Assembly: GCF_000469545.1 (NCBI RefSeq)
Contig: NZ_KI273061.1
Coordinates: 110,761-174,760 of the forward strand
Direction of reading: 5' to 3'
DNA from: Mitsuokella sp. oral taxon 131 str. W9106
GTDB taxonomy: Bacteria > Bacillota > Negativicutes > Selenomonadales > Selenomonadaceae
Length of the DNA: 64,000 nt
Below the pieces are notes generated by a model. That model was not told the DNA's origin, ran no database searches, and saw only the letters and a list, made by a program, of their open reading frames with translations. Both the position numbers and the translations under genes were made by a program. Position 1 is the first letter of the stretch, and each line of letters begins with the position of its first letter. Positions 1 through 64,000 of the stretch are shown here, piece by piece.

Positions 1-198
1 CCACTGGGCTGGGATTCACCAAACGAATGTTTAGAAAAGCATTTGGCTCAGGGCAACATAGGATTGACAAACCTACAGACAAGGTATCGCGGACTCAGGA
101 AGAACCTGCTCCAATTCCATTTGCTCGTTGCGTCGGCAAATCTCGTTATGTGTTTGAGGGCAGGAAGGCAGAGGGAGTTTTGCATGACGATGGGATAG
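1..198 (+). pseudogene. C-terminal fragment of a DDE transposase (IS5-like), cut by left edge
   Basis: Frame 1 is open from the left edge to TAG at 196-198. It contains a stretch reading RYRGLRKNLLQFHLLVASAN, which resembles the conserved C-terminal RYRG-x2-KN ... ALANL block of IS5-like transposases. No start codon is visible because the rest lies outside the window, so whether the gene is intact upstream is unknown. It marks the left side of the window as insertion-sequence DNA. The 113 bases between this stop and the next gene show no further coding signal. The family assignment rests only on this C-terminal block. Confidence 0.55.
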
Positions 199-311
199 GT
201 GCGTCCCTTTCCCCGAATTTTCCGTTCAATCCGTTTCAATGGGGGATTTGGGAATGGAAAGAAAGAGATCGTGGCATGGTTGTCCGCTTTTTGCATGGAA
301 AGCTGTAGATT

Positions 312-1115
312 TTATGCCTGCGGATCATGTGAACCTGATGATCCGTGGTTTTTCAGTGGCCCCTTGACCGATTTTGTTGCCATATAGGTTTTGATGTTCA
401 TGTCATGCAGCCTGCCAAAGCCATTGGTATCTTCATATAAATCAACCAACGTAAATCCTGCTTTCAGTTGTCCTCCGATCTGCTCGGTCATCGTATGAGA
501 GAACTGCATCCCGGAGCGTTCCGCCAGCATATACTCCCTAGCTTTTTCATCTTTCAATGGATTGAACGGCATAGTCCAAACAATTTCTTTTTCTTCCTTG
601 TCAACCATATAGTTGATTTCATTGTTCAATCCGGAAAGCAACATGCCGCCTTGTTTCAAAACGCGGTACGCTTCACGGAAGACAAACGCCACATCTTCCA
701 CATAGCAATTCGAAACAGGGTGGAATACAACATCAAAACGTTCCTCTGGAAAAGGGAATTTTTTCGTCATGTCCCCCTCGATCGCATCAATATGATAGCC
801 CTCCCGCTCAGCTACCAACCATTCGGATTCGATCTGCTTCGAGGAGTAATCCAGCACGGTACACTCCGCGCCCAACGCATGAAAAATCGGCATTTGCTGA
901 CCGCCGCCCGATGCCAAGCCCAAGATCTTTTTTCCTTTCAGCGTCCCAAACCATTCATGCGGAACAAAAACCGTAGGGGTCAGCAAAACATTCCAATTTC
1001 CCTTCTTTGCTTCGAGATACTCCTCATGAGACGTAGGGTTTCCCCACATCCACCCTTCTTCAACCCACCGATCTATTGTTTCTTTATTGATATCTTGATA
1101 GGTCTTTGCAAGCAA
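312..1115 (-). CDS. class I SAM-dependent methyltransferase
   Basis: A 267-residue protein. Motif I (ILGLASGGGQ, about residues 64-73), an acidic residue ending the next strand (VLDYS, about 87-91) and a GDM ... FDVVF block (about 113-132) show a Rossmann-fold SAM methyltransferase of the Methyltransf_11/25 type. The substrate cannot be read from sequence. I chose the TTG at 1113-1115 because AGGGGAGGGA lies just upstream. A longer ATG-led frame extends to 1316 but crosses the promoter and the hairpin of the upstream gene. The gene stands alone, downstream of the old-yellow-enzyme gene on the same strand, with its own extended -10. Confidence 0.8.
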   Translation of the reverse strand: MLAKTYQDINKETIDRWVEEGWMWGNPTSHEEYLEAKKGNWNVLLTPTVFVPHEWFGTLKGKKILGLASGGGQQMPIFHALGAECTVLDYSSKQIESEWLVAEREGYHIDAIEGDMTKKFPFPEERFDVVFHPVSNCYVEDVAFVFREAYRVLKQGGMLLSGLNNEINYMVDKEEKEIVWTMPFNPLKDEKAREYMLAERSGMQFSHTMTEQIGGQLKAGFTLVDLYEDTNGFGRLHDMNIKTYMATKSVKGPLKNHGSSGSHDPQA

Positions 1116-1146
1116 CGGCTTTCCCTCCCCTGTTTCAAATATAAAA

Positions 1147-1155
1147 ATTATACCA
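1147..1155 (-). promoter_or_regulatory. extended -10 for the methyltransferase gene
   Basis: On the minus strand the sequence reads TGGTATAAT, an extended -10 (TG-n-TATAAT), about 32 bases upstream of the TTG start. No good -35 box is visible, as is usual for extended -10 promoters. Confidence 0.45.
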
Positions 1156-1193
1156 CAAGCGAGGAGAAGGTGCCGAATGATTCTTTGCAAAGG

Positions 1194-1238
1194 AAAAGAG
1201 AGTCCAAACGCTAGGCAGGGCGAATGGAAATCTCTTGT
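1194..1238 (-). terminator. hairpin terminator of the OYE gene (family copy 1)
   Basis: The arms AGAGAGTCCA and TGGAAATCTCT flank an inner CGC...GCG pair. On the minus strand the stem is followed by a short T-rich tract, so it can end transcription of the reductase gene whose stop codon is at 1336. The hairpin, including its loop, is nearly identical to the one at 3695-3740 and related to one at 10034-10078. Confidence 0.55.
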
Positions 1239-1335
1239 GCATGGGGGCAAGGGAGCTCCTTCAAGAAGCAGGCTCTCCCAGCCTCGAGAATGGAACGTAC
1301 CATCGCACGCCCGCACGCCAACCGAGCCTTGAAGA

Positions 1336-2385
1336 TCATCTTCGCGCAGGATTCTTTTTCCGCATCATGCGTGCGGGACATTTCCTGCCGTCGGTGAACC
1401 ATCGACACGTTTTACAGCCAAAACAGGGGCGATAGTTCATATTCTCCATCGATCGCACGACAAATGATGGATCGGCGAGAAACGCCCTGCCATAGGCAAC
1501 AAAATCACAGGAATGATGTTGCACGAGAACGTTGCCTCGTGCAAGCGTGTCAATCCCCCATACGGTGATGACGGGGATGCGTATGTGCGGCTTGATTGAA
1601 GAACCTGCGTATACAATGCTGCTATATCCATAATCGGCAGGCAGATGGAAGCTCCGTGCCTGCGGTATCCCGTGTGAGACGTGCAGCATTTCGATGCCGA
1701 TAGCCTCAAGCGCCTGTGCTGCTGCAATATCCTCCTCCAGTGAATTTGTCCAGCCCATTCGATAGGACAGGATGAATCGGTCATCGGCGAATTTCTGAAT
1801 GCCGCCCACGATCTCCCGGACAAGCGTCAGCCGCCCATACCGATCTCCTCCATATCGGTCGCTGCGTCGGTTCGCCTCGGCAGAGGCCATCATATTCAGG
1901 AAAAAACCATGTGCGCCGTGTAGTTCGACACCATCTGCTCCCGCACAGAAACAAATATATGCGGCATTTATAAAGTCCTCTCGTATGCGCTCCAAATCTG
2001 CTGTTGTCAGCGTGTTGACATCTTTGGAATCAAATGCCGAAACATCATATCCGCCTTTGCCCAGCTGTACAAAGAATCTGCTTCCGTACCTATGGCAACG
2101 ATCTGCAAGCTGCTTCAGATAAGGAATATGTCGCTTGGAATACGCTCCTGCTCCACCGGATGTTCCGGCAGAACGCGCCATGGGATCGTCTGATGCGGAT
2201 ACGCTCAGAGACTGGCTGATGAGAAGCCCAATCCCTTGATCGCAATAGGCAAGGTATTCGCGGATAAGCATATCGCCCATAATCCCGTCATGGCAAGGAA
2301 ACCCGAACCGTACCATCGGCGCCATAACGATTCTGTTTTTGAACCTCACCTTTTTGATCTGATCGGATGAAAAAATATGGCTCAT
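1336..2385 (-). CDS. NADH:flavin oxidoreductase, old yellow enzyme family
   Basis: A 349-residue single-domain TIM-barrel flavoenzyme. It has the OYE substrate-site motif HGAHGFFLN (about 155-163) followed by the ANRRSDRYGG segment (about 171-180), and phosphate-binding residues near the C-terminus (AYGRAFLADP). The tail carries four cysteines (CFGCKTC ... C), like the cluster region of 2,4-dienoyl-CoA-reductase-like members, but the FAD/NADPH domains of the large members are absent. The likely activity is FMN-dependent ene reduction; the substrate is unknown. The start ATG has AGGAGGG about 9 bases upstream, immediately beside a MITE. Confidence 0.88.
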   Translation of the reverse strand: MSHIFSSDQIKKVRFKNRIVMAPMVRFGFPCHDGIMGDMLIREYLAYCDQGIGLLISQSLSVSASDDPMARSAGTSGGAGAYSKRHIPYLKQLADRCHRYGSRFFVQLGKGGYDVSAFDSKDVNTLTTADLERIREDFINAAYICFCAGADGVELHGAHGFFLNMMASAEANRRSDRYGGDRYGRLTLVREIVGGIQKFADDRFILSYRMGWTNSLEEDIAAAQALEAIGIEMLHVSHGIPQARSFHLPADYGYSSIVYAGSSIKPHIRIPVITVWGIDTLARGNVLVQHHSCDFVAYGRAFLADPSFVVRSMENMNYRPCFGCKTCRWFTDGRKCPARMMRKKNPARR

Positions 2386-2402
2386 ATATGACTCCCTCCT
2401 AA

Positions 2403-2563
2403 GGAACCACGGATAAATTCAGCACCATCATCTTGGCGTATCTTTTTTGCCCGCTTTTCGTCGGCAAATCCTCCACAGAGCACCACTCTGCGTCCGGTTT
2501 GCCTCCTCAATCGGACGAAAAAATCTACGCCCATCTGACGGACTTCATTTTATCCGTGGTTCC
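2403..2563. mobile_element. 161-bp MITE with 15-bp terminal inverted repeats and CTAA target duplication
   Basis: The ends are perfect 15-base inverted repeats, GGAACCACGGATAAA at 2403-2417 and its complement at 2549-2563. The element is flanked on both sides by CTAA (2399-2402 and 2564-2567), the expected target duplication. The two halves also share internal symmetry (GGCGTA, a run of T, GGCAAA), so the whole element can fold on itself. It has no ORF. It sits directly upstream of the ribosome binding site of the OYE gene and separates it from any older promoter. The mobilising transposase is not recognised in this window. Confidence 0.8.
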
Positions 2564-2616
2564 CTAAATCTTGCTATTTTGGCCAATATCATTATAATCA
2601 TGGTATACCATTCAAT

Positions 2617-2645
2617 ATAGTACGCACAAATTTGTAAGATACTAT
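2617..2645. promoter_or_regulatory. palindromic operator candidate upstream of the HxlR gene
   Basis: ATAGTA (2617-2622) and TACTAT (2640-2645) flank a perfect inner palindrome ACAAATTTGT (2626-2635), ending 18 bases before the HxlR start. HxlR-type regulators bind dyad-symmetric sites and often control their own promoter, so this is a reasonable autoregulatory site. Function is inferred from position and symmetry only. Confidence 0.5.
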
Positions 2646-2663
2646 CCAAAAGGAGAGAATTAC

Positions 2664-3008
2664 ATGATTCAAATGATCTGCCGCAGCAAAAAGGCTCCGT
2701 TTTTATCCACCTTGGCCATCATCGGGGGCAAGTGGAAAATGCGCATTCTCTATGAGCTTTCCTGCGATTCCGTGTTACGATATGGCGCATTGAAACGAAA
2801 TCTTTCTCCCATCACGCACAAAATGCTGAGCACGCAGCTGAAGGAGCTTGAAAAAGATGGCATGATTATACGCAAGGAATATCCACAGGTCCCCCCAAAG
2901 GTCGAATACTCCCTGTCCGATAAAGGAAAAACATTCATCCCCATCATCCATGCCATGTGCGATTGGGGAAAAGCGTATCCCATCAACAGCTCATTCGGCA
3001 CTCACTAA
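2664..3008 (+). CDS. HxlR-family transcriptional regulator
   Basis: A 114-residue winged-helix protein with the family pattern in order: GGKWKMRILYEL (about 21-32), ALKRNLSPITHKMLSTQLKE (about 44-63) and VPPKVEYSLSDKG (about 77-89). HxlR regulators sense redox or electrophile stress in many bacteria; the Cys residues at 6, 35 and 106 could be relevant but this is inference. The start ATG follows AAGGAGAG. It is divergent from the OYE gene, a frequent pairing in which the regulator controls the reductase, with the MITE now between them. Confidence 0.88.
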   Translation: MIQMICRSKKAPFLSTLAIIGGKWKMRILYELSCDSVLRYGALKRNLSPITHKMLSTQLKELEKDGMIIRKEYPQVPPKVEYSLSDKGKTFIPIIHAMCDWGKAYPINSSFGTH

Positions 3009-3092
3009 AAAGTGCCTACTTGTGCCGGTCTCCGACACGCAGTAATATAAATCAAGCGTTTTACGACATATCATACGGCAAAGGAGAATGAA

Positions 3093-3662
3093 ATGAACAA
3101 GCAGGCACAGGATAAGAACGGATATATCCTTCACGGGTTTGACGCATCATCCACGCGGCACTGGTTTCCCTGGCTGAACAAATTTCTGACAGACAAAGGC
3201 GCTATCACTGAATCCATCGATATGCCGACACCGGCACAGCCGGACTGCAGGACATGGCTGTCCTTTCTCTCCGAGCGTATCACGCGCATCTCATCAAACA
3301 CCTATTTTGTTGCCCATAGTCTGGGATGCATTACAACGCTTCGATATTTGCAAACACTTGGTGCACCAATCGGCGGCGTTGTGCTCGTCTCCGGATTCGA
3401 TCAGCCGATTCCAGGCTTTTCGTTCCTCGATGCATTCACCGCCACATCTCTAGACTATGACCTGCTTTCAAGAATCATTCCAAACAGAGCCGTTGTTTCC
3501 GCCATGGACGATCCGATCGTCCCTCATGAGTTCAGCCGCTCGTTTGCCGAACGATTCGACGCAGTCTTTTATGAGACCAAGACGGGCGGGCACTATCTGG
3601 ACGCCGACGGCGTGACAACACTTCCCATAGTTGCCGATGTACTGTCTCGCATGATGAAATAA
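3093..3662 (+). CDS. RBBP9/YdeN-like serine hydrolase
   Basis: A 189-residue small alpha/beta hydrolase. The N-terminal HGFDASS turn, the nucleophile elbow AHSLG (about 75-79), an Asp in AMDDPIVP (about 137) and a late His in GGHYLD (about 166) give a complete catalytic triad in the order expected for the RBBP9/YdeN family (DUF1234/Ser_hydrolase). No signal peptide is present, so it should be cytoplasmic. The substrate is unknown. The start ATG follows AAAGGAG. It lies 84 bases downstream of the HxlR gene and may be co-transcribed with it. Confidence 0.82.
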   Translation: MNKQAQDKNGYILHGFDASSTRHWFPWLNKFLTDKGAITESIDMPTPAQPDCRTWLSFLSERITRISSNTYFVAHSLGCITTLRYLQTLGAPIGGVVLVSGFDQPIPGFSFLDAFTATSLDYDLLSRIIPNRAVVSAMDDPIVPHEFSRSFAERFDAVFYETKTGGHYLDADGVTTLPIVADVLSRMMK

Positions 3663-3694
3663 TGGCAAATAGCATACCGTGCCCGATGAAGCAG

Positions 3695-3740
3695 AAAAGA
3701 GATTCCAAACGCTAGGCAGGGCGAATGGAATCTCTTTTTT
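3695..3740. terminator. bidirectional hairpin terminator (family copy 2)
   Basis: AGAGATTCCA and TGGAATCTCT form a perfect 10-base stem with an inner CGC/GCG pair, followed by TTTTTT on the plus strand and a matching A-run on the other side. It separates the convergent hydrolase (plus) and racemase (minus) genes. Confidence 0.8.
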
Positions 3741-3747
3741 CGCGTTT

Positions 3748-4440
3748 TTATTGTTCCAGTGATTTGAGTGCTGCTTGCTTCGCATGAATGCGTGTGGTAT
3801 CAAAGAGTGGAATATCGGTATCGGATTGCTGGATAAGAAGTCCGATTTCCGTGCATCCCAGGATGATCCCCTGCGCCCCGTTTCGTGCGAGTTCATGCAT
3901 AATGTCCAGATATGCGGCTTTGGACTTCTCAGAAATTTTTCCGAGACACAGTTCATCGTAGATAATGCGATTGACGATATCGACATCATCATCGTTCGGA
4001 ATGATGACCTCAATCCCCTGTCTGATCAGAACGTTCTTATAGAAATCCTGCTGCATGGTGTATTTCGTGCCGAGCAGGCCGACTTTTCGGATGCCATGTT
4101 TCTTTAGCTGTACCGCGGTCATGTCCGCGATATGCAGGATGGGGATATGAATGTTCCTGCCGATTTCAGGCGCCACCTTGTGCATCGTATTGGTGCAGAT
4201 TACGATATAATCCGCACCCGCCCGTTCCAGTGCTTGCGCGGCTTCAGACAAAACATCTGCGCTCTTGCCCCATTCCCCGCCCGCTTGATATTTCTCGATT
4301 TCATCAAAATCGACGCTGTATAGAATACATTTTGCAGAGTGCAGGCCACCCAACTGCTTTTTTATCGTTTCGTTGATGACCTGATAGTATGTCACGGTGC
4401 TTTCCCAGCTCATACCACCGATCAGTCCTATTGTTTTCAT
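3748..4440 (-). CDS. aspartate/glutamate racemase family protein
   Basis: A 230-residue cofactor-independent racemase. It has the N-terminal GLIGGMSWEST signature, the first catalytic Cys in ICTNTMHK (about 77-84) and the second in ILGCTEIGLL (about 187-196). This two-cysteine arrangement fits aspartate racemase rather than MurI. It would interconvert L- and D-aspartate or a related amino acid in the cytoplasm. I chose the ATG at 4438-4440 because GAGGTG lies 6 bases upstream; an in-frame ATG six codons earlier has no such site. It is a single gene, convergent with the hydrolase. Confidence 0.88.
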   Translation of the reverse strand: MKTIGLIGGMSWESTVTYYQVINETIKKQLGGLHSAKCILYSVDFDEIEKYQAGGEWGKSADVLSEAAQALERAGADYIVICTNTMHKVAPEIGRNIHIPILHIADMTAVQLKKHGIRKVGLLGTKYTMQQDFYKNVLIRQGIEVIIPNDDDVDIVNRIIYDELCLGKISEKSKAAYLDIMHELARNGAQGIILGCTEIGLLIQQSDTDIPLFDTTRIHAKQAALKSLEQ

Positions 4441-4538
4441 CCTAATCACCTCTGCCATTACGATAGCACCGCCCGTCCGTCATGACAAGGTAAAATATTG
4501 TAGGGAGAACAATTCACCCTGCTCTGCCTTTATTCTTC

Positions 4539-5945
4539 CTATAGGATCAATGTATCCGTCTGCGGCTGGCTCGTATTTTCCTCTATCAGATCATGGACGA
4601 TCCGCAGTCCGCGCGCCAGCTCCTCATTCGTTGGCGGCGAGCAGAGGGCGAGGCGAATAAAGGAATGCTCCGCCTCGCTGCCGACGGCAAAGCGATCCGA
4701 CGAGAGGACACGCACTCCGCGATGCTGCGCCTGTGCCTCGAAATTCGCTCCACCGCATCCCGCAGGCAGCGTCATCCATTGGAAGAAGCTGCGTGTATTC
4801 CCCGTATGTGCAGGGAAGATCCTTCGAAAGATGCGATTGCGCTCCTCGGTCAGCCGGCATTTCTCCTCGATGATGTGCTCTGCGGTTCCGCTCACAATCA
4901 GCTCCGATGCGATCTCCGCACTCAGCGGCGGGATTGCCATACTGAGGCTGCGTGCCGCTCTCCGAATGCGCTGCCGAAAATGCGCTGGGACAAGCATGTA
5001 TGCGACACGCAGTCCAGGACAGGCAAGTTTTGACAGGCTGTGCAGATAAACGGACTGCCGCGGGAGGAGCACGGTCATGGGCGCAGCGTTCTCGCGTGCC
5101 GTAAAGCCGTAGGCATCGTCCTCAATCAAAAGCATATTGTGCTTGCGCAGCACCGCTGCAATCGCCCTGCGCCGCTCCTCGGATATGACGATGCCGGTCG
5201 GATTCGCGCAGGATGGCATAAGATAGATCCCCTTGATGTTTATCTGCTGCCGCTGCTGTGCGAGCGCATCCGGCAGCATCCCGTCCGCATCTCCCTCGAT
5301 GGGGATGAGGCGGATGTTCAGCTGTTTTGCAAGGCTGATAAAATTCGCGTACGTATACCGGTCCACCGCAATTCGATCCCCTGCATCGAACAGCGCAGTG
5401 AGTGCGATTGCAAGTGCACTCTGCGTGCCGGCAGCAAGAAGGAGATTCGTCGGCTCTGCCGCAAGAGAAAAACGCGCGAGCCAGCGGCACGCAGTCCGTG
5501 CATGACGCTCCTCATCCTTTGCACCGAGAAGCGCAAAGAGGTGCGCCGTCTCCCTGCCGCGCAGAATCTCCCGCGCGGTATCTGCGAGAACCTCGCTAAG
5601 CGCATCGTAGGGATGTATGCTGCCAAGTTCGATAAGGGATTTTTTCGTATCTCCTGTTGTATTCGACAATGCTGCATTCGGCGAGACGAATGTCCCGCGC
5701 CCAATGACCGCATAGATCAGTCCCTTGTCCGTGCAAATACGAAAGGCACGCGTCACCGTGCTCAGGTTCAGATCGAGGAAGTCGGCAAGCTCCCGCTGCG
5801 GCGGTAGTTTTGCATGCGGCGGCAGCCGTCCGCTGAGGATGTCGCGCTCGAGCCAAGCGGCAAGTGCACGATAAAGCGGGGGATGGAGCCCCGCGCGTGC
5901 GGGACGCCACGTCATCGGATAATCGTCGAACGAATTGATGGGCAT
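4539..5945 (-). CDS. MocR-type PLP-dependent transcriptional regulator
   Basis: A 468-residue fusion of an N-terminal GntR winged helix (about 20-90; PPQRELADFLDLNLSTVTRA) with a fold-type I aminotransferase domain (about 115-455). The PLP lysine is in LHSLSKLACPG, and SCANPTG and EDDAYG are also conserved. MocR proteins bind PLP and regulate vitamin B6, GABA, taurine or transporter genes; catalysis is usually lost. The start ATG follows AGGAGATG. The divergent gene on the other side of the control region is only a fragment of an MFS transporter, so its original target may have been lost. Two CATACAAT repeats in the gap are candidate binding sites. Confidence 0.88.
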   Translation of the reverse strand: MPINSFDDYPMTWRPARAGLHPPLYRALAAWLERDILSGRLPPHAKLPPQRELADFLDLNLSTVTRAFRICTDKGLIYAVIGRGTFVSPNAALSNTTGDTKKSLIELGSIHPYDALSEVLADTAREILRGRETAHLFALLGAKDEERHARTACRWLARFSLAAEPTNLLLAAGTQSALAIALTALFDAGDRIAVDRYTYANFISLAKQLNIRLIPIEGDADGMLPDALAQQRQQINIKGIYLMPSCANPTGIVISEERRRAIAAVLRKHNMLLIEDDAYGFTARENAAPMTVLLPRQSVYLHSLSKLACPGLRVAYMLVPAHFRQRIRRAARSLSMAIPPLSAEIASELIVSGTAEHIIEEKCRLTEERNRIFRRIFPAHTGNTRSFFQWMTLPAGCGGANFEAQAQHRGVRVLSSDRFAVGSEAEHSFIRLALCSPPTNEELARGLRIVHDLIEENTSQPQTDTLIL

Positions 5946-5971
5946 AGGACATCTCCTGCAACATTGTCATA

Positions 5972-6001
5972 CATACAATTTTACGGTTGAAATCATACAA
6001 T
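5972..6001. promoter_or_regulatory. two CATACAAT direct repeats, MocR operator candidate
   Basis: CATACAAT occurs at 5972-5979 and again at 5994-6001, start-to-start distance 22 bases, about two helical turns. Paired direct repeats on one DNA face are the known style of MocR/PdxR binding sites. They lie 27-56 bases upstream of the MocR start and between the divergent genes. Confidence 0.45.
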
Positions 6002-6059
6002 AGGCAGTCTAACATAATAATTGTACGTATTATATCATAGGAGAGATGACCGTGGATAG

Positions 6060-6269
6060 GAAAAACAGCGTTGCTTCAACGAGCACAACGGCATCGGTTC
6101 CCTTCATATCCTGCTCTTTATCCTCGTCGGTTCGTTTCTGTCCATCTTCGACCCGTTCGTTATCCATGTCGCCGCACCCGCCATCATTACCTCAGGAATT
6201 ATCGAATTTTTCCGCTTGCCACAAATTTCATATCACCTTATAATTGATAACGAAATTCAATCGCGTTAA
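6060..6269 (+). pseudogene. N-terminal remnant of an MFS transporter
   Basis: In the frame from 6060 to TAA at 6267-6269 the translation contains LHILLFILVGSFLSIFDPFV followed by IHVAAPAI. This is the first transmembrane helix and loop typical of DHA2/MFS drug transporters (a ...LDxxIVNVALP-like motif). The frame has an upstream stop at 6057-6059 and ends after about 70 codons, so only helix 1 remains. It is divergent from the MocR gene, the usual position of a regulated transporter. The fragment overlaps the leader of the ABC operon. Identification rests on one helix. Confidence 0.45.
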
Positions 6270-6285
6270 TTATGGAGGATTTCCT

Positions 6286-8031
6286 ATGAAAAACACAAGC
6301 CCTATGCGGCGACTTTGGCAGCTCGCCGCTGCGGAGCACGGGCGGCTGCGCACGGCGATTGCACTTGCGGCGCTCGGCGTACTTGCGGGGATTGTTCCCT
6401 ACTGGGCGGCGGCAAAGATGATTACAGCGCTCCTCTCCGGTGCAGCGGAGCCACGCTTCTATCTCGTCCTATGCCTTACTGCCTTCGTCGGCTATGCCTT
6501 GCGCAGCATCCTGTATGCGCAGGCTCTTGCGCTGTCGCATCGTGCGGCATTTGCCGTCCTGCGCGGCATCCGCACGCGCGTCCTCGAGAAGCTGCCAAAG
6601 CTCCCGCTCGGTGTCGTGATCGATCATGCAAGCGGCGCGATGAAGCACACGATTGTCGATCAGGTCGAGAGCATGGAGCGCACGATTGCGCACCTGTGGC
6701 CGGAGATGACAGCGAATACGTTCGGTCCCCTATGCATCTTCGTCTATTTGCTCTTTCTCGACTGGCGCATGGCGCTGCTCTCGCTCGTCTCCATCCCCGT
6801 CGGCATGGTCTTTATGGCGATTGTCATGCGCGACTACGAGGAAAGATACGCGGGTGCCGTGCAGGCGACGGACGAGATGAACGCCGCCGTCGTCGAATAC
6901 ATCGGCGGCATCGAGGTCATCAAGGCATTCAACCAAGGCACGGCATCCTACGAAACGTTCTCGGAAAAGGTACGCGCAAACGCTTCGTACTACTACCACT
7001 GGATGCTGCACTGCCAGCTGCCGATGTCCGTCGGCAAGGTGGTATCCCCGACCACGCTCATCACAATCCTGCCTGTGGGCTGGCTTTGGTATCAAGACGG
7101 CACCCTTCCGATGGACGTGTTTATCCAGACGATCATCCTCTCCCTCGGGATCGCAGGGCCTCTGCTCGCGTCCATGAGCTTCATCGACGCACTGGCAAAG
7201 GTCGGTACGACCGTCGATGCCGTCGATGCCTTTCTATCGGCTGAGGAGCAGCACCATGCAACGGAACCGATCCCCGTTGGGACGACGGACATCTCGGTGG
7301 AACAAGTCTCCTTCGCCTATGATGGAAAGAAAACGGTCCTGAACAATATCCGTCTCACTATTCCAAGCGGCACGCTGAACGCATTTGTCGGCGCAAGCGG
7401 CAGCGGGAAATCGACGCTCGCGCGGCTCATCGCCGGCTATTGGGATGTGCAGGACGGCAGCATCCGCATCGGCGGACACGATCTGAAGGACATCCCCCTT
7501 CCTCAGCTCTATGATCTGGTCTCCTTCGTCGCGCAGGACACCTATCTCTTTGACGACACGATCCGCGAGAACATCCGTCTCGGCAAGCCATCGGCGCGTG
7601 ATACACAAGTCGAGCGTGCAGCAGAAATGGCAGGCTGTGCAGCGTTCATCCGACGGCTCGCACACGGCTACGACACGCGCGTCGGCAGCGGCGGCAGCCA
7701 TCTCTCGGGCGGCGAGCGGCAGCGCATCGCGATTGCACGCGCCATGCTGAAGGACGCACCCATCGTCATTCTCGACGAGGCGACGGCATACATCGACCCG
7801 GAGAACGAGGCGGTCATTCAACGCGCCGTCGCCCAGCTGATCGCGGGAAAGACCGTCATCATCATTGCACACCGCCTCTCTACCATCATCGATGCGGATA
7901 CGATCTTCCTCATTGCGGACGGCACAGTCGCGGCACAGGGGACGCACGCGCAGCTCCTTGACGGCTGTGCGGAATACCGCAGCATGTGGCAGGCACACAT
8001 CAGCGCAAAGGACGGTGACGCAGATGATTGA
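6286..8031 (+). CDS. ABC exporter-fold transporter, subunit 1 (TMD-NBD)
   Basis: A 581-residue half-transporter: six-helix transmembrane domain (about 15-310) fused to an ATPase domain (about 335-575) with Walker A GASGSGKST, Q-loop FVAQDTYLF, signature LSGGERQR, Walker B IVILDEAT and the H-loop IIAHRLST. The ATG at 6286 follows GGAGG, in preference to an in-frame ATG at 6244. It overlaps the next ABC gene by 8 bases, so the two probably form a heterodimer. Pairs like this include lipid and drug exporters and also the YbtPQ/IrtAB siderophore importers; the substrate cannot be settled here. A weak Fur-like dyad lies at 6245-6259. Confidence 0.9.
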   Translation: MKNTSPMRRLWQLAAAEHGRLRTAIALAALGVLAGIVPYWAAAKMITALLSGAAEPRFYLVLCLTAFVGYALRSILYAQALALSHRAAFAVLRGIRTRVLEKLPKLPLGVVIDHASGAMKHTIVDQVESMERTIAHLWPEMTANTFGPLCIFVYLLFLDWRMALLSLVSIPVGMVFMAIVMRDYEERYAGAVQATDEMNAAVVEYIGGIEVIKAFNQGTASYETFSEKVRANASYYYHWMLHCQLPMSVGKVVSPTTLITILPVGWLWYQDGTLPMDVFIQTIILSLGIAGPLLASMSFIDALAKVGTTVDAVDAFLSAEEQHHATEPIPVGTTDISVEQVSFAYDGKKTVLNNIRLTIPSGTLNAFVGASGSGKSTLARLIAGYWDVQDGSIRIGGHDLKDIPLPQLYDLVSFVAQDTYLFDDTIRENIRLGKPSARDTQVERAAEMAGCAAFIRRLAHGYDTRVGSGGSHLSGGERQRIAIARAMLKDAPIVILDEATAYIDPENEAVIQRAVAQLIAGKTVIIIAHRLSTIIDADTIFLIADGTVAAQGTHAQLLDGCAEYRSMWQAHISAKDGDADD

Positions 8032-9796
8032 CGCACTCAAAAAAATATGGGCGTTTGCAGGCAGCGAGCGAAAAAATCTCAACCGCTCGGTGCTGCTCGG
8101 TGTGCTCTACGCCATATTCCACGCCCTGCAGATCGCAGCACTCTACGTCGTCCTGAAGGGGCTCATCGAGCACGCGAACGGCATGGATACGGCGATGCAG
8201 GCACTCATAATCCTCGCTGCCAGCATCCTCGGACGCTCCGTCGTCGAGTATATCTCGCAGCTGCAGCGCGTCCATGCAGGCTACTTCATGGCGGCGAACA
8301 AGCGTATCGCCATCGGAGAGCGTCTCAAACGCGTCCCGATGGGCTATTTTAACGAGAGCAGCCTCGGACGGATCACGGGCATCGCAACAACTGTGCTGGG
8401 CAATGTGGAGGAAACTGCCTCCATGGTCCTCGTCAGTACGCTGACCGGCTTCCTGAACACGCTCATCCTCATCCCGATGGTCTTTGTCTTCGACATCCGC
8501 ATCGGCGCCGTCTTCCTTGCCGGCATCGCCGTCTATCTGTGGGTCACAGCGGCCATGGAGGAAAAATCCCGCATGCTCGCACCGAAACGGCAGGCAGCAC
8601 AAGCATCGCTTGTCGAGGCTGTACTGGAGCAGCTGCACGGAATGCACGTCATCAAGGCCTTCAACCTCACGGGCAGGGGCGATAGAAAGGTGCGCGATGC
8701 GCTTGCCGAAAGCGAGCGAGCCAACCTTGCACTGGAGCGTCTCTTTACCCCATACGTGGCTGCACAGGAACTCATCCTGCGTTTTTTCAGCATCCTGATC
8801 ATCGCCGCCGCACTCTATGCACATTGCACCGGAACCATGTCCCTGCTCGATGTGATGATGTGCATGGTCTTCTCCTTCATCGCCTATCAGCAGCTCGAAT
8901 CTGCGGGCAGTGCGCTCTCTCTGCTCCGCGTCGTCTGTGCCTCCATCGACGAGGCAAACGAAACAGATGCCATCCCACAGCTCGATGAAAGCGGAATAGA
9001 TATTGTCCCCGCGCACCATGATATCACGTTTGACCGCATATCCTTTTCCTACGGGGAAAGACCGCTCCTCCGCGACATTTCCGCAGAGATCCCCGAACGC
9101 AGCCTGACGGCGATTGTCGGGCCGAGCGGCTCCGGCAAGACGACGCTGTGCCATCTCATTGCGCGGTTCTGGGATGTCGATGCCGGCACCATTGCCATTG
9201 GCGGACACAATGTCAAGGAGTATACGCTCGCGTCCCTGATGGCACAGATCAGCATCGTATTTCAGCGCGTCTATCTCTTCCGCGACACCATCGAAAACAA
9301 CATCCGTTTCGGACGGCCGCAGGCGAGCCGCGCGGAGGTCATCACGGCAGCAAAAAAGGCAGCGTGCCATGATTTCATCATGCAGCTGCCGAACGGATAT
9401 GAGACAATGGTCGGCGAGGGTGGCGCAACCCTTTCGGGCGGCGAAAAGCAGCGCATTTCCATCGCCCGTGCCATCCTCAAGGACGCGCCCATCATCATCT
9501 TTGACGAGGCGACGGCGAACGTCGATCCGGAGAACGAGGATCGGCTGCAGCAGGCCATCGAGGCACTGACGCAGGACAAGACGGTCATCATGATCGCCCA
9601 TCGGCTGAACACGGTTCGAAACGCCGCGCAGATCCTCGTCGTAGCAGACGGCAGGATCGTCCAGCGCGGAACGCACGAAGAACTGATCGCAGCGGACGGC
9701 ATCTACGCCGACTTCATCGCGGCGCGAGAGATCGCCGTCGGGTGGAGGCTGTCACCTTCGCCGGATCCGTCCAAAATTGAAAGATCGCGGACATAA
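8024..9796 (+). CDS. ABC exporter-fold transporter, subunit 2 (TMD-NBD)
   Basis: A 590-residue half-transporter translated from ATG 8024, which overlaps the stop of subunit 1. The TMD is about residues 10-310. The NBD has Walker A GPSGSGKTT, signature LSGGEKQR, Walker B IIIFDEAT and the H-loop MIAHRLNT. Both NBDs keep the Walker B-adjacent Glu, so both sites look catalytic. The C-terminal tail after YADFIAAREIA (about the last 20 residues, ending SKIERSRT) is unlike the family and runs into degenerate IS-like sequence. The natural stop may therefore have been replaced by an insertion. Confidence 0.9.
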   Translation: MIDALKKIWAFAGSERKNLNRSVLLGVLYAIFHALQIAALYVVLKGLIEHANGMDTAMQALIILAASILGRSVVEYISQLQRVHAGYFMAANKRIAIGERLKRVPMGYFNESSLGRITGIATTVLGNVEETASMVLVSTLTGFLNTLILIPMVFVFDIRIGAVFLAGIAVYLWVTAAMEEKSRMLAPKRQAAQASLVEAVLEQLHGMHVIKAFNLTGRGDRKVRDALAESERANLALERLFTPYVAAQELILRFFSILIIAAALYAHCTGTMSLLDVMMCMVFSFIAYQQLESAGSALSLLRVVCASIDEANETDAIPQLDESGIDIVPAHHDITFDRISFSYGERPLLRDISAEIPERSLTAIVGPSGSGKTTLCHLIARFWDVDAGTIAIGGHNVKEYTLASLMAQISIVFQRVYLFRDTIENNIRFGRPQASRAEVITAAKKAACHDFIMQLPNGYETMVGEGGATLSGGEKQRISIARAILKDAPIIIFDEATANVDPENEDRLQQAIEALTQDKTVIMIAHRLNTVRNAAQILVVADGRIVQRGTHEELIAADGIYADFIAAREIAVGWRLSPSPDPSKIERSRT

Positions 9797-9839
9797 AGGC
9801 ATATCCTCTCGCAAACGGGACAGGATAATTTCTGGTTCC

Positions 9840-9965
9840 TTGCAATAGCAATAAGTGGACGCAGCCTTCTTTGAACGCATCTGCAAGCTTGCTGAACGCA
9901 CTGCCGTTATCGCTGGCAATGCTCCCCAAATCCGACGATTTTGGCGGCAATGATGGCGCTTCTGC
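9840..9965 (-). pseudogene. possible IS30-family transposase remnant
   Basis: On the minus strand one frame reads SIASDNGSAFSKLADAFKEG, which resembles the SITSDNGSEF catalytic block of IS30 transposases. The expected downstream block (HPYSSWERGTNE) is not present in that frame, so only a short decayed piece remains. It lies just past the end of the second ABC gene. From 9966 to 10033 I see nothing coding. Confidence 0.35.
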
Positions 9966-10033
9966 ATGTTCTTTTTAAGTGTCCGATTTCATTTTGCAAT
10001 CAACTTACAATGACCCCAAATAAATAGTCACAG

Positions 10034-10078
10034 AAAAAGAGATTTCAAGCGCCGCATGCGACGAATGGAAGCTTTTCT
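10034..10078. terminator. hairpin related to the 1194 and 3695 terminators (copy 3)
   Basis: The arms are AAAAGAGATTTCA and TGGAAGCTTTT, with an inner GCGC...GCG segment and the same CGAATGGAA motif as the other two copies. The stem is less perfect. It lies 36 bases upstream of the flavodoxin start, after the ABC operon. Confidence 0.45.
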
Positions 10079-10113
10079 GTGGATGGGGGTGTGCGTTTCT
10101 AGGAGGGATTCAC

Positions 10114-10740
10114 ATGAAAAAACTTCTTGTAGTTCTCACAATGTTTGCCGCTGCACTCCTCGTGACGGCATGCGGCGGCAACGCTGCGCAGGACACGAAG
10201 GCAGCCCCGGCAAAGACGGAGACCGCTTCGACGCAGACCACTGCAGCAACGGACAGCAAGACGCTCGTCGTCTATTTCTCGGCACAAGGGCACACGAAGC
10301 AGCTCGCGGAGACGACGGCAAAGGCACTTGGCGCAGATCTTGCGGAGATCATCCCCGCCGAACCATACACGGCGCATGACCTCGACTACAAAGACAGGAC
10401 GACACGCGCGACGGTCGAGCAGAACGATCCTGCCGCGCGCCCCGCGATTGCAAACAAGATCGGGAATATGGCGCAGTACGATACCGTCGTCATCGCTTAT
10501 CCGATCTGGTGGGCGCAGGAGCCGCGCATTGTCGACACCTTTGTCGAGAGCTACGACTTTACCGGCAAGACGCTCGTTCCCATCTGCACCTCGGGCGGCA
10601 GCGACATCGGACGCAGCGGGGAGGCGCTTGCCACCATTGCGAGGGGCGCTGCGACGTGGAAGGCTGGAAAGCTCTTTTCGCCGACTGCCTCCGCCGATGA
10701 AATTGCCGCTTACTTCAAATCCATCGGCGTAACGAAGTGA
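10114..10740 (+). CDS. flavodoxin-fold lipoprotein
   Basis: A 208-residue protein. The signal peptide ends in a lipobox LVTAC (Cys about 20), followed by a Thr/Ala-rich linker (21-47) and a flavodoxin domain (48-208). The FMN phosphate loop is YFSAQGHTKQ and the ring-stacking segments are YPIWWAQEPR and CTSGGSDIGRSG. The lipobox predicts anchoring outside the cytoplasm, unusual for an FMN protein. It overlaps the next gene, a polytopic His-rich protein, by 4 bases, so the two probably work together in electron transfer across the membrane. RBS AGGAGG. Confidence 0.88.
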   Translation: MKKLLVVLTMFAAALLVTACGGNAAQDTKAAPAKTETASTQTTAATDSKTLVVYFSAQGHTKQLAETTAKALGADLAEIIPAEPYTAHDLDYKDRTTRATVEQNDPAARPAIANKIGNMAQYDTVVIAYPIWWAQEPRIVDTFVESYDFTGKTLVPICTSGGSDIGRSGEALATIARGAATWKAGKLFSPTASADEIAAYFKSIGVTK

Positions 10741-11387
10741 ACGGGCGAAATGCGCTCAACCTGCTGCTCCTCGCAGGGCTTCTGACGCTCCTCTCTTTCT
10801 CGCAACTGCCGCGCGTCGTGCATGAAATAGTCGGTGTTCTGATGCTTGCCGCGATCCTTGCCCACCTTGGATATGCACGCGGCTGGCTGCGCGGACTCAC
10901 GCGCGGACGATGGACTGTGCGGCGCATGCTTGGGGCCGTTCTGAATGCCCTGCTCGCGCTGAATGCCGCAACCATCCTTGTAACCGGCGTGATGGCGTCA
11001 AACTTTCTTTTCATCGAGCTTGTACCGCTCGAGCTGCACCGGAATCTGGCGCTTCATCAGCTGCATACGGCACTCGGGTGGTCGATGCCCATTCTCGTCG
11101 GACTGCATATCGGACTGCACGGCGCGGCACTCTGGCACCGCTTCGGCATTTTGCGCGGGGCGCGCCGTGCCCGTCTCGTATGTGGAGGATTGGCTCTCTT
11201 GACCATGCTGCTCGGCATTTACGCCTCCGTATTGAACCGTGTCGGCGACCGTCTGCGCATGGAGCACATCTTTGCGACCGAGGCGGCCGCCCTGCCGGGC
11301 ATGATATTTGCTCTGCTCATCCTTGCGATGATCGGTATGTATGCCGTTCTAGGCGCAGGTTTCGCCGCGCTTATCGGGAAAAAATAG
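10737..11387 (+). CDS. DUF4405-like polytopic membrane protein
   Basis: A 216-residue protein with about six hydrophobic helices and several membrane-near histidines (VVHEIVG, AHLGY, LELHRNLALHQLH, GLHIGLHG). This pattern suggests a haem-binding cytochrome-b-like bundle; it resembles DUF4405 proteins. It starts at GTG 10737, overlapping the flavodoxin stop, so translation is coupled. Its probable role is to pass electrons from the membrane to the extracytoplasmic flavodoxin; this is inference from histidines and context. Confidence 0.7.
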   Translation: MNGRNALNLLLLAGLLTLLSFSQLPRVVHEIVGVLMLAAILAHLGYARGWLRGLTRGRWTVRRMLGAVLNALLALNAATILVTGVMASNFLFIELVPLELHRNLALHQLHTALGWSMPILVGLHIGLHGAALWHRFGILRGARRARLVCGGLALLTMLLGIYASVLNRVGDRLRMEHIFATEAAALPGMIFALLILAMIGMYAVLGAGFAALIGKK

Positions 11388-11414
11388 GAGGATTTATCAA
11401 AGCGTACGCTCTAC

Positions 11415-11486
11415 ATGATGGATGAATCGATTCGCAGTCTGCATGCAGGAAAAATTTCTGCACCGACTGCCCGCTCCAAATTCTGA
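11415..11486 (+). other. short orphan reading frame, probably a gene remnant
   Basis: After the DUF4405 gene an AGGAGG sequence is followed by a 23-codon frame beginning MMDESIRSLHAGKISAP and ending at TGA 11484-11486. It is too short for a family assignment and could be the decayed tail or head of a third operon gene. The rest of 11388-11568 shows no coding signal. Confidence 0.2.
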
Positions 11487-11568
11487 ATACGCAGGTGGTG
11501 CACGCATCCCACTGTGCCGTTCATATGGTTCTCCATCCGTGTGTCCTTTTTTGCCATTTGTTTCATCG

Positions 11569-11602
11569 CTTTTAGCTTAAAGACGCTTTTAGCTTAAAGA
11601 CA
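11569..11602. repeat. 17-bp tandem duplication
   Basis: GCTTTTAGCTTAAAGAC occurs twice in direct tandem (11569-11585 and 11586-11602). The unit contains the small palindrome TTTAGCTTAAA. No function is evident. Confidence 0.8.
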
Positions 11603-11610
11603 AAAATAGA

Positions 11611-11645
11611 AAAAAGCGCAGCAGCACGATGGCTGCTACGCTTGG
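11611..11645 (-). terminator. rho-independent terminator of the CxCPxC protein gene
   Basis: AAGCG-AGCAGC and GCTGCT-CGCTT pair with one unpaired base on each arm, around a 6-base loop. On the minus strand the stem is followed by CTTTTTTCTATTTTTG. It lies 63 bases past the stop of the minus-strand gene ending at 11708. Confidence 0.8.
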
Positions 11646-11707
11646 GCCTCCCCTTGGTGCAATGCGCCCGTTGCATCGATAAGCAGATGGATCCTTTAAA
11701 CGAATCC

Positions 11708-12058
11708 TTATCCGAGGAGAACGGACGCGTTGTCGAGTATGGTTTTGCCGTTCGAGCAGGCGGGGCAGAAACACGTGTCGCCGCCTTTCGCCTTGACTTC
11801 GTTCGCCTGTGCGAGCAGGGACGCCGCCGTATCCGCGCCGAAGATCTCCTTCGCCTTGTCGGAGGCAAAGAACGGGATGACGGCGTCGATGCTCTGCACG
11901 TCTTCCTTGAGCTCCGCGAGGAGCGCCTTTGCCGCCTCCTTTTCATCCGCCTTGCCGACGGCGGCGCGGTAGGCCTCCGCCTTCTTCTTGAGCCCTGCAT
12001 AGCAGCTCGGCGCGGCGATTACGGCGTCAACGTGTTTCAAGAGCGCTTCCTTTGTCAT
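11708..12058 (-). CDS. small protein with C-terminal CxCPxC motif, unknown function
   Basis: A 116-residue protein, mostly helical and charged, ending with GDTCFCPACSNGKTILDN. The CFCPAC group (with one more Cys near residue 19) could bind zinc or be redox active. I do not recognise the family. The ATG at 12056-12058 follows AAAGGATG; the longer frame to 12181 crosses a strong hairpin and is unlikely to be translated. It is divergent from iorA. Confidence 0.65.
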   Translation of the reverse strand: MTKEALLKHVDAVIAAPSCYAGLKKKAEAYRAAVGKADEKEAAKALLAELKEDVQSIDAVIPFFASDKAKEIFGADTAASLLAQANEVKAKGGDTCFCPACSNGKTILDNASVLLG

Positions 12059-12110
12059 ATGGATCATCCTTTCTTTGAGGCATGTTCTTATATCCATTTC
12101 GTCCATTTCC

Positions 12111-12148
12111 CTGCAGAAGGATCCGTCTGACGACGGCTCCTTCTGCAG
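12111..12148. promoter_or_regulatory. long hairpin between iorA and the divergent small gene
   Basis: CTGCAGAAGGA-CCGTC and GACGG-TCCTTCTGCAG pair over 16 of 17 positions around a 4-base loop. It lies 53 bases upstream of the minus-strand gene start, probably in its leader, and has no T-tract. It may be an RNA structure or a protein site; nothing in the sequence decides which. Confidence 0.6.
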
Positions 12149-12265
12149 GCTCAGTATAGCCTTTTTCATTTGCGGCGTCAATTATTATAATTTCCGGTAA
12201 AATTTCCTATTTGGTGCAATTTATATTATAATAACAGGGTATTGTATCAATGAGGAGCAAGGTAT

Positions 12266-14122
12266 ATGCACACAGAGTATTTGATGGGCAACGAGGCGAT
12301 GGCGCTCGGCGCGCTTGCGGCGGGCGTGAACGTCGTCGCGGGCTACCCCGGCACGCCGTCGACGGAGGTGCTCGAGACCGTCGCGAAGCACAATGCGAAG
12401 GGGCGCGTCCACGTCGAATGGTCGACGAATGAGAAAGCGGCGATGGAGGTCGGCGCAGGCGCGGCGTATTCCGGCGCACGCGTGCTCGTGACGATGAAGC
12501 AAGTCGGCCTGAACGTCGCCGCCGATCCGTTGATGAGCCTTGCCTACATCGGCGTCACGGGCGGCATGGTCGTGCTCGTCGCCGACGATCCAGGCCCCAT
12601 CTCTTCGCAGACGGAGCAGGACACGCGCCACTTCGCCTCGTTTGCGAAGGTGCCCTGCTTCGATCCGTCGAGCGTTGCAGAAGCGTACGCGATGATGGAG
12701 GAGGCGTTTGCCTTTTCCGAGCGCTACCATACGCCCGTATTGTTCCGCCCGACGACGCGCATCGACCACGGGTACGCCGCGATTATGGTCAAGGACGAGG
12801 CGGAGTACGCCGTGCACGAGCCGCAAGGATTTGTGCGCGACCCTTCCAAATGGGTGATTTTCCCGCGCCTTTCGACGCGCGCGCACGCTGCGATCGAGGC
12901 GCGCAACGCAGCGCTTTCGAAGGTGTTTTCGGGCTATGCGCGCAACGCCATCGCGCATGCGGACAGCCTGAGCCGCAAGGGCATCGCCTCGCACGGCGTC
13001 AGCTGGTCCTACGTGCAGGAGAAGGCTTTGGAGCAGGAGGCGGCGGGCGCGGAGCTGCCGCGCGTGTTCAAGGTCTCGACGCCGTTCCCGTTCCCTGAGG
13101 AGCAGGCCGTCGCCTTTTTGGAGGGACTCGACGAAGTGCTCTGCATGGAGGAGCTCGATCCCGTGATCGAGCGCGCGCTCACGTACGTATGCGGCAAGTA
13201 TCGGCTCGCCGTCCGCATCCGCGGCAAGCTTACGGGCGATGTGGCGGCGTCGGGCGAGAATACGCGCGACGCGGTCGACGCGGCGGTCGCATCGTTTATG
13301 GGCTGGGCGCGTGCGGAGGAGGCGGAGCTTCCGGTGCCGCCGGTTTCGGTCGTGCGGCCGCCCGTGCTCTGCGCAGGCTGCCCGCACCGCGCTTCGTTTT
13401 ACGCGGTCAAACTCGCGATGAAGGGGCAGAAATGCGTTTTCGCCGGCGACATCGGCTGCTACACGCTCGGGAATGCGCAGCCGCTCGACATGGTCGACAC
13501 GTGCCTTTGCATGGGTGCGGGGCTCGGCATTGCGCAGGGCATCGGCATGACGTCGAAGGATACGAAGTGCTTCGCCTTCGTCGGCGATTCGACATTTTTC
13601 GCGTCGGCGATTGCGGGCGCGATAAACGGCGTCTACAATCAGGCGGACTTCACGCTCGTCGTGCTCGACAATTCGACGACGGCGATGACGGGGCATCAGC
13701 CGCACCCAGGCACGGGGCGCACGATGATGGGCGAGGTCGCGCGAAAGATTTCGATAGAGGCGACGCTGAAGGGCATCGGCGTCCAGACGGTTCGCACGCT
13801 CGATCCGCTCGATTTCAAGGCGAGCGTCTCCGCTGTGCGCGAGGTCGCTGCGGAGAAGGGCGTCAAGGCGATCGTATTCCGTTCGCCTTGCATCGCCATT
13901 GCAGCACCGCGCGGCATGGCGCATATCGACGAGGCGAAATGTACGCGCTGCCGCGCGTGCATCCGCTCGATCGGCTGCCCCGGCATCGTCGTAAAGGACG
14001 GTGCGGTCGTCATTGCGCCCGCGCAGTGCACGGGCTGCGGGCTATGCACGGAGGTCTGCCCGTTCGGGGCGATTTCCGTCACGCCGGCAAAAGCGCGGGT
14101 AGAGAAGGGGGGCGAGGCGTGA
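12266..14122 (+). CDS. iorA: indolepyruvate:ferredoxin oxidoreductase, alpha subunit
   Basis: A 618-residue thiamine-diphosphate enzyme that oxidatively decarboxylates aryl-pyruvates to aryl-acetyl-CoA and reduces ferredoxin. In order: pyrimidine-binding domain starting MGNEAMALGAL and GYPGTPSTE; TPP domain with the GDIGCYTLG and GDSTFFASAI...N motif; C-terminal two-cluster ferredoxin domain with CTRCRACIRSIGC and CTGCGLCTEVCPFGA, about residues 553-605. The length is typical. The start ATG follows GAGGAGC. It overlaps iorB by one base, and paaK follows, so the operon handles aromatic amino acid breakdown and its reverse. Confidence 0.96.
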   Translation: MHTEYLMGNEAMALGALAAGVNVVAGYPGTPSTEVLETVAKHNAKGRVHVEWSTNEKAAMEVGAGAAYSGARVLVTMKQVGLNVAADPLMSLAYIGVTGGMVVLVADDPGPISSQTEQDTRHFASFAKVPCFDPSSVAEAYAMMEEAFAFSERYHTPVLFRPTTRIDHGYAAIMVKDEAEYAVHEPQGFVRDPSKWVIFPRLSTRAHAAIEARNAALSKVFSGYARNAIAHADSLSRKGIASHGVSWSYVQEKALEQEAAGAELPRVFKVSTPFPFPEEQAVAFLEGLDEVLCMEELDPVIERALTYVCGKYRLAVRIRGKLTGDVAASGENTRDAVDAAVASFMGWARAEEAELPVPPVSVVRPPVLCAGCPHRASFYAVKLAMKGQKCVFAGDIGCYTLGNAQPLDMVDTCLCMGAGLGIAQGIGMTSKDTKCFAFVGDSTFFASAIAGAINGVYNQADFTLVVLDNSTTAMTGHQPHPGTGRTMMGEVARKISIEATLKGIGVQTVRTLDPLDFKASVSAVREVAAEKGVKAIVFRSPCIAIAAPRGMAHIDEAKCTRCRACIRSIGCPGIVVKDGAVVIAPAQCTGCGLCTEVCPFGAISVTPAKARVEKGGEA

Positions 14123-14760
14123 TGGCATATAATATCTTGCTGGCGGGCGTCGGCGGACAGGGTACGGTGCTCGCCTCGAAGCTCATCGCGGCGGCGAGCG
14201 TCGCAAAGGGGCTTCCCGTCATGAGCGCGGAGACGATCGGCATGGCACAGAAGGGCGGCTCGGTCTTTTCCCATCTGCGCGTCGGCGCGGGTGCGAAGAG
14301 CCCGATGATACGGCGCGGCGAGGCCGACCTCCTGCTCGCGTTCGAGCCTGCCGAGGCGGTGCGCATGCTGCCGTACCTCAAGGCAGATGGCGTGCTCATC
14401 GCAAACCGCTCGCCCATCATGCCCGTGACAGCAGCGCTTCGCGGCACGGACTACACGGGCCATGAGATGGTCGCCTACCTCAAGGCGCATGTGAAGCGCC
14501 TTTGCGTGCTCGACGGCGAGGCTGCCGTCCGCACGGTCGGCAATCCGAAGGCGCTCAATGTCATCCTGCTTGGCGCCGCGCTTGAGGCGGGGGCGCTGCC
14601 CTTCCTCACGGCGGACGACGTGCTCGCAGCGATCCGCGCGCGCGTGCGGCCGCAGTATGCCGCGCTCAATGCGCGCGCGCTTTGCTATGTGCGCGCGCAT
14701 GCAGGCGCAATGGAATCCATGTGGGAAACGGGGCATCCGGCAACGTCCCCAAAGAAATGA
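14122..14760 (+). CDS. iorB: indolepyruvate:ferredoxin oxidoreductase, beta subunit
   Basis: A 212-residue gamma-type domain of 2-oxoacid oxidoreductases (MAYNILLAGVGGQGTVLASK, then GMAQKGGSVFSHLR). It pairs with IorA to complete the enzyme and binds CoA. The ATG at 14122 overlaps the iorA stop; an in-frame GTG three bases earlier is an alternative start. The high coding similarity and direct coupling leave little doubt. Confidence 0.95.
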   Translation: MAYNILLAGVGGQGTVLASKLIAAASVAKGLPVMSAETIGMAQKGGSVFSHLRVGAGAKSPMIRRGEADLLLAFEPAEAVRMLPYLKADGVLIANRSPIMPVTAALRGTDYTGHEMVAYLKAHVKRLCVLDGEAAVRTVGNPKALNVILLGAALEAGALPFLTADDVLAAIRARVRPQYAALNARALCYVRAHAGAMESMWETGHPATSPKK

Positions 14761-14799
14761 TAGAAAAGAAATGATAGAAAGCAGCAAGAGGAAATCGAG

Positions 14800-16035
14800 A
14801 TGGAGATTACGAAGGAGCAGCTCGCACTCGTAGCGGAGCGCATCGGCGCGATGCGCGAGGCGGGGAGTTTTTACGGCAAGCGGCTTGCAGCGTGCGGGAT
14901 CGAGCGCGTGGAGACGGCAGAGGACTTCAGGAGACTTCCGTTCTCGGAGAAGAAGGATCTTCGCGACGCATACCCGCTCGGGCTCATGTCCGTTCCCGAG
15001 GAAGAGATCATCCGCATCCATTCGTCGTCGGGCACGACGGGAAAGCCCGTCATCGTGCCGTACACGAGGAAGGATGTCGAAGACTGGGCGATCCAGTTCG
15101 CGCGCTGCTATGCGATGGCGGGGATCACGAACCGCGACCGCATTCAGATCACGCCGGGATACGGGCTTTGGACGGCGGGCATCGGATTTCAGGCGGGCTG
15201 CGAGCGCCTTGGCGCGATGGCGGTGCCGATGGGGCCTGGCAACACGGACAAGCAGATCCAGATGATGATCGACATGAAGAGCACGGTGCTCTGCGCGACC
15301 TCGTCGTACGCGTTGCTGCTCGCCGAGGAAATCGAAAAGCGCGGCGTGCGCGACGCGATCCACCTCAAAACGGGCATTATCGGCTCGGAGCGCTGGGGCG
15401 CGAAGATGCGTGCGTCCATTGAGGAAAAGCTTGGCATCCAGACGTATGACATCTACGGGCTTACGGAGATCTATGGGCCGGGCATCGGCATCACCTGCGA
15501 TGCGCACACGGGCATCCACTACTGGGATGACTATATCTACCTTGAAATCATCGACCCTGTGACGGGCGAAAACCTGCCCGACGGCGCGTGGGGCGAAATC
15601 GTCATCACGACACTCCGCAAGGAGGGCGCGCCGCTCATCCGCTTCCGCACGCACGACCTCTCGCGCATCATTCCGGGCAAGTGCGGCTGCGGCAGGGAAT
15701 ACCCGCGCATCGACACGATCGAAGGGCGCACGGACGACATGGTCAAGATCAAGGGCGTCAACCTATTCCCAAGCCAGATTGAGGAGATCCTGCAAACGTT
15801 CCCCGAAGTGTCGAGCGAGTACCAGATTCATATTTCGCACCTCGACGGCAAGGACACGATGCGCCTCTACGTCGAGACGAACGGGCGCGTCGACTTCCTC
15901 GCGCTCGCCCGGCGCATCGCGGAGCGCGTCAAGAGCCGCATCGGCTTTACGCCGCTCGTCAAGGTCGTCGAGATCGGCGTCCTGCCCCGCTCGGAGAAGA
16001 AGACGAGGCGCATCGTCGACACGCGCTACGAATGA
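14800..16035 (+). CDS. paaK: phenylacetate-CoA ligase family protein
   Basis: A 411-residue adenylate-forming enzyme with the P-loop HSSSGTTGKPVIVPYT (about 71-86), YGLTEIYGPG (about 222-231), an RFRTHDLSR segment and the C-terminal GRTDDMVKIKGVN hinge. PaaK activates phenylacetate or another aryl acetate to its CoA ester with ATP. Next to iorAB it either recycles the aryl-acetyl-CoA product or runs the pathway toward amino acid synthesis from aryl acids. The start ATG follows an AAGAGGAAA sequence, 39 bases past iorB. The N-terminus is about 20 residues shorter than the usual PaaK. Confidence 0.92.
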   Translation: MEITKEQLALVAERIGAMREAGSFYGKRLAACGIERVETAEDFRRLPFSEKKDLRDAYPLGLMSVPEEEIIRIHSSSGTTGKPVIVPYTRKDVEDWAIQFARCYAMAGITNRDRIQITPGYGLWTAGIGFQAGCERLGAMAVPMGPGNTDKQIQMMIDMKSTVLCATSSYALLLAEEIEKRGVRDAIHLKTGIIGSERWGAKMRASIEEKLGIQTYDIYGLTEIYGPGIGITCDAHTGIHYWDDYIYLEIIDPVTGENLPDGAWGEIVITTLRKEGAPLIRFRTHDLSRIIPGKCGCGREYPRIDTIEGRTDDMVKIKGVNLFPSQIEEILQTFPEVSSEYQIHISHLDGKDTMRLYVETNGRVDFLALARRIAERVKSRIGFTPLVKVVEIGVLPRSEKKTRRIVDTRYE

Positions 16036-16130
16036 GCGCCGCATGGCGTATCGCCTAGGGAATCGCGACGCAACGAAATCGGTGCATCGAAATCGCTGTC
16101 TCTTGCATCGGCAAAGCGAAAGGAGAGGCT

Positions 16131-17255
16131 ATGAAGTGGAAGGGAACCTTATTCGTCCTCGCCATGCTGGCGTGCGTGCTGCTTGCAGCGGGTTGCGGTG
16201 CGGAGCACCATGCGGTCGCGCCCGCACCGCCGGATCAGACGCTCGACGAGCGCGCGGATGCCATCGTCGCCGCGATGTCCGATACGGAAAAGGTCGGACA
16301 GATGGTCATGATCGGCATCCGCGGCGAGGAGGCGGACGAAGACAGCCTCTACATGCTGCACCAATTCCATATCGGCGGCGTCCTTCTCTTTGACCGAAAC
16401 TTGAGGTCGGCAAAGCAGACGCAGAAGTTCACGCGCGACTTGCAGGCGGATGCGGAGCAGAAAGTGCCGCTCTTCATCGGCATCGACGAGGAGGGCGGAC
16501 GCGTCGTGCGCGGCACCGCGTTCATCCCCGCGCCGCCCGCGCAGCAGCAGCTCGGCATGTCAGGCGATCTCGCGCACACGGAAGACAGCGCCTCGCGCAC
16601 GGCAGAGGCACTCAAGGATCTCGGCTTCAACGTCAACTTCGCGCCGGTCGCCGACGTCAGCACCGAGCCGCGCTCCTTCGCAAGCGATCCGAATGTCGCG
16701 GCGAAATGCGTGCTCGCGGCAGCGCGCGGCTACGAGGCACAACACATGGTCTACGTGCTCAAGCACTTCCCCGGAATCGGGCGCGGCACGGTCGACAGCC
16801 ATGAAGAGGGCTCGGCGATCCCCGCGACGGCGGAGGAGCTTGCCGCGCGCGACCTTGTGCCGTTCCACGCCGTCATCGACGCGAAGCGCGCCGAGGACTA
16901 CATGATCCTCGTCTCGCACCTGCGCTATCCCGCCTACGACGCGGATGACCCCGCAAGCCTGTCCAAAGCGATACAGACCGATCTTCTGCGCGAGCAGCTC
17001 GGCTATCGCGGGCTCATCGTCACCGACGACGTTGAGATGGGAGCGATTGCGCGGCATTACGCGCCGCGTGAAATCGGCGTCCGTGCCGTCGAGGCAGGCG
17101 CCGACATCGTCCTCTCGTGCCAGGAGATCCCGTTTCAGACGGAGGTCTACCTTGGACTTTTGGACGCCGTGCAGAGCGGGGCAATCCCCATGGAGCGCAT
17201 CGACGAGAGCGTCCGCCGCATCGTCAAGGCAAAGCTCACGCATGCAGAATTTTAG
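16131..17255 (+). CDS. glycoside hydrolase family 3 lipoprotein (NagZ-like)
   Basis: A 374-residue protein. The lipobox LLAAGC (Cys about 22) is followed by a family 3 TIM barrel. It shows the GIDEEGGRVVR loop, the KHFPG-IGRGTVDSH segment that carries the NagZ general acid/base histidine, and the nucleophile Asp in VTDDVEMGA. Family members hydrolyse beta-N-acetylglucosaminides such as muropeptides. As a lipoprotein it should act outside the cytoplasm, unlike E. coli NagZ. RBS AAAGGAG. Confidence 0.9.
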   Translation: MKWKGTLFVLAMLACVLLAAGCGAEHHAVAPAPPDQTLDERADAIVAAMSDTEKVGQMVMIGIRGEEADEDSLYMLHQFHIGGVLLFDRNLRSAKQTQKFTRDLQADAEQKVPLFIGIDEEGGRVVRGTAFIPAPPAQQQLGMSGDLAHTEDSASRTAEALKDLGFNVNFAPVADVSTEPRSFASDPNVAAKCVLAAARGYEAQHMVYVLKHFPGIGRGTVDSHEEGSAIPATAEELAARDLVPFHAVIDAKRAEDYMILVSHLRYPAYDADDPASLSKAIQTDLLREQLGYRGLIVTDDVEMGAIARHYAPREIGVRAVEAGADIVLSCQEIPFQTEVYLGLLDAVQSGAIPMERIDESVRRIVKAKLTHAEF

Positions 17256-17273
17256 GGGACGGATGCACGGTAG

Positions 17274-17296
17274 GGATCTCGCTGCAGCGGAGATCC
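17274..17296. terminator. palindrome after the GH3 gene, possible terminator
   Basis: GGATCTC and GAGATCC flank CGCTGCAGCG-like symmetry, giving a nearly continuous 23-base palindrome starting 19 bases past the stop codon. There is no T-tract, so termination is uncertain. Confidence 0.35.
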
Positions 17297-17348
17297 AGGC
17301 TTGCGGCGAAGAAGCCGGTTGGACTTAGGAAATAGGAGGTGCATTTCT

Positions 17349-17870
17349 ATGAAAAAGGCGATTGTCGTCGTCGATATGCAGCGGGATTTCGTGCGTGGAA
17401 GCCTTGGCACGGCAGAGGCGCAGGCCATGCTGCCACATCTTGTGGACAAACTCAAACGGGAAGAGGGCGCGGATCTTTTCTTTACGCTCGACACGCACGA
17501 TGCGGGCTATCTTCACACGCAGGAGGGAAAGAACCTTCCCGTCGCGCATTGCATCAAGCCAGGACCGGGCTGGGAAGTCGTGGAGGAACTGAGCCCTTTC
17601 CTGCAAAAGGCGGTCGCTGCCGTCGAGAAGCCGACTTTCGGCTCGACGCGCCTGCCGGCGCTCCTTGCCGCTTATGATGCCATCGAGTTCGTCGGGCTGT
17701 GTACCGATATCTGCGTGATTTCCAATGCGCTCATCGTCAAGGCGTTCCATCCGGAAAAGCGCATTTCCGTGGATGCTTCCTGCTGCGCCGGCGTGACGCC
17801 GGAAAGCCATAAAAATGCGCTCGCAGCCATGAAGATGTGCCAAATTGAGGTCACGGGAGAGGAAATGTGA
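17349..17870 (+). CDS. isochorismatase-family cysteine hydrolase (nicotinamidase-like)
   Basis: A 173-residue hydrolase with catalytic Asp in VVDMQRDFV (about residue 9), a Lys in EKPTFGST (about 96) and the nucleophile Cys in GLCTDICVISN (about 121). This is the D-K-C triad of the isochorismatase/nicotinamidase fold. Length and the C-terminal CCAGVTPESH segment fit small PncA-like amidases. The ATG at 17349 follows AGGAGG. It is alone between a palindrome and a strong terminator. The exact amide substrate is uncertain. Confidence 0.88.
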   Translation: MKKAIVVVDMQRDFVRGSLGTAEAQAMLPHLVDKLKREEGADLFFTLDTHDAGYLHTQEGKNLPVAHCIKPGPGWEVVEELSPFLQKAVAAVEKPTFGSTRLPALLAAYDAIEFVGLCTDICVISNALIVKAFHPEKRISVDASCCAGVTPESHKNALAAMKMCQIEVTGEEM

Positions 17871-17884
17871 GTTTCGCGCAGCAA

Positions 17885-17920
17885 GAAGCCCGTCGGCAGG
17901 GATGAACCGACGGGCTTTTC
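17885..17920 (+). terminator. rho-independent terminator
   Basis: AAGCCCGTCGG and CCGACGGGCTT form an 11-base stem with an 11-base loop, followed by TTCT. It starts 15 bases after the isochorismatase-family gene and may also serve the convergent minus-strand gene. Confidence 0.85.
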
Positions 17921-17972
17921 TATGGTAAAGGGAAGATCGGAAGCAAAGAAATGGAAATAAAGGGGATCGGCA

Positions 17973-18221
17973 TCAGGTGTTTTTCGCGATGATCGCGCCA
18001 ACGACCGCGCCGACGATTGCGGCGGTATTGCGCTCCCCCTCGGAATACTTCTTGCGGTGGGAACTCAGCTGTGTGACCGCATGTCCCTGCATCTGCTCGT
18101 AAGCAGGCGCAAGGGCGCGCGGGCTTGCCTCCGCTGCCGCAGCGGTCAGTCCGACAAGACCGATGCTCAGGCAGCCTGCGAGCGCGACTGCTGTCCGCTT
18201 TACACTCGTTTTGCTCAACAT
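17973..18221 (-). CDS. small exported protein with C-terminal glycine-zipper segment
   Basis: An 82-residue protein. A basic N-terminus and hydrophobic core end near AAAAEASP, a signal peptidase I-like site. The C-terminus AAIVGAVVGAIIAKNT is a glycine-zipper-like hydrophobic helix. The start ATG (18219-18221) follows AAAGGAG. It resembles small periplasmic or outer-membrane glycine-zipper proteins but I cannot assign a family. Confidence 0.6.
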   Translation of the reverse strand: MLSKTSVKRTAVALAGCLSIGLVGLTAAAAEASPRALAPAYEQMQGHAVTQLSSHRKKYSEGERNTAAIVGAVVGAIIAKNT

Positions 18222-18382
18222 GGAAACCATCTCCTTTCTGCATGGGAGAGCCCGTCTCCCGCAATACTGTATCAGGCGTTTCCTGATTACAAGCCAAGTA
18301 TAGCGCAGCAATCTTAAACCGTCTTGTGATGGATGTAAAAAGTTGATTAGGCAAACTATTTAATTTCGATTAGGATGAATGC

Positions 18383-19222
18383 TCATTTTCGCACCGCTGC
18401 CATTTTGAGCGGCGGTACGCAGTCGATGAGATCCAATTCGCGGGCGAGCGCGTAGAACGTGTGCAGCCCGTCGAGAAAATCGTCCGTGAGCTCCCAACGG
18501 ATCACGGAGCCGAGGTAGTCGGCGAGCTGTCTGCGCGTGAAGGGCGTTTCGGCGAGGACGGAGGCGATCGCCGCGTCTTTGTTTGCGATGCCCTTCGCGA
18601 AGGCATGGCGGATACGGTCGTAGACGAGCTGCAGGAGAACGGGGCTTTCCGTTGCAAATGCCTTGGTCGCGACCCATACGGCGTAGACCATTTTCTTGCC
18701 CGTGAGCGTTTTCCACTCGGCGCCGAGATCGTAGCAGTAGAGCGAGGCGGGCGGGTGATGGTAGAGCCAAAGCGCGTCGTCGCCGATGAAGAGCGAGGCG
18801 GTCGCGTCTTTTGGCACGGGCTCGTCGGGGGCGATGCTGCGGATGGAGTAGCTCGGCGCCGCGCCGTAGCCGCGGCGCAGGATGATCTTGAGCAGGCAGT
18901 GGCTCGTCGCCGACTTTGCCGTGAGGATGATCTTGTCGTCCTTGAGCGCCTCGATGGGCTTTTTCGAGATGAGCAGGATGCTCTGCACCGCGCCGTCGGA
19001 GGAGATGCAGAAGTCGGGGAGAAGGCAGAGTTCTTCGCTGTGCTGCGCGTAGATAATCGAGGAAACGGGACTCACGTCGAGACGATGGCTGACGATGTCG
19101 CGGTTGAGCTCGGCAGGCACGCCGCGCGTGAGGGCGAGCCCTTTCCCCATGCCGTGCGAAAAGCCCCATGAGAGCGGCAGGACGTTCAAAAAGTGGATAT
19201 GCCCCACTCTTGGTTCAGACAT
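18383..19222 (-). CDS. mqnA: chorismate dehydratase (futalosine menaquinone pathway)
   Basis: A 279-residue periplasmic-binding-protein fold enzyme of the MqnA family. It has GHIHFLNVLPLSWG at the N-terminus, DVSPVSSIIYA and a LFIGDDALWL segment. MqnA converts chorismate to 3-enolpyruvylbenzoate, the first step of the futalosine route to menaquinone. No other mqn gene lies in the window. It is a single minus-strand gene, divergent from the marR-RND operon. Confidence 0.88.
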   Translation of the reverse strand: MSEPRVGHIHFLNVLPLSWGFSHGMGKGLALTRGVPAELNRDIVSHRLDVSPVSSIIYAQHSEELCLLPDFCISSDGAVQSILLISKKPIEALKDDKIILTAKSATSHCLLKIILRRGYGAAPSYSIRSIAPDEPVPKDATASLFIGDDALWLYHHPPASLYCYDLGAEWKTLTGKKMVYAVWVATKAFATESPVLLQLVYDRIRHAFAKGIANKDAAIASVLAETPFTRRQLADYLGSVIRWELTDDFLDGLHTFYALARELDLIDCVPPLKMAAVRK

Positions 19223-19298
19223 GACGATGCTCCTTTCAGTTGGTTTCTTTGTCTTCCATTATAACGCGGCAAGGGGCGCGGCTCAATGCCTCGTGCCA

Positions 19299-19342
19299 TT
19301 GACTTTTTGGCAAGATATGAGTAGACTTATTGATGTGGTCAA
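19299..19342 (+). promoter_or_regulatory. promoter and MarR operator candidate of the RND operon
   Basis: TTGACT (19299-19304) and TAGACT (19322-19327) are spaced by 17 bases. The dyad TTGA-TGTGG-TCAA (19330-19342) overlaps the predicted start of transcription, a position where a MarR repressor would block initiation. Confidence 0.6.
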
Positions 19343-19388
19343 CTTTTCGAAGCAGAACACGGGGGATTTCCCCGTTGGAGGGGTCATC

Positions 19389-19889
19389 ATGGATGATTAC
19401 GTCAAGCTAGGACGATGGTTTTCGGTCGTGCATCGGCGCTCGCAGCTCTTCGTGACGGAGGCGTGCGCGCATCTCGCGCTCACGTATTCGGAGTACGTCA
19501 TGCTCATTCGCATCTTTGATCATGAAGGCGTGCGGCAGGACGATCTTGCGGCAATGCTCTACCTCGACAAGGCAGTCGTGACGCGCACGATCAATCTCCT
19601 GCAGAAGAAGGATCTCATCTATCGCGAGCCGGACGCCGCCGACAAGCGCGTGCGTCACATCTACCTGACGGAGCATGGAAAGGAGCAGCATATCTACCTG
19701 CGCAATATCATTCAGTGCTGGGTCGACTACCTCATCGCGGATATGACGCAGGGGGAAGTCGATACGATGGTGGCGGGATTCCGCACGCTCGTCGAGCGCG
19801 CCATTTCGGCGAAGTTTGCGCCGCTCATCGAGCAGATACCGGAGGACACGTTGGTAAAAGGAGAAGACCATGCGATTCACACCGATTGA
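19389..19889 (+). CDS. MarR-family transcriptional regulator
   Basis: A 166-residue winged-helix regulator. The recognition helix region is QDDLAAMLYLDKAVVTRTIN (about 49-68) and the wing PDAADKRVRHIYLTEHGK (about 80-97). It heads the operon and overlaps the adaptor gene by 20 bases, so it most likely represses the efflux genes until a ligand binds. I chose ATG 19389 because GGAGGGG precedes it; the frame is open further upstream but crosses the promoter. Confidence 0.9.
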   Translation: MDDYVKLGRWFSVVHRRSQLFVTEACAHLALTYSEYVMLIRIFDHEGVRQDDLAAMLYLDKAVVTRTINLLQKKDLIYREPDAADKRVRHIYLTEHGKEQHIYLRNIIQCWVDYLIADMTQGEVDTMVAGFRTLVERAISAKFAPLIEQIPEDTLVKGEDHAIHTD

Positions 19890-20967
19890 GCGAAAGAGCA
19901 TCGCACTCGTGCTTGCCTGTGCGATGCTCGCAGCCACGGCGCTTTTGGCAGGCTGCGGCAAGGAGAAGCCAGAAGAGAAGCCCGTCCTCGTCAAGACGCA
20001 GCGGGCGGGCGCGGCGCACGGCACGGCGGCGGAGACGTTTTCGGGCACGGTCCGCGGCCGCTATGAGACGAACCTCTCGTTTCAGGTGGGCGGGCAGATC
20101 CTCTCGCGCAACGTCGAGGTCGGAAGCCGCGTGCAGGCGGGCGATGTCCTGATGGCGATCAATGCGAAGGACGTCATCCAGCGGGCGAACCAAGGCGATG
20201 CGCAAGTCGCAAGCGCGCGCGCGCAGCTGAAGCTCGCGCAGGCAAATCTCGTGCGCTACAGCCAGCTCTACGAGGAAGAGGCCGTGCCCGCCGCCGTGCG
20301 CGATCAGTATCAGACCAATTACGACGCGGCTTTTGCGGCGTATCAGCAAGCGCTCGCACAGGCGGCGCAGGGGCATAACAGCGTCGGCTACACGAATCTG
20401 ACGGCGGGCGCGGACGGCGTCATTTCGAGCATTGCGGCGGAAGAGGGACAGGTTGTCGCAGCGGGACAGACCGTCATGACGCTCGTGCAGACGGACGAAT
20501 TGGAGATCGAGATCGCCGTGCCCGAAAGCCGCCTCGCGGAGGTCGCCGTCGGCACGCCGGCCGAGGTGACGTTCTGGGCGCTCCGCGACGCGGTGGCCGA
20601 GGGCACGGTGCGCGAGGTCGCGCCGATGGCAGATGCGGCGAGCCGCACGTACAAGGTGCGCGTCTCCGTGCCGGATCCGCCTGCCGGTCTGAAGCTCGGC
20701 ATGACGGCGAGCGTCGCGTTCGCGCCGGCCGGTTCGGATGAGACGGGGATCGAGTTGCCGCTTACGGCGATCTACCAGACGGGCGACGCGCCTGCGGTAT
20801 GGGTTGTCGGGGAGGACCGCACCGTTTCGCTGAAGGAAGTCCATGCGGTATCCTTCGGCAAGGACAGCGTGCGCGTGACAGGGCTCGCGCCGGACGCCGT
20901 CGTCGTGACGGCCGGCGTCCATCGACTGCGCGAAGGGCAGGCGGTCAGACTGGAGGCGGACGAATGA
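19870..20967 (+). CDS. RND efflux periplasmic adaptor (lipoprotein)
   Basis: A 365-residue membrane fusion protein. The lipobox LLAGC (Cys about 29) is followed by a lipoyl half-motif (QVGGQILSRNVEVGSRVQAG), a helical hairpin (about 95-165), the second lipoyl half (ADGVISSIAAEEGQVVAAGQ) and beta-barrel domains. It links the inner-membrane pump to an outer-membrane channel. It overlaps the pump gene by 4 bases. No TolC-like gene follows. Confidence 0.92.
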   Translation: MRFTPIERKSIALVLACAMLAATALLAGCGKEKPEEKPVLVKTQRAGAAHGTAAETFSGTVRGRYETNLSFQVGGQILSRNVEVGSRVQAGDVLMAINAKDVIQRANQGDAQVASARAQLKLAQANLVRYSQLYEEEAVPAAVRDQYQTNYDAAFAAYQQALAQAAQGHNSVGYTNLTAGADGVISSIAAEEGQVVAAGQTVMTLVQTDELEIEIAVPESRLAEVAVGTPAEVTFWALRDAVAEGTVREVAPMADAASRTYKVRVSVPDPPAGLKLGMTASVAFAPAGSDETGIELPLTAIYQTGDAPAVWVVGEDRTVSLKEVHAVSFGKDSVRVTGLAPDAVVVTAGVHRLREGQAVRLEADE

Positions 20968-23900
20968 GGAACCTCACGGAAGTCTCACTGAAGAACCGGA
21001 CGCTCGTTTGGTACTTCATCCTTGTCGTAGCGATCGGCGGCGTGTTCGCGTATTTCCATCTTGGACGCATGGAAGACCCAAATTTTACGATCCGCTCCAT
21101 GGTCGTTTCGGCGGCATGGCCGGGCGCGACGGCGGAGGAGATGCAGGCGCAGGTCACGGACAAGCTGGAAAAGCGCCTGCAGGACACGCCGGGGCTCGAC
21201 TCCGTCGAGAGCGAGACGCGGGCGGGGCAGACGGTCATTTACGTCCGTCTCGACCAAACGATCCCAAAGGAGCAGATCCGCCCGACGTGGCGCGATGTGC
21301 GCAATTTCTGCGAAGACGTCAAAACGGATCTGCCAAAAGGCGTATACGGTCCTTACTACAACGATCGATTCGACGATGTCTTCGGCTCGGTCTACGCAGT
21401 GACAGGCGACGGCTGGAGCTATGAGGAGATGCGCGAGCAGGCGGAAAAGACGCGGCGCATGCTGCTCCAGGTGCCGCGCGTCCAAAAGGTCGAGCTGATC
21501 GGCGAGCAGAAGGAGAAGGTTTACGTCGAGATGGACCGCGCGAAGCTCGCCTCGCTCGGCATCGCGCCGGACGTCGTCATGCAGGCGCTCGCGGCGCAGG
21601 GCGACGTGGCGGCAGCGGGCAAGGTGGAGACGGAGAGCGATAACGTCTACCTGCGCGTCTCGGGCACCTTCGAGGATGTCGGCGCGATACGCGCGCTTCC
21701 CCTTCAGGCGGGCGGGCGCGTGTTCCGTCTCGGCGACGTCGCGCAGGTGGAGCGGCGCTATGAAGAGCCTGCCGAGCCGAAGATGTTTTTTGACGGCGAG
21801 CCCGCGATCGGCATCGCCGTTTCGATGGAGGACGGCGGCAATATCCTGAAGCTCGGCAAAGACCTCCGCACGCTGACCGCGAAGATTCAGGCGGGTCTCC
21901 CCGCGGGACTCGAAGTCCATCAGGTGTCCGATCAGCCCGCCGTCGTCGATGCCTCGATACACGATTTCGTCAAGACGCTCTTGGAGGCCATCGTCATCGT
22001 GCTCGCCGTGAGCTTCCTGACGCTCGGCACGCGCACGGGGCTCGTCGTCGCGTTCTGCATCCCGCTCGTGCTCGCGGGTGTGTTCATCGCGATGTACTTG
22101 CTCGGCATCGAGCTGCACAAGGTGTCGCTCGGCTCGCTCATCATCGCGCTCGGACTGCTCGTCGACGATGCGATCATCGCCGTCGAGATGATGAGCGTCA
22201 AGCTGGAGGCGGGATTATCCCGCTTCGAAGCGGCTTGCTATGCATTCCGCGCGACGGCAAAGCCCATGCTCACGGGCACGCTCATCACGTGCTGCGGCTT
22301 TATCCCCGTTGCCTTTGCCGACGGCATGGCGAGCGAGTTTTGCAGCACGCTCTTCCCCGTTATCTTCTCGGCGCTCGTGCTCTCGTGGATCGTCTCGGTC
22401 ATGGTCGCGCCGCTCTTTGGGTACCATCTCATTCGCGTCGAAGTAAAGCGCGACGAAGAAGGGCATATCGATCCGTATCAAAGCCGGTTCTATACGTGGT
22501 TCCGCCGTGTCCTGAACCTCTTTTTGACGCATCGAAGGATCGTCCTCGCCGGCACGGCCGCGCTCTTCGCGCTCTCCGTCTTTTCGATGCAGTTCGTGCG
22601 GGAAGAGTTCTTCCCGCCGTCGCTGCGGCCGGAGATCCTCGTCGAGCTTCGCTTGCCGGAGGGCGCTTCGATGGAGGGAACGCAGCGGGTATGTGACCGC
22701 ATGGCGGACTTCCTCGCCGAACACAAAGCGGATCTTACGAATTACAGCTACTACGTCGGGCGGTACGCGCCGCGCTTCGTGCTGACGATCGATCCGAAGG
22801 CGGCAGCCGATAACCGCGCCCAGTTCGTCCTCGTCGCGAAGGACACCGAGGCGCGTGGGCGGCTCACTGCCGCGCTTCGCGAGGCGGAGCAGGACGAATT
22901 TTCCGACGTGCGCATGAATCTCCAGTACATCCAGACGGGCCCGCCTGCCGACTATCCGCTCATGCTGCGCGTCAGTGCGCCCGATATCGATACGGTGAAA
23001 TCGATGGCAGAAGACGTCGCTGACCGCGTTGCCAGGGATGAAAACAACTACAATGTTGCGCTCGACTGGGGCGAGAAGAGCAAGGTCATGCACCTCGCGC
23101 TCGACTCGGCGAAGATTCAGGCGATGGGGCTTTCGAGCAAGGCGGTCGCGCAGACGGTCTACACGGAGCTCACGGGCGCGAAGGCGGCGGAGTTCTACAC
23201 GGGCGACCGCACGATCCACATCGACCTGCGTCTCGCAGCAAAGGATCGCAAGAGTCTCGACGAGATGCAGGATCTGCCGATTTACCTCGGAAGGGCGGGC
23301 TACGTGCCGCTCGGACAGATCGCGAAGATTTCCTATGCGGCGGAAGAGGGACTCATCCGCCGCTACAATCTCATGCCGAGCATCCTCGTGACGGCAGAGG
23401 TGCGCAGCGGCACGGCGAACGACGCGACGAAGAAGGCATTCGCGGAGACGGCGGATCTCCGTGCGAGCCTCCCGGCAGGCGCGAGCATCGTGCCGGCGGG
23501 TGCGCTCAAGGACAGCACGGAGTCATCAAGCTACCTCATGAAGCCGCTTCCCGTCGTCGTATTCCTCATCATGACGCTCCTGATGATCCAGCTTCACAGC
23601 GGAAAGGATATGGCGCTCACCTTGCTTACGGCGCCGATGGGGCTTATCGGTGTCGCGGCAGGCCTGCTCGTGACGGGCAAGGCGATGGGATTTGTCGCGA
23701 TTCTCGGCGTGCTCGCGCTCGCGGGCATGATCATCCGCAACAGCGTCATCCTCATCGACCAGATCCAAAAGCATCGCGCGGCGGGCGAGAGCGCATGGGA
23801 TGCCGTCGTCGACTCGGCGATCCTGCGCTTCCGCCCCATCATGCTGACGGCAGCCGCCGCGATACTCGGCATGATCCCGCTCATGGCGAGTACGTTTTGG

Positions 23901-24008
23901 GGCCCGATGGCCGTCACGATCGCGAGCGGCCTTGCCGTCGCAACCGTGCTGACGCTGCTCGTCCTGCCGACGATGTATGCGGCGGCATACCATGTCAAAA
24001 AGGAATGA
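20964..24008 (+). CDS. RND-family efflux pump, inner-membrane component
   Basis: A 1014-residue proton-driven pump of the AcrB/MexF superfamily. It has the N-terminal helix, two large periplasmic loops, and two sets of membrane helices including GLLVDDAIIAVEMM in helix 4 with the proton-relay Asp pair. Its divergence from AcrB resembles the AcrB/AcrD/AcrF-like pumps with cation or dye substrates; the substrate is not predictable. The start ATG overlaps the adaptor stop. Length is typical for HAE-type pumps. Confidence 0.94.
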   Translation: MRNLTEVSLKNRTLVWYFILVVAIGGVFAYFHLGRMEDPNFTIRSMVVSAAWPGATAEEMQAQVTDKLEKRLQDTPGLDSVESETRAGQTVIYVRLDQTIPKEQIRPTWRDVRNFCEDVKTDLPKGVYGPYYNDRFDDVFGSVYAVTGDGWSYEEMREQAEKTRRMLLQVPRVQKVELIGEQKEKVYVEMDRAKLASLGIAPDVVMQALAAQGDVAAAGKVETESDNVYLRVSGTFEDVGAIRALPLQAGGRVFRLGDVAQVERRYEEPAEPKMFFDGEPAIGIAVSMEDGGNILKLGKDLRTLTAKIQAGLPAGLEVHQVSDQPAVVDASIHDFVKTLLEAIVIVLAVSFLTLGTRTGLVVAFCIPLVLAGVFIAMYLLGIELHKVSLGSLIIALGLLVDDAIIAVEMMSVKLEAGLSRFEAACYAFRATAKPMLTGTLITCCGFIPVAFADGMASEFCSTLFPVIFSALVLSWIVSVMVAPLFGYHLIRVEVKRDEEGHIDPYQSRFYTWFRRVLNLFLTHRRIVLAGTAALFALSVFSMQFVREEFFPPSLRPEILVELRLPEGASMEGTQRVCDRMADFLAEHKADLTNYSYYVGRYAPRFVLTIDPKAAADNRAQFVLVAKDTEARGRLTAALREAEQDEFSDVRMNLQYIQTGPPADYPLMLRVSAPDIDTVKSMAEDVADRVARDENNYNVALDWGEKSKVMHLALDSAKIQAMGLSSKAVAQTVYTELTGAKAAEFYTGDRTIHIDLRLAAKDRKSLDEMQDLPIYLGRAGYVPLGQIAKISYAAEEGLIRRYNLMPSILVTAEVRSGTANDATKKAFAETADLRASLPAGASIVPAGALKDSTESSSYLMKPLPVVVFLIMTLLMIQLHSGKDMALTLLTAPMGLIGVAAGLLVTGKAMGFVAILGVLALAGMIIRNSVILIDQIQKHRAAGESAWDAVVDSAILRFRPIMLTAAAAILGMIPLMASTFWGPMAVTIASGLAVATVLTLLVLPTMYAAAYHVKKE

Positions 24009-24016
24009 ATCTGAGT

Positions 24017-24043
24017 GCGCCGCAGGCTGAGTGCCTGCGGCGC
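24017..24043 (+). terminator. GC-rich hairpin after the RND operon
   Basis: GCGCCGCAGGC and GCCTGCGGCGC form a perfect 11-base stem around TGAGT, 8 bases past the pump stop codon. There is no T-tract, but the position suggests a terminator. Confidence 0.55.
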
Positions 24044-24077
24044 AGACCATCGCATGCGTCTTCCGCCTGCGCCGCCC

Positions 24078-24125
24078 CATAATCGTCCTCTCCTAGGACG
24101 GCTGCCCTAGGAGAGGACGATTATG
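24078..24125. repeat. perfect 20-bp inverted repeat between convergent genes
   Basis: CATAATCGTCCTCTCCTAGG (24078-24097) and its exact complement (24106-24125) flank an 8-base loop. It lies between the ends of the RND pump and the minus-strand membrane protein. There is no U-tract, so it differs from a classical terminator, although it could still act as a two-way one. Confidence 0.85.
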
Positions 24126-24146
24126 GGACGAAATGGACGGCATCGC

Positions 24147-25244
24147 CTACGGGATATTCGGGATATCCTTGCTGATCGCCGTATGGCGGATGATATCCTC
24201 GACGCGCATGTCGATGGCGAGCTCCCGCTTGTGCAGGACTTCCGCCTGCGCGTATTCGGCGGGGCTTCCCGTGCGCAGGCCTTCGATGAAGTGCTCCCAC
24301 GCGGCGATGGTCGTCTCGGTCGATTCCCTGCGCTGGGCGGCGAGGTAACGCGCGCCGTCGGGAACGGGAACGGCGTCGAGCTGCTCCTGCCGGCTCTTGA
24401 GCGCGGGAATGACCTCTTTTTCGAGCATGGAGGCGAGCGCATACGCCTGCCCTTCCGTGAGACGCCCGTCCTTCGTGACGGTCGTCGCGGCAAAGCGTTC
24501 GCGGCAGGCATTGAATTTCACATTGTAGGCGGCGACGATGTCCTTGGTCGCCGCGATGTAGTCGGCGATATCGCGGTTTTGGCGCGGTGCGATGGCGTCG
24601 AGGTAGGCGCGGTAGTTCTTGATGTAGGCAATCTGCCAGTGCCCTTCCTTCGCCTGCTCGAGCGCGAGGTCAAGCGTGAACGGCGTGCCTGTATCTTCTT
24701 CGCGCACCTTGACTTCGGCGACGGCTCCCATGCCGTCGCGGTGCACGCCCGCGACTTCGAGGAACGTCGTGTTGCGGACGAGACTGCGCGCCAGGAAGCG
24801 TTCGTAGTCGATGCCGAGCTGCCTGCCCTTCAGGATGTCCGTGCCGCTCGGCAGCGACCACGCCCCGCTTTCGACGCGGCGCAGGATGACCGATTCCGTG
24901 CCGCCTGCGAGCTGCGGCTTGACGAGAATGTAGAATTTCTCGAACTTGACCTTCGAGTCCTCCGTCAGCGTCGCGTCGTAGGCGAAGAGGTCGAGCGTGA
25001 GGTCGTCGTAGGCGAGCGAGGTCAGAAGCGGGAGGTTTACGTATTTCTTGAACTTCTCCACGTCATGCGCCTCGACGGCGGCGACGGCCTGCTTCATCGC
25101 GTACGCCGGCGTGTGCTGATAGAACCGGAAGTACCAGATCGCCGTGCCGAGCAGGCAGGCGATGACGGTCGCGAGAAGAAAGATGTCGCGCTGCCGCCTG
25201 CGCCGTCTGTCCTGTATTTTTTGCTGCCAAGTAAAGTCGTCCAT
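24147..25244 (-). CDS. membrane-anchored protein of unknown function
   Basis: A 365-residue protein with a basic cytoplasmic start (KIQDRRRRRQRD), one transmembrane helix (about 20-40) and a soluble extracytoplasmic part of about 320 residues. The early part (AMKQAVAAVEAHDVEKFKKY) resembles DUF2939-like repeats that follow a single helix. I do not recognise a catalytic motif. ATG 25244 follows AAGGAGA. Its promoter at 25304-25333 is well formed. Confidence 0.7.
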   Translation of the reverse strand: MDDFTWQQKIQDRRRRRQRDIFLLATVIACLLGTAIWYFRFYQHTPAYAMKQAVAAVEAHDVEKFKKYVNLPLLTSLAYDDLTLDLFAYDATLTEDSKVKFEKFYILVKPQLAGGTESVILRRVESGAWSLPSGTDILKGRQLGIDYERFLARSLVRNTTFLEVAGVHRDGMGAVAEVKVREEDTGTPFTLDLALEQAKEGHWQIAYIKNYRAYLDAIAPRQNRDIADYIAATKDIVAAYNVKFNACRERFAATTVTKDGRLTEGQAYALASMLEKEVIPALKSRQEQLDAVPVPDGARYLAAQRRESTETTIAAWEHFIEGLRTGSPAEYAQAEVLHKRELAIDMRVEDIIRHTAISKDIPNIP

Positions 25245-25303
25245 ACTGTCTCCTTCGAGCTGGAGGCGATTGCCGTCTGCTTGATTATAGCCCAATTAAC
25301 CCC

Positions 25304-25333
25304 AGTATACTATATTTCCCCATTTTCGTCCAA
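25304..25333 (-). promoter_or_regulatory. sigma-70-type promoter of the membrane protein gene
   Basis: On the minus strand TTGGAC (25333-25328) and TATACT (25309-25304) are spaced by 18 bases, 60 bases upstream of the start codon. Confidence 0.6.
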
Positions 25334-25395
25334 ATATACTACAATTTCACAGATTCCTATGTTAGAATGGAAGGGACGAAGAGGGGGATCGCGCG

Positions 25396-25857
25396 ATGAA
25401 ATGGGTCAGTCACCAGATCGTGACGGGCGTCGCCGTGTTTGCCGCGACAGACGACATGCTGCTGACGGCTGCTGCCATGGCGGGCGCGATTTTCCCCGAC
25501 AAGGTTGAGGGAAACCCGCGCGCAGGGAGCTGCTGGCTTTGGCGCAGCCGCCACCGAGGCTGGTCGCACTGGCCGCTTCTCTACGTTGCGCTCATCGGTC
25601 TTTTTGCGCGCGTGGCGGAGATCGCGCAGGTGACGCCTGCACCGCTCGCCGACGCCGTGCGGATCGGCACGTTTTTCTGCGTCGGCGCGCTGCTGCACAT
25701 TTTGGAGGACGCGCTTTGCGGCAAGGTCCCGCTTTTGACGCCAGCGCAGAAGGTCGGCATCCGGCTCTTTCGGGTTGGCTCCGTCATGGAGTACGTCGTG
25801 GCAGGCGCGCTCGTCCTTATCGCCTACGGCGTGCGGCGCATTCTTTTTTCGGGATAG
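25396..25857 (+). CDS. DUF457/YdjM-like membrane metal-dependent hydrolase
   Basis: A 153-residue protein with hydrophobic helices and the family motifs DKVEGNP, HRGWSHWPLL (about 53-62) and GALLHILEDALC (about 95-106). These His/Asp groups are those of the LexA-binding, inner-membrane-associated putative hydrolases. Biochemical function is unknown for the family. It is divergent from the membrane protein at 24147. A GAAGGCAC / GTGCCTTC hairpin at 25935-25957 follows and may reduce read-through into the next gene. Confidence 0.78.
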   Translation: MKWVSHQIVTGVAVFAATDDMLLTAAAMAGAIFPDKVEGNPRAGSCWLWRSRHRGWSHWPLLYVALIGLFARVAEIAQVTPAPLADAVRIGTFFCVGALLHILEDALCGKVPLLTPAQKVGIRLFRVGSVMEYVVAGALVLIAYGVRRILFSG

Positions 25858-25995
25858 GAAATCACGGAGCAGTGGAGTCCTTCGGATTGGCGTGGGGGGT
25901 CGCCGAAGTGCGGGCAAAAGAGATGCGTCAAGGTGAAGGCACTCTATCCGTGCCTTCTCCGCGCGGCCTCGCGGATGGGAAGAGGAGGGATTGGG

Positions 25996-27897
25996 ATGGT
26001 GCGGTCAGCGGCTCGGCCGAGCAAGGTCCTCCGCCTTTTGGCGGAGAAGTACCCGACGAAGGAAATCGTCTATGAACAGCTCATTTACCTGCAGTCGCGG
26101 CTCGCGCTCCCGAAGGGGATCGAGCATTTTCTGAGCGATCTGCACGGCGAGTACGAGTCTTTTTTCCATATTCTCAACAACTGCTCGGGCGTCATCCGCG
26201 AAAAGGTGGAATACGTTTTCGGCACGCGGATGACGCGTGCTGAACAGGCGGAGTTCTGCACGCTCATCTACTACCCGAAAGAGAAGATCGAGCAAATGCG
26301 GGAGACACGCCGTGCGACGCCTGCATGGTACCGCGCGAACCTCGAACGGCTCCTGGCGCTCGCGAAGCTCATGAGCTTCAAGTACCCCGCCTCGAAGGTC
26401 AGCGGGTTCATCCCCGCGCGTTACGCCTCCGTCATCGTCGAGCTCATGACGACGCGTCCTGAAGCGGACGCAGCACAGATGGCATACTGGCAGCGCCTCC
26501 TCTCCGCGATCGTCCAGATCGACGCGGGCGCGGACTTCATCGAGGCGTTTGCCGTGCTCATCAAGCGGCTCGCGGTGGACCGGCTCCATATCGTCGGCGA
26601 TTTTTTTGACCGCGGGCACAGGCCCGACGCGATCCTCGACAGCCTCATGGAGCACCCGAACGTCGACATCGAGTGGGGCAACCACGACCTCCTTTGGATG
26701 GGCGCGGCGCTTGGCAGCGAAGCGTGCATCGCGACGGTCGTGCGCAACTCGCTGCGCTACGGCAATACGGACGTCCTCGAACGCGGCTACGGCATTTCGA
26801 TGCGCCCGCTCACGACGTTCGCCGCGCACCTCTATCCCGACGAGCGTCCGATCCGTGCGGCGGAGCGCGCGATCACGATGATGCTCTTCAAGCTCGAAGG
26901 GGCGCTCATCGCGCGCAATCCGGACTTCCAGATGGACGGGCGGCGCCTTCTCCACTGCATCGACTATCGCTCTTCGTGCGCGGTCCTTCCAGGCGGCAGG
27001 CGCTGCGAGCTCGAACATGCCTATTTCCCGACGATCGAGGAGGGCAGCGATCCGTACGTGCTCACGGAAGGCGAGCAGGCAATTTTGGCGGAGCTGCGCA
27101 CGGCGTTCACGGAGAGCAGCGCGCTGCGCCGCCACGTGGACTACCTCTACCAAAAGGGCAGCCTATACAACTGCGCGAACGGCAACCTGCTCTTTCACGG
27201 CTGCGTGCCGCTGCATGCGGATGGCAGCCTGCGCGAGATCGTCTTCGGCGGGAAGGCGTATCGGGGGCGCGCGTGGTTCGACTTCTGCGAGCGCATGGCG
27301 CGCGAGGCACAGCTCTACGGCGAGGAGCCGGCGCTCGACTTTCTATACTTCCTTTGGTGCGGAAGGCTCTCGCCTGCGTCGGGACGCGAGATGAAGACGT
27401 TCGAGCGCGCCCTGCTTTCGGATGCGTCGACGTGGAAAGAGCCGGCCGACCCGTACTTTCGCCTGATCGACACGGAGGAGACGTGCCGCATGGTGCTGGA
27501 GGAGTTCGGCATGGACGGCGCGCGCGGGCACATCATCAACGGGCACGTTCCCGTCAAGGTCAAGAAGGGCGAGAGTCCCGTCAAGGCGGGCGGCCGCGCG
27601 ATCGTCATCGACGGCGGGTTCTGCCGCGCCTATCACACGAAGACGGGCATTGCAGGATACACGCTCATCTCGAACTCGCGCGGCCTGCGCCTGCTGCAGC
27701 ACCAGAAGGTCGCGAATGTCCGCGAGGCGCTGCGCGGCAGCGGCGACATTGAGTCCGTCGCCGAGACGGTCGAGCTGCAGGCACGGCACGGTACGGTCGG
27801 CGATACGGATGAAGGGCGTGCCATGAAAGAAGAAATCACGGATCTGTATAACTTGCTGCTTGCCTACCAAAACGGCATGCTCAAGCCGAAGGAGTAG
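25996..27897 (+). CDS. fbp: class III fructose-1,6-bisphosphatase
   Basis: A 633-residue metallophosphatase of the Firmicute FBPase class III family. The metal-binding motifs appear in order: SDLHGEYE (about 46-53), IVGDFFDRGHRPD, GNHDLLWMG and a late INGHVPVK. It dephosphorylates fructose-1,6-bisphosphate in gluconeogenesis. I chose ATG 25996 because AGGAGGG precedes it; an in-frame ATG at 25933 has no site and starts inside a hairpin. Length is in the family range. larE follows after 24 bases. Confidence 0.95.
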   Translation: MVRSAARPSKVLRLLAEKYPTKEIVYEQLIYLQSRLALPKGIEHFLSDLHGEYESFFHILNNCSGVIREKVEYVFGTRMTRAEQAEFCTLIYYPKEKIEQMRETRRATPAWYRANLERLLALAKLMSFKYPASKVSGFIPARYASVIVELMTTRPEADAAQMAYWQRLLSAIVQIDAGADFIEAFAVLIKRLAVDRLHIVGDFFDRGHRPDAILDSLMEHPNVDIEWGNHDLLWMGAALGSEACIATVVRNSLRYGNTDVLERGYGISMRPLTTFAAHLYPDERPIRAAERAITMMLFKLEGALIARNPDFQMDGRRLLHCIDYRSSCAVLPGGRRCELEHAYFPTIEEGSDPYVLTEGEQAILAELRTAFTESSALRRHVDYLYQKGSLYNCANGNLLFHGCVPLHADGSLREIVFGGKAYRGRAWFDFCERMAREAQLYGEEPALDFLYFLWCGRLSPASGREMKTFERALLSDASTWKEPADPYFRLIDTEETCRMVLEEFGMDGARGHIINGHVPVKVKKGESPVKAGGRAIVIDGGFCRAYHTKTGIAGYTLISNSRGLRLLQHQKVANVREALRGSGDIESVAETVELQARHGTVGDTDEGRAMKEEITDLYNLLLAYQNGMLKPKE

Positions 27898-27921
27898 GAA
27901 GGGAGCGCCAGAGGGAAAACA

Positions 27922-28767
27922 ATGAATACGGAACTCGCTACGAAATACAACAATCTGCAGGCCCTGCTGAAGGAAATGGGCAGCGTTGCCGTCTCCTTTT
28001 CGGGCGGCGTCGATTCGACGCTCGTCCTGAAGGTCGCACACGACGTGCTCGGCGAACATGCCGTCGCCTTTACGGTGGAGTCGGATTTCGTGCCGGAACG
28101 CGAAATCGAGGGCGCGCGTGCCTTTTGCGCGCAGGAGGGCGTCGAGCACGTCGTCGAGGCATTCCCTATCCTGGAAGTCGCGCACGTCAAGAAAAACCCG
28201 CACGATCGCTGCTACTACTGCAAGTACGCGATCTTCAAGCACCTCAAGGCGGAGGCGTGGCATCGCGGGATCGCTTATGTCGTCGACGGCACGAATCGCG
28301 ACGATGACAGCGACTATCGCCCCGGCCGCGCGGCGCTGCGGGAGCTTCGCATCATGAGCCCGCTCCATCAGTGCGGCATGGACAAAGCGGATATACGCGC
28401 GCTTTCCAAGGACCTCGGCATTGCGGGCTGGGATCGCCCGTCGGCTGCCTGCCTCGCCTCGCGCATCCCGTACGGGGAGCATTTGTCGCATGCGAAGCTT
28501 GCGCGCGTCAATCATGCCGAGGCGTTTCTCATGGAAAAGGGCTTCCGCATGCTCCGCGTGCGCGCGGAGGGCGCGGAGGGAAAGACGGCGCGCATCGAAC
28601 TCATGCCTGAGGATATGGATCGGTTCTTCACGCCCGCGATGCGCAGGGCGACGGACGAGGCGTTCCGCCTGCTCGGCTTCACGCACGTCTCGCTCGACCT
28701 GCGCGGCTACCGCATGGGCAGCATGAATGAAGGACTCCATTTATCGCATGAGGAGCGCCATGGCTGA
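27922..28767 (+). CDS. larE: ATP-dependent sacrificial sulfur transferase LarE
   Basis: A 281-residue PP-loop enzyme: SFSGGVDSTLV (about 24-34), PHDRCYYCKYA (about 93-103), and the segment WDRPSAACLASRIPYGE (about 172-188) that carries the Cys used as sulfur donor in Lactobacillus LarE. LarE adds sulfur to the nickel-pincer nucleotide cofactor precursor. The partner genes larB and larC are not here, so the protein may work with distant genes or on another substrate. It lies 24 bases after fbp and 12 before lptD. Confidence 0.9.
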   Translation: MNTELATKYNNLQALLKEMGSVAVSFSGGVDSTLVLKVAHDVLGEHAVAFTVESDFVPEREIEGARAFCAQEGVEHVVEAFPILEVAHVKKNPHDRCYYCKYAIFKHLKAEAWHRGIAYVVDGTNRDDDSDYRPGRAALRELRIMSPLHQCGMDKADIRALSKDLGIAGWDRPSAACLASRIPYGEHLSHAKLARVNHAEAFLMEKGFRMLRVRAEGAEGKTARIELMPEDMDRFFTPAMRRATDEAFRLLGFTHVSLDLRGYRMGSMNEGLHLSHEERHG

Positions 28768-28779
28768 GGAGGCGGCGGA

Positions 28780-30303
28780 ATGACACGAAAAGACAGGGCA
28801 TTGGCGATGCTCGTCACGGGGCTGCTCCTCGTGCCGTGCGCGGCGCATGCCTCGTACCAGTCGAGTTCGGATACGGGCGTTACGGCGCTCGACTACATCG
28901 AGAACAACCGCCGCGCGGAGCGGGAGAATCGGCTGACCGAGGAGCAGAAGCAGCTCCTCGCCGATGCGGAGGCGATGAAGGAGCACCTGCGCCATCCGCT
29001 CGATACGGCGGCGCCCGCGCCCGTCGCCTTTGAAGGCGACGACCTCGCTTACGACGAGCGGACGGGCGACTTTACGGCGAAGGGCGACGTGCATATCCTC
29101 CAGATGGATGCGCACCGTTTCCAAGGGGCGGACGTCTCTGGCAATTTGCAGAGACAGGAGATCACGATTCCCGGCAAGGCGCACATCCTCCAAATGACGC
29201 CGAATATGGCGCGCATCACGCTCGACGGCTATCGGACGAATTACAACTACGCGACGCATACGGGCACGATGGCGGATGCTGCCGGCAAGATCGACCACTA
29301 CTACATCACGGGCAAGCGCTTCGAGTTCTACCCCGACCACTACGTCGCCTACGACGGCACGGCGACGAAGTGCGGCGCGAAGAAGCCAGACTATCACTGG
29401 AGCGCCGAGAAGATGACCATCTATCCGCACGATAAGATCGTCTTGGAGAAGATGAAGTTCTGGATCAAGTCCACGGTCCTTTATCAGCGCGACCACTATG
29501 TCGCGGATCTTAATCCGCAAAACAAGCATCAGGATCTGCCGACACTTGGCTACGATGCGGACGACGGCGTTTCCGTCGAGTACGGGATCAAAAAACCGCT
29601 CGCGAAGCATGTCGATCTGAATCTCAACCTCCGCGTCGTACAGCATGGCGGCTGGCGCAGCAACTACGAAGCGCGCTGGACGAACCGGAAGATGAGCGCG
29701 GCCGTCGTTTACGGGCATTACGAGGACGGCGACAGCAAGTGGATCCGCCGGCAGCCGTCGTTCCTTTGGAGCTACGGCGACCACATCGCGGGCAGCCCGT
29801 TCTACTACAGTCTCGGCTATGAATACGGGCGCTGGTATCAAAAGGGCATCCACAGCAACCATACATCGTACGATCTCGGCATCGGGCACGACCCGATCAA
29901 GATGGGCACGTATACGCTTTACCTGCATACGGGCTACAACCTCACGAAGGAAAGCTACGACGGCAGCAAGGTGCAGGGCCTCACGTTTGACGGCGTCCTG
30001 ACGAAGGATTTCGATGCGCGCTGGGCAGCGTATGTCGGCTATCACTACAGCAAGAAAAATGCGCGGAACAGTCTCTTCGACTACGAGACGGACGATTTTT
30101 CCAAGAAGCTCGAAGGGGGATTCAGCTACCGTCTCGATGACCGCAATCGCTTCGTCGTCGGCACGCGCTACAATCTCGATGCGGGCAAGTGGGACGATAT
30201 CGACTACTACTGGTACCACGATATGCACTGCAGCGAGCTCGTCCTGCGCTACCGCTCCAAGCGCAATACGTGGGGGATTCGCTTCGAGTTCACACCGTGG
30301 TGA
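28780..30303 (+). CDS. lptD: LPS-assembly outer-membrane protein LptD
   Basis: A 507-residue exported protein. The signal peptide ends near AHAS; then comes a charged helical spacer (about 38-80), an OstA/LptA-like beta-jellyroll (about 85-200; AYDERTGDFTAKGDVHI), and a C-terminal beta-barrel rich in aromatic strands ending in FEFTPW, a typical outer-membrane insertion signal. It is shorter than E. coli LptD, as in other Negativicutes. It would insert LPS into the outer leaflet. It opens the LPS-core gene run. RBS GGAGGCGG. Confidence 0.88.
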   Translation: MTRKDRALAMLVTGLLLVPCAAHASYQSSSDTGVTALDYIENNRRAERENRLTEEQKQLLADAEAMKEHLRHPLDTAAPAPVAFEGDDLAYDERTGDFTAKGDVHILQMDAHRFQGADVSGNLQRQEITIPGKAHILQMTPNMARITLDGYRTNYNYATHTGTMADAAGKIDHYYITGKRFEFYPDHYVAYDGTATKCGAKKPDYHWSAEKMTIYPHDKIVLEKMKFWIKSTVLYQRDHYVADLNPQNKHQDLPTLGYDADDGVSVEYGIKKPLAKHVDLNLNLRVVQHGGWRSNYEARWTNRKMSAAVVYGHYEDGDSKWIRRQPSFLWSYGDHIAGSPFYYSLGYEYGRWYQKGIHSNHTSYDLGIGHDPIKMGTYTLYLHTGYNLTKESYDGSKVQGLTFDGVLTKDFDARWAAYVGYHYSKKNARNSLFDYETDDFSKKLEGGFSYRLDDRNRFVVGTRYNLDAGKWDDIDYYWYHDMHCSELVLRYRSKRNTWGIRFEFTPW

Positions 30304-30335
30304 TCGGGAAAGCCGCGGGGAAAGAGAAAGGGAAG

Positions 30336-31346
30336 ATGGAAATGGGCGATAGGCAGGAGCTTCTCACCGCCATGCGCAAGAAGCGCATCCTCGTTTTCGG
30401 CGACATGGTTGCGGACATCTATCTCGACGGGCGCATCTCGCGCATCTCGCGCGAGGCGCCCGTTCTCGTCTTGGAGCAGGCGGGCGAGAGGATCGTCGCG
30501 GGCGGCGCAGCGAACGTCGTGAACAACGTCGCGACGCTCGGTGGCATCGCGCACGCCGTCGGCGTTGTCGGTAGGGACAGCGCCGCAGAGGGCCTTCGCC
30601 GCGTGCTCGAAGGAAACGGGGTCCATACGGGTGCGCTCGTCACGGACGAGGGGCGTCCGACGATCTCGAAGACGCGTATCATCGCGGGCGGCCGTGCGAC
30701 GGTCAGCCAGCAGATCGTGCGCATCGACCGCGAGAGCAAGGAGCCGCTTTCCGCCGCGATGGAGGCAGCGCTTCTGCGGCGCATGGAAGGGCTGCTCCCG
30801 CATATCGACGGCATCGTCCTCAGCGACTACGGCGCAGGCACGGTCACGGAGCGGCTCAAAGAGCGGCTCATCCGCGCCGCGCGCGAAAAGGGGATTCCGA
30901 GCATCGTCGACTCGCGCTACGCGATCCATCGATTCCACGGCATCGGCTACGTCAAGCAGAACGATGCGGAGCTCGCGGCTGCGGTTCACCGCGATCTGCC
31001 GGACGAAGCGGCGATCATCGCGGCGGCCCGGGAACTATGCGCAGAGCTCGCGGCAGACGGCGTCCTCGTGACGCGCGGCGAGGACGGCATGACGCTCGTG
31101 ACGCGGGAAGGCGCGACGACGATCCCCGTCACCGACCGCAGCGAAGTGTTCGACGTCTCGGGCGCGGGCGATACCTGCGTTGCGACGGTCATTCTCGCAC
31201 TCGCGGCAAAGGCGGAGCCAGCGGAGGCAGCACGCCTCAGCAATCTTGCGAGCGGCATCGCCGTGCGCAAGATGGGGACGAGCACCGTCTCGGCAGAGGA
31301 GCTTTTGCGCGCCGCTGCGGTCGGGAGGGAGGAAATGCCATGCTAG
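30336..31346 (+). CDS. PfkB-type kinase, divergent heptose-7-phosphate kinase paralogue
   Basis: A 336-residue ribokinase-fold enzyme resembling the HldE kinase domain: FGDMVADIYLDGRISRIS, then GGAANVVNNVATLGG, ending FDVSGAGDTCVATV with the catalytic Asp. It differs from true HldA where the family has DPKG...TPNL: here it reads VDSRYAIHRFHG and QNDAEL. It overlaps the adenylyltransferase gene by 7 bases, suggesting one functional unit. A second, more canonical kinase lies at 36034. Two start codons (30336, 30342) are possible behind AAAGGGA. Confidence 0.82.
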   Translation: MEMGDRQELLTAMRKKRILVFGDMVADIYLDGRISRISREAPVLVLEQAGERIVAGGAANVVNNVATLGGIAHAVGVVGRDSAAEGLRRVLEGNGVHTGALVTDEGRPTISKTRIIAGGRATVSQQIVRIDRESKEPLSAAMEAALLRRMEGLLPHIDGIVLSDYGAGTVTERLKERLIRAAREKGIPSIVDSRYAIHRFHGIGYVKQNDAELAAAVHRDLPDEAAIIAAARELCAELAADGVLVTRGEDGMTLVTREGATTIPVTDRSEVFDVSGAGDTCVATVILALAAKAEPAEAARLSNLASGIAVRKMGTSTVSAEELLRAAAVGREEMPC

Positions 31347-31819
31347 TACGGAATCGCGACATCGAATCGCTCTGCCGCATCCTGCGCGCGGGCGGAACGC
31401 GCATCGTATTCACGAACGGATGCTTTGACATCATCCACGCGGGGCATGTCCGCTACCTTGAGCAGGCGCGCTCCTTCGGCGACGTGCTCGTCCTCGGGCT
31501 CAATACCGACGCATCCGTACGCGCGCTCAAAGGCGATTCGCGCCCCATCAACGGCGAGCTTGACCGCGCTGCTGTCGCGGGCGCGCTCCGCGCCGTCGAT
31601 TACGTCGTGCTCTTCGGCGAGAGAACGGCGGAAACCATCGTCGGGAAGGTACGCCCAGACATCTACGTCAAGGGCGGCGACTACACGCTCGATACGCTTC
31701 CCGAGGCAAAGGTCGTCATGGGCTATGGCGGGCGCGTCGAGATCGTGCGCTTTCTCGACGGGCACTCGACATCGCGTATCATCGAGAAGATACAGACGGA
31801 CGGAAGGGCGTCCTCCTAA
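31340..31819 (+). CDS. hldC: D-glycero-beta-D-manno-heptose 1-phosphate adenylyltransferase
   Basis: A 159-residue nucleotidyltransferase matching the C-terminal half of HldE/RfaE: VFTNGCFDIIHAGHVRYLEQ contains the HxGH catalytic motif, followed by LKGDSRPIN, a VKGGDY loop and the GHSTSRIIEKI tail. It makes ADP-heptose from heptose-1-phosphate. The start ATG overlaps the preceding kinase gene, so kinase and adenylyltransferase are separate but coupled proteins here rather than fused. Confidence 0.93.
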   Translation: MLVRNRDIESLCRILRAGGTRIVFTNGCFDIIHAGHVRYLEQARSFGDVLVLGLNTDASVRALKGDSRPINGELDRAAVAGALRAVDYVVLFGERTAETIVGKVRPDIYVKGGDYTLDTLPEAKVVMGYGGRVEIVRFLDGHSTSRIIEKIQTDGRASS

Positions 31820-31903
31820 AGCAGGCCGCTTCATTTTATGGGCTTATGGGCTTAAGGCTTATGGACGCATTGGACGCATTTATTTCAGGAAAGGCGGAAC
31901 TGC

Positions 31904-32911
31904 ATGAAAGAGATCCTGATTGTCAAGCTGTCGGCCATCGGCGACGTCATTCACGCGCTGCCCGTCTCGTATGCTATCAAGGAGCAGTTCCCTAAGGCAC
32001 ATATCACGTGGGTCGTCGAGCCGCCCGCAAAGCCGCTCCTGGAGCTCAATCCCTGCGTCGACGCGATATTGGCCTTTCACAAAAAGGAGTTTCGCTCGCT
32101 CGGCGGATTCCTCTCGCATTTCGCTCCGTTCCGACGGGCGATTCAAGCGCGCCGTTATGACGCCGTGCTCGACCTGCAGGGGCTTCTGAAGTCGGCGGCG
32201 ATTGCCTATCTTGCCGACGCGCCGGTAAAGCGCGGCATGTGCAATATGCGCGAGGGCAGCAGCCTCGTTTCAAAGCCTGTCCTTGGCGCGCATGCGCATG
32301 GGCATATCGTCGCGCGCTATCTCGATGTCGCGCGTGCGATTGGCTGCGCCGTGCGCGAGGTGCGCTTCCCGCTCGAAATTCCTGCAAAAGTCGAGCAGCA
32401 GGCGCGGCAGATCTTTTATCAGGCGGGCGGCAATATGGGAAATGCCTACGTCTGCCTTGCCGTCGGCGCAAATTGGCCGAACAAACGGTGGAATGCGGAA
32501 TCTTTCGCAGCGCTCGTCGATTGGCTCTACGCCAGGCGCCGCCGTCCCGTCCTCGTCGGGGGCGGCGCGGTGGATGCGCAGATGGCCGCGGAAATCGAGG
32601 CGCAGGCGGATATCCCGCCCGTGAGCCTCGTCGGCAGAACGACCCTGCCGCAACTCGCCTGCGTGCTCTCGCACGCCGCCGCCGTCGTCGGCGGCGACAC
32701 GGGTCCCATGCATCTCGCGACAGCGCTCGGCACGAAGACGGTCATGCTCATGGGACCGACCGACGCGAACCGAAACGGCCCCTACGGGCAGGCGGAGGGC
32801 GCCATTGAGGCCGCGCGTCCCTGCAGGGGCTGCTGGAAACGCGCCTGCCCGAAAGGGCTCGACTGCCTTGCGGCGATAACGCCCGGACAAGTGGAGGAGA
32901 AACTGCTCTAG
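31904..32911 (+). CDS. waaC: LPS heptosyltransferase I-like (GT9)
   Basis: A 335-residue GT-B glycosyltransferase: ILIVKLSAIGDVIHALPV at the N-terminus, GANWPNKRWNAESFAAL in the middle, and VVGGDTGPMHLATALGT with MLMGPTD in the nucleotide-binding half. The features fit heptosyltransferase I, which adds the first heptose to Kdo; assignment as WaaC rather than another GT9 member is by similarity and context. RBS AGGAAAGG. The 84-base gap before it contains short imperfect tandem repeats. Confidence 0.88.
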   Translation: MKEILIVKLSAIGDVIHALPVSYAIKEQFPKAHITWVVEPPAKPLLELNPCVDAILAFHKKEFRSLGGFLSHFAPFRRAIQARRYDAVLDLQGLLKSAAIAYLADAPVKRGMCNMREGSSLVSKPVLGAHAHGHIVARYLDVARAIGCAVREVRFPLEIPAKVEQQARQIFYQAGGNMGNAYVCLAVGANWPNKRWNAESFAALVDWLYARRRRPVLVGGGAVDAQMAAEIEAQADIPPVSLVGRTTLPQLACVLSHAAAVVGGDTGPMHLATALGTKTVMLMGPTDANRNGPYGQAEGAIEAARPCRGCWKRACPKGLDCLAAITPGQVEEKLL

Positions 32912-32943
32912 AGGAGGCGGGCACTACGGGATCGAGGGAGTTT

Positions 32944-34911
32944 ATGCGCTTGGACCGATTGTTTCAAAACGTGCAGCAGGATCTGAAATTTTTCGTTTCC
33001 ATGCTCCTGCTCCTCTGCGTCTATCGCGCGGCGTTTATCGGCACGATGGGCGCCTTTCTCGCGCCCGATACGACGCGCGCGGACATCTTGGCCGCGCTTT
33101 TTGCGGGGCTTCGCCTTTCCTTGAAATCGGCAGGCGCAGTGACGCTTTTCCCGTTCGTCTTTGTCACGCTCGCGGGCGTCGTTTCCCCGCGTCTTTCATG
33201 GCCGCGCCTGCGCCTCGCATTCGGCGCGTTCACAGGCTTTCTGCTCTCCGTGCTCTTCATGGCGCGCTATCCGTACTATCGCGAATTCCATGCGGGGTTC
33301 GGCATGGAGATCCTGCATGGCTTGCAGGATGACCGTGCCGCCATCTTTTGGACGATGGTCGAGCAGTACGGCGCGGTGTGGCGTGTAGCCGCCGCTGCCC
33401 TTTTGGCGGCGATCTTCTTTTTGCTGCTGCGCCGCCTCCTGCAGCTCGGCACGCTCGCGCTGCCGCGCATCGAAGGACATGGGAAAAGATGCCTTGCGGC
33501 GGGCGGGCTCGTCCTTTCCATCGGGCTGTTCTTCGTGTTCGTGCGGTTCGGCGGCAGCTTCAATTACGAGAAGGGCATCAACTGGGAAAACGCGGGGATC
33601 ACGAAGGACGCGTTCCTCAATGAATGCATCCTCGATGATGTGCAGGCGCTTTACCGCGTCCGCTCGATCGAAAAACAGATGAAGGCGGGAGAGACGGCAG
33701 GCGTCGAGGCGGACCGCATCGAGGAGCACCTGCGTCAGATCGCAGGGCACGATGCGGTGGACGGTACGGCGGTCGCGCCGTATCTCCTGCGGCGGGCGGC
33801 GGGCGCGCGCATCGAAAAGCCGCGCCATATCTTCATCGTGCTCGGCGAGACGTGGGCGATGTGGCCGGCGCTCGATCGGTATGCCTCGCTTCACGCGGCA
33901 GACGGACTTCGCGCTTTGATGGCGGAAACGGATGCCTATTCGACGCGCGCCTTCCTGCCGAACGGCGAGTACACATCGATTGCGATCATGGGATTCGTCT
34001 GCGGGCTGCCGGAGGTGCACGTCGCGCCGCAGGTACAGCCGCGCACGTTTGAGGCACCGTATGCGACGGCGATGGCACCTCCGTTCCATTCGCTCGGCTA
34101 TCAAGTCGATTTTTGGTACGGCGGCCTGCCCGCATGGGATTCGATCAATCGCGTCTCGCTTGCGCAGGGCTTCGACCATTTCTACGGCTATCCCGACTTC
34201 GATGCGCCGCGGCAGAGCGCATGGGGGACGAAGGATGGCTGCCTCTTCGATGCCCTCTACGATCATCTGGCAGACGAGCCGCCGACGGTGCATCTCATCA
34301 TGACGGTGTCCAATCACCCGCCGTACAACATCGATCTCGCCGCAGAGGGCATCGATCTCGCGCGTATACGCGAGGCGGTGGACGCCTTGGAGGACGTGCC
34401 CGATCCCGAGGAGCTCGCGCTGGAGCTCGGGCACTACGCCTACATGGACAAGGTCGTGACCGACTTCGTGCGAAGGACGCGCGCGGCGTATCCGGAAAGC
34501 CTTTTCGTCATTACGGGCGATCACAGCGTGCGCATGGATCCGAGCGGGCATCCGACGCGCTACGAGCATGAGGCCGTGCCGTTCGTGCTGTACGGAAACG
34601 GCATCACCAAGGACATTCTTCCAAAGGATGCCGCAGGCGGGCACCTCTCCATTGTGCCGACGCTCCTGGAACTCATCGCGCCGGCCGGCTACGCGTACCA
34701 TTCCCTCTGTCCCGGGCTCGCAAAGAGCCGTGCGGCATTCAATAATTCGACGTGGACGGCAGGCGGCTTTTTCGGGGCGACCGATGGACAAGAGGCGGAG
34801 CCGATCCCGCAGATGGAACCCGGCGACTTGCAGGCGGCGCGCAGCGATGTCGCAAGGATCCTGCCCGCTGTCCGTACCGTTGGCTGGTGGATGATCGTGA
34901 AGGGAGAATAA
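32944..34911 (+). CDS. LtaS/MdoB-like sulfatase-fold phosphotransferase
   Basis: A 655-residue membrane enzyme. Four or five N-terminal helices (about 15-210) are followed by an extracytoplasmic sulfatase-fold domain (about 295-600). It shows metal-site candidates ETWAMW and GDHSVRM, a likely nucleophile Thr in NGEYTSIAI, and VSNHPPYN. Relatives transfer phosphoglycerol or phosphoethanolamine from phospholipid to glycans or lipid A. Between two heptosyltransferases the likely acceptor is LPS core, but this is inference. RBS GAGGGAG. Confidence 0.85.
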   Translation: MRLDRLFQNVQQDLKFFVSMLLLLCVYRAAFIGTMGAFLAPDTTRADILAALFAGLRLSLKSAGAVTLFPFVFVTLAGVVSPRLSWPRLRLAFGAFTGFLLSVLFMARYPYYREFHAGFGMEILHGLQDDRAAIFWTMVEQYGAVWRVAAAALLAAIFFLLLRRLLQLGTLALPRIEGHGKRCLAAGGLVLSIGLFFVFVRFGGSFNYEKGINWENAGITKDAFLNECILDDVQALYRVRSIEKQMKAGETAGVEADRIEEHLRQIAGHDAVDGTAVAPYLLRRAAGARIEKPRHIFIVLGETWAMWPALDRYASLHAADGLRALMAETDAYSTRAFLPNGEYTSIAIMGFVCGLPEVHVAPQVQPRTFEAPYATAMAPPFHSLGYQVDFWYGGLPAWDSINRVSLAQGFDHFYGYPDFDAPRQSAWGTKDGCLFDALYDHLADEPPTVHLIMTVSNHPPYNIDLAAEGIDLARIREAVDALEDVPDPEELALELGHYAYMDKVVTDFVRRTRAAYPESLFVITGDHSVRMDPSGHPTRYEHEAVPFVLYGNGITKDILPKDAAGGHLSIVPTLLELIAPAGYAYHSLCPGLAKSRAAFNNSTWTAGGFFGATDGQEAEPIPQMEPGDLQAARSDVARILPAVRTVGWWMIVKGE

Positions 34912-34912
34912 C

Positions 34913-36025
34913 GTGTATCAGAATATCCTCGTCATCAATCTCATGCACATCGGCGATCTCATGCTCGTGACGCCTGTCCTGCGGACGCTTCGCACGAACT
35001 ACCCGAAGGCGAGGCTCACGCTGCTCGCAGACAAGAAGCTCCGCGATCTCGTCGAGCACAACCGCCGTATCGACGGCTGCATGCTCCTCGACAAGAAGGG
35101 CGCAGACGACCACTTCGGCTCGTTCCTCCGCTATATCCGAAAGGTGCGGGCGCGCCATTTCGACCTCGTCATCAACCTGCACCGCAACGAGCGCGCCTCG
35201 GCGCTCGCGGCATTTTCCGGCGCAAAGCGCATCGTCGGCTACGCGAAACCGGGCTTTTCCTTCTTTTTTGACATGGTGCTTCCGAACAAGAAGGCGGTCA
35301 TGCATCAGATCCACTCGCATTTCGAGGTGCTTGAAGCGTCGGGCATCGTGGCGAAGGACAAGATCGACGACGGCGGGCTCGAGCTTTGGCTCGCGGATGC
35401 GGCAAAAGGCGAGGCGGCGCGGATTTGGAAGGCGCATTTTGCTGAGGGGGAAAAGGTCATCGCGTTCCATATCGGCGCGAGCTGGAAGACGAAGCGCTGG
35501 CTCGACCGCTACTTCGCCGCATGCGCAGACCGGCTCATACGGCGCGGCTATGCGGTCGCGTTCTTCGGTGGACCGATGGACGAGGCGCTCGTCGCCGCCT
35601 GCATCCAAAAGATGCAGGAGAAGGCGAGCGCGAAGCTCCACGTCTTTACGGGAAAGGTGAGCCTCGCCGTTCTCGCGGGCATGCTGCGCCGCTGCTCGCT
35701 CTTTCTGACGACGGATTCCGGGCCCATGCACGTCGGCGTCGCGATGAACGTGCCGATCGTTACGATGTTCGGCGCCTCGCCGGTGCCGGGATTCTACCCG
35801 TACGACGCAAAGGACGTGCTCATCAAGACGCCCGCGCCGTGCCACCCATGCGGCCTTCACGAGTGCCCAAAGACGGGGAAGGAAAACATGGCGTGCATGA
35901 AGAATATCCCAGTAGGCGTCGTGATGCAGTACGTGGAGGAACTCCTCGAACGCTATGACGGCGCACCTGCGTATCAACTGCCCGCTCACTACGGCGCGTA
36001 CGAATGCCGCGTCATTGAACTATGA
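34913..36025 (+). CDS. LPS heptosyltransferase, GT9 (WaaF/RfaQ-like)
   Basis: A 370-residue GT-B enzyme: ILVINLMHIGDLMLVTPVLR, IGASWKTKRWLDRYFAACAD, and TTDSGPMHVGVAMNVPIVTMF with GASPVPGFYPY. It is a second heptosyltransferase acting after the first, WaaF- or RfaQ-like. The start is GTG 34913 after AAGGGAG, two bases beyond the sulfatase gene stop. A Cys group CHPCGLHEC near the C-terminus is noted; the same motif occurs in many members. Confidence 0.88.
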   Translation: MYQNILVINLMHIGDLMLVTPVLRTLRTNYPKARLTLLADKKLRDLVEHNRRIDGCMLLDKKGADDHFGSFLRYIRKVRARHFDLVINLHRNERASALAAFSGAKRIVGYAKPGFSFFFDMVLPNKKAVMHQIHSHFEVLEASGIVAKDKIDDGGLELWLADAAKGEAARIWKAHFAEGEKVIAFHIGASWKTKRWLDRYFAACADRLIRRGYAVAFFGGPMDEALVAACIQKMQEKASAKLHVFTGKVSLAVLAGMLRRCSLFLTTDSGPMHVGVAMNVPIVTMFGASPVPGFYPYDAKDVLIKTPAPCHPCGLHECPKTGKENMACMKNIPVGVVMQYVEELLERYDGAPAYQLPAHYGAYECRVIEL

Positions 36026-36033
36026 GGGAACCC

Positions 36034-37044
36034 ATGGACAAACAAGCACTTAGAGACTTCGTCGCGGAAAAGACCGATCGCTGCAAGATCCTCGTCGTCG
36101 GCGATGTCATGCTCGACAAATACTACTACGGCGAAGTCACGCGCATCTCGCCTGAAGCGCCCGTGCCCATCACGCATGTGACGGGCATGAAGGAGACGCT
36201 CGGCGGTGCAGCGAACGTCGCGCACAATCTCGCGCTTTTAGGCTGTCAGACGAGCATTGCCGGCTTCGTCGGCGACGATGAGCACTGCCACAGTCTCACG
36301 GACAAATTCGTCGCGCGCGGCATCGATTACCGCGGGCTCGTGACGACCGATCGCCCGACGACGACGAAGCTGCGCATCATCGGCGGCCATCAGCAGATGC
36401 TTCGTCTCGACTTCGAGAAGAACGACCCGATAGACGAGGAGCACGCCGAGCGATTCTTGCACTACATTGAGCAGAAGCTCAGCGAAAGCCTCGACTGCGT
36501 CATCATCTCCGACTACGGCAAGGGCGCCTGCACGGAGATGCTCTGCCGCCGCATCATAAAAAACTGCCATGCGCATGGCGTGCCCGTCGTCATCGACCCG
36601 AAGGGGGCGAATTGGACGAAATACGCGAATGCGGACTACGTCACGCCGAATCTCAAGGAGCTCAACCAGGTGCTTTTGGAGCCTGTTCGCAACGAGGACG
36701 CGGCAGTCGAACGAGCCGTGCGCTACGTCATGCGCAAGTTCAGGATCAAGAACGTCATTGCGACGCGTTCCGAGTGCGGGCTCACCTTCGTCCGCGAAGC
36801 GGATGCGACGCACATCCCGACGAAGGCGCAGGAAGTATTCGACGTGTCGGGCGCGGGCGATACGGTCATTGCGGTCTTCGCGATGGCGCTCGCGGGCGGG
36901 CTCGCGAGCGCCGCGGGGGCGTATCTCGCGAACCTCGCCGCGAGCGTCGTCGTCGCGAAGCTCGGCACGTACGCCGTGAGCCGCGAGGAACTGCTGCAGG
37001 CATTGCAGGAGACGGGAAAAACGAGTAGGGAGGAATCACTATGA
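36034..37044 (+). CDS. hldA: D-glycero-beta-D-manno-heptose-7-phosphate kinase
   Basis: A 336-residue PfkB kinase close to the N-terminal half of E. coli HldE: VVGDVMLDKYYYGEVTRISP, GGAANVAHNLALLG, VISDYGKGA, IDPKGANW with TPNLKEL and FDVSGAGDTV. It phosphorylates heptose-7-phosphate at C1. I prefer ATG 36034 because GAGGGA precedes it; ATG 36022 overlaps the previous gene without a clear site. It overlaps hldD by 4 bases. Confidence 0.93.
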   Translation: MDKQALRDFVAEKTDRCKILVVGDVMLDKYYYGEVTRISPEAPVPITHVTGMKETLGGAANVAHNLALLGCQTSIAGFVGDDEHCHSLTDKFVARGIDYRGLVTTDRPTTTKLRIIGGHQQMLRLDFEKNDPIDEEHAERFLHYIEQKLSESLDCVIISDYGKGACTEMLCRRIIKNCHAHGVPVVIDPKGANWTKYANADYVTPNLKELNQVLLEPVRNEDAAVERAVRYVMRKFRIKNVIATRSECGLTFVREADATHIPTKAQEVFDVSGAGDTVIAVFAMALAGGLASAAGAYLANLAASVVVAKLGTYAVSREELLQALQETGKTSREESL

Positions 37045-38012
37045 TCATCGTAACGGGCGGCGCCGGATTCATCGGCAGCAATATCGTCAAGGAACTCAAT
37101 CGCCGCGGGCGCACGGATATTCTCGTCATCGACGACCTGAAGGACGGGCAGAACTACAGGAATCTGCGCGGCCTGCAATTCATCGATTACCAGCACAAGG
37201 ACGATTTCCTGCAGAGCATCGAAAACGACGATTTCGACGGCACGGACATCGACGCCGTGTTCCATGAGGGCGCGTGCTCCGATACGATGGAGTACGACGT
37301 GAACTTCATGATGCGGACGAACTACGAATACTCCAAGCTGCTGCTGCACTTCTGCCTGCAGCACCGCATCCCGTTCCTCTACGCGAGCTCTGCTTCGACC
37401 TACGGCGCGGGGAAAAACGGATTTCGCGAGGGGGACGAATGCGAGGATGCGCTCAATCCGTACGCGTTCAGCAAGCTTGTCTTCGACCGTTACGTGCGGC
37501 AGGTCGTCCCAGAGGCGCACAGCCAGATCGTCGGGCTCCGGTATTTCAACGTCTACGGACCGCAGGAACATCACAAGGGCAAGATGGCGTCGATCTTTTA
37601 TCAGCTCGTCGATCAGATCCAGGAGACGGGGAAGGCGCGCCTCTTCAAAGGCACAGACGGCTACGCCGACGGCGAGCAGCGCCGCGACTTCGTCTACGTC
37701 AAGGACGTCGTCCGGGTCAATCTTTGGTTTTGGGAGAACGGTGGGCCGTCCGGCATCTACAACTGCGGGACGGGGCACGCGCACAGCTACAACGAAGCCG
37801 CAAAGGCGGTCATCAAGGCGCTCGGCAAGGGCGAGATCGCCTATCGCGAGTTCCCCGCGATCCTGCGCGGCAAGTATCAAAACTTCACCGAAGCGGATCC
37901 GACACACCTTCTGAATGCAGGCTACGACGGCGGCTTCACGGAAATGGAAGCGGCGGTGCGGGAGTACGTCGGCTTCCTAAACCGGGGCGGCTATTACAGC
38001 TATGGCGAATAA
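37041..38012 (+). CDS. hldD: ADP-glyceromanno-heptose 6-epimerase
   Basis: A 323-residue short-chain dehydrogenase-type epimerase: TGGAGFIGSNIVKELN, HEGACSDTMEYD, SSASTYGAG and the YAFSK catalytic pair (about 145). The ADQRRDFVYV-type segment appears as GEQRRDFVYVKDV. It inverts C6 of ADP-heptose before transfer to LPS. It overlaps both neighbours, hldA and gmhB. Confidence 0.96.
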   Translation: MIIVTGGAGFIGSNIVKELNRRGRTDILVIDDLKDGQNYRNLRGLQFIDYQHKDDFLQSIENDDFDGTDIDAVFHEGACSDTMEYDVNFMMRTNYEYSKLLLHFCLQHRIPFLYASSASTYGAGKNGFREGDECEDALNPYAFSKLVFDRYVRQVVPEAHSQIVGLRYFNVYGPQEHHKGKMASIFYQLVDQIQETGKARLFKGTDGYADGEQRRDFVYVKDVVRVNLWFWENGGPSGIYNCGTGHAHSYNEAAKAVIKALGKGEIAYREFPAILRGKYQNFTEADPTHLLNAGYDGGFTEMEAAVREYVGFLNRGGYYSYGE

Positions 38013-38502
38013 AGCGGTATTCTTTGATCGCGACGGCACGCTCAACCGCGATGTAGGCTACCTGCACCGCATCGAGGACTTCATTTGGATGCCGGGCGCA
38101 AAGGAAGCCGTCCGCTATGTGAATGGGCACGGCTACCTTGCTGTCGTCGCCACGAATCAGAGCGGTGTCGCGCGCGGCTACTACAAGGCGTCGGACGTCG
38201 TGCGCGTGTACGATTGGATGAACGAAACGCTCGCAGCGTCCGGCGCCCATCTCGATGCGCTCTACTACTGCCCGCATTACGTCGGCGGGAAGATTGCAAA
38301 GTATGCGAAGCCGTGCGACTGCCGCAAGCCCAAGACGGGAATGGTCGATGCCGCCTGCGCGAAGTACGATATCGACCGGGCCGCGTCGTACCTCGTCGGC
38401 GACAGCGAGACCGATATGGCCTGCGCAGAAAACGCAGGGCTCAAGGGCATACGCTATGCGGGCGGCGACCTGCTCGCGCTCGTAAAAGGCACCGTCAAAT
38501 GA
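38002..38502 (+). CDS. gmhB: D-glycero-D-manno-heptose 1,7-bisphosphate 7-phosphatase
   Basis: A 166-residue HAD phosphatase: FFDRDGTLNRDVGY (about 7-20) holds the nucleophile Asp, TNQSGVARGYY follows, and the zinc loop is CPHYVGG with KPCDCRKPKTGM, then VGDSETDM. It removes the C7 phosphate between HldA and HldC steps. The ATG lies inside the end of hldD. gmhA, which makes the first intermediate, is not in the window. Confidence 0.95.
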   Translation: MANKAVFFDRDGTLNRDVGYLHRIEDFIWMPGAKEAVRYVNGHGYLAVVATNQSGVARGYYKASDVVRVYDWMNETLAASGAHLDALYYCPHYVGGKIAKYAKPCDCRKPKTGMVDAACAKYDIDRAASYLVGDSETDMACAENAGLKGIRYAGGDLLALVKGTVK

Positions 38503-38542
38503 GAGGGAACCAACTGTGCATGCATGGATAGGATGACTTGCG

Positions 38543-38728
38543 ATGAAAGGATATGTCGATCCGGATGTTTGCGTCGGGTGCGGCGCGTGCGCCGCGTCCG
38601 CGCCGGAGGCGTTCCGGATGAATGCGGATGGGCTTGCCGAAGGGTTCCAAGAGATCCCCGCAGAGAGCATCGACGACGCAAGGGATGCGATGGCGGATTG
38701 CCCCGTCGGGGCGATTGCGATGCGGTAA
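38543..38728 (+). CDS. single-cluster [4Fe-4S] ferredoxin
   Basis: A 61-residue protein with CVGCGAC near residues 10-16 and a fourth ligand in DCPVGAI near the C-terminus: the pattern of monocluster ferredoxins. The extra Cys that many have after the third ligand is Ala here (ASAPEAF). It would carry electrons in the cytoplasm. The start ATG follows AGGATG. Partners are not evident from its neighbours. Confidence 0.9.
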   Translation: MKGYVDPDVCVGCGACAASAPEAFRMNADGLAEGFQEIPAESIDDARDAMADCPVGAIAMR

Positions 38729-38793
38729 GCGACAGCGGACGGCGAAGCGGCCGCGCGATTCCTGCGGAGGGAATGGCGTGGCCTTTTGCTTGC

Positions 38794-38822
38794 TTGTATT
38801 TTGCCGCCGTATTTCCTATAAT
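38794..38822 (+). promoter_or_regulatory. sigma-70-type promoter of the folate operon
   Basis: TTGTAT (38794-38799) and a perfect TATAAT (38817-38822) are separated by 17 bases, ending 27 bases before the folE GTG. Confidence 0.75.
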
Positions 38823-38849
38823 GGAAGGAGTTGGATAGGAGGCGGAAGC

Positions 38850-39434
38850 GTGGACAAGAAAAGATCGGCGCGCGAGCAGAAGGCGGCGCGTGCCGCGCAG
38901 GACTTCCTCACGGCGCTCGGCGTCGACACGGCAGTGCGCGGCATGGAGGCGACGCCCATGCGCGTCGCGAAACTGTACGCGACGCTTTTTGACGGGCTGG
39001 GAACGGATCCGAATACGCTTTGGGGCGAGGTGTTCGAGACGTGCGCGCGCGGACTTGTCGCCGTGCGGCACATCCCGTTTTGCTCGATGTGCGAGCACCA
39101 TCTCGTTCCGTTCTTCGGCGCGGTTTCGATCGCCTACCTGCCGGGGCGCGGGCGCGTTGCGGGATTCAGCAAGTTCGCCGAGGTCGTTACCTGCCTCAGC
39201 CATCGTCCGCAGCTTCAGGAGCGATTGACGGCTGAGATCGCGGAAGCGGTGCATACGGGACTCGGCGCGCACGGCGTCCTCGTCGTATGCGAAGCGGAGC
39301 AGCTCTGCATGATGCTGCGCAGCACGCACGCGCGCGGCACGCGCACGGTCACGTCCGAAATGCGCGGCGACGAACCGCTCGACAGCTTTGCCGCGCAGGC
39401 ATGGCAGATGTTAGGAGGCGCAAAGAAGGCATGA
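38850..39434 (+). CDS. folE: GTP cyclohydrolase I
   Basis: A 194-residue enzyme with the zinc and active-site segment FCSMCEHHLVPFFG (about 74-87), PGRGRVAGFSKFAE and the late HxCM-like segment EAEQLCMMLRSTHARG. It converts GTP to dihydroneopterin triphosphate, the entry to folate. The start is GTG 38850, seven bases after AGGAGG. It overlaps folP by 4 bases and opens the folate operon. Confidence 0.95.
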   Translation: MDKKRSAREQKAARAAQDFLTALGVDTAVRGMEATPMRVAKLYATLFDGLGTDPNTLWGEVFETCARGLVAVRHIPFCSMCEHHLVPFFGAVSIAYLPGRGRVAGFSKFAEVVTCLSHRPQLQERLTAEIAEAVHTGLGAHGVLVVCEAEQLCMMLRSTHARGTRTVTSEMRGDEPLDSFAAQAWQMLGGAKKA

Positions 39435-40282
39435 AGATCATTCGGCACTATCGTTTTCGCGATGGGAAGGAGCTTACGGTCGGCGAGCGGACGCTCGTCA
39501 TGGGCATCCTCAACGTGACGCCCGACTCGTTTTCCGACGGCGGCAAGTGGAATCGTTTGGATGCGGCGCTTCGCCACGCCGAGGAGATGGCAGCGGACGG
39601 CGCGGACATCATCGACATCGGTGCGGAGTCGAGCCGTCCGGGTTTTAAGGTGATGCCGGCAGAGGAGGAGATCGAGCGGCTCATGCCGTTCCTCACACGC
39701 GTCATCGCGGCGTCGCCCGTGCCCGTCTCCGTCGATACGTTCAAGGCGAAGACGGCGCGCGCGGCGGTGGAAGCGGGCTGTCATATCCTGAACGATATAT
39801 GGGGGCTGCAGTACGAGGAGGAGCCGGGCTCGATGGCGAAGGTCGCGGCGGAGGCAAACCTTCCGGTCGTCGTCATGCACAATCAAAACGGGAAGGAATA
39901 CGCAGGCGACATTATCGCGAGCATGCAGGCGTTTTTCCGCCGCACCATCGCGATCGCGGACGCGGCGGGCATCGCGCGGGAGAATCTGATCCTCGATCCC
40001 GGCATCGGGTTCGGCAAGACGGCGGAGGCGAACCTTACGGTGCTCCGGCGGCAGGAGGAGCTGCTCGAAGTGGCAGGCGTGCGGTACCCGCTGCTGCTCG
40101 GCACGAGCCGCAAGAGCTTCATCGGCGCGGCGCTTGGCCTTCCCGTCGGGGAACGCATGGAGGCGACGGGCGCCTCGTGCGTCGTCGGCATATTGAAGGG
40201 CGCGGACATCGTGCGCGTGCACGACGTGCGTCCCATCGTGCGCATGTGCCGCATGACGGATGCGATCCTCGCGGCGGACTGA
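39431..40282 (+). CDS. folP: dihydropteroate synthase
   Basis: A 283-residue TIM barrel: MGILNVTPDSFSDGG (about 24-38), DIGAESSRPGF, SVDTFKAKTARAA, NDIWGLQ, LDPGIGFGKT and GTSRKSFIG. It condenses p-aminobenzoate with the pterin diphosphate and is the sulfonamide target. The ATG overlaps the folE stop. Confidence 0.96.
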   Translation: MKIIRHYRFRDGKELTVGERTLVMGILNVTPDSFSDGGKWNRLDAALRHAEEMAADGADIIDIGAESSRPGFKVMPAEEEIERLMPFLTRVIAASPVPVSVDTFKAKTARAAVEAGCHILNDIWGLQYEEEPGSMAKVAAEANLPVVVMHNQNGKEYAGDIIASMQAFFRRTIAIADAAGIARENLILDPGIGFGKTAEANLTVLRRQEELLEVAGVRYPLLLGTSRKSFIGAALGLPVGERMEATGASCVVGILKGADIVRVHDVRPIVRMCRMTDAILAAD

Positions 40283-40327
40283 GCGGCATTTTTGCTTTTG
40301 CAGCCAGGCAGATGAACGGAGGACAAT

Positions 40328-40690
40328 TTGGACGAAATACGGCTGGACGGCCTGGCGTTTTACGCCTATCACGGCTGCCTGAAAGAGGAGCGCGAACGCG
40401 GGCAGATGTTTTACGTCGACGTCCTCTTTTCGCTGGACTTAAAGGACGCAGGGGAGAGGGATGCGCTCGGCGCGACGGTCAACTACGCCGAGGCGTACGA
40501 GCGCATCCGCGCGGTCGTCGAAGGCGAGCCGTGCGATCTCATCGAGGCGGTTGCAGAACGCATTGCGCGGGCACTCCTCGCGGCATACGCGCCGCTCGCA
40601 CGCGTCGCGGTGACGGTGCACAAGCCTGCCGCGCCGATCGCGGGGCGCTTCCGCGACGTCTCCGTCCGTATCGAGCGGGTGCGCGCATGA
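40328..40690 (+). CDS. folB: dihydroneopterin aldolase
   Basis: A 120-residue protein with the family pattern FYAYHGCLKEERERGQMF (about 11-28), VNYAEAYERI and HKPAAPI near the C-terminus. It cleaves dihydroneopterin to the hydroxymethyl pterin. The start is TTG 40328 after GGAGGACAA; no ATG or GTG fits. It overlaps the next gene by 4 bases. Confidence 0.94.
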   Translation: MDEIRLDGLAFYAYHGCLKEERERGQMFYVDVLFSLDLKDAGERDALGATVNYAEAYERIRAVVEGEPCDLIEAVAERIARALLAAYAPLARVAVTVHKPAAPIAGRFRDVSVRIERVRA

Positions 40691-41721
40691 AGGCACGGAG
40701 CTGCTATTTAAGTCTCGGTGCGAATCTCGGCGCGCGAGGCGAAACGCTGCGCGAGGCGCTCCGCCGTATCGCCGCCGTGCGCGGCATCGCACTTCGCCGC
40801 GTCTCGTCCTTCTACGAGACGGCACCGTGGGGGCGTCTCGATCAGCCCGCATTCCTGAACGCGGCGGCGCAGATCGAGACGGTGCTGGAGCCGTGTGCGC
40901 TTCTCGCGGCGTGCCAGCGGATCGAGCGCGAGCTCGGACGCGTGCGCCGCGAGCACTGGGGGGCGCGTACGATCGACATCGATATGCTCTGTATGGAGGG
41001 CGTCGCGCTCGATACGGAGCGGCTTCGCCTGCCGCACCCCTACATGATGGAGCGCGCGTTCGTGCTCGTGCCGCTCGCAGAGATCGCACCCGCGCTCATC
41101 GTCGGCGGCGTCCCCGTACGCGTGGCGCTCGCGCGCACCGCGGGGCAGGCGGCAGTGCGGGCGCAGGAGCTATCGGCGCCTTGGCCGCTTCGCCTCATCG
41201 CCTGCATGGACGAAGCGCGCGGCATTGGGCGCGCGGGAGGCCTGCTCGTCCGCCTGCCTGAGGACATGGCGCATTTTCGCCATCTCACGATGGGCGGCGT
41301 CGTCGTCATGGGGCGCAGGACGATGGAGACCCTGCCGCAGGGAAAGCCGCTCGCAGGGCGCTTGAATGTCGTCCTCTCCCGCACGCTTGCAAAATGCGCG
41401 GGCGGGACGGAGGGGTTCCTCGTCTGTGCGGGACTCCATGACCTTTGGCGGCGGCTCGGCGCATGGCATGGTGAGGAGCCGCCGCGCACCATTTGGTGCA
41501 TCGGCGGCGCAGCGGTCTATGCCGCGCTTCTTCCCTATGCGGCAGAGGCGTATTTGACCGAGGTGCCGGGCACGCACGGCGCCGATGTGTTCCTGCCGGA
41601 GATGGCAGGCTTTTCGCTCGTGTCGCGCGTGATGGGAAAGCGCTGTGCGTTCGCGCGCTATGTGCGGGAGACGGCGAAGAATTGGCTGGAAGAGGAGAGC
41701 GAACATGGAAATCTTTCATAA
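40687..41721 (+). CDS. HPPK-DHFR fusion (pterin pyrophosphokinase and dihydrofolate reductase)
   Basis: A 344-residue fusion. Residues 1-160 are HPPK (FolK): [34 protein letters not shown] with catalytic Asp 97 and 99. Residues 166-340 are [27 protein letters not shown] with the acidic residue (Asp 193), [11 protein letters not shown], and [15 protein letters not shown]. The Trp that precedes the acidic residue in nearly all DHFRs (xPWxLP) is Val 188 here. It would perform two non-adjacent steps of folate synthesis. It starts at ATG 40687, overlapping folB, and overlaps ung by 17 bases. Confidence 0.92.
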
Positions 41722-42379
41722 CGACTGGGCGAAACTCTTGGATCCCGAGCTCAAAAAGCCCTATTACCGAAAGCTGCGCGCCTTTCTCATCGAGGAGTAC
41801 CGCACGCACCGCGTTTGCCCGGACATGTACGCGATCTTCAACGCGCTTCACTGCACGAGCTATGCGGACACGAAGGTCGTCATCCTGGGGCAGGATCCCT
41901 ATCACGGCCCGGGGCAGGCGCACGGCCTTTCGTTTTCCGTGCAGCCCGGTATCGAGCCGCCGCCGTCACTCCTCAATATTTTCAAGGAACTCAAGGACGA
42001 TCTCGGCTGCCGCGTGCCGAAGAGCGGCTGCCTCGTGCCGTGGGCGAAGCAGGGCGTCCTGCTCCTCAACACGGTGCTCACCGTGCGCGAGCACGCAGCG
42101 AACTCGCATCACGACCATGGCTGGGAAATCTTTACGGATCGCATCATCGAGCTATTGAACAAGCGCGAGAAGCCGCTCGCATTCATCCTTTGGGGCACGC
42201 CTGCGCGGCGCAAGAAAGCCATGATCACGAATCCGCGCCACTATATCGTCGAGTCGCCGCATCCGAGCCCGCTTTCCGCGAGCCGCGGCTTCTTCGGCAG
42301 CCGTCCCTTTTCGCGCGTCAACGATTTCCTGCGTGCAAGCGGCGAAGAGCCGATCGACTGGCAGCTCCCCGATGTCTGA
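41705..42379 (+). CDS. ung: uracil-DNA glycosylase, family 1
   Basis: A 224-residue glycosylase: [20 protein letters not shown] (about 59-78) with the catalytic Asp, [14 protein letters not shown], and the Leu-loop [13 protein letters not shown] (about 187-199). It removes uracil from DNA. The start codon lies within the end of the folK/dfr gene. Placing ung with dihydrofolate reductase is plausible, since folate shortage raises uracil in DNA. Confidence 0.97.
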
Positions 42380-42464
42380 GGGCGCAGCGGGGACGATCCG
42401 GGCATGATCCTTCTGCGTGTGGGAATCCGGCCCGGCCGGCTATCCATGCCAAGCTTTGCGCCCG

Positions 42465-42491
42465 AAAAAAGGCAGCCATTGGCTGCCTTTT
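42465..42491. terminator. bidirectional rho-independent terminator
   Basis: AAAAAAGGCAGCC and GGCTGCCTTTT form an AT-flanked stem with a 3-base loop between convergent ung and cooS. Confidence 0.9.
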
Positions 42492-42507
42492 CCGCCGCGG
42501 ATATGGG

Positions 42508-44523
42508 TTATGCCCAGCCGAGCCGCTTGCGCGCTGCCAGGATGTCCGCCACCATCTCGTTTGCGAGCGCCTTGGGGTCGACGTTGACGTGCATCGTCGC
42601 GCCGAGCGTCTCCTTCGTGTCGCGCTTTAGGAAATTCGTGACGTTCGTCGAGCCCTGCACGGGCGGCTCGACGCAGTGGTAGGAGTCGATGCCAAACAGG
42701 CGGAAGCCGAGCGAGGCGTCGAGCCCCTTTTCGTTTGCCCACTCCGGGCTTGCGAATGCGTAGGGCATATCCTTGATGGGGACGCCCGCCGCCTGCGCGA
42801 CGCCGCCGAAGATCGTCGAGGCGCGCGTGTTGTCGATGCACTCGCCCATGTGCCAGACGGGCGGCAGGTCTTCGCCGAGGAACGCCAGCAGGGATGCGCC
42901 TGCCCTTTTGCGGCCTTCGAGGCTGCAGTAGCCGAGCTTTAGGAGTGGGAACGAGGCGCAGCCGTTCGTGAAGATCAGGATGTTGTTCCTCAGGAGCTCG
43001 TCGGCGACATCCACGATGGCGCGCTCGTAGACGACGCGCGGGTTCGTGCAGCCGACCATGTTGACGATGCCCTGCACTTGGCCGCGCTTTAGGGCCGCAG
43101 CGAGCGGCGCAAAGCTGCCGAAGCGCTCCTTGACGTACTCGGCGGAGAAGCCGACCTCTGCCGTGACTTCGTAGGCGGGGATGAATACGGGGATGTCGCG
43201 GCGTGCGGCAAAGCTTTCGATGGCGCGCGTGACGATCTTCTTCGCGATCGATTCCGTTTCCTCGACGTTCGTGTGGCGGTGGTCGTAGGCGTAGTGCTCC
43301 GCGCCCGGCAGGCGCGCCGAGTCACTCGTCGTCACGACGGTCGTCTTGAAGCAGCGCGCGACGTCCATAATGGCGGGGAATACGTCCTGCACGTCGGCGA
43401 CCCAAAGGTCGAGCGCGCCCGTGCCGAGGACGAGCTCCGCGCCGATGGCGTTGGAGAGGGGGATGACCCCTTCGTAACGGTACATCGCCGAGAGGCAGGA
43501 GCAGCATATGCCGTAGAACTGGATGCCCTTTGCGCCGTGCGCCTTCGCGAGATCGATCATTTCCTCGGTGCGGCCGATGCGGACGATCTCGCTGACGAGC
43601 GTCGGCAGGTGCCCGTGCACGGCGATGTTGACGTAGCCTTTCCGGAGCGCGCCGACGTTGACCTTCGAGGTCGCGCGGTGGCCGACGCCAAAGAGCGCAT
43701 CCGTCGCGATGTTCGCCGCGACGACGCCCGTGAACGTGAAGGCGAGACCGCAGCGGAGGAACTGCTGCAGGATGTTTTTCCAGTCGCCGTCCGTGCCGCA
43801 GCCCGTGCGGTGAAATGCCTCAAAGACTTCATGGTAGGCACTGATGGGAAGGATGTCGAGCTTCTTCCAGACGGCCTGCCGTTCGGCGGGCGCGAGTGCC
43901 TTGATGGTCTGATAGTCGTCCGGGAGCGGGCGCGAGAGATCCGCGAGCAGGACGTCGGCGAGCTTGCCCGCGAGGCGCTTGACGGACTGGCCGCGCGTCT
44001 CGATGCCGAACGCATGGCAGGCTTCGCGGATGCGGCCTGCACCTAGGATCGGCAGGTTTAGGCGTCCTTCGGCGACGAATTTCAGTGAGAGGATGACTTC
44101 GCGCGCGTGCGCGCCGTGCTGTGCCGCGCCGCTCGCAGCGCTCCGCAGGAGGTTGCGCGCGACGATGAGGTCGGCGTCCGCGCCGCAGACGCCGCGCGGG
44201 CTCTTGGGCGTGATCTTGCAGGGCCCCATGTTGCAGAAGCGGCAGCAGACGCCGGCGAGACCGAAGGAGCACTGCGGCTTCTGCTTATCGAATCGGTCGA
44301 ATGCCGTGTCGCAGCCGATCTGCTCCATGCGCAGGATCATCTCGCGCACGGCTGGGTCGGGCGTGCCGTCCAAGACGTCCTGTTTTGTGGCGAAGGTCTT
44401 GCGGTATTCGGCGACGGCCTTCATGTAGTCGTTGACGCCGCCGTGCTCATGCGGGTGCGCGGCATCGTGCTCATGGGCCTGCCAGTCGGGGTGTTGATGT
44501 GGATGCGTGTGTTCGTCGTGCAT
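42508..44523 (-). CDS. cooS: Ni-CODH-type carbon monoxide dehydrogenase homologue with altered C-cluster site
   Basis: A 671-residue protein of the CooS family. The Cys set for the B/D clusters is present (C85, C93, C94, C97, C102, C113). For the C-cluster, VHGH (303-305), C340/C341, C492, C522 and C562 are conserved and Lys 599 is kept. The position equivalent to the Cys in the family motif DxQCxxP reads DVQDVFP, so the Cys is Asp 380, and CCTGNE reads CCSCLS. The first 29 residues hold ten histidines, a metal-binding-like tail. No cooC, cooF or acs genes adjoin. CO oxidation is therefore uncertain; a hybrid-type cluster with another reaction is possible. RBS AGGAGAG. Confidence 0.9.
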   Translation of the reverse strand: MHDEHTHPHQHPDWQAHEHDAAHPHEHGGVNDYMKAVAEYRKTFATKQDVLDGTPDPAVREMILRMEQIGCDTAFDRFDKQKPQCSFGLAGVCCRFCNMGPCKITPKSPRGVCGADADLIVARNLLRSAASGAAQHGAHAREVILSLKFVAEGRLNLPILGAGRIREACHAFGIETRGQSVKRLAGKLADVLLADLSRPLPDDYQTIKALAPAERQAVWKKLDILPISAYHEVFEAFHRTGCGTDGDWKNILQQFLRCGLAFTFTGVVAANIATDALFGVGHRATSKVNVGALRKGYVNIAVHGHLPTLVSEIVRIGRTEEMIDLAKAHGAKGIQFYGICCSCLSAMYRYEGVIPLSNAIGAELVLGTGALDLWVADVQDVFPAIMDVARCFKTTVVTTSDSARLPGAEHYAYDHRHTNVEETESIAKKIVTRAIESFAARRDIPVFIPAYEVTAEVGFSAEYVKERFGSFAPLAAALKRGQVQGIVNMVGCTNPRVVYERAIVDVADELLRNNILIFTNGCASFPLLKLGYCSLEGRKRAGASLLAFLGEDLPPVWHMGECIDNTRASTIFGGVAQAAGVPIKDMPYAFASPEWANEKGLDASLGFRLFGIDSYHCVEPPVQGSTNVTNFLKRDTKETLGATMHVNVDPKALANEMVADILAARKRLGWA

Positions 44524-44740
44524 GGTGCTCTCCTCTATTGATAATACATATAGAAAAGATATGGTTTATACGGAACAGTCTACATGATTTGGCATGGAAA
44601 GTCAATGCATCTTTTTGCCGTCGGCGCGATCCGCCGATCTTCTGACTGTGGGCTTGGGTCCTGCATCCTCTTTTCCTGCCGATTTTGCAACACATGTATT
44701 GTAAACCTACACCACGTGTTACGATCTCATGCATTTCCTC

Positions 44741-44769
44741 TTGTAAATTGGTGCATTTTATTATAAGAT
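44741..44769 (+). promoter_or_regulatory. promoter of the mreB-flagellar run
   Basis: TTGTAA (44741-44746) and TAAGAT (44764-44769) are spaced by 17 bases, 51 bases upstream of mreB. The rest of the cooS-mreB gap (44524-44740) is AT-richer and shows no gene. One short frame there (44584-44766) lacks a ribosome site. Confidence 0.5.
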
Positions 44770-44819
44770 AAAATGGATTCATTGGCGGAAGCAGCAGGCT
44801 TTAGGAGGAGAATCGGCAA

Positions 44820-45842
44820 ATGTTTGGCATGTCTTTGGATATCGGGATTGACCTTGGCACGGCGAATGTGCTCGTCTACGTCAAGGGCAGGGGAATCGTC
44901 CTGCGCGAGCCTTCAGTCGTTGCGATTGACCGCGATACGAACTCCGTGCTCGCTATCGGGGAGGAGGCACGGCAGATGATCGGCAGGACGCCGGGCAACA
45001 TCGTCGCGATACGCCCGCTTCGCGAAGGCGTCATTGCCGATTACGACATCACGGAGGGCATGCTCCGCTACTTCATCGAGAAGGTCGTCGGCAAGCGGTT
45101 CGTCTTCCGCCCGCGCATCATGATCTGCATCCCGTCCGGCGTGACGATGGTCGAGCAGCGCGCCGTGCAGGAGGCGGCGGACCAGGCTGGCGCGCGCCAT
45201 ACGCAGCTCATCGAAGAGCCGCTCGCAGCGGCGCTCGGCGCGGGGCTTGACATCGTCGAGCCGTGCGGCTCGATGGTCATCGATATCGGCGGCGGCACGA
45301 CGGATATTGCCGTCATCAGCCTCGGCGGCATCGTGATGAGCGAGTCGCTGCGCATCGCGGGCGACAAGTTTGACGAGGACATCATCGATTACGTCAAGCG
45401 CGAGTTCAATCTCATGATCGGCGAGCGCACGGCAGAGGATATCAAGCTGAACGTGGGGGCGGCATTCGGCACGGCGCGCAAGGAAAGCATGGACATCCGC
45501 GGGCGCGACCTCGTCTCGGGGCTCCCGAAGACGGTCGAGATCACGACGGCGCAGGTGGCGGAGGCGCTGCGCATGTCGGTGACGCGCATCGTCGACTGCG
45601 TCAAGAAGGTGCTCGAGGATACGCCGCCGGAGCTCGCGGCGGACATCATGAACCGCGGCATAGTCATGACGGGCGGCGGCGCGATGCTCTACGGGCTCGA
45701 CGAGCTCATCCGCCGCGAGACGGATATTCCGACGGCGCTCGCCGAGGACGCGCTCTCGTGCGTCGCGCTCGGCTGCGGCAAGGCGCTCGATACGTTTACG
45801 AAGTTCGATGGCAGGGCCATGAACATGAAGATCGGAAAGTAG
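44820..45842 (+). CDS. mreB: MreB/Mbl-type actin-like rod-shape protein
   Basis: A 340-residue actin fold: GIDLGTANVLVYVKGRGIVL (phosphate 1), PSGVTMVEQRAVQEAA, IDIGGGTTDIAVIS (phosphate 2) and MTGGGAMLYGLDE (adenosine). It guides cell-wall synthesis along the rod. The paralogue (MreB, Mbl or MreBH) cannot be told from one sequence. It lies 10 bases before flgF, the arrangement common in Negativicutes. RBS AGGAGGAG. Confidence 0.93.
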   Translation: MFGMSLDIGIDLGTANVLVYVKGRGIVLREPSVVAIDRDTNSVLAIGEEARQMIGRTPGNIVAIRPLREGVIADYDITEGMLRYFIEKVVGKRFVFRPRIMICIPSGVTMVEQRAVQEAADQAGARHTQLIEEPLAAALGAGLDIVEPCGSMVIDIGGGTTDIAVISLGGIVMSESLRIAGDKFDEDIIDYVKREFNLMIGERTAEDIKLNVGAAFGTARKESMDIRGRDLVSGLPKTVEITTAQVAEALRMSVTRIVDCVKKVLEDTPPELAADIMNRGIVMTGGGAMLYGLDELIRRETDIPTALAEDALSCVALGCGKALDTFTKFDGRAMNMKIGK

Positions 45843-45852
45843 GTGCTCTATT

Positions 45853-46656
45853 ATGTGGCGTGGGCTTTACACGGCGGGAGCCGGCATGATCACGGAAACA
45901 AAGCGGACGGACGCGATCGCGAACAATCTCGCGAATGCGAATACATCGGGCTACAAGCGTGACGTCGCGATCAACAGCGAGTTTGAGCCGATGCTCATCC
46001 GACGCATCAACGATGCGAAGGCGGACGCTTCGGACGTGACGTCGTTCAAGGGGTTCCATCTCGGCAGCCAGGCGCCCGCTGTCGGCACGCTCGGACTCGG
46101 CTCGTACATCTCGGAGATCGCGGTCGATCAGGCGCAGGGACCTTTCGAGACGACGGGCAATCCGCTCGACCTCGCGATCAGCGGCAACGGCTACTTCGCG
46201 ATCCAAACGCCGCAGGGCGTCCGCTACACGCGCGACGGCAATTTCTACCGCAGCGCCCAGGGCATCCTGCAGACGGTTCAGGGCAATCCTGTCTTGGGTG
46301 CGAACGGAGGGACGATCACGATTCCAGGCAACGCCCGCTACATCACGTTCGGCGGCAAGGGCGAAGTGCGCGCGGACAATCGCGTCGTGGGACAGCTTGC
46401 CTTCGTCGAGTTCGACGGCGACCGCCGCGCACTCTTAAAGCAGGGGGGCAATCTCTTCTACCCACAGCAGGGCGCGACGCCGCGTCCCGCGACGGGCGAC
46501 ATCGAGCAGGGCATCCTGGAGCGCGCGAATACGAACGTCGTCTCGGAGATGGTCGCGCTCATCAACAACTACCGCGTCTACGAGGCGGGCTCAAAGGCAG
46601 TCACGACGCAGGACTCGATGCTCGACAAGTCGGTCAATGAAGTCGGCCGCATCTGA
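45853..46656 (+). CDS. flgF: flagellar basal-body rod protein FlgF-like
   Basis: A 267-residue rod/hook-family protein. The N-terminal motif is GAGMITETKRTDAIANNLAN with ANTSGYKRD; GNPLDLAISGNGYFAIQTP is the core; the C-terminal helix NVVSEMVALINNYRVYEAGS closes the rod fold. FlgF and FlgG are close relatives; I call this FlgF because the next gene matches FlgG better. It forms part of the distal or proximal rod. It may be read from the mreB promoter. Confidence 0.88.
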   Translation: MWRGLYTAGAGMITETKRTDAIANNLANANTSGYKRDVAINSEFEPMLIRRINDAKADASDVTSFKGFHLGSQAPAVGTLGLGSYISEIAVDQAQGPFETTGNPLDLAISGNGYFAIQTPQGVRYTRDGNFYRSAQGILQTVQGNPVLGANGGTITIPGNARYITFGGKGEVRADNRVVGQLAFVEFDGDRRALLKQGGNLFYPQQGATPRPATGDIEQGILERANTNVVSEMVALINNYRVYEAGSKAVTTQDSMLDKSVNEVGRI

Positions 46657-46693
46657 TTTTTAGCTTGAAGCAAGAAAATGATTCGCTTTTCCT

Positions 46694-46720
46694 TAAGAAA
46701 AATGCGTTCCCATTCGATAT
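46694..46720 (+). promoter_or_regulatory. sigma-28-like flagellar promoter upstream of flgG
   Basis: TAAG (46694-46697), a 15-base spacer and TTCGATAT (46713-46720) resemble the sigma-D/FliA consensus TAAA-N15-GCCGATAT. It ends 68 bases before the flgG start. Confidence 0.45.
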
Positions 46721-46788
46721 AGTGGGAAAGAGCGTATTATCGCCGAGCGGCGAACGCAAGTTGTACAGGGAATTGGGGGCATTTTACT

Positions 46789-47583
46789 ATGATGCGAGCA
46801 CTTTGGTCTGCTGCTTCCGGCATGAAGGCAGAGCAGACGAATATGGACGTCGTCGCGCACAATATCGCCAACGTCAATACGTACGGCGGCAAGAAGGTAC
46901 GCGCAGAGTTCCAGGATCTCGTCTACCAGACGCTGCGCGAGGCAGGCGCGCGCAGCGGTGCGGACTCGCAGTACCCGTCGGGGCTGCAGGTCGGCCTCGG
47001 CACGCGTGTCGCGGCGACGAACCGCATCTTCACGCAGGGCGCACTGCAGACGACGGACAACCCGACCGACATCGGCATCCAGGGCGAGGGCTACTTCCGC
47101 ATCACGATGCCGGACGGCACGACGGCATACACGCGTGACGGCACGTTCAAGCTCGACTCGGATCGCCGCATGGTCACGACGGACGGCTACCCGCTCGCGG
47201 ACGGCATTACGATCGACGCGAATGCGCCGAGCGACTCGATCGTCATCGCAGGCGACGGACGCGTTTCCTGCCGCCCTGCCGGCAGCCAGCAGCAGCAGGA
47301 AGTCGGGCAGATCACGCTCTCGCGCTTTGTCAACCCAGCCGGCCTCACGGCAATCGGCAAGAACCTTTTCGTCGTCTCCGACGCTTCGGGCGAGGCGATC
47401 GATACGAACCCCGGCGAGGACGGCTCCGGCACGCTCACGCAGGGGACGCTCGAGATGAGCAACGTGCAGATCGTCGAGGAAATGGTCAACATGATCGTCG
47501 CGCAGCGCGCTTACGAGTCGAACTCGAAGGCTGTCACGACGTCGGATTCCATGCTCGAGATCGCAAACGGGCTCAAGCGTTAA
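46789..47583 (+). CDS. flgG: flagellar distal rod protein FlgG
   Basis: A 264-residue protein: [20 protein letters not shown] and [20 protein letters not shown] at the start, the [10 protein letters not shown] core and [20 protein letters not shown] at the end. FlgG forms the distal rod that passes through the P and L rings. It ends directly against flgA (TAA then ATG). Confidence 0.95.
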
Positions 47584-48336
47584 ATGAAACGAATTTTTCC
47601 AGCCATTCTATGCTTCGTGTGGAGTGGCTTCTTCTTTCTCCTGCAGGCACCATCCGCCTGCGCGTACGGCGGCAACCTGCAGGCCGACCGCTACCCGCAG
47701 CTCGTCACGCAGGAACGTTTTTTGGAGCTCGCGCAGCAGGAAGTGCACCGCTCTCTCGTGGACTTCGGCGAGCAGCGGCGGCACGATCTCGTGCTCGTGC
47801 GCGCGCCGCAGGACATGCGCCTGCCGGACGGCGCGATCACGTTTCAGGCGAAGAGCCGCGTCCGCTACGGCAGCACGTTCCCCGTGCAGGTCCAGGTGTT
47901 CGTCGACGGGCGGCCGTACCGCTACGCCGTCGTCTACTACGTGCTCCGGGTCTACGAGACGGCGCTCGTCGCCGCGCATGAGCTTCGCCCGAATCAAGCG
48001 ATCGGCGCCGGCGATGTGCGCACGCAGGAGTTTCCGATCCACAGCCGCGAAGCCGCCTACGTGAAGGATGCCGCAGCGATCGCGGGGCGCGTCCCCGCGC
48101 GGCTCATCCCGGCGGACACGCCGCTTGAGGAGACCTTTTTGCAGCAGCCCATCGCGGTCGAAGCGGGCACGCCTGTCTCGATCGTCACGCGCTATCACGG
48201 CATTACGGCGCGCGCGATGGGAACGGCGATGCAGCGCGGGCGCATCGGCGAAAAGATACGCGTGCGCAGCGAGAGTTCAGGGCGTGTCCTTTGGGGCAAG
48301 GTCATCGATGCCTCGACGGTCGAGGTCGGAAACTAG
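47584..48336 (+). CDS. flgA: flagellar P-ring assembly chaperone FlgA
   Basis: A 250-residue exported protein with a signal peptide (about 1-27, ending near ACAYG) and a SAF domain (about 135-250), with AAHELRPNQAIGAGDVRTQEF and the final segment IRVRSESSGRVLWGKVID. FlgA helps FlgI polymerise into the P ring in the periplasm. It starts on the base after the flgG stop, with its ribosome site inside flgG. Confidence 0.93.
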   Translation: MKRIFPAILCFVWSGFFFLLQAPSACAYGGNLQADRYPQLVTQERFLELAQQEVHRSLVDFGEQRRHDLVLVRAPQDMRLPDGAITFQAKSRVRYGSTFPVQVQVFVDGRPYRYAVVYYVLRVYETALVAAHELRPNQAIGAGDVRTQEFPIHSREAAYVKDAAAIAGRVPARLIPADTPLEETFLQQPIAVEAGTPVSIVTRYHGITARAMGTAMQRGRIGEKIRVRSESSGRVLWGKVIDASTVEVGN

Positions 48337-48404
48337 GCGTGCCCTTTCGGAAATGTGCAGGTGCGCATTTGCGCGTATATGCGTATAGGAGTAGGAGTGA
48401 AACG

Positions 48405-49010
48405 ATGAAGACTAGAAATCGCTATCGAAAGAGTGCGGCGCTGCTTGCGGCAGCCATGCTGCTCTCGCTTCCGCTCGCGGCGGGCGCGTCGGCGCAGTCG
48501 CTTTGGTCGGACAACGGCGGTGTGCGGAGCGTCTTCGCCGACCGCAAGGCCTGCCAGGTCGGCGACATCCTGACGATCGTCATCAGCGAGACGACGTCGA
48601 CGACGGCAGCGAAGTCGAACTCGAACAGCAAGAAGGGCAGTACGACGCTCAATGCGGGCATCGGCATTTTCGACTTCTTGCGGGCGGCGTCGGCAGGTGC
48701 TTCGGACTCGTTCTCGGCGTCGGGCGCCGCGAAGGACACGAGCTCGTTCAAGGGCAACGTGACCGTCACGGTCGTCGACGTGCAGCCGAACGGCAACATG
48801 ACGCTCGAGGGCACGCAGTCGATTTGGCAGAACCGCGACGAGCACAGGATCACGTTTCGCGGGGTCTGCCGCATGGACGACGTGACGGCGGCGAATACGA
48901 TCCCGTCGACCAAGATCGCCGACGCGACGGTGCGCTTCGACGGAAAGGGCCCGCTCAATGCAAAACAGCGGCAGGGCATCTTGACGCAGGTATTCAATTT
49001 CCTGTTCTAA
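48405..49010 (+). CDS. flgH: flagellar L-ring protein FlgH, without lipobox
   Basis: A 201-residue protein: signal peptide ending GASAQS, then SLWSDNGGVRSVFADRKA and VGDILTIVISETT, with GNVTVTVVDVQPNGNMTLEG and the C-terminal region TQVFNFLF. It forms the outer-membrane ring of the flagellum. Enterobacterial FlgH is a lipoprotein; no Cys follows the signal peptide here, so processing by signal peptidase I is predicted. RBS AGTAGGAG. Confidence 0.93.
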   Translation: MKTRNRYRKSAALLAAAMLLSLPLAAGASAQSLWSDNGGVRSVFADRKACQVGDILTIVISETTSTTAAKSNSNSKKGSTTLNAGIGIFDFLRAASAGASDSFSASGAAKDTSSFKGNVTVTVVDVQPNGNMTLEGTQSIWQNRDEHRITFRGVCRMDDVTAANTIPSTKIADATVRFDGKGPLNAKQRQGILTQVFNFLF

Positions 49011-49022
49011 GAGGGATCATTT

Positions 49023-50135
49023 ATGAAACGAATCATATCGCTGGCACTTTCGGCGCTCTTCGCGCTCAGCCTCGTGCCGGGCGTCGTCTCGGCGGAGTCC
49101 GCCGTCACGCGCATCAAGGATATCGCAAAAGTACAGGGCGTCCGCAGCAACCAGCTCATGGGCTACGGGCTCGTCGTCGGGCTCAACAAGACGGGCGACT
49201 CGAACAAGGCGCTTGAGACGATCCAGTCGATCGGCAACATGCTCAAGGCGTACGGCGTCGCGATCGACCCGTCGAGCCTGAAGCCGGACAACGCCGCTGC
49301 CGTCATGGTCACGGCGACGCTGCCGCCGTTCGTGCGCGAGGGCGACACGATCGACGTCACGGTTTCCTCGATCGCGGACGCGAAGAGCATCCAGGGCGGC
49401 ACGCTCTTGCAGACGCCGCTCCGCGCGGCGAACGGCGACGTCTACGCCGTCGCACAGGGACCGGTCTCGACGGGCGGCTTCATGGCAGGAAACGGCGGCT
49501 CGAAGGTACAGAAGAATTTCCCGACGGTCGGCACGACGCCAAACGGCGCGATTGTCGAGCGGTCGGTCGAGGATAATCTCGGCGCGGATGGGCATATCTC
49601 GCTCTCGCTCGCCCAGCCGGACTTCACGACGGCAGCGCGCATGGCGCAGTCGATCAACGCGCGCTTCGGCGGCATCGCGACGGCGGCGAACCCCGGCCGC
49701 ATCGACATCAGCGTTCCCGGCGCGTACCGTGGCAACGTCGTCTCCTTCATCGCTTCGCTCGAATCGCTGCCGATCATGCCGGACAACGTCGCGAAGGTCG
49801 TCCTGAACGAGCGCACGGGCACGATCGTCATGGGCGGCGACGTCTCGGTCGACGCGTGCGCGATCACACAGGGCGGGCTCACGATCAAGGTCGAGCACGA
49901 CACCGACGTCAACCAGCCGGCGCCATTCAGCTACGGCAGCACGATCGTGACGAGGAACACGGACACGAAGGCGAAGGAAGACAAGGCGAGCACGATCGTC
50001 CTGCCTGCCACGGCGAATGTCAACGACATCGTCGGCGCCCTCAACGCCGTCGGTGCGACGCCGCGCGATACGATTTCGATTTTGCAGGCGATGAAGGCAG
50101 CCGGCGCGATTCACGCCGACCTACAGCTCATCTGA
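49023..50135 (+). CDS. flgI: flagellar P-ring protein FlgI
   Basis: A 370-residue exported protein with a signal peptide (about 1-23) followed by the conserved start RIKDIAKVQGVRSNQLMGYG and VGLNKTGDSNKALETIQSI, ending with LNAVGATPRDTISILQAMKA. It forms the periplasmic ring around the rod in the peptidoglycan layer. It lies 12 bases after flgH. Confidence 0.97.
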   Translation: MKRIISLALSALFALSLVPGVVSAESAVTRIKDIAKVQGVRSNQLMGYGLVVGLNKTGDSNKALETIQSIGNMLKAYGVAIDPSSLKPDNAAAVMVTATLPPFVREGDTIDVTVSSIADAKSIQGGTLLQTPLRAANGDVYAVAQGPVSTGGFMAGNGGSKVQKNFPTVGTTPNGAIVERSVEDNLGADGHISLSLAQPDFTTAARMAQSINARFGGIATAANPGRIDISVPGAYRGNVVSFIASLESLPIMPDNVAKVVLNERTGTIVMGGDVSVDACAITQGGLTIKVEHDTDVNQPAPFSYGSTIVTRNTDTKAKEDKASTIVLPATANVNDIVGALNAVGATPRDTISILQAMKAAGAIHADLQLI

Positions 50136-50150
50136 TCAGGAGGGCATATC

Positions 50151-50630
50151 ATGCAGATCAATCCGTTTGCCAGCACGGGCCTTCAAGGCAGCGTGCGGGG
50201 CAATATGACGGCGGATGCCGCGGTTACGTCGGCGGACTCCGCGCGCTTTTCCTCCATGCTCGACGACCTCAAGACGAAGGCGGGCGCGGCAGAAAAGAAG
50301 GACGCAGCGCCTGCGGATGCGGCGGCAAAGCGCGATGCAGACCTCAAGAAGGCCTGCAGGGGCTTCGAGGGCATGTTCCTCGGGATCATGTACAAGGCGA
50401 TGCGCCAGACCGTTCCGGAGGACAAGCTCTTCGGCGAGACGAACGGGCAGAAAATCTTTCAGGACATGCGCGACGAGGAACTCATGAAGAGCGTCGCGGA
50501 GTCGGGCGGCATCGGCCTCGCCGACATGATGTACCGCCAGCTTTCCCCGCAGGTCGTCGGGAAAGCGGCAAAGAGCGCCTACGAAGCGGCGCGCGAGGCA
50601 CACGCGCTGCCGAAGATATCAATCCGATGA
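50151..50630 (+). CDS. flgJ: rod-binding protein, FlgJ N-terminal type
   Basis: A 159-residue protein with the rod-binding domain ACRGFEGMFLGIMYKAMRQT and DELMKSVAESGGIGLADMMY. The muramidase half of enterobacterial FlgJ is missing, as in many Firmicutes, so a separate hydrolase must open the wall. It closes the flagellar run and a hairpin follows. Confidence 0.9.
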   Translation: MQINPFASTGLQGSVRGNMTADAAVTSADSARFSSMLDDLKTKAGAAEKKDAAPADAAAKRDADLKKACRGFEGMFLGIMYKAMRQTVPEDKLFGETNGQKIFQDMRDEELMKSVAESGGIGLADMMYRQLSPQVVGKAAKSAYEAAREAHALPKISIR

Positions 50631-50651
50631 ATTCTCTAATGGAATCCTTAT

Positions 50652-50682
50652 ACGCCTTCCTCATTCGGGGAGGGCGTTTTCC
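50652..50682 (+). terminator. terminator after flgJ
   Basis: ACGCCTTCC and GGGAGGGCGT pair with slight imperfections, followed by TTTTCC. It is 21 bases past the flgJ stop. Confidence 0.7.
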
Positions 50683-50710
50683 TGCGTTTTGATTCGACAA
50701 GGAGCATCTC

Positions 50711-52162
50711 ATGAGCAAGAACCTTCGCCGTGCTTTCTGTTTCGCGGTCATCCTTCTGTTTGCCTTGCAATCCGCCGTTCTGGCAGCGGCGAACGTCAAG
50801 GCGGTTCGCTTTTCGAGCGGCGCGCAGCACGACCGCGTCGTCTTTGATCTCGCCGCATCGCCGCGCTACCGAACGCTGCTCGCCAAGGACGGGCGGACGC
50901 TGACGATCGATATCGCGGACACGGCGGCGAAGACGATGAAGCGGACGCCGATCCATACGAGGCGCATCGAGTCGGCTTCGTACGACGAGCAGCAGGGGCA
51001 TCTGATCGTCACATTGAAGCTGCGCGAGGGCATGCACTTCGAGGCAAGGACGCTTCAGCATCCCGACCGGCTCTTCGTCGACATCCTGGACGGAGCGGAA
51101 AAGCCCGCTCCGCAAAAGCCGGTCCTGAAGCCGGTGCCTCGAACGGAAGGCACGACCTTTGACGGCGACTTTGTCGAAGATCTCGCGCCGGGACTCACGC
51201 GCCACACCTACGTCTACTGGGACGAGCGCGGACAGGTCTCCGTCTGGCTCATCGAGGCGGATCGGAACCGCTACGCGCTCTCGTTGGAGCTCGGCAAGGG
51301 AAAGGTTCCGGGACGCGAGACGGTGAGCAGCCTTTCCGACCGGAAGAACGCCGTAGCGGCGATCAATGCGACGTACTTTGCACCGAGCGGCGACATCATC
51401 GGCGTCGCGAAGATCGACGGGCGCATCGTCGGAACGACGTACTATCGCCGCAGTGCGATGGGCATTTATCCCGATGGAAGCACCGTCTTCGGCAAGATAT
51501 CCTACGACGGCACGGTAAAGCTCGGCGGCGCGGCATGGCCGATCGGCGGCGTCGACTGCGAGCGCGGCACGGACAGCCTTGTCATCTACAACCGCGCCTA
51601 CGGCAGCACGACGGGAACAAATGCGTACGGGCAGGAGTACACCGTCGTAAACGGGCGCGTGACGGCGATCCGCGCGAGCGACTCCCCGATCCCTGAAAAC
51701 GGCGTCGTCGTGTCCGTCCACGGCGCGGCGGCAGATGCGTTTGCCGGCGTCAAAGTCGGCGCGACGGCAGAGATCGACGAAAACATCGAGCGCATTTGGC
51801 GCGATGTGCCGACTGTCATCGGCGCTGGCCCGCGCCTCGTCGAGGACGGCCGCGTCCACGTCACGGCAGATGAGGAGTCGTTTCCGAGCGATATCCGCGA
51901 CGGCCGCGCACCGCGCAGCGCCATCGGCGTCACGGCGGACGGCAATTACATCCTCGCCGTCGTCGATGGACGCCAGTCGCACAGCGTCGGGCTGACGCTT
52001 ACGGCATGGGCCGAGCTCCTGAAGAAGTTCGGCGCCTACAATGCGATCAACCTCGACGGCGGCGGCTCGTCGGAACTCGTCGTCGGCGGCGAGATCCAGA
52101 ACGAGCCGTCGGATGGCAGCGAGCGACCCGTCGGCAGCGCCGTAATACTAACCGCAAAATAA
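50711..52162 (+). CDS. exported AMIN-like plus phosphodiester glycosidase protein
   Basis: A 483-residue protein with a signal peptide (about 1-26), an AMIN-like beta domain (about 28-130; VFDLAASPRYRTLL) and a NAGPA/DUF2233 phosphodiester glycosidase domain (about 185-480). The latter shows INATYFAPSGDIIG, RSAIGVTADGNYILAVVDGR and AINLDGGGSSELVV. Relatives remove GlcNAc from phosphodiesters and several act on the bacterial envelope; the AMIN domain suggests peptidoglycan binding. RBS AAGGAGC. It is not clearly part of the flagellar operon. Confidence 0.88.
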   Translation: MSKNLRRAFCFAVILLFALQSAVLAAANVKAVRFSSGAQHDRVVFDLAASPRYRTLLAKDGRTLTIDIADTAAKTMKRTPIHTRRIESASYDEQQGHLIVTLKLREGMHFEARTLQHPDRLFVDILDGAEKPAPQKPVLKPVPRTEGTTFDGDFVEDLAPGLTRHTYVYWDERGQVSVWLIEADRNRYALSLELGKGKVPGRETVSSLSDRKNAVAAINATYFAPSGDIIGVAKIDGRIVGTTYYRRSAMGIYPDGSTVFGKISYDGTVKLGGAAWPIGGVDCERGTDSLVIYNRAYGSTTGTNAYGQEYTVVNGRVTAIRASDSPIPENGVVVSVHGAAADAFAGVKVGATAEIDENIERIWRDVPTVIGAGPRLVEDGRVHVTADEESFPSDIRDGRAPRSAIGVTADGNYILAVVDGRQSHSVGLTLTAWAELLKKFGAYNAINLDGGGSSELVVGGEIQNEPSDGSERPVGSAVILTAK

Positions 52163-52197
52163 TCTTCGCACCTCCTTTTATTCGGGCGAGGATATGC

Positions 52198-52216
52198 TAT
52201 AATGATCATAATTATG
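52198..52216 (+). promoter_or_regulatory. Fur-box-like sequence overlapping an extended -10
   Basis: The 19 bases TATAATGATCATAATTATG match the classical Fur consensus (GATAATGATAATCATTATC) at 15 of 19 positions by eye. Their first six bases are the -10 of an extended -10 promoter (TGC-TATAAT) upstream of the S55 gene. A Fur-type repressor bound here would block the promoter. Confidence 0.5.
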
Positions 52217-52244
52217 ACGCAGTGCTTTTGACGAGGTGAATTTT

Positions 52245-54353
52245 TTGCATACATTATGGAAACGTCCGCTTGCTGCGGGCGTGCTTGCGGCAACGCTCAT
52301 CGCATCGGCTGTTCCGGCACACGCGATGGATCCCATCCTGCCATTTGGTTCCGTCGAGGAAGGCATGATGGGCAAGGCGTATACCGTCGTGGACAGCAGC
52401 GGCGAGATTCGCAATTTTGACGTCGATATCGTCGGCCCGATCGATGACGGCAAGGGAGGCTCACGCATGATCATGGCGCGCGCGACGGGACCTGTCATCG
52501 AGCAGACGGGCGGCATCCTGCAGGGCATGAGCGGCAGTCCTGTCTACGTGGACGGCAATCTCGTCGGCGCGGTCGCTGCTGGCATCAAGGACATGACGCC
52601 GTACACCTTCTTCATCACGCCGATCGAGGATATGATGACGCTCTGGCAGATGCCGGACACGAAGGACAAGACGCGCCTTCCGTCGCTGAGCCTCAAGCAC
52701 TATCAGAAAGAGCGCGAGGATGCGCGGAAGGCAGCAGAAAAAGCGGCAGAAAAAGGCACCGGAGAGACGGATAAGCCGCAGGCAGAGGAACCGGCCAAAG
52801 CGGAAGGGGCAGCAAAGGAATCCGCGCAAACGGAAGCGCCTGCAAAAGCCGGGGAAACGGCCAAGGGAAGGGAATCCGAAACGGAAACGGAAACGGGAAC
52901 AGGAACGGGAACAGGAACGGGAACAGCGGAAGCACCTGCAAAAGCAAAAGAGCCTGTAAAAGCGAAAGAGCCGGCGAAGGCGGAGGGATCTGCCACAGCA
53001 GAGGAACCGGCAAAGGCAGGGGACAAGCCGCAGAAGGGCGAGGCGAAATCCGTGCTCTACCTCGCGGGCTTCGGCCGCGCGGGCATGGACTTCCTGCAGA
53101 AGCGCCTGCCGATGGCTGAGATTCGCTGCGTGCCGATGGGGACGCCGTCGGCGGTTCTCCAGTCGCAGGCCATCTACAATGCCAATCTCCAGCCCGGCAG
53201 CCCGGTCGGCGTCGCCGTTGCCTACGGCGATTTCGCGGTCGGCGCGACGGGCACGGTCACGGCGGTCGACGGCAAGCGCGTTCTCGCGTTCGGACATCCG
53301 TTTCTCCACCGCGGCAATGTGAGCTACTTCATGACGGACGCGAACGTCGTCGGCACGATCAGCGGCGTATCGAACGGCATGAAGGTCGCGAGCGTCGGGC
53401 ATATCATCGGACGCATCAATCAGGACCGCGAGACGGGCGTTGCGGGCATCCTCGGGGAGTTCCCGTCCGTCGTTCCCGTGCGCGTCCACGTTGCGGACAA
53501 GACACTCGGCGCGAGCGAGAGCTACGGCACGCGCATCGCCTACGATGAGGATCTCCTCTCCAAGCTCGTCGGCAGCGTCGCCTACGCCGCGATGAACAAG
53601 ACGAGCAACACGCTCGGCAGCGCGACGGCAAAGCTTCACTTCGCGATTCGCACGAACGCGGTGAAGAGCGGCATGTTTGAGCGCAGCAATATGTACTACA
53701 GCACGGCAGACGTCGGGCAGATCGCCGTCGGCGAGCTCATCCAAGCGATGGATATCATTAGCGCGAACACCGAGAAGGAGTCGGACATCGTCGATGTCAA
53801 GGTCGACGTCGAGATGGACGGCGACCGCAAGACGGCATCGCTCGTTTCCGCTGCGCCGGACAAGCTGTCCGTAAAGCCCGGCGAGACGGTCAATCTCACG
53901 ACGACGATCAAGCCGTACCGCAAGGAAAAGGAGACGATCGTCATCCCGTACAAGGTGCCCGAGACGCAGAAGCCCGGTGCGATGCACCTCGACCTGCGCG
54001 GCGGCGCTTTTTCGCCCGCTGCGCCGCAGCTCCTTCTCCTCTCGCCGACGGATGCCGAGTCCCTTGCGGAAGAGACGTCGAACCGTTCGACGCAGGAGCG
54101 GCTCGCAGCGCTTTCCGAGTCGAGCCCCAACAACGTCATTACCGTCATGCCGAGCGCGCAGCGCAAGGATCTCACGGCGCGGCAGAAGCGCGCAGCGCTT
54201 CGCGCGGCAGAGGCAAACGCGCAGGCACATGCGAAAAAGATCTCGCTCCTCGGTTCTGGAAAGAAGAAGGAAAAGCCGGGTGAGACGAAATTCGAGACGA
54301 ACTACATCATCGACAATGTCATTCACGCAACGCTTCAAATCGAGAAAAAGTAA
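52245..54353 (+). CDS. exported SpoIVB-like S55 protein, halves in swapped order, low-complexity linker
   Basis: A 702-residue protein with a signal peptide (about 1-27, AHAM). Residues 35-135 match the Ser half of the SpoIVB peptidase domain (GKAYTVVD ... TGGILQGMSGSPVYVDG, Ser 96/98). Then comes a low-complexity linker (about 155-265) of Ala/Lys/Glu and Glu-Thr/Gly-Thr repeats. Residues 325-365 match the His half (GATGTVTAVDGKRVLAFGHP, His 351). In SpoIVB the His half precedes the Ser half. The C-terminal third resembles no domain I know. I chose TTG 52245, six bases after GAGGTG. The role may be in envelope proteolysis. Confidence 0.75.
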   Translation: MHTLWKRPLAAGVLAATLIASAVPAHAMDPILPFGSVEEGMMGKAYTVVDSSGEIRNFDVDIVGPIDDGKGGSRMIMARATGPVIEQTGGILQGMSGSPVYVDGNLVGAVAAGIKDMTPYTFFITPIEDMMTLWQMPDTKDKTRLPSLSLKHYQKEREDARKAAEKAAEKGTGETDKPQAEEPAKAEGAAKESAQTEAPAKAGETAKGRESETETETGTGTGTGTGTAEAPAKAKEPVKAKEPAKAEGSATAEEPAKAGDKPQKGEAKSVLYLAGFGRAGMDFLQKRLPMAEIRCVPMGTPSAVLQSQAIYNANLQPGSPVGVAVAYGDFAVGATGTVTAVDGKRVLAFGHPFLHRGNVSYFMTDANVVGTISGVSNGMKVASVGHIIGRINQDRETGVAGILGEFPSVVPVRVHVADKTLGASESYGTRIAYDEDLLSKLVGSVAYAAMNKTSNTLGSATAKLHFAIRTNAVKSGMFERSNMYYSTADVGQIAVGELIQAMDIISANTEKESDIVDVKVDVEMDGDRKTASLVSAAPDKLSVKPGETVNLTTTIKPYRKEKETIVIPYKVPETQKPGAMHLDLRGGAFSPAAPQLLLLSPTDAESLAEETSNRSTQERLAALSESSPNNVITVMPSAQRKDLTARQKRAALRAAEANAQAHAKKISLLGSGKKKEKPGETKFETNYIIDNVIHATLQIEKK
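52878..52926 (+). repeat. six-base coding repeats in the S55 linker
   Basis: Repeats of GAAACG, then GGAACA/GGAACG, encode alternating Glu-Thr and Gly-Thr. Units of 6 bases keep the frame, so copy number can vary by slippage without frameshift, changing linker length. Confidence 0.75.
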
Positions 54354-54361
54354 ACCAACCC

Positions 54362-54391
54362 TTGCGCGAATTCCATGATTAATGGTAGACT
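54362..54391 (+). promoter_or_regulatory. promoter of murA
   Basis: TTGCGC (54362-54367) and TAGACT (54386-54391) are spaced by 18 bases, 63 bases before the murA start. Confidence 0.5.
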
Positions 54392-54454
54392 AAGAAAGTA
54401 CGACACGGTTCGACGGAGTGGCAGATCGCATCCTTTGGGGGGAAAAGAGACTTC

Positions 54455-55720
54455 ATGGAAAAGTTGGTTATAGGCGGGGGCAATCGCCTGTCGGGACGCG
54501 TCCGCATCAGCGGGGCAAAAAATGCTGTGCTGCCCATCATCGCCGCGACGCTTTTGGGACAGGACTCGCCGAGCGTGCTCGATGAAGTGCCGAGCCTCGA
54601 AGACGTGCATACGATCACGGCCGTCTTGCGGGAACTCGGCGTCAAGGCCGAGTTTTGCGCGGGAACCAATCAGCTTTTCGTCGACGGTACCGTCATCGGC
54701 AGATGCGAGGCACCTTATGACCTCGTACGCAGGATGCGCGCGTCCTTTCTCATCATGGGACCGCTCCTCGCACGCTGCGGACAGGCGAAGATCTCGTTGC
54801 CGGGCGGCTGCGCGATCGGCATGCGTCCGATCGACCTCCATCTGAAAGGGTTTGAGGCGCTCGGCGCATCGATCAAGATCGGGCATGGCTTCATCGAGGC
54901 GGCGGCTCCCGACGGGCTCAAGGGCGCCAAGATATACCTCGATTTCCCCAGTGTCGGCGCGACGGAGAACATCATCATGGCGGCGGCGATGGCAGACGGG
55001 CAGACCGTCCTCGAGAACCCCGCACAGGAGCCGGAGATCGTCGATCTCGCGAACTACCTCAATGTCATGGGCGCGCGCATACGCGGCGCGGGCACGAACG
55101 TCATCAAGATCGACGGCGTGCCGAAGCTCACGGGACGCGGCTACACGATCATCCCCGACCGCATTGAGGCGGGCACCTACATGGTCGCCGCTGCGATGAC
55201 GCGCGGGGATGTCTACATCGAAAACGCGATCAGCGAGCATCTGAAGCCGATCATCGCGAAGCTCAAGGAAGCGGGCGCGACACTCGAAGAGGACACGGAG
55301 GGCATCCGCGTCACCTGCGACCACAGGCTCAAGAGCATCGACATCAAGACGATGCCGTATCCCGGCTTTCCGACCGACATGCAGGCCCAGTTCATGGCGA
55401 TGATGGCGGTATCGGAAGGCATGGGCACGGTCACGGAGACCGTTTTCGAAAACCGCTTCATGCACGTCGACGAGCTCAAGCGCATGGGTGCGAATATCCG
55501 CGTTGACGGCAGGACGTCGTACGTCACGGGCACGGATCGCCTTTCGGGCTGCCAGGTCAAGGCGACCGACCTTCGCGCGGGCGCGGCAATGGTGCTCGCG
55601 GGACTCGTCGCCGACGGCGAGACACAGGTCGGCTACATTCACCACATCGACCGAGGCTACGATAACCTCGTGGAAAAGCTCGTGAGCCTCGGCGCAAATA
55701 TCCGCCGGGTGGACGAATAA
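54455..55720 (+). CDS. murA: UDP-N-acetylglucosamine 1-carboxyvinyltransferase
   Basis: A 421-residue EPSP-synthase-fold enzyme: [20 protein letters not shown] at the start, the active-site loop [20 protein letters not shown] with the PEP-binding, fosfomycin-target Cys (about residue 118), and the C-terminal [16 protein letters not shown]. It makes the first committed step of peptidoglycan synthesis. Good promoter and terminator flank it, so it is a single transcription unit. The start ATG follows GGGGGGA. Confidence 0.97.
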
Positions 55721-55734
55721 AAATCCAGCTCATT

Positions 55735-55793
55735 TTCCCCGTCCGATTGGTTCGGCCAAACGAAGTGCGCTTGCCGAGAGGACGGGGATTTTT
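55735..55793 (+). terminator. terminator of murA
   Basis: TTCCCCGTCC and GGACGGGGA form the outer stem, with an inner TTGG/CCAA hairpin in the loop, followed by TTTTTG. It starts 15 bases past the stop codon. Confidence 0.75.
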
Positions 55794-55805
55794 GTGCATT
55801 ACATG

Positions 55806-55834
55806 TTGACAGTCCCATGGCATCGTGGTACGAT
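55806..55834 (+). promoter_or_regulatory. sigma-70-type promoter of the CstA gene
   Basis: A perfect TTGACA (55806-55811) and TACGAT (55829-55834) are spaced by 17 bases. The leader to the GTG start is about 130 bases long, AT-rich and without a gene. Confidence 0.75.
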
Positions 55835-55968
55835 ACAACTAATCTTTTTCCCATTCATGTGGACGCATTTCATAAGATTTACGACGCTTATCTATGGTTG
55901 ACGTATATGTATCTACGGTGAATGGAATTATATTGGAACTATGATTGGGAAGAAAGAAGGAACCGATT

Positions 55969-57645
55969 GTGAACGGACTCGTAATCGTCGGAATGGCGCT
56001 CGTCGTTTTCGCTTGTGCTTACTTCCTCTATGGACGCTGGCTCGTGCGGACGTGGGGGATCGACCCCGCGGCGAAGACGCCTGCCGTCGCGTTTGAGGAT
56101 GGACAGGATTTCTCGCCCGCCTCGCGCTTCACGGTGTTCTCGCACCAGTTTTCCTCGATCACGGGCGCCGGCCCCGTGACCGGACCGATCATCGCAGCGA
56201 TGTTCGGCTGGGCGCCGGCTCTCCTCTGGATCCTCGTTGGCGGCGTTTTCTTCGGCGCGGTGCAGGATTTTGCCGCACTCTACGCCTCCGTCAAGAACAA
56301 GGGCAAGTCGATGGGCATGCTCATCGAGACGTACGTCGGCAAGACGGGACGCCGCATGTTCCTGCTCTTCTGCTGGCTCTTTACGCTGCTCGTCATCGCG
56401 GCGTTTGCCGACATCATCGCGAACACGTTCAACGGCTTCCTGAAGGACGGCACGCAGAATGTGCCGGGCGCACAGGCGGCGACGATCTCGATGCTCTACA
56501 TCTTCGTCGCGATGGGCTTTGGCGTCTACATCTCGAAATGCAAGCCGTCGGGCGTCCGGAAATTCCTCATCGCCGTCGTCCTCGTCATCGCGATGTTCGC
56601 CGTCGGCATGCAGTATCCGCTCTTCTTTGATGCACAGGCATGGCGCTACGTCGTCTTCGCGTATTGCTTCATCGCTTCGATCCTGCCGATGTGGCTCTTG
56701 ATGGAGCCGCGCGACTACCTCAGCGCGTTCCTGCTCCTCGGCATGGTCGCGGGCGGCGTCGTCGGCGTCGTCGTCGCCGCGCCGACGATTAACATGCCGG
56801 CTTTCGTCGGCTTCACCGTCGATGGCAAGTCGCTCTTTCCGATCCTCTTCATCACAATCGCCTGCGGCGCGGTCTCGGGCTTCCACAGCCTCGTCTCGTC
56901 GGGCACGAGCTCGAAGGCGATCGCGAGCGAGAGCGATATGCTCCCCGTCGGGTACGGGGCAATGCTCGTCGAGTGCATGCTCGGCGTCGTCGCACTCGTC
57001 ATCGCCTGCGCAGCGGCATCGAACGGCGCACTGCCCGCCGGGACGCCGTTTCAGATCTTCGCGGGTTCGATCAGCTCGTTCTTCCAGATGTTCGGCCTGC
57101 CGGCAGGCGTTTCGGCGTGCGTTATCACGATGTGCGTCTCCGCGCTCGGCATGACGACGATCGATTCCGTGGCGCGCATCGGCCGCATGTCGTTCCAGGA
57201 GCTCTTTTCGCCGAGTGAGGGCGAGCGGGTCTCCGGCATGCAGGCGCTCGCGATGAACAAGTACGTCTCGACGATTCTGACGCTCGTCTTCTCATATCTC
57301 CTCTGCCTTGCGGGCTACATGAACATTTGGCCGCTCTTCGGCGCAGCGAACCAGCTCCTCTCGGCGCTCGTCCTCATCTCGCTCGCCGTCTTTCTCCGCA
57401 CGACGGGGCGCAAGGGCTGGATGCTCTACGTGCCGATGACCTTCATGTTCATCGTCACGATGTCCGCTCTTGTGCTCTCCGTCTACGGCATTGCAGGCAA
57501 GCTTTCAGCAGGCACGTTCGTCTTCATGATTGACGGCATCCAGCTCATCCTCGCGGTCGCGCTCATGATTCTCGCGATCCTCGTCGTCAAGCACTGCGGC
57601 AGGGAACTGTTCGGCAAGTCCGAACAGCCGAATCTTCAGGCCTGA
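55969..57645 (+). CDS. cstA: CstA-family carbon starvation / pyruvate transporter
   Basis: A 558-residue polytopic membrane protein with about 15 helices. CstA signatures are VFSHQFSSITGAGPVTGPII (about 55-74), FGAVQDFAALYASVKNKGKS and AGYMNIWPLFGAANQLLSAL. Members import pyruvate or peptides under starvation. The start is GTG 55969 after AGAAGGA; the frame continues upstream to a TTG at 55945 but that would run through the ribosome site. Confidence 0.92.
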   Translation: MNGLVIVGMALVVFACAYFLYGRWLVRTWGIDPAAKTPAVAFEDGQDFSPASRFTVFSHQFSSITGAGPVTGPIIAAMFGWAPALLWILVGGVFFGAVQDFAALYASVKNKGKSMGMLIETYVGKTGRRMFLLFCWLFTLLVIAAFADIIANTFNGFLKDGTQNVPGAQAATISMLYIFVAMGFGVYISKCKPSGVRKFLIAVVLVIAMFAVGMQYPLFFDAQAWRYVVFAYCFIASILPMWLLMEPRDYLSAFLLLGMVAGGVVGVVVAAPTINMPAFVGFTVDGKSLFPILFITIACGAVSGFHSLVSSGTSSKAIASESDMLPVGYGAMLVECMLGVVALVIACAAASNGALPAGTPFQIFAGSISSFFQMFGLPAGVSACVITMCVSALGMTTIDSVARIGRMSFQELFSPSEGERVSGMQALAMNKYVSTILTLVFSYLLCLAGYMNIWPLFGAANQLLSALVLISLAVFLRTTGRKGWMLYVPMTFMFIVTMSALVLSVYGIAGKLSAGTFVFMIDGIQLILAVALMILAILVVKHCGRELFGKSEQPNLQA

Positions 57646-57671
57646 AGGCAAGAATCCCGGTGTGCTCCCCG

Positions 57672-57729
57672 AACAAAAAGAATCCCTCCTGCAAGATCTC
57701 ATTCTGCAGCAGGAGGGATTCTTTTTGTT
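57672..57729. terminator. strong bidirectional terminator
   Basis: A perfect 21-base stem (57672-57692 with 57709-57729) carries AACAAAAAGAATCCC on one arm and GGGATTCTTTTTGTT on the other, so each strand ends with a T-run. It separates cstA from the convergent minus-strand gene. Confidence 0.92.
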
Positions 57730-57776
57730 TGCCCGCTCCTTTGGGGATTCCAATCGCGGGCAGGATGCGGATTCCA

Positions 57777-58052
57777 TCAGTTGAGGTGGAGCGCCTCGAT
57801 CGCGCCATACTGGATGTACGCGGTCGCTTCTGTCGGATCGCCTGAGAGAATGGCGGCCTCCACTTTTGCCATGTCTCCGTCTGCGACCTGGACGCGGCCT
57901 GCCGCAAGCTCATCCTCGACTTTTGCGAGCAGCGCCTTGCGTGCCACTTTGAGATCGCGATAGATCTCCGTGTTGAAGAAAATGTTCATCGACTGGCGGC
58001 TCTTCTTTTCGTCACAGTTAAAGAAGACGAATGCGCGTTTTGGATCTTTCAT
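57777..58052 (-). CDS. small charged protein of unknown function
   Basis: A 91-residue soluble protein beginning MKDPKRAFVFFNCDEKKSRQ and containing a helical VARKALLAKVEDELAAGRVQ segment. No family recognised. The ATG (58050-58052) follows GGGAGG; the longer frame to 58169 runs into the IS end and lacks a site. It lies just before the ISL3 element, so the upstream region may have been altered by the insertion. Confidence 0.65.
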   Translation of the reverse strand: MKDPKRAFVFFNCDEKKSRQSMNIFFNTEIYRDLKVARKALLAKVEDELAAGRVQVADGDMAKVEAAILSGDPTEATAYIQYGAIEALHLN

Positions 58053-58156
58053 CGAAAAACCTCCCTGCAGATAAAAAATAAAATAAAAGTCCTGCAAAAA
58101 CGTACGAAATACATTATAGCACAAGACGTCCCATTTGAAAAATATGCCGCGCGGAC

Positions 58157-59450
58157 GGCTCTTTGTCAAATGTTGTGGGAAACTTTTTTAGATTTTTTTG
58201 TTCGCCGCGCTTGACGCTCAGGGTTATTGAGTACAAAAAGTATTCTTCTTCTGAAGTTTTTAATATTGCGAAAACCATAACTGATTCGTTTCAAGGTCTT
58301 AATGGTATTATTGCACCCTTCTGTGAACCCGTTGTTGTATCCAGTTTGGATGCCCGTCCAAATTTCTTCCTGCCACTGATACGTTGTGCGAAGCACACGC
58401 TTGAATTCCTTTAACCCAAACTTTGCTACATGCTCCGCGAAATCTTGCAAGCGTCGCTTGTAAGATGCATGATCCTTGCTGGAGAACAACGCAAAGTATT
58501 CTTCTTTGAGTTGGTATGCATGAGACAAATCATCCGAGACGTTAAGCATACCCTTCAGTTTCGAAAGAGAGGCTTCTTTCAAGGTGTTCTTGCGAGCGAG
58601 CAGGATTTTTTTAGCATTCTTGAAATCCCTGCGCTGCTCCGAATCCAATTTTTCCTGTACGTCAACCCGAATTTCGTTCAAGGCATCATTGGCCAATCGG
58701 ACGGCATGGAATTTGTCCGCTGCGATAATCGCATTCGGGAAATGTTCTTCCACTATCTTGCGGAAGAAGGACGATAGATCCATGCTGACAAGACAAACCG
58801 ATTCTCGCATCTCCTGCGAGTAGGATAGGACTGCATCGTAGAGGGCTTCTTTCGAGCGATCCTTTAGGATTGCGCAGCATTGCTTTTTCTCAAGGTCATT
58901 CATGACGACTTGGTACTTTGCGCCAACATTGCCGCGAAATTCATCCATGGACAGAATACGTGGCAGCGTAGATCGATCGGCCTTTTTCTCTGCTGTTTCC
59001 ATCGCTCTAGCAAAATGGCGCATGACTGTCGGCACAGACACGCCATGCCGATGCGCAATATGCTCCTCCGTGACAAGAGCACCGTGTTCCTGCACGATTG
59101 CATCAATCACGCTATTTGGCATCCGTTGATAGGGTTTGATGAACGTCCTTTCTTCCATAAAGGTCTTTCCGCATTCTTGGCACAAGTAGCGTCTGCTTTT
59201 GTAAATGCAGGTCATGTCGCTTACTGCTAGACCTCTCAGACGCTGCATACGATACCCGTGCACAATCGTATGCGACGCACCACAATGCGGGCAATATTGG
59301 ATCTTACGTGGCAGTGTGAATTGCAGGACTCCTTTTTCAATAAATTTTCGGCAAGAGGCTGGAAGTTCAAAAAGAAACATGATAAAATCAATAGCCATAG
59401 GGGACTCCTTTCTCTGTTCTTTGAGCAATTACAGTATACAGGAATTTCCC
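58157..59450 (-). mobile_element. ISL3-family insertion sequence, right end not identified
   Basis: The left end begins GGCTCTTTGTCAAATG at about 58157, matching the usual ISL3 terminal repeat (GGCTCTTTGTCAA...). The transposase stop codon lies inside it. I could not find the matching inverted end (TTGACAAAGAGCC) to the right of the transposase start before ssb, so the promoter-side end is missing or strongly diverged. The right boundary given is approximate. Confidence 0.6.
58166..59398 (-). CDS. ISL3-family transposase
   Basis: A 410-residue transposase. The N-terminal zinc finger is CPHCGASHTIVHG ... CQECGKTF (about 36-80), followed by a helix-turn-helix (EEHIAHRHGVSVPTVMRHFA). DDE catalytic blocks are LSMDEFRGNVG, VSMDLSSFF and AADKFHAVRLAN; the C-terminal EGCNNTIKTLKRISYGFRN contains the Glu. 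All key residues are present, so it looks intact. ATG 59398 follows AAAGGAG. Its base composition is lower in GC than the neighbouring chromosome. Confidence 0.95.
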   Translation of the reverse strand: MAIDFIMFLFELPASCRKFIEKGVLQFTLPRKIQYCPHCGASHTIVHGYRMQRLRGLAVSDMTCIYKSRRYLCQECGKTFMEERTFIKPYQRMPNSVIDAIVQEHGALVTEEHIAHRHGVSVPTVMRHFARAMETAEKKADRSTLPRILSMDEFRGNVGAKYQVVMNDLEKKQCCAILKDRSKEALYDAVLSYSQEMRESVCLVSMDLSSFFRKIVEEHFPNAIIAADKFHAVRLANDALNEIRVDVQEKLDSEQRRDFKNAKKILLARKNTLKEASLSKLKGMLNVSDDLSHAYQLKEEYFALFSSKDHASYKRRLQDFAEHVAKFGLKEFKRVLRTTYQWQEEIWTGIQTGYNNGFTEGCNNTIKTLKRISYGFRNIKNFRRRILFVLNNPERQARRTKKSKKVSHNI

Positions 59451-59457
59451 CGAAGAG

Positions 59458-59491
59458 AAAAGACGGATGCCTTAGCGGGCTTCCGTCTTTT
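59458..59491 (-). terminator. terminator of the ssb transcript
   Basis: AAAAGACGGA and TCCGTCTTTT pair with a 14-base loop. On the minus strand the hairpin is followed by T-rich CTTTTCTC, 65 bases past the ssb stop. Confidence 0.75.
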
Positions 59492-59556
59492 TGGTATGGA
59501 AGGACACTCTGAACATAGGCTTTATGTTCAAGGCGTCCTTTGTTTTGCCATCGTAA

Positions 59557-60042
59557 TCAGAATGGAATCTCACTGTCAGGCACACCGGCTGCGGTTCCGT
59601 CATAAGGTGGATTGGATTCCGTCACAGATGGTGCCTTGTTTTTCATATCCGCTTCTGCTTCCATGCGGTCGTTGTCGGATACATACACATCATCCGTTTC
59701 CTCCGAAGATTCCTTCTGCCTGTTCTTCCGGTTTTGGAAATACTCGATGCGGTCTGCAATGATTTTTGTCCGCTTCTTCCTTTCCCCATTCTGTTCATAC
59801 AGATCCGTGTCCAAATGTCCGTCTATCAGGATGCGATCGCCTTTCAGCAGTCGGTCATTGCAGATTTCAGCGGTCACTCCCCATGCTTCCACATCAAAGA
59901 AGTTGACCGGGTAGTTTCCGCTCTCGTCCCGTTTGAATCCCTTTTGAACAGCGACAGCGAAATGAACGACGAGTTTCCCTGTTCCCGTGTAGCGCGGATC
60001 GGGATTGGTTGCTGCATTTCCGCTAAGCGTGATACGATTCAT
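59557..60042 (-). CDS. ssb: single-stranded DNA-binding protein (mobile-element copy)
   Basis: A 161-residue OB-fold protein: MNRITLSGNAATNPDPRYTG, VHFAVAVQKGF, FFDVEAWGVTAEICNDRLLK and RILIDGHLDTDLYEQNGERK. The tail ends in the acidic DSEIPF tip that recruits partner proteins. The context (topB, relaxase, IS) marks it as the element-borne copy, likely used in single-strand transfer. The longer frame to 60285 overlaps the end of topB; ATG 60042 is preceded by GAAAGGAT. Confidence 0.92.
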   Translation of the reverse strand: MNRITLSGNAATNPDPRYTGTGKLVVHFAVAVQKGFKRDESGNYPVNFFDVEAWGVTAEICNDRLLKGDRILIDGHLDTDLYEQNGERKKRTKIIADRIEYFQNRKNRQKESSEETDDVYVSDNDRMEAEADMKNKAPSVTESNPPYDGTAAGVPDSEIPF

Positions 60043-60085
60043 GGCATTTATCCTTCTTTCTTTATTATAGAGAGCAAATCTGATG

Positions 60086-62074
60086 TTACATTTTTTTCGC
60101 TTTGCGCAGATCTGGCTTGCCTCGATTGTCCGGGGCGGTCGTCTTGCAGTTCGGATAGCCCGTGCAGCCCCAAAAATATCCGGTCTTGCCTTTTCGCCTG
60201 CGCATAGGCGATTGGCAGTTCGGGCATCGCACGATATTTGCTGGCGGCGCAATCTTTGTTTCCTTCGCGCCACGCAAAAGAGCATCCAAGAATTTCTCCT
60301 GTTGCGCTGAAAAGTCAGAAAGGCTCATCGCACCATTCCCGATTTTGTCGAGTGCGTCTTCCCAGCGCGCTGTAATATCTGGATAGAGCAAGGTTTCGGG
60401 GAGAATCCTGCAAAGCGATATGCCGAGCTCATCCGGAACGAAGTTCTTTCCCTGCCGCTTGATGAAGCCACGTCGCTCAATCGTTTCGATGATGCCCGCT
60501 CGCGTCGCCTCCGTCCCGATGCCGGAGCACTCCTTCAGCGAAGAAGCAAGTTCTTTGTCGAGCACATATTTATGGATTTCCTTCATCGCCTTCAAGAGCG
60601 TGGCCGGCGTGAATCGTGCCGGCGGTTTTGTCACGCCTTCGAGAATCTGGCCATCCGCAATCGCGACCGAATCGCCTTGATTGACCGATGGAAGTTTCTG
60701 TTCCTCCTCTTTTTCCTCTCCCTCGCTTTCTTCCTGCTCTGTATAAAGCGCTTTCCACCCCTGCGCAAGAATGACCTTTCCGCTTGCGGAAAATATCTCG
60801 CCTCCGGCAGAAACGGAAATATGTGTCGTCAGAAATTCCTGCGCAGGGAAAAATTGTGCGACATAGGCTTTGGCAATCAGCGTATAGAGATTTTTCTCCC
60901 TATCACTTAATTCCGAGAAGTTCGGCTTGACGCGCGTCGGAATGATTGCATGATGCGCGGAAATCTTTTTGTCGTTCCATGCCCGGCTGCGGATTGCTCC
61001 ATCGGCACGTTTGGCAAAATCGGAGAACGATGCCTCCAACGAGGAAAGCATTTCCAAGATTGCATCCTTGTCGCCGAGCTGGTTCTCCGGCAGATAGTCG
61101 CAATCCGAACGCGGATAGCTGGCAAGTTTCTTCTCGTAGAGAGCTTGCTGTGTGTCGAGCACATCCTGCGGAGAGTAGCCAAACTTTTTCCCCGCGTCAA
61201 TCTGCAAGGCAGACAAGGAATACGGCAGTCGTTGTTGGGCGATTCCTTTTTTCTGCTCCACGGTTTCAATCCTTGCCACTCCGTCTTGCGCTTTGCGCAA
61301 AATCTTCTCCGCATAGTCTTTTGAAAGAATCCGTCCATCCGAATCGACGCCCTCCCCCTCGTGCGGTTTCCACTTTGCCGAAAAGTTTCCATTCGGATGC
61401 CTCAGAAAAATCTGCGGCGTGAAAAACTGCACGGGACGAAAATTTCGGATAGCAAGTTCTCGCCGAATGACAAGCCCCATCGTCGGCGTTTGGACGCGTC
61501 CGACGCTGACACTATTATCGTAGCCTGCCATGCGCGCGAGAATCGTATAGATGCGGGAAAGGTTCATGCCGATGAGCCAGTCCGCGCGCGAGCGTGCGAG
61601 AGCCGAGTTTCGCATCCCGATGAATTTGTCGTTTGGCTGCAAGTGATGCAAGGCTTCCTTGACGGATTTTTCATCCAGCGCATTCAAAAGAATCCGTTGA
61701 ACCGGCTTTTTCTTCAGGACGCCGAGATCGTTCAGCACCTCATCGACAAGAAGCTGCCCCTCCCGATCCGGGTCACCTGCATGGACGATCTCATCCGCCT
61801 CCTTCACCAATTCCCGAATCCGTCCGTATTGCTTTTTGGCATCTTGCTTGACTTTCATCTTCCATACGGACGGCACAATAGGCAAATCTTCCATCCGCCA
61901 CTTTCCATATTTCGCATCATAATCCTCCGGCTCATATTGTTTCAGGATATGACCGAAGCACCATGTCACGACGCCGTTTTTCGTTCGGATGCAGCCATCC
62001 ATTTCCACGCCGCCGCCAAGCCCCTGCGCAATCGCACGTCCGAGGCTCGGCTTTTCCGCAAGGAACAGCCTCAT
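60086..62074 (-). CDS. topB: DNA topoisomerase III
   Basis: A 662-residue type IA topoisomerase. The Toprim domain has FLAEKPSLGRAIAQGLGG and HAGDPDREGQLLVDEVL; the catalytic Tyr is in KKLASYPRSDCDYLPE. SVGRVQTPTMGLVIRRE and GIGTEATRAGIIETIERRGF are family blocks. A C-terminal zinc ribbon (CPNCQSPM ... CTGYPNC) follows. Copies like this are common on conjugative elements. It overlaps the coiled-coil gene upstream by 4 bases. Confidence 0.95.
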   Translation of the reverse strand: MRLFLAEKPSLGRAIAQGLGGGVEMDGCIRTKNGVVTWCFGHILKQYEPEDYDAKYGKWRMEDLPIVPSVWKMKVKQDAKKQYGRIRELVKEADEIVHAGDPDREGQLLVDEVLNDLGVLKKKPVQRILLNALDEKSVKEALHHLQPNDKFIGMRNSALARSRADWLIGMNLSRIYTILARMAGYDNSVSVGRVQTPTMGLVIRRELAIRNFRPVQFFTPQIFLRHPNGNFSAKWKPHEGEGVDSDGRILSKDYAEKILRKAQDGVARIETVEQKKGIAQQRLPYSLSALQIDAGKKFGYSPQDVLDTQQALYEKKLASYPRSDCDYLPENQLGDKDAILEMLSSLEASFSDFAKRADGAIRSRAWNDKKISAHHAIIPTRVKPNFSELSDREKNLYTLIAKAYVAQFFPAQEFLTTHISVSAGGEIFSASGKVILAQGWKALYTEQEESEGEEKEEEQKLPSVNQGDSVAIADGQILEGVTKPPARFTPATLLKAMKEIHKYVLDKELASSLKECSGIGTEATRAGIIETIERRGFIKRQGKNFVPDELGISLCRILPETLLYPDITARWEDALDKIGNGAMSLSDFSAQQEKFLDALLRGAKETKIAPPANIVRCPNCQSPMRRRKGKTGYFWGCTGYPNCKTTAPDNRGKPDLRKAKKM

Positions 62075-62355
62075 GGAATCATGCCCTCCTCCCGTGGTTC
62101 TTCCATCTGCTTCTCCTCTTTTTCCTGCTTCGCCATTTCATAGAGCCGATTCAAATCCTTCGCATTGTCATAGCCGAGCGCAAAGATTTGCTCCCCGATG
62201 ACGGCATTCCGTTTTGCATGGATCGCCGCTATCGTTTCCTTGAGCTTCTTGATTTTTCCTTTGATGCGCTCTGCTTCTTTTTCCGCATGTTCGAGCTGCG
62301 CCGAAAATTTTTCAAGCTGCTGATCGAATTTTGCGAGGACTGTTTCTGCATCCAC
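62071..62355 (-). CDS. coiled-coil protein upstream of topB (DUF4315-like)
   Basis: A 94-residue charged helical protein (FDQQLEKFSAQLEHAEKEAE, then heptad-like KIKKLKETIAAIHAKR), typical of small coiled-coil proteins that precede topB or mob genes on Firmicute elements. I chose GTG 62355 after GGAGGG; a TTG at about 62380 with GGGAGGG is an alternative. The longer frame to 62481 contains no ribosome site. Confidence 0.6.
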   Translation of the reverse strand: MDAETVLAKFDQQLEKFSAQLEHAEKEAERIKGKIKKLKETIAAIHAKRNAVIGEQIFALGYDNAKDLNRLYEMAKQEKEEKQMEEPREEGMIP

Positions 62356-62478
62356 TTGCTTTTTTCCCTCCGACAAAAAAATCCCTCCCGTCAAAAATCG
62401 TGCATCGAGCGAATCGGCCTGCGAGCATAATCGTGCGCACTGCCTTGAAAAAAGTTTCGCATAGAACCGCGTTACATT

Positions 62479-62745
62479 CAAGTGACAATATTGGCACTTG
62501 CTGAATCCCCTTCAAAATGGTACGATTTGAGCAAGAAACGGGGTTCGAGGTGCACTTAGGCGTTTCTCGCTAAAGCGAGAAACGCGGGGGAAGGCACAGA
62601 TCGCGCATGTTGATGAAAACGACGATTTTCATCGAGCGTTAAGAAATAAAAATCTGCCAGTCGCCTTCGCTCCTTGAACCTTCGGTTTTGAAAAACGGGA
62701 GAACGTGCCGAAATCGATTTCGGCAAAACGACGGGAGGTGCGAGC
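62479..62745. promoter_or_regulatory. palindrome-rich gap, oriT and divergent-promoter candidate
   Basis: Between the divergent topB group and the relaxase gene lie four dyads: CAAGTG-A-CAATATTG-G-CACTTG (62479-62500), a 12-base-stem hairpin GCGTTTCTCGCT (62560-62585), GATGAAAA/TTTTCATC (62612-62633) and the perfect palindrome GCCGAAATCGATTTCGGC (62707-62724). Inverted repeats directly upstream of a relaxase gene are the usual form of an origin of transfer. The nick site cannot be fixed by eye. Confidence 0.5.
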
Positions 62746-64000
62746 ATGGCCTGCTATCATTTTCGCCTGAAGACGGACAAGAAGCCGAGCGGGATACGCG
62801 TTTCCGCTGCGGAGCATCTTTCGTATGTCAACCGCGCGGGAAAATATCGGAACATTGACCAACGGGATATGATGAGTCAGGGCGTAAAGAGTTACGCGAA
62901 TTATTTTACGGGACGCTTCCCCATCCTCTCCCTGCCAAAGCAGCCCGTCCTTCTCTACAACAGCCCATTCGGGAAGATCAAGCTCGACGCAAAAGGCGTC
63001 CATGTCAGCGACCGCGCATCCGTGGAGACGGAAGCCATCGCGCTCCTCGTCGCGCAGAAAATCTTCGGCGACGAGCTGGACGTGCAGGGCGATGCACGAT
63101 TTGAGCGCGACGTGCTCGGCATCAGCCGTGACCTCGAGCTCGGCGTGCACTTCGCAGACATTCAGATGGAGCTGCGAAATGAAAAAGGGAAAAAGGAGCG
63201 TGAAGAGATTGAAGGACAGCGAGCCCTCGCTGAAGGATCAGCTATTTGTGCTGGACGGCGGGATGGAAGCGGAGACGAATCCCGATTCGGAAACCGAAAC
63301 GGAAACCAAGGCATTGGCCGAAGTGCCAGAGGGCGATTCCTCGGTGCAGGTGGAGCAGCCGACGCCATCGGATGTGGTTTCGAGCCGGACGCTGCTCGCC
63401 CTGCCGCAGAATCAGTTGAAGACCTTGCTCGACTCGGACTGCGCCTGCGCGACCTGCCCGTCGGGAATGTGGCTGACAAAAGGCGACGCCGTTCTCTGTT
63501 TCTGCGGCCTGATGAAGACGGTAAGCTCCACGATGAGCGAGGACGGCGTGATGCCTGTCTTGCTGTGCGATGGGCTCTTTCTGACGTGAGAAGGCGCGAG
63601 GCAACGAAAGCCGCGGATTCCATTCTTGCCAATTTGCAAAAGCAAGTGGAAAATGATTTCGCCTTTGCGCATCTTCAGTACATCAACCGCGAGGCGGCTT
63701 TTTCGATGCGCGGCGGCGTCAAGGCAACGGGGCATCACCTTCCGCAGTGGGCGAAGGATTCCCCGCTGCGCTTTTTCCATGCAGCGGATCGGTTCGAGCG
63801 GGCGAACGGCGAGCGGTACAAGGAAATCATTTTCTCGCTGCCGAACGAGCTGAACCTCGAGCAGCAGCGCGAAATCCTGGACACGTTCCTCGCGCACCAC
63901 ATGGAAAACCACTACTACGCATGGGCAATCCATGAAAAAATCGGCTCGATGTCCGAAGGCGAACGGCATCCGCATGTTCACCTCATGTTCTCGACGCGCG
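62746..64000 (+). CDS. mobA: MobA/MobL-family relaxase, incomplete at the right edge
   Basis: An open frame of 418 visible codons from ATG 62746 (after GGGAGGTG) with no stop before the edge. Residues 1-150 (MACYHFRLKTDKK, EHLSYVNRAGKYRNID) match the N-terminal part of MobA-like proteins in Negativicutes. Residues 290-418 match the relaxase domain (LQYINREAAFSMRGG, SLPNELNLEQQREILDTF, and the metal-binding HPHVH at H408/H410/H412). Residues 146-280 are Arg/Gly-rich, with third positions no longer G/C-rich. A second frame is well coded there (63179-63589). The protein may be one chain or two coupled parts, with a possible restart at GTG 63586. Confidence 0.85.
   Translation, partial: MACYHFRLKTDKKPSGIRVSAAEHLSYVNRAGKYRNIDQRDMMSQGVKSYANYFTGRFPILSLPKQPVLLYNSPFGKIKLDAKGVHVSDRASVETEAIALLVAQKIFGDELDVQGDARFERDVLGISRDLELGVHFADIQMELRNEKGKKEREEIEGQRALAEGSAICAGRRDGSGDESRFGNRNGNQGIGRSARGRFLGAGGAADAIGCGFEPDAARPAAESVEDLARLGLRLRDLPVGNVADKRRRRSLFLRPDEDGKLHDERGRRDACLAVRWALSDVRRREATKAADSILANLQKQVENDFAFAHLQYINREAAFSMRGGVKATGHHLPQWAKDSPLRFFHAADRFERANGERYKEIIFSLPNELNLEQQREILDTFLAHHMENHYYAWAIHEKIGSMSEGERHPHVHLMFSTR
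63179..63589 (+). CDS. nested cysteine-rich small protein inside the relaxase frame
   Basis: A 136-residue frame, +1 relative to the relaxase, from ATG 63179 (GGAG seven bases upstream) to TGA 63587-63589. The first half is acidic and flexible. The second half is compact, with LLALPQNQLKTLLDSD, CACATCPSGMWLTKGDAVLC, FCGLMKTV and VLLCDGLF: several Cys in a zinc-finger-like order. By hand, third positions are G/C in 29 of 40 codons here versus 17 of 40 for the relaxase frame (lines 63241 and 63361), so this frame shows the coding signal. Its stop overlaps a GTG (63586) in the relaxase frame. I do not know its function. Confidence 0.6.
   Translation: MKKGKRSVKRLKDSEPSLKDQLFVLDGGMEAETNPDSETETETKALAEVPEGDSSVQVEQPTPSDVVSSRTLLALPQNQLKTLLDSDCACATCPSGMWLTKGDAVLCFCGLMKTVSSTMSEDGVMPVLLCDGLFLT

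Follow-up and report, generated by a model that had tools for sequence, protein, structure and literature searches.

In IncP plasmids, traH lies out of frame inside the relaxase gene traI, an arrangement that has long been known, and the TraH protein of RP4 stabilises the complex between the relaxase and oriT (PMC7314908). In IncQ plasmids, mobB is nested inside mobA (PMC2200642), and in pMS260 it occupies the +1 frame. The name TraH is also carried by a pilus assembly protein of F-like plasmids and by a VirB8-like protein of pIP501; judged by their descriptions, these have only the name in common with the family considered here. To our knowledge, which rests on incomplete coverage of the literature, TraH has so far been regarded as a feature peculiar to IncP plasmids.

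The window, i.e., the whole 64,000-nucleotide stretch from Mitsuokella sp. oral taxon 131 str. W9106 analysed here, contains a gene of the TraH type in the relaxase gene of a putative conjugative element. As with IncP TraH (RP4, R751, and pB8), its product has the Cys core, is acidic, and is encoded in the +1 frame of a relaxase gene; the TraH sequences compared were those of IncP-1beta and other plasmid homologues rather than that of RP4 itself. As in IncP TraI, the nested gene directly follows the LPD7 domain, with AAGGAG at the junction. However, the IncP host is a MOBP relaxase, whereas the window host is a MOBQ, IncQ-type MobA in the Bacillota, and the nested gene lies before the nuclease core, while IncP traH lies after it. 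A TraJ homologue was not recognised beside the window relaxase, where the divergent ORF upstream gave only a weak FlaC_arch match. What is new is thus a TraH-type gene in a MOBQ relaxase of the Bacillota, placed ahead of the nuclease core. An earlier note on this DNA had found the overlap unusual and had missed the TraH identity; with the IncP precedent, it is less unusual than was thought.

The relaxase gene and the limits of the nested gene

The relaxase gene, of the MOBQ, MobA/MobL type, begins at ATG 62746 on the forward strand and, as the earlier note had reported, stays open up to the window edge at 64000; it continues to G000:C12:176631, giving an ORF of 1041 aa with the rest of the contig. 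The MobA/MobL nuclease domain is recognised by Pfam (PF03389, 3.4e-20), the core is 41% identical to MobA of the IncQ plasmid pMS260 over 197 aa (E=2e-30), and a related Selenomonas plasmid carrying the same relaxase gene has been typed as MOBQ. By these sequence comparisons, the core is an IncQ-type MobA (MOBQ). Residues 85-146 (62998..63183, +) form an LPD7 domain; PF18821 matches it at E=3e-5 to 2e-4, which is under the curated cut-off, and a profile of the N-terminal part of the window family matches LPD7 of IncP TraI (E=2e-11). A basic linker (pI 9.15; 63208..63588, +) is the dual-coded portion of frame 0 and its least conserved part. The nuclease core starts at 63658 (63658..64000, +), and its invariant residues in alignment A4 are H309, Y312, and R315, along with the His pair H410 and H412. 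In an AF2 model of the N-terminal 418 aa, the LPD7 domain and the core are confident and the linker is mostly at pLDDT 30-50, which suggests that the dual-coded segment is probably disordered. Such disorder would ease dual coding.

The motif HxxYxNRE is present twice in the relaxase (62746-62850 and 63658-63700), flanking the insert that comprises LPD7 and the TraH-like gene. Y27 and Y312 of the two copies are both nearly invariant, and the catalytic Tyr could be either. The duplication predates the insert, since insert-free relatives (L061 and L110-L112) already carry both copies.

The nested +1 frame is open up to TGA 63587-63589, so the end of the gene given by the earlier note stands. Its proposed start, an ATG preceded by GGAG that gives 136 aa (63179..63589, +), falls outside the start-codon column of the relatives. 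That column is an NTG located 10 nt after AAGGAG and is either ATG or, in the window, TTG 63209. The nested gene is best read from these alignments as TTG 63209 to TGA 63589 (63209..63589, +), encoding 126 aa plus the stop; ATG 63179 is probably not the start, although it may also be used. The Shine-Dalgarno sequence AAGGAG (63193..63198, +), which doubles as relaxase codons for Lys-Glu, is conserved: it is found in exact form in 27/34 relatives with the nested gene versus 0/15 without it (Fisher P=1e-7, with kinship ignored). The predicted protein is acidic (pI 4.05; 13.4 kDa) and carries the pattern S...C-x2-C...W...C-x-C...CDG, invariant in alignments A1 and A3, with the Cys core (C-x2-C...W...C-x-C...CDG) encoded by 63446..63574 (+).

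Coding and persistence of the two frames

The earlier note had observed in sampled lines that the coding signal moves to the +1 frame, and this holds across the entire overlap. GC3 there is 100/126 in the nested frame, 57/127 in the relaxase frame, and 73/126 in the third frame, and the relaxase frame outside the overlap scores 105/144 upstream and 98/136 downstream. Permutation of synonymous codons in the window alone did not indicate significant openness of either frame (P=0.14 for the relaxase frame and P=0.76 for the nested frame). When log10 P was summed over 34 distinct relatives, it came to -72 for the relaxase frame, where nested synonymous codons were permuted and usually created frame-0 stops, and -43 for the nested frame in the reverse test; the 34 sequences are related, and these sums serve as an index rather than as a probability. 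The relaxase frame is stop-free across the linker in all 57 nested Selenomonadaceae loci for which complete scoring was possible, every nested gene detected is in phase +1 relative to the relaxase, and the nested frame is conserved over the 34 distinct sequences, down to a GC content of 0.36.

The phase of substitutions is also informative. When 12 pairs of relatives with the nested gene were compared, frame-0 positions 1, 2, and 3 accounted for.415/.283/.302 of the differences within the overlap, as against.245/.137/.617 in the LPD7 domain and core (chi2 P=2e-54). The wobble base of the nested frame coincides with frame-0 position 1, and the shift thus indicates purifying selection on the nested frame. 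First-position differences are 1.8 times second-position differences in the ordinary coding part, and these two are about equal in the nested gene; the share of its wobble base is below normal, in keeping with a simultaneous constraint on frame 0. Where the nested gene is dead, the Shine-Dalgarno sequence has been lost, the relaxase linker has been retained without loss of length, and a preference for position 3 partly reappears (.318/.251/.431; nonuniform, P=0.0009), so frame 0 still encodes protein there. Overall, these sequence data show that both frames are coding and conserved.

Matches to the N-terminal part of the relaxase were found in 27/201 related genomes, and an independent search with the nested protein found it in 22/201, mostly in the same genomes and at the same place. 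Scanning of the genome contigs for the relaxase core gave 66 loci (some genomes are repeated) from taxa that include Selenomonas, Centipeda, Anaerovibrio, Quinella, and Sporomusaceae; one host family was studied in depth. Relaxases of this MobA type have four forms. The commonest contains LPD7 and a linker of 120 to 165 codons with the nested gene, another contains LPD7 and a short linker (about 35 to 44 aa) without it, and a third lacks both the LPD7 insert and the nested gene (Sporomusaceae L110-L112 and Selenomonas ruminantium L061 and L066). In the rare fourth form, represented by a few loci, the linker is long, frame 0 is open, and the +1 frame is full of stops. Nested-gene matches flagged as having stops inside were not accepted as broken genes, because the profile match overruns the true stop or start.

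In a tree built from LPD7 and the core, with the linker left out, all sequences outside one 29-row clade carry the nested gene, and the dead and deleted forms are confined to that clade, with at least four state changes. This distribution indicates an old presence of the nested gene in the family, followed by several losses. Loss sometimes left the linker behind and sometimes deleted it too, the relaxase being kept, and the LPD7 part and core of linker-deleted relaxases are still fused in frame. The nested gene is thus dispensable in some cases. A tree of the 70-column nested core was poorly resolved, and the number of nesting origins could not be read from it.

These observations bear on three alternatives to a separately initiated gene nested in a dual-coding relaxase gene. 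Long spurious ORFs arise in GC-rich sequence, and chance could account for two open frames if the window is considered by itself, so the nested ORF might be an untranslated shadow of the relaxase linker. The earlier note expected a shadow to show a linker better conserved than the nested frame and a nested frame interrupted in relatives; overall, it is the nested frame that is better conserved, and interruptions of it are confined to some members of a single clade. Given also the conserved Shine-Dalgarno sequence and start and the persistence of the frame in relatives of low GC content, a shadow is extremely improbable, and we regard it as already refuted by the phase of substitutions and by the homology, described below, to an annotated gene in an equivalent position. 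A programmed +1 frameshift joining LPD7 to the nested protein would agree with a frame change that is always +1. However, a Shine-Dalgarno sequence and an NTG start are conserved at the junction, and the +1-frame stops upstream vary freely among relatives, which makes a frameshift scarcely credible.

The earlier note had also asked whether the relaxase is really two proteins, an LPD7 part and a nuclease, with a third between them and a linker frame that is open by accident. The predicted disorder of the linker and its low conservation in frame 0 are in keeping with this idea. However, the linker is free of stops in all 57 loci, it remains open and biased toward position 3 after the nested gene has decayed, and its deletion leaves the two parts fused; furthermore, the first strand and the Tyr motif belong to the N-terminal part. 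No element with a stop cleanly separating the parts was found, and the interrupted relaxases (L081, L097, and L117) look like broken copies. Two separate proteins are therefore highly unlikely, and the other option raised in that note, a dual-coding relaxase linker, is the one supported by an open frame 0 over a conserved +1 gene.

Homology to TraH and the proposed role

The nested protein could not be assigned to a family by sequence searches of Pfam, NCBIfam, and PDB; IncP TraH is likewise unmatched in NCBIfam. A search of plasmids with the nested protein gave matches within the traI genes of IncP-type plasmids, and the Negativicutes profile matched an ORF inside R751 traI (E=1.6e-25 in a small search set). 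In the IncP plasmid pB8 (L180), that ORF is annotated as traH (CAI10779.1; 2501-2893 inside traI, 955-3195), and AP018709 names the same overlapping gene “relaxosome stabilization protein.” Conversely, a profile built from six proteobacterial TraH sequences matched 104/9475 ORFs of the Negativicutes loci. Every one of these is a nested-gene copy, in a few cases truncated or divergent, and the window copy is among them (E=1.2e-9). Identity between the window protein and IncP TraH is only about 27%. TraH of R751 (pI 4.3; 13.9 kDa) is acidic, as is the window protein. Based on these profile matches in both directions, the nested protein is homologous to IncP TraH. A literature search found nothing on LPD7 in connection with a relaxase or on IncP TraH under the term “relaxosome stabilization.”

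MobB of IncQ plasmids (RSF1010 and pMS260) resembles the window gene: it too is a small mobilisation gene nested in phase +1, and the relaxase genes that house the two are closely related. However, it lacks the Cys core, has a hydrophobic C-terminal segment, and occupies another gene position. With pMS260 as the IncQ reference, MobB scored 0.3 bits against the TraH-family profile, and MobB was rejected as the identity of the nested protein. Thus, two unrelated small genes are each housed in the +1 frame of MobA-type relaxase genes.

The AF2 model of the nested protein contains a modest four-strand C-terminal domain (pLDDT about 70 to 84) and a disordered acidic N terminus, and a Foldseek search of PDB with this model gave no match better than E=0.8. 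The five cysteines conserved in the protein hint at a small fold that binds metal. The genes near the relaxase (TrbL/VirB6, ArdC, topoisomerase, and SSB) fit a conjugative element.

Other genes in this neighbourhood were also recorded. The gene directly downstream of the relaxase (L002 4133-5734, -) runs toward it and encodes a 533-aa protein that has a MuF_C domain and matches PBECR nucleases weakly; it may be a toxin-like cargo. A transposase-like ORF of 420 aa (58166-59428, -), resembling the ISL3 family, lies beside ssb and topB of the element. A small coiled-coil-like ORF of 93 aa (62074-62352, -) is divergent from the relaxase, in the position of IncQ mobC, and a hypothetical gene of 93 aa occupies the equivalent position in a Selenomonas plasmid.

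In the mechanism that we propose, frame 0 would yield a MOBQ relaxase consisting of an N-terminal strand, the LPD7 domain, the disordered linker, and the nuclease core, and initiation at the internal Shine-Dalgarno sequence and TTG 63209 would yield the acidic, Cys-rich TraH homologue from the +1 frame. Most likely, one mRNA would serve for both proteins, and their amounts would thereby be tied. By homology, the acidic protein would bind the relaxase, hold it at oriT before transfer, and stabilise the relaxosome. The nested protein is thus most likely, by analogy with IncP TraH, the relaxosome stabiliser of this conjugative element. We consider it very probable that this explanation as a whole, a TTG-started TraH-type gene overlapping a MOBQ relaxase gene and encoding such a stabiliser, is correct.

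The nested ORF could also be a true TraH homologue with another function, e.g., as a regulator or as an adaptor that links the relaxase to the coupling protein in a metal-dependent manner. The failure to recognise TraJ beside it, its repeated loss with the relaxase kept, the strict conservation of its cysteines, and the adjacency of tandem stand-alone versions to MOBF-type ORFs (see below) are compatible with this possibility. However, gene position, acidity, and association with a relaxase match TraH across MOBP, MOBQ, and MOBF, and we regard a different function as unlikely.

The family across relaxase classes

Members of the TraH family, always in the +1 frame, were found in MOBP and other LPD7 relaxases, namely, those of IncP, Neisseria pConj (L182), Campylobacter pTet (L181), IncI2 (L175), Pseudomonas (L185), and Burkholderia (L186). 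They also occur in MobA/MobL relaxases of 8.8-kb plasmids from Dickeya, Escherichia coli, and Klebsiella (L178) and of L154 and L157, as well as in MOBF relaxases of Selenomonas (L177, L155, and L156) and Moraxella (L183). The loci of these last two groups share with the window a TraH-family gene in the +1 frame of a relaxase but differ from it in relaxase class, in having that gene after the relaxase domain, and in that no adjacent LPD7 was found. Stand-alone proteins with two tandem TraH-like Cys domains were also observed (L150, L151, L163-L166, L152, L153, and L160). Their genes are not nested and lie directly after, or slightly overlap, a large ORF, which resembles a TraA/MOBF helicase in L152 and L160.

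Between the Dickeya mobQ gene (MobA/MobL) and R751 traI (MOBP), the only similarity detected is a stretch of 118 bp, 75% identical, in the nested core. With relaxases of such different classes, this match suggests that the dual-coding segment itself has been exchanged. TraH with its frame-0 complement, LPD7, and the internal Shine-Dalgarno sequence may form a recombining dual-coding cassette that has moved as a single piece of DNA between unrelated relaxase genes (e.g., of MOBP and MOBQ) and phyla with both frames staying open; we put this forward tentatively, at about even odds or slightly less. If it is true, TraH would be a general relaxosome partner that has largely been missed because annotation drops overlapping genes.

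The annotated traH genes that were found came from a few older IncP records and one plasmid with a broken-up traI. For E. coli IncI2, RefSeq shows the LPD7 protein only and no TraH gene in the 25 listed of 298 records that contain the sequence. In a Pseudomonas aeruginosa plasmid (L185 1404-5178), the nested gene is kept as a “hypothetical protein” and the relaxase start is set far downstream (3214); here, the overlap seems to have misled the annotation pipeline.

TraH thus appears to be widespread: its family occurs in several phyla and within relaxase genes of three or more classes. Some of the plasmids concerned are of clinical importance (IncI2, Campylobacter pTet, and Neisseria pConj), and the gene is missing from those of their annotations that were inspected. 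Mutation or deletion in this segment of the relaxase gene may alter two proteins. Within the Selenomonadaceae set, the nested gene is alive, decayed, or deleted depending on the lineage, with an intact relaxase; such lineages offer a ready comparison for studying selection in overlapping genes and the function of TraH.
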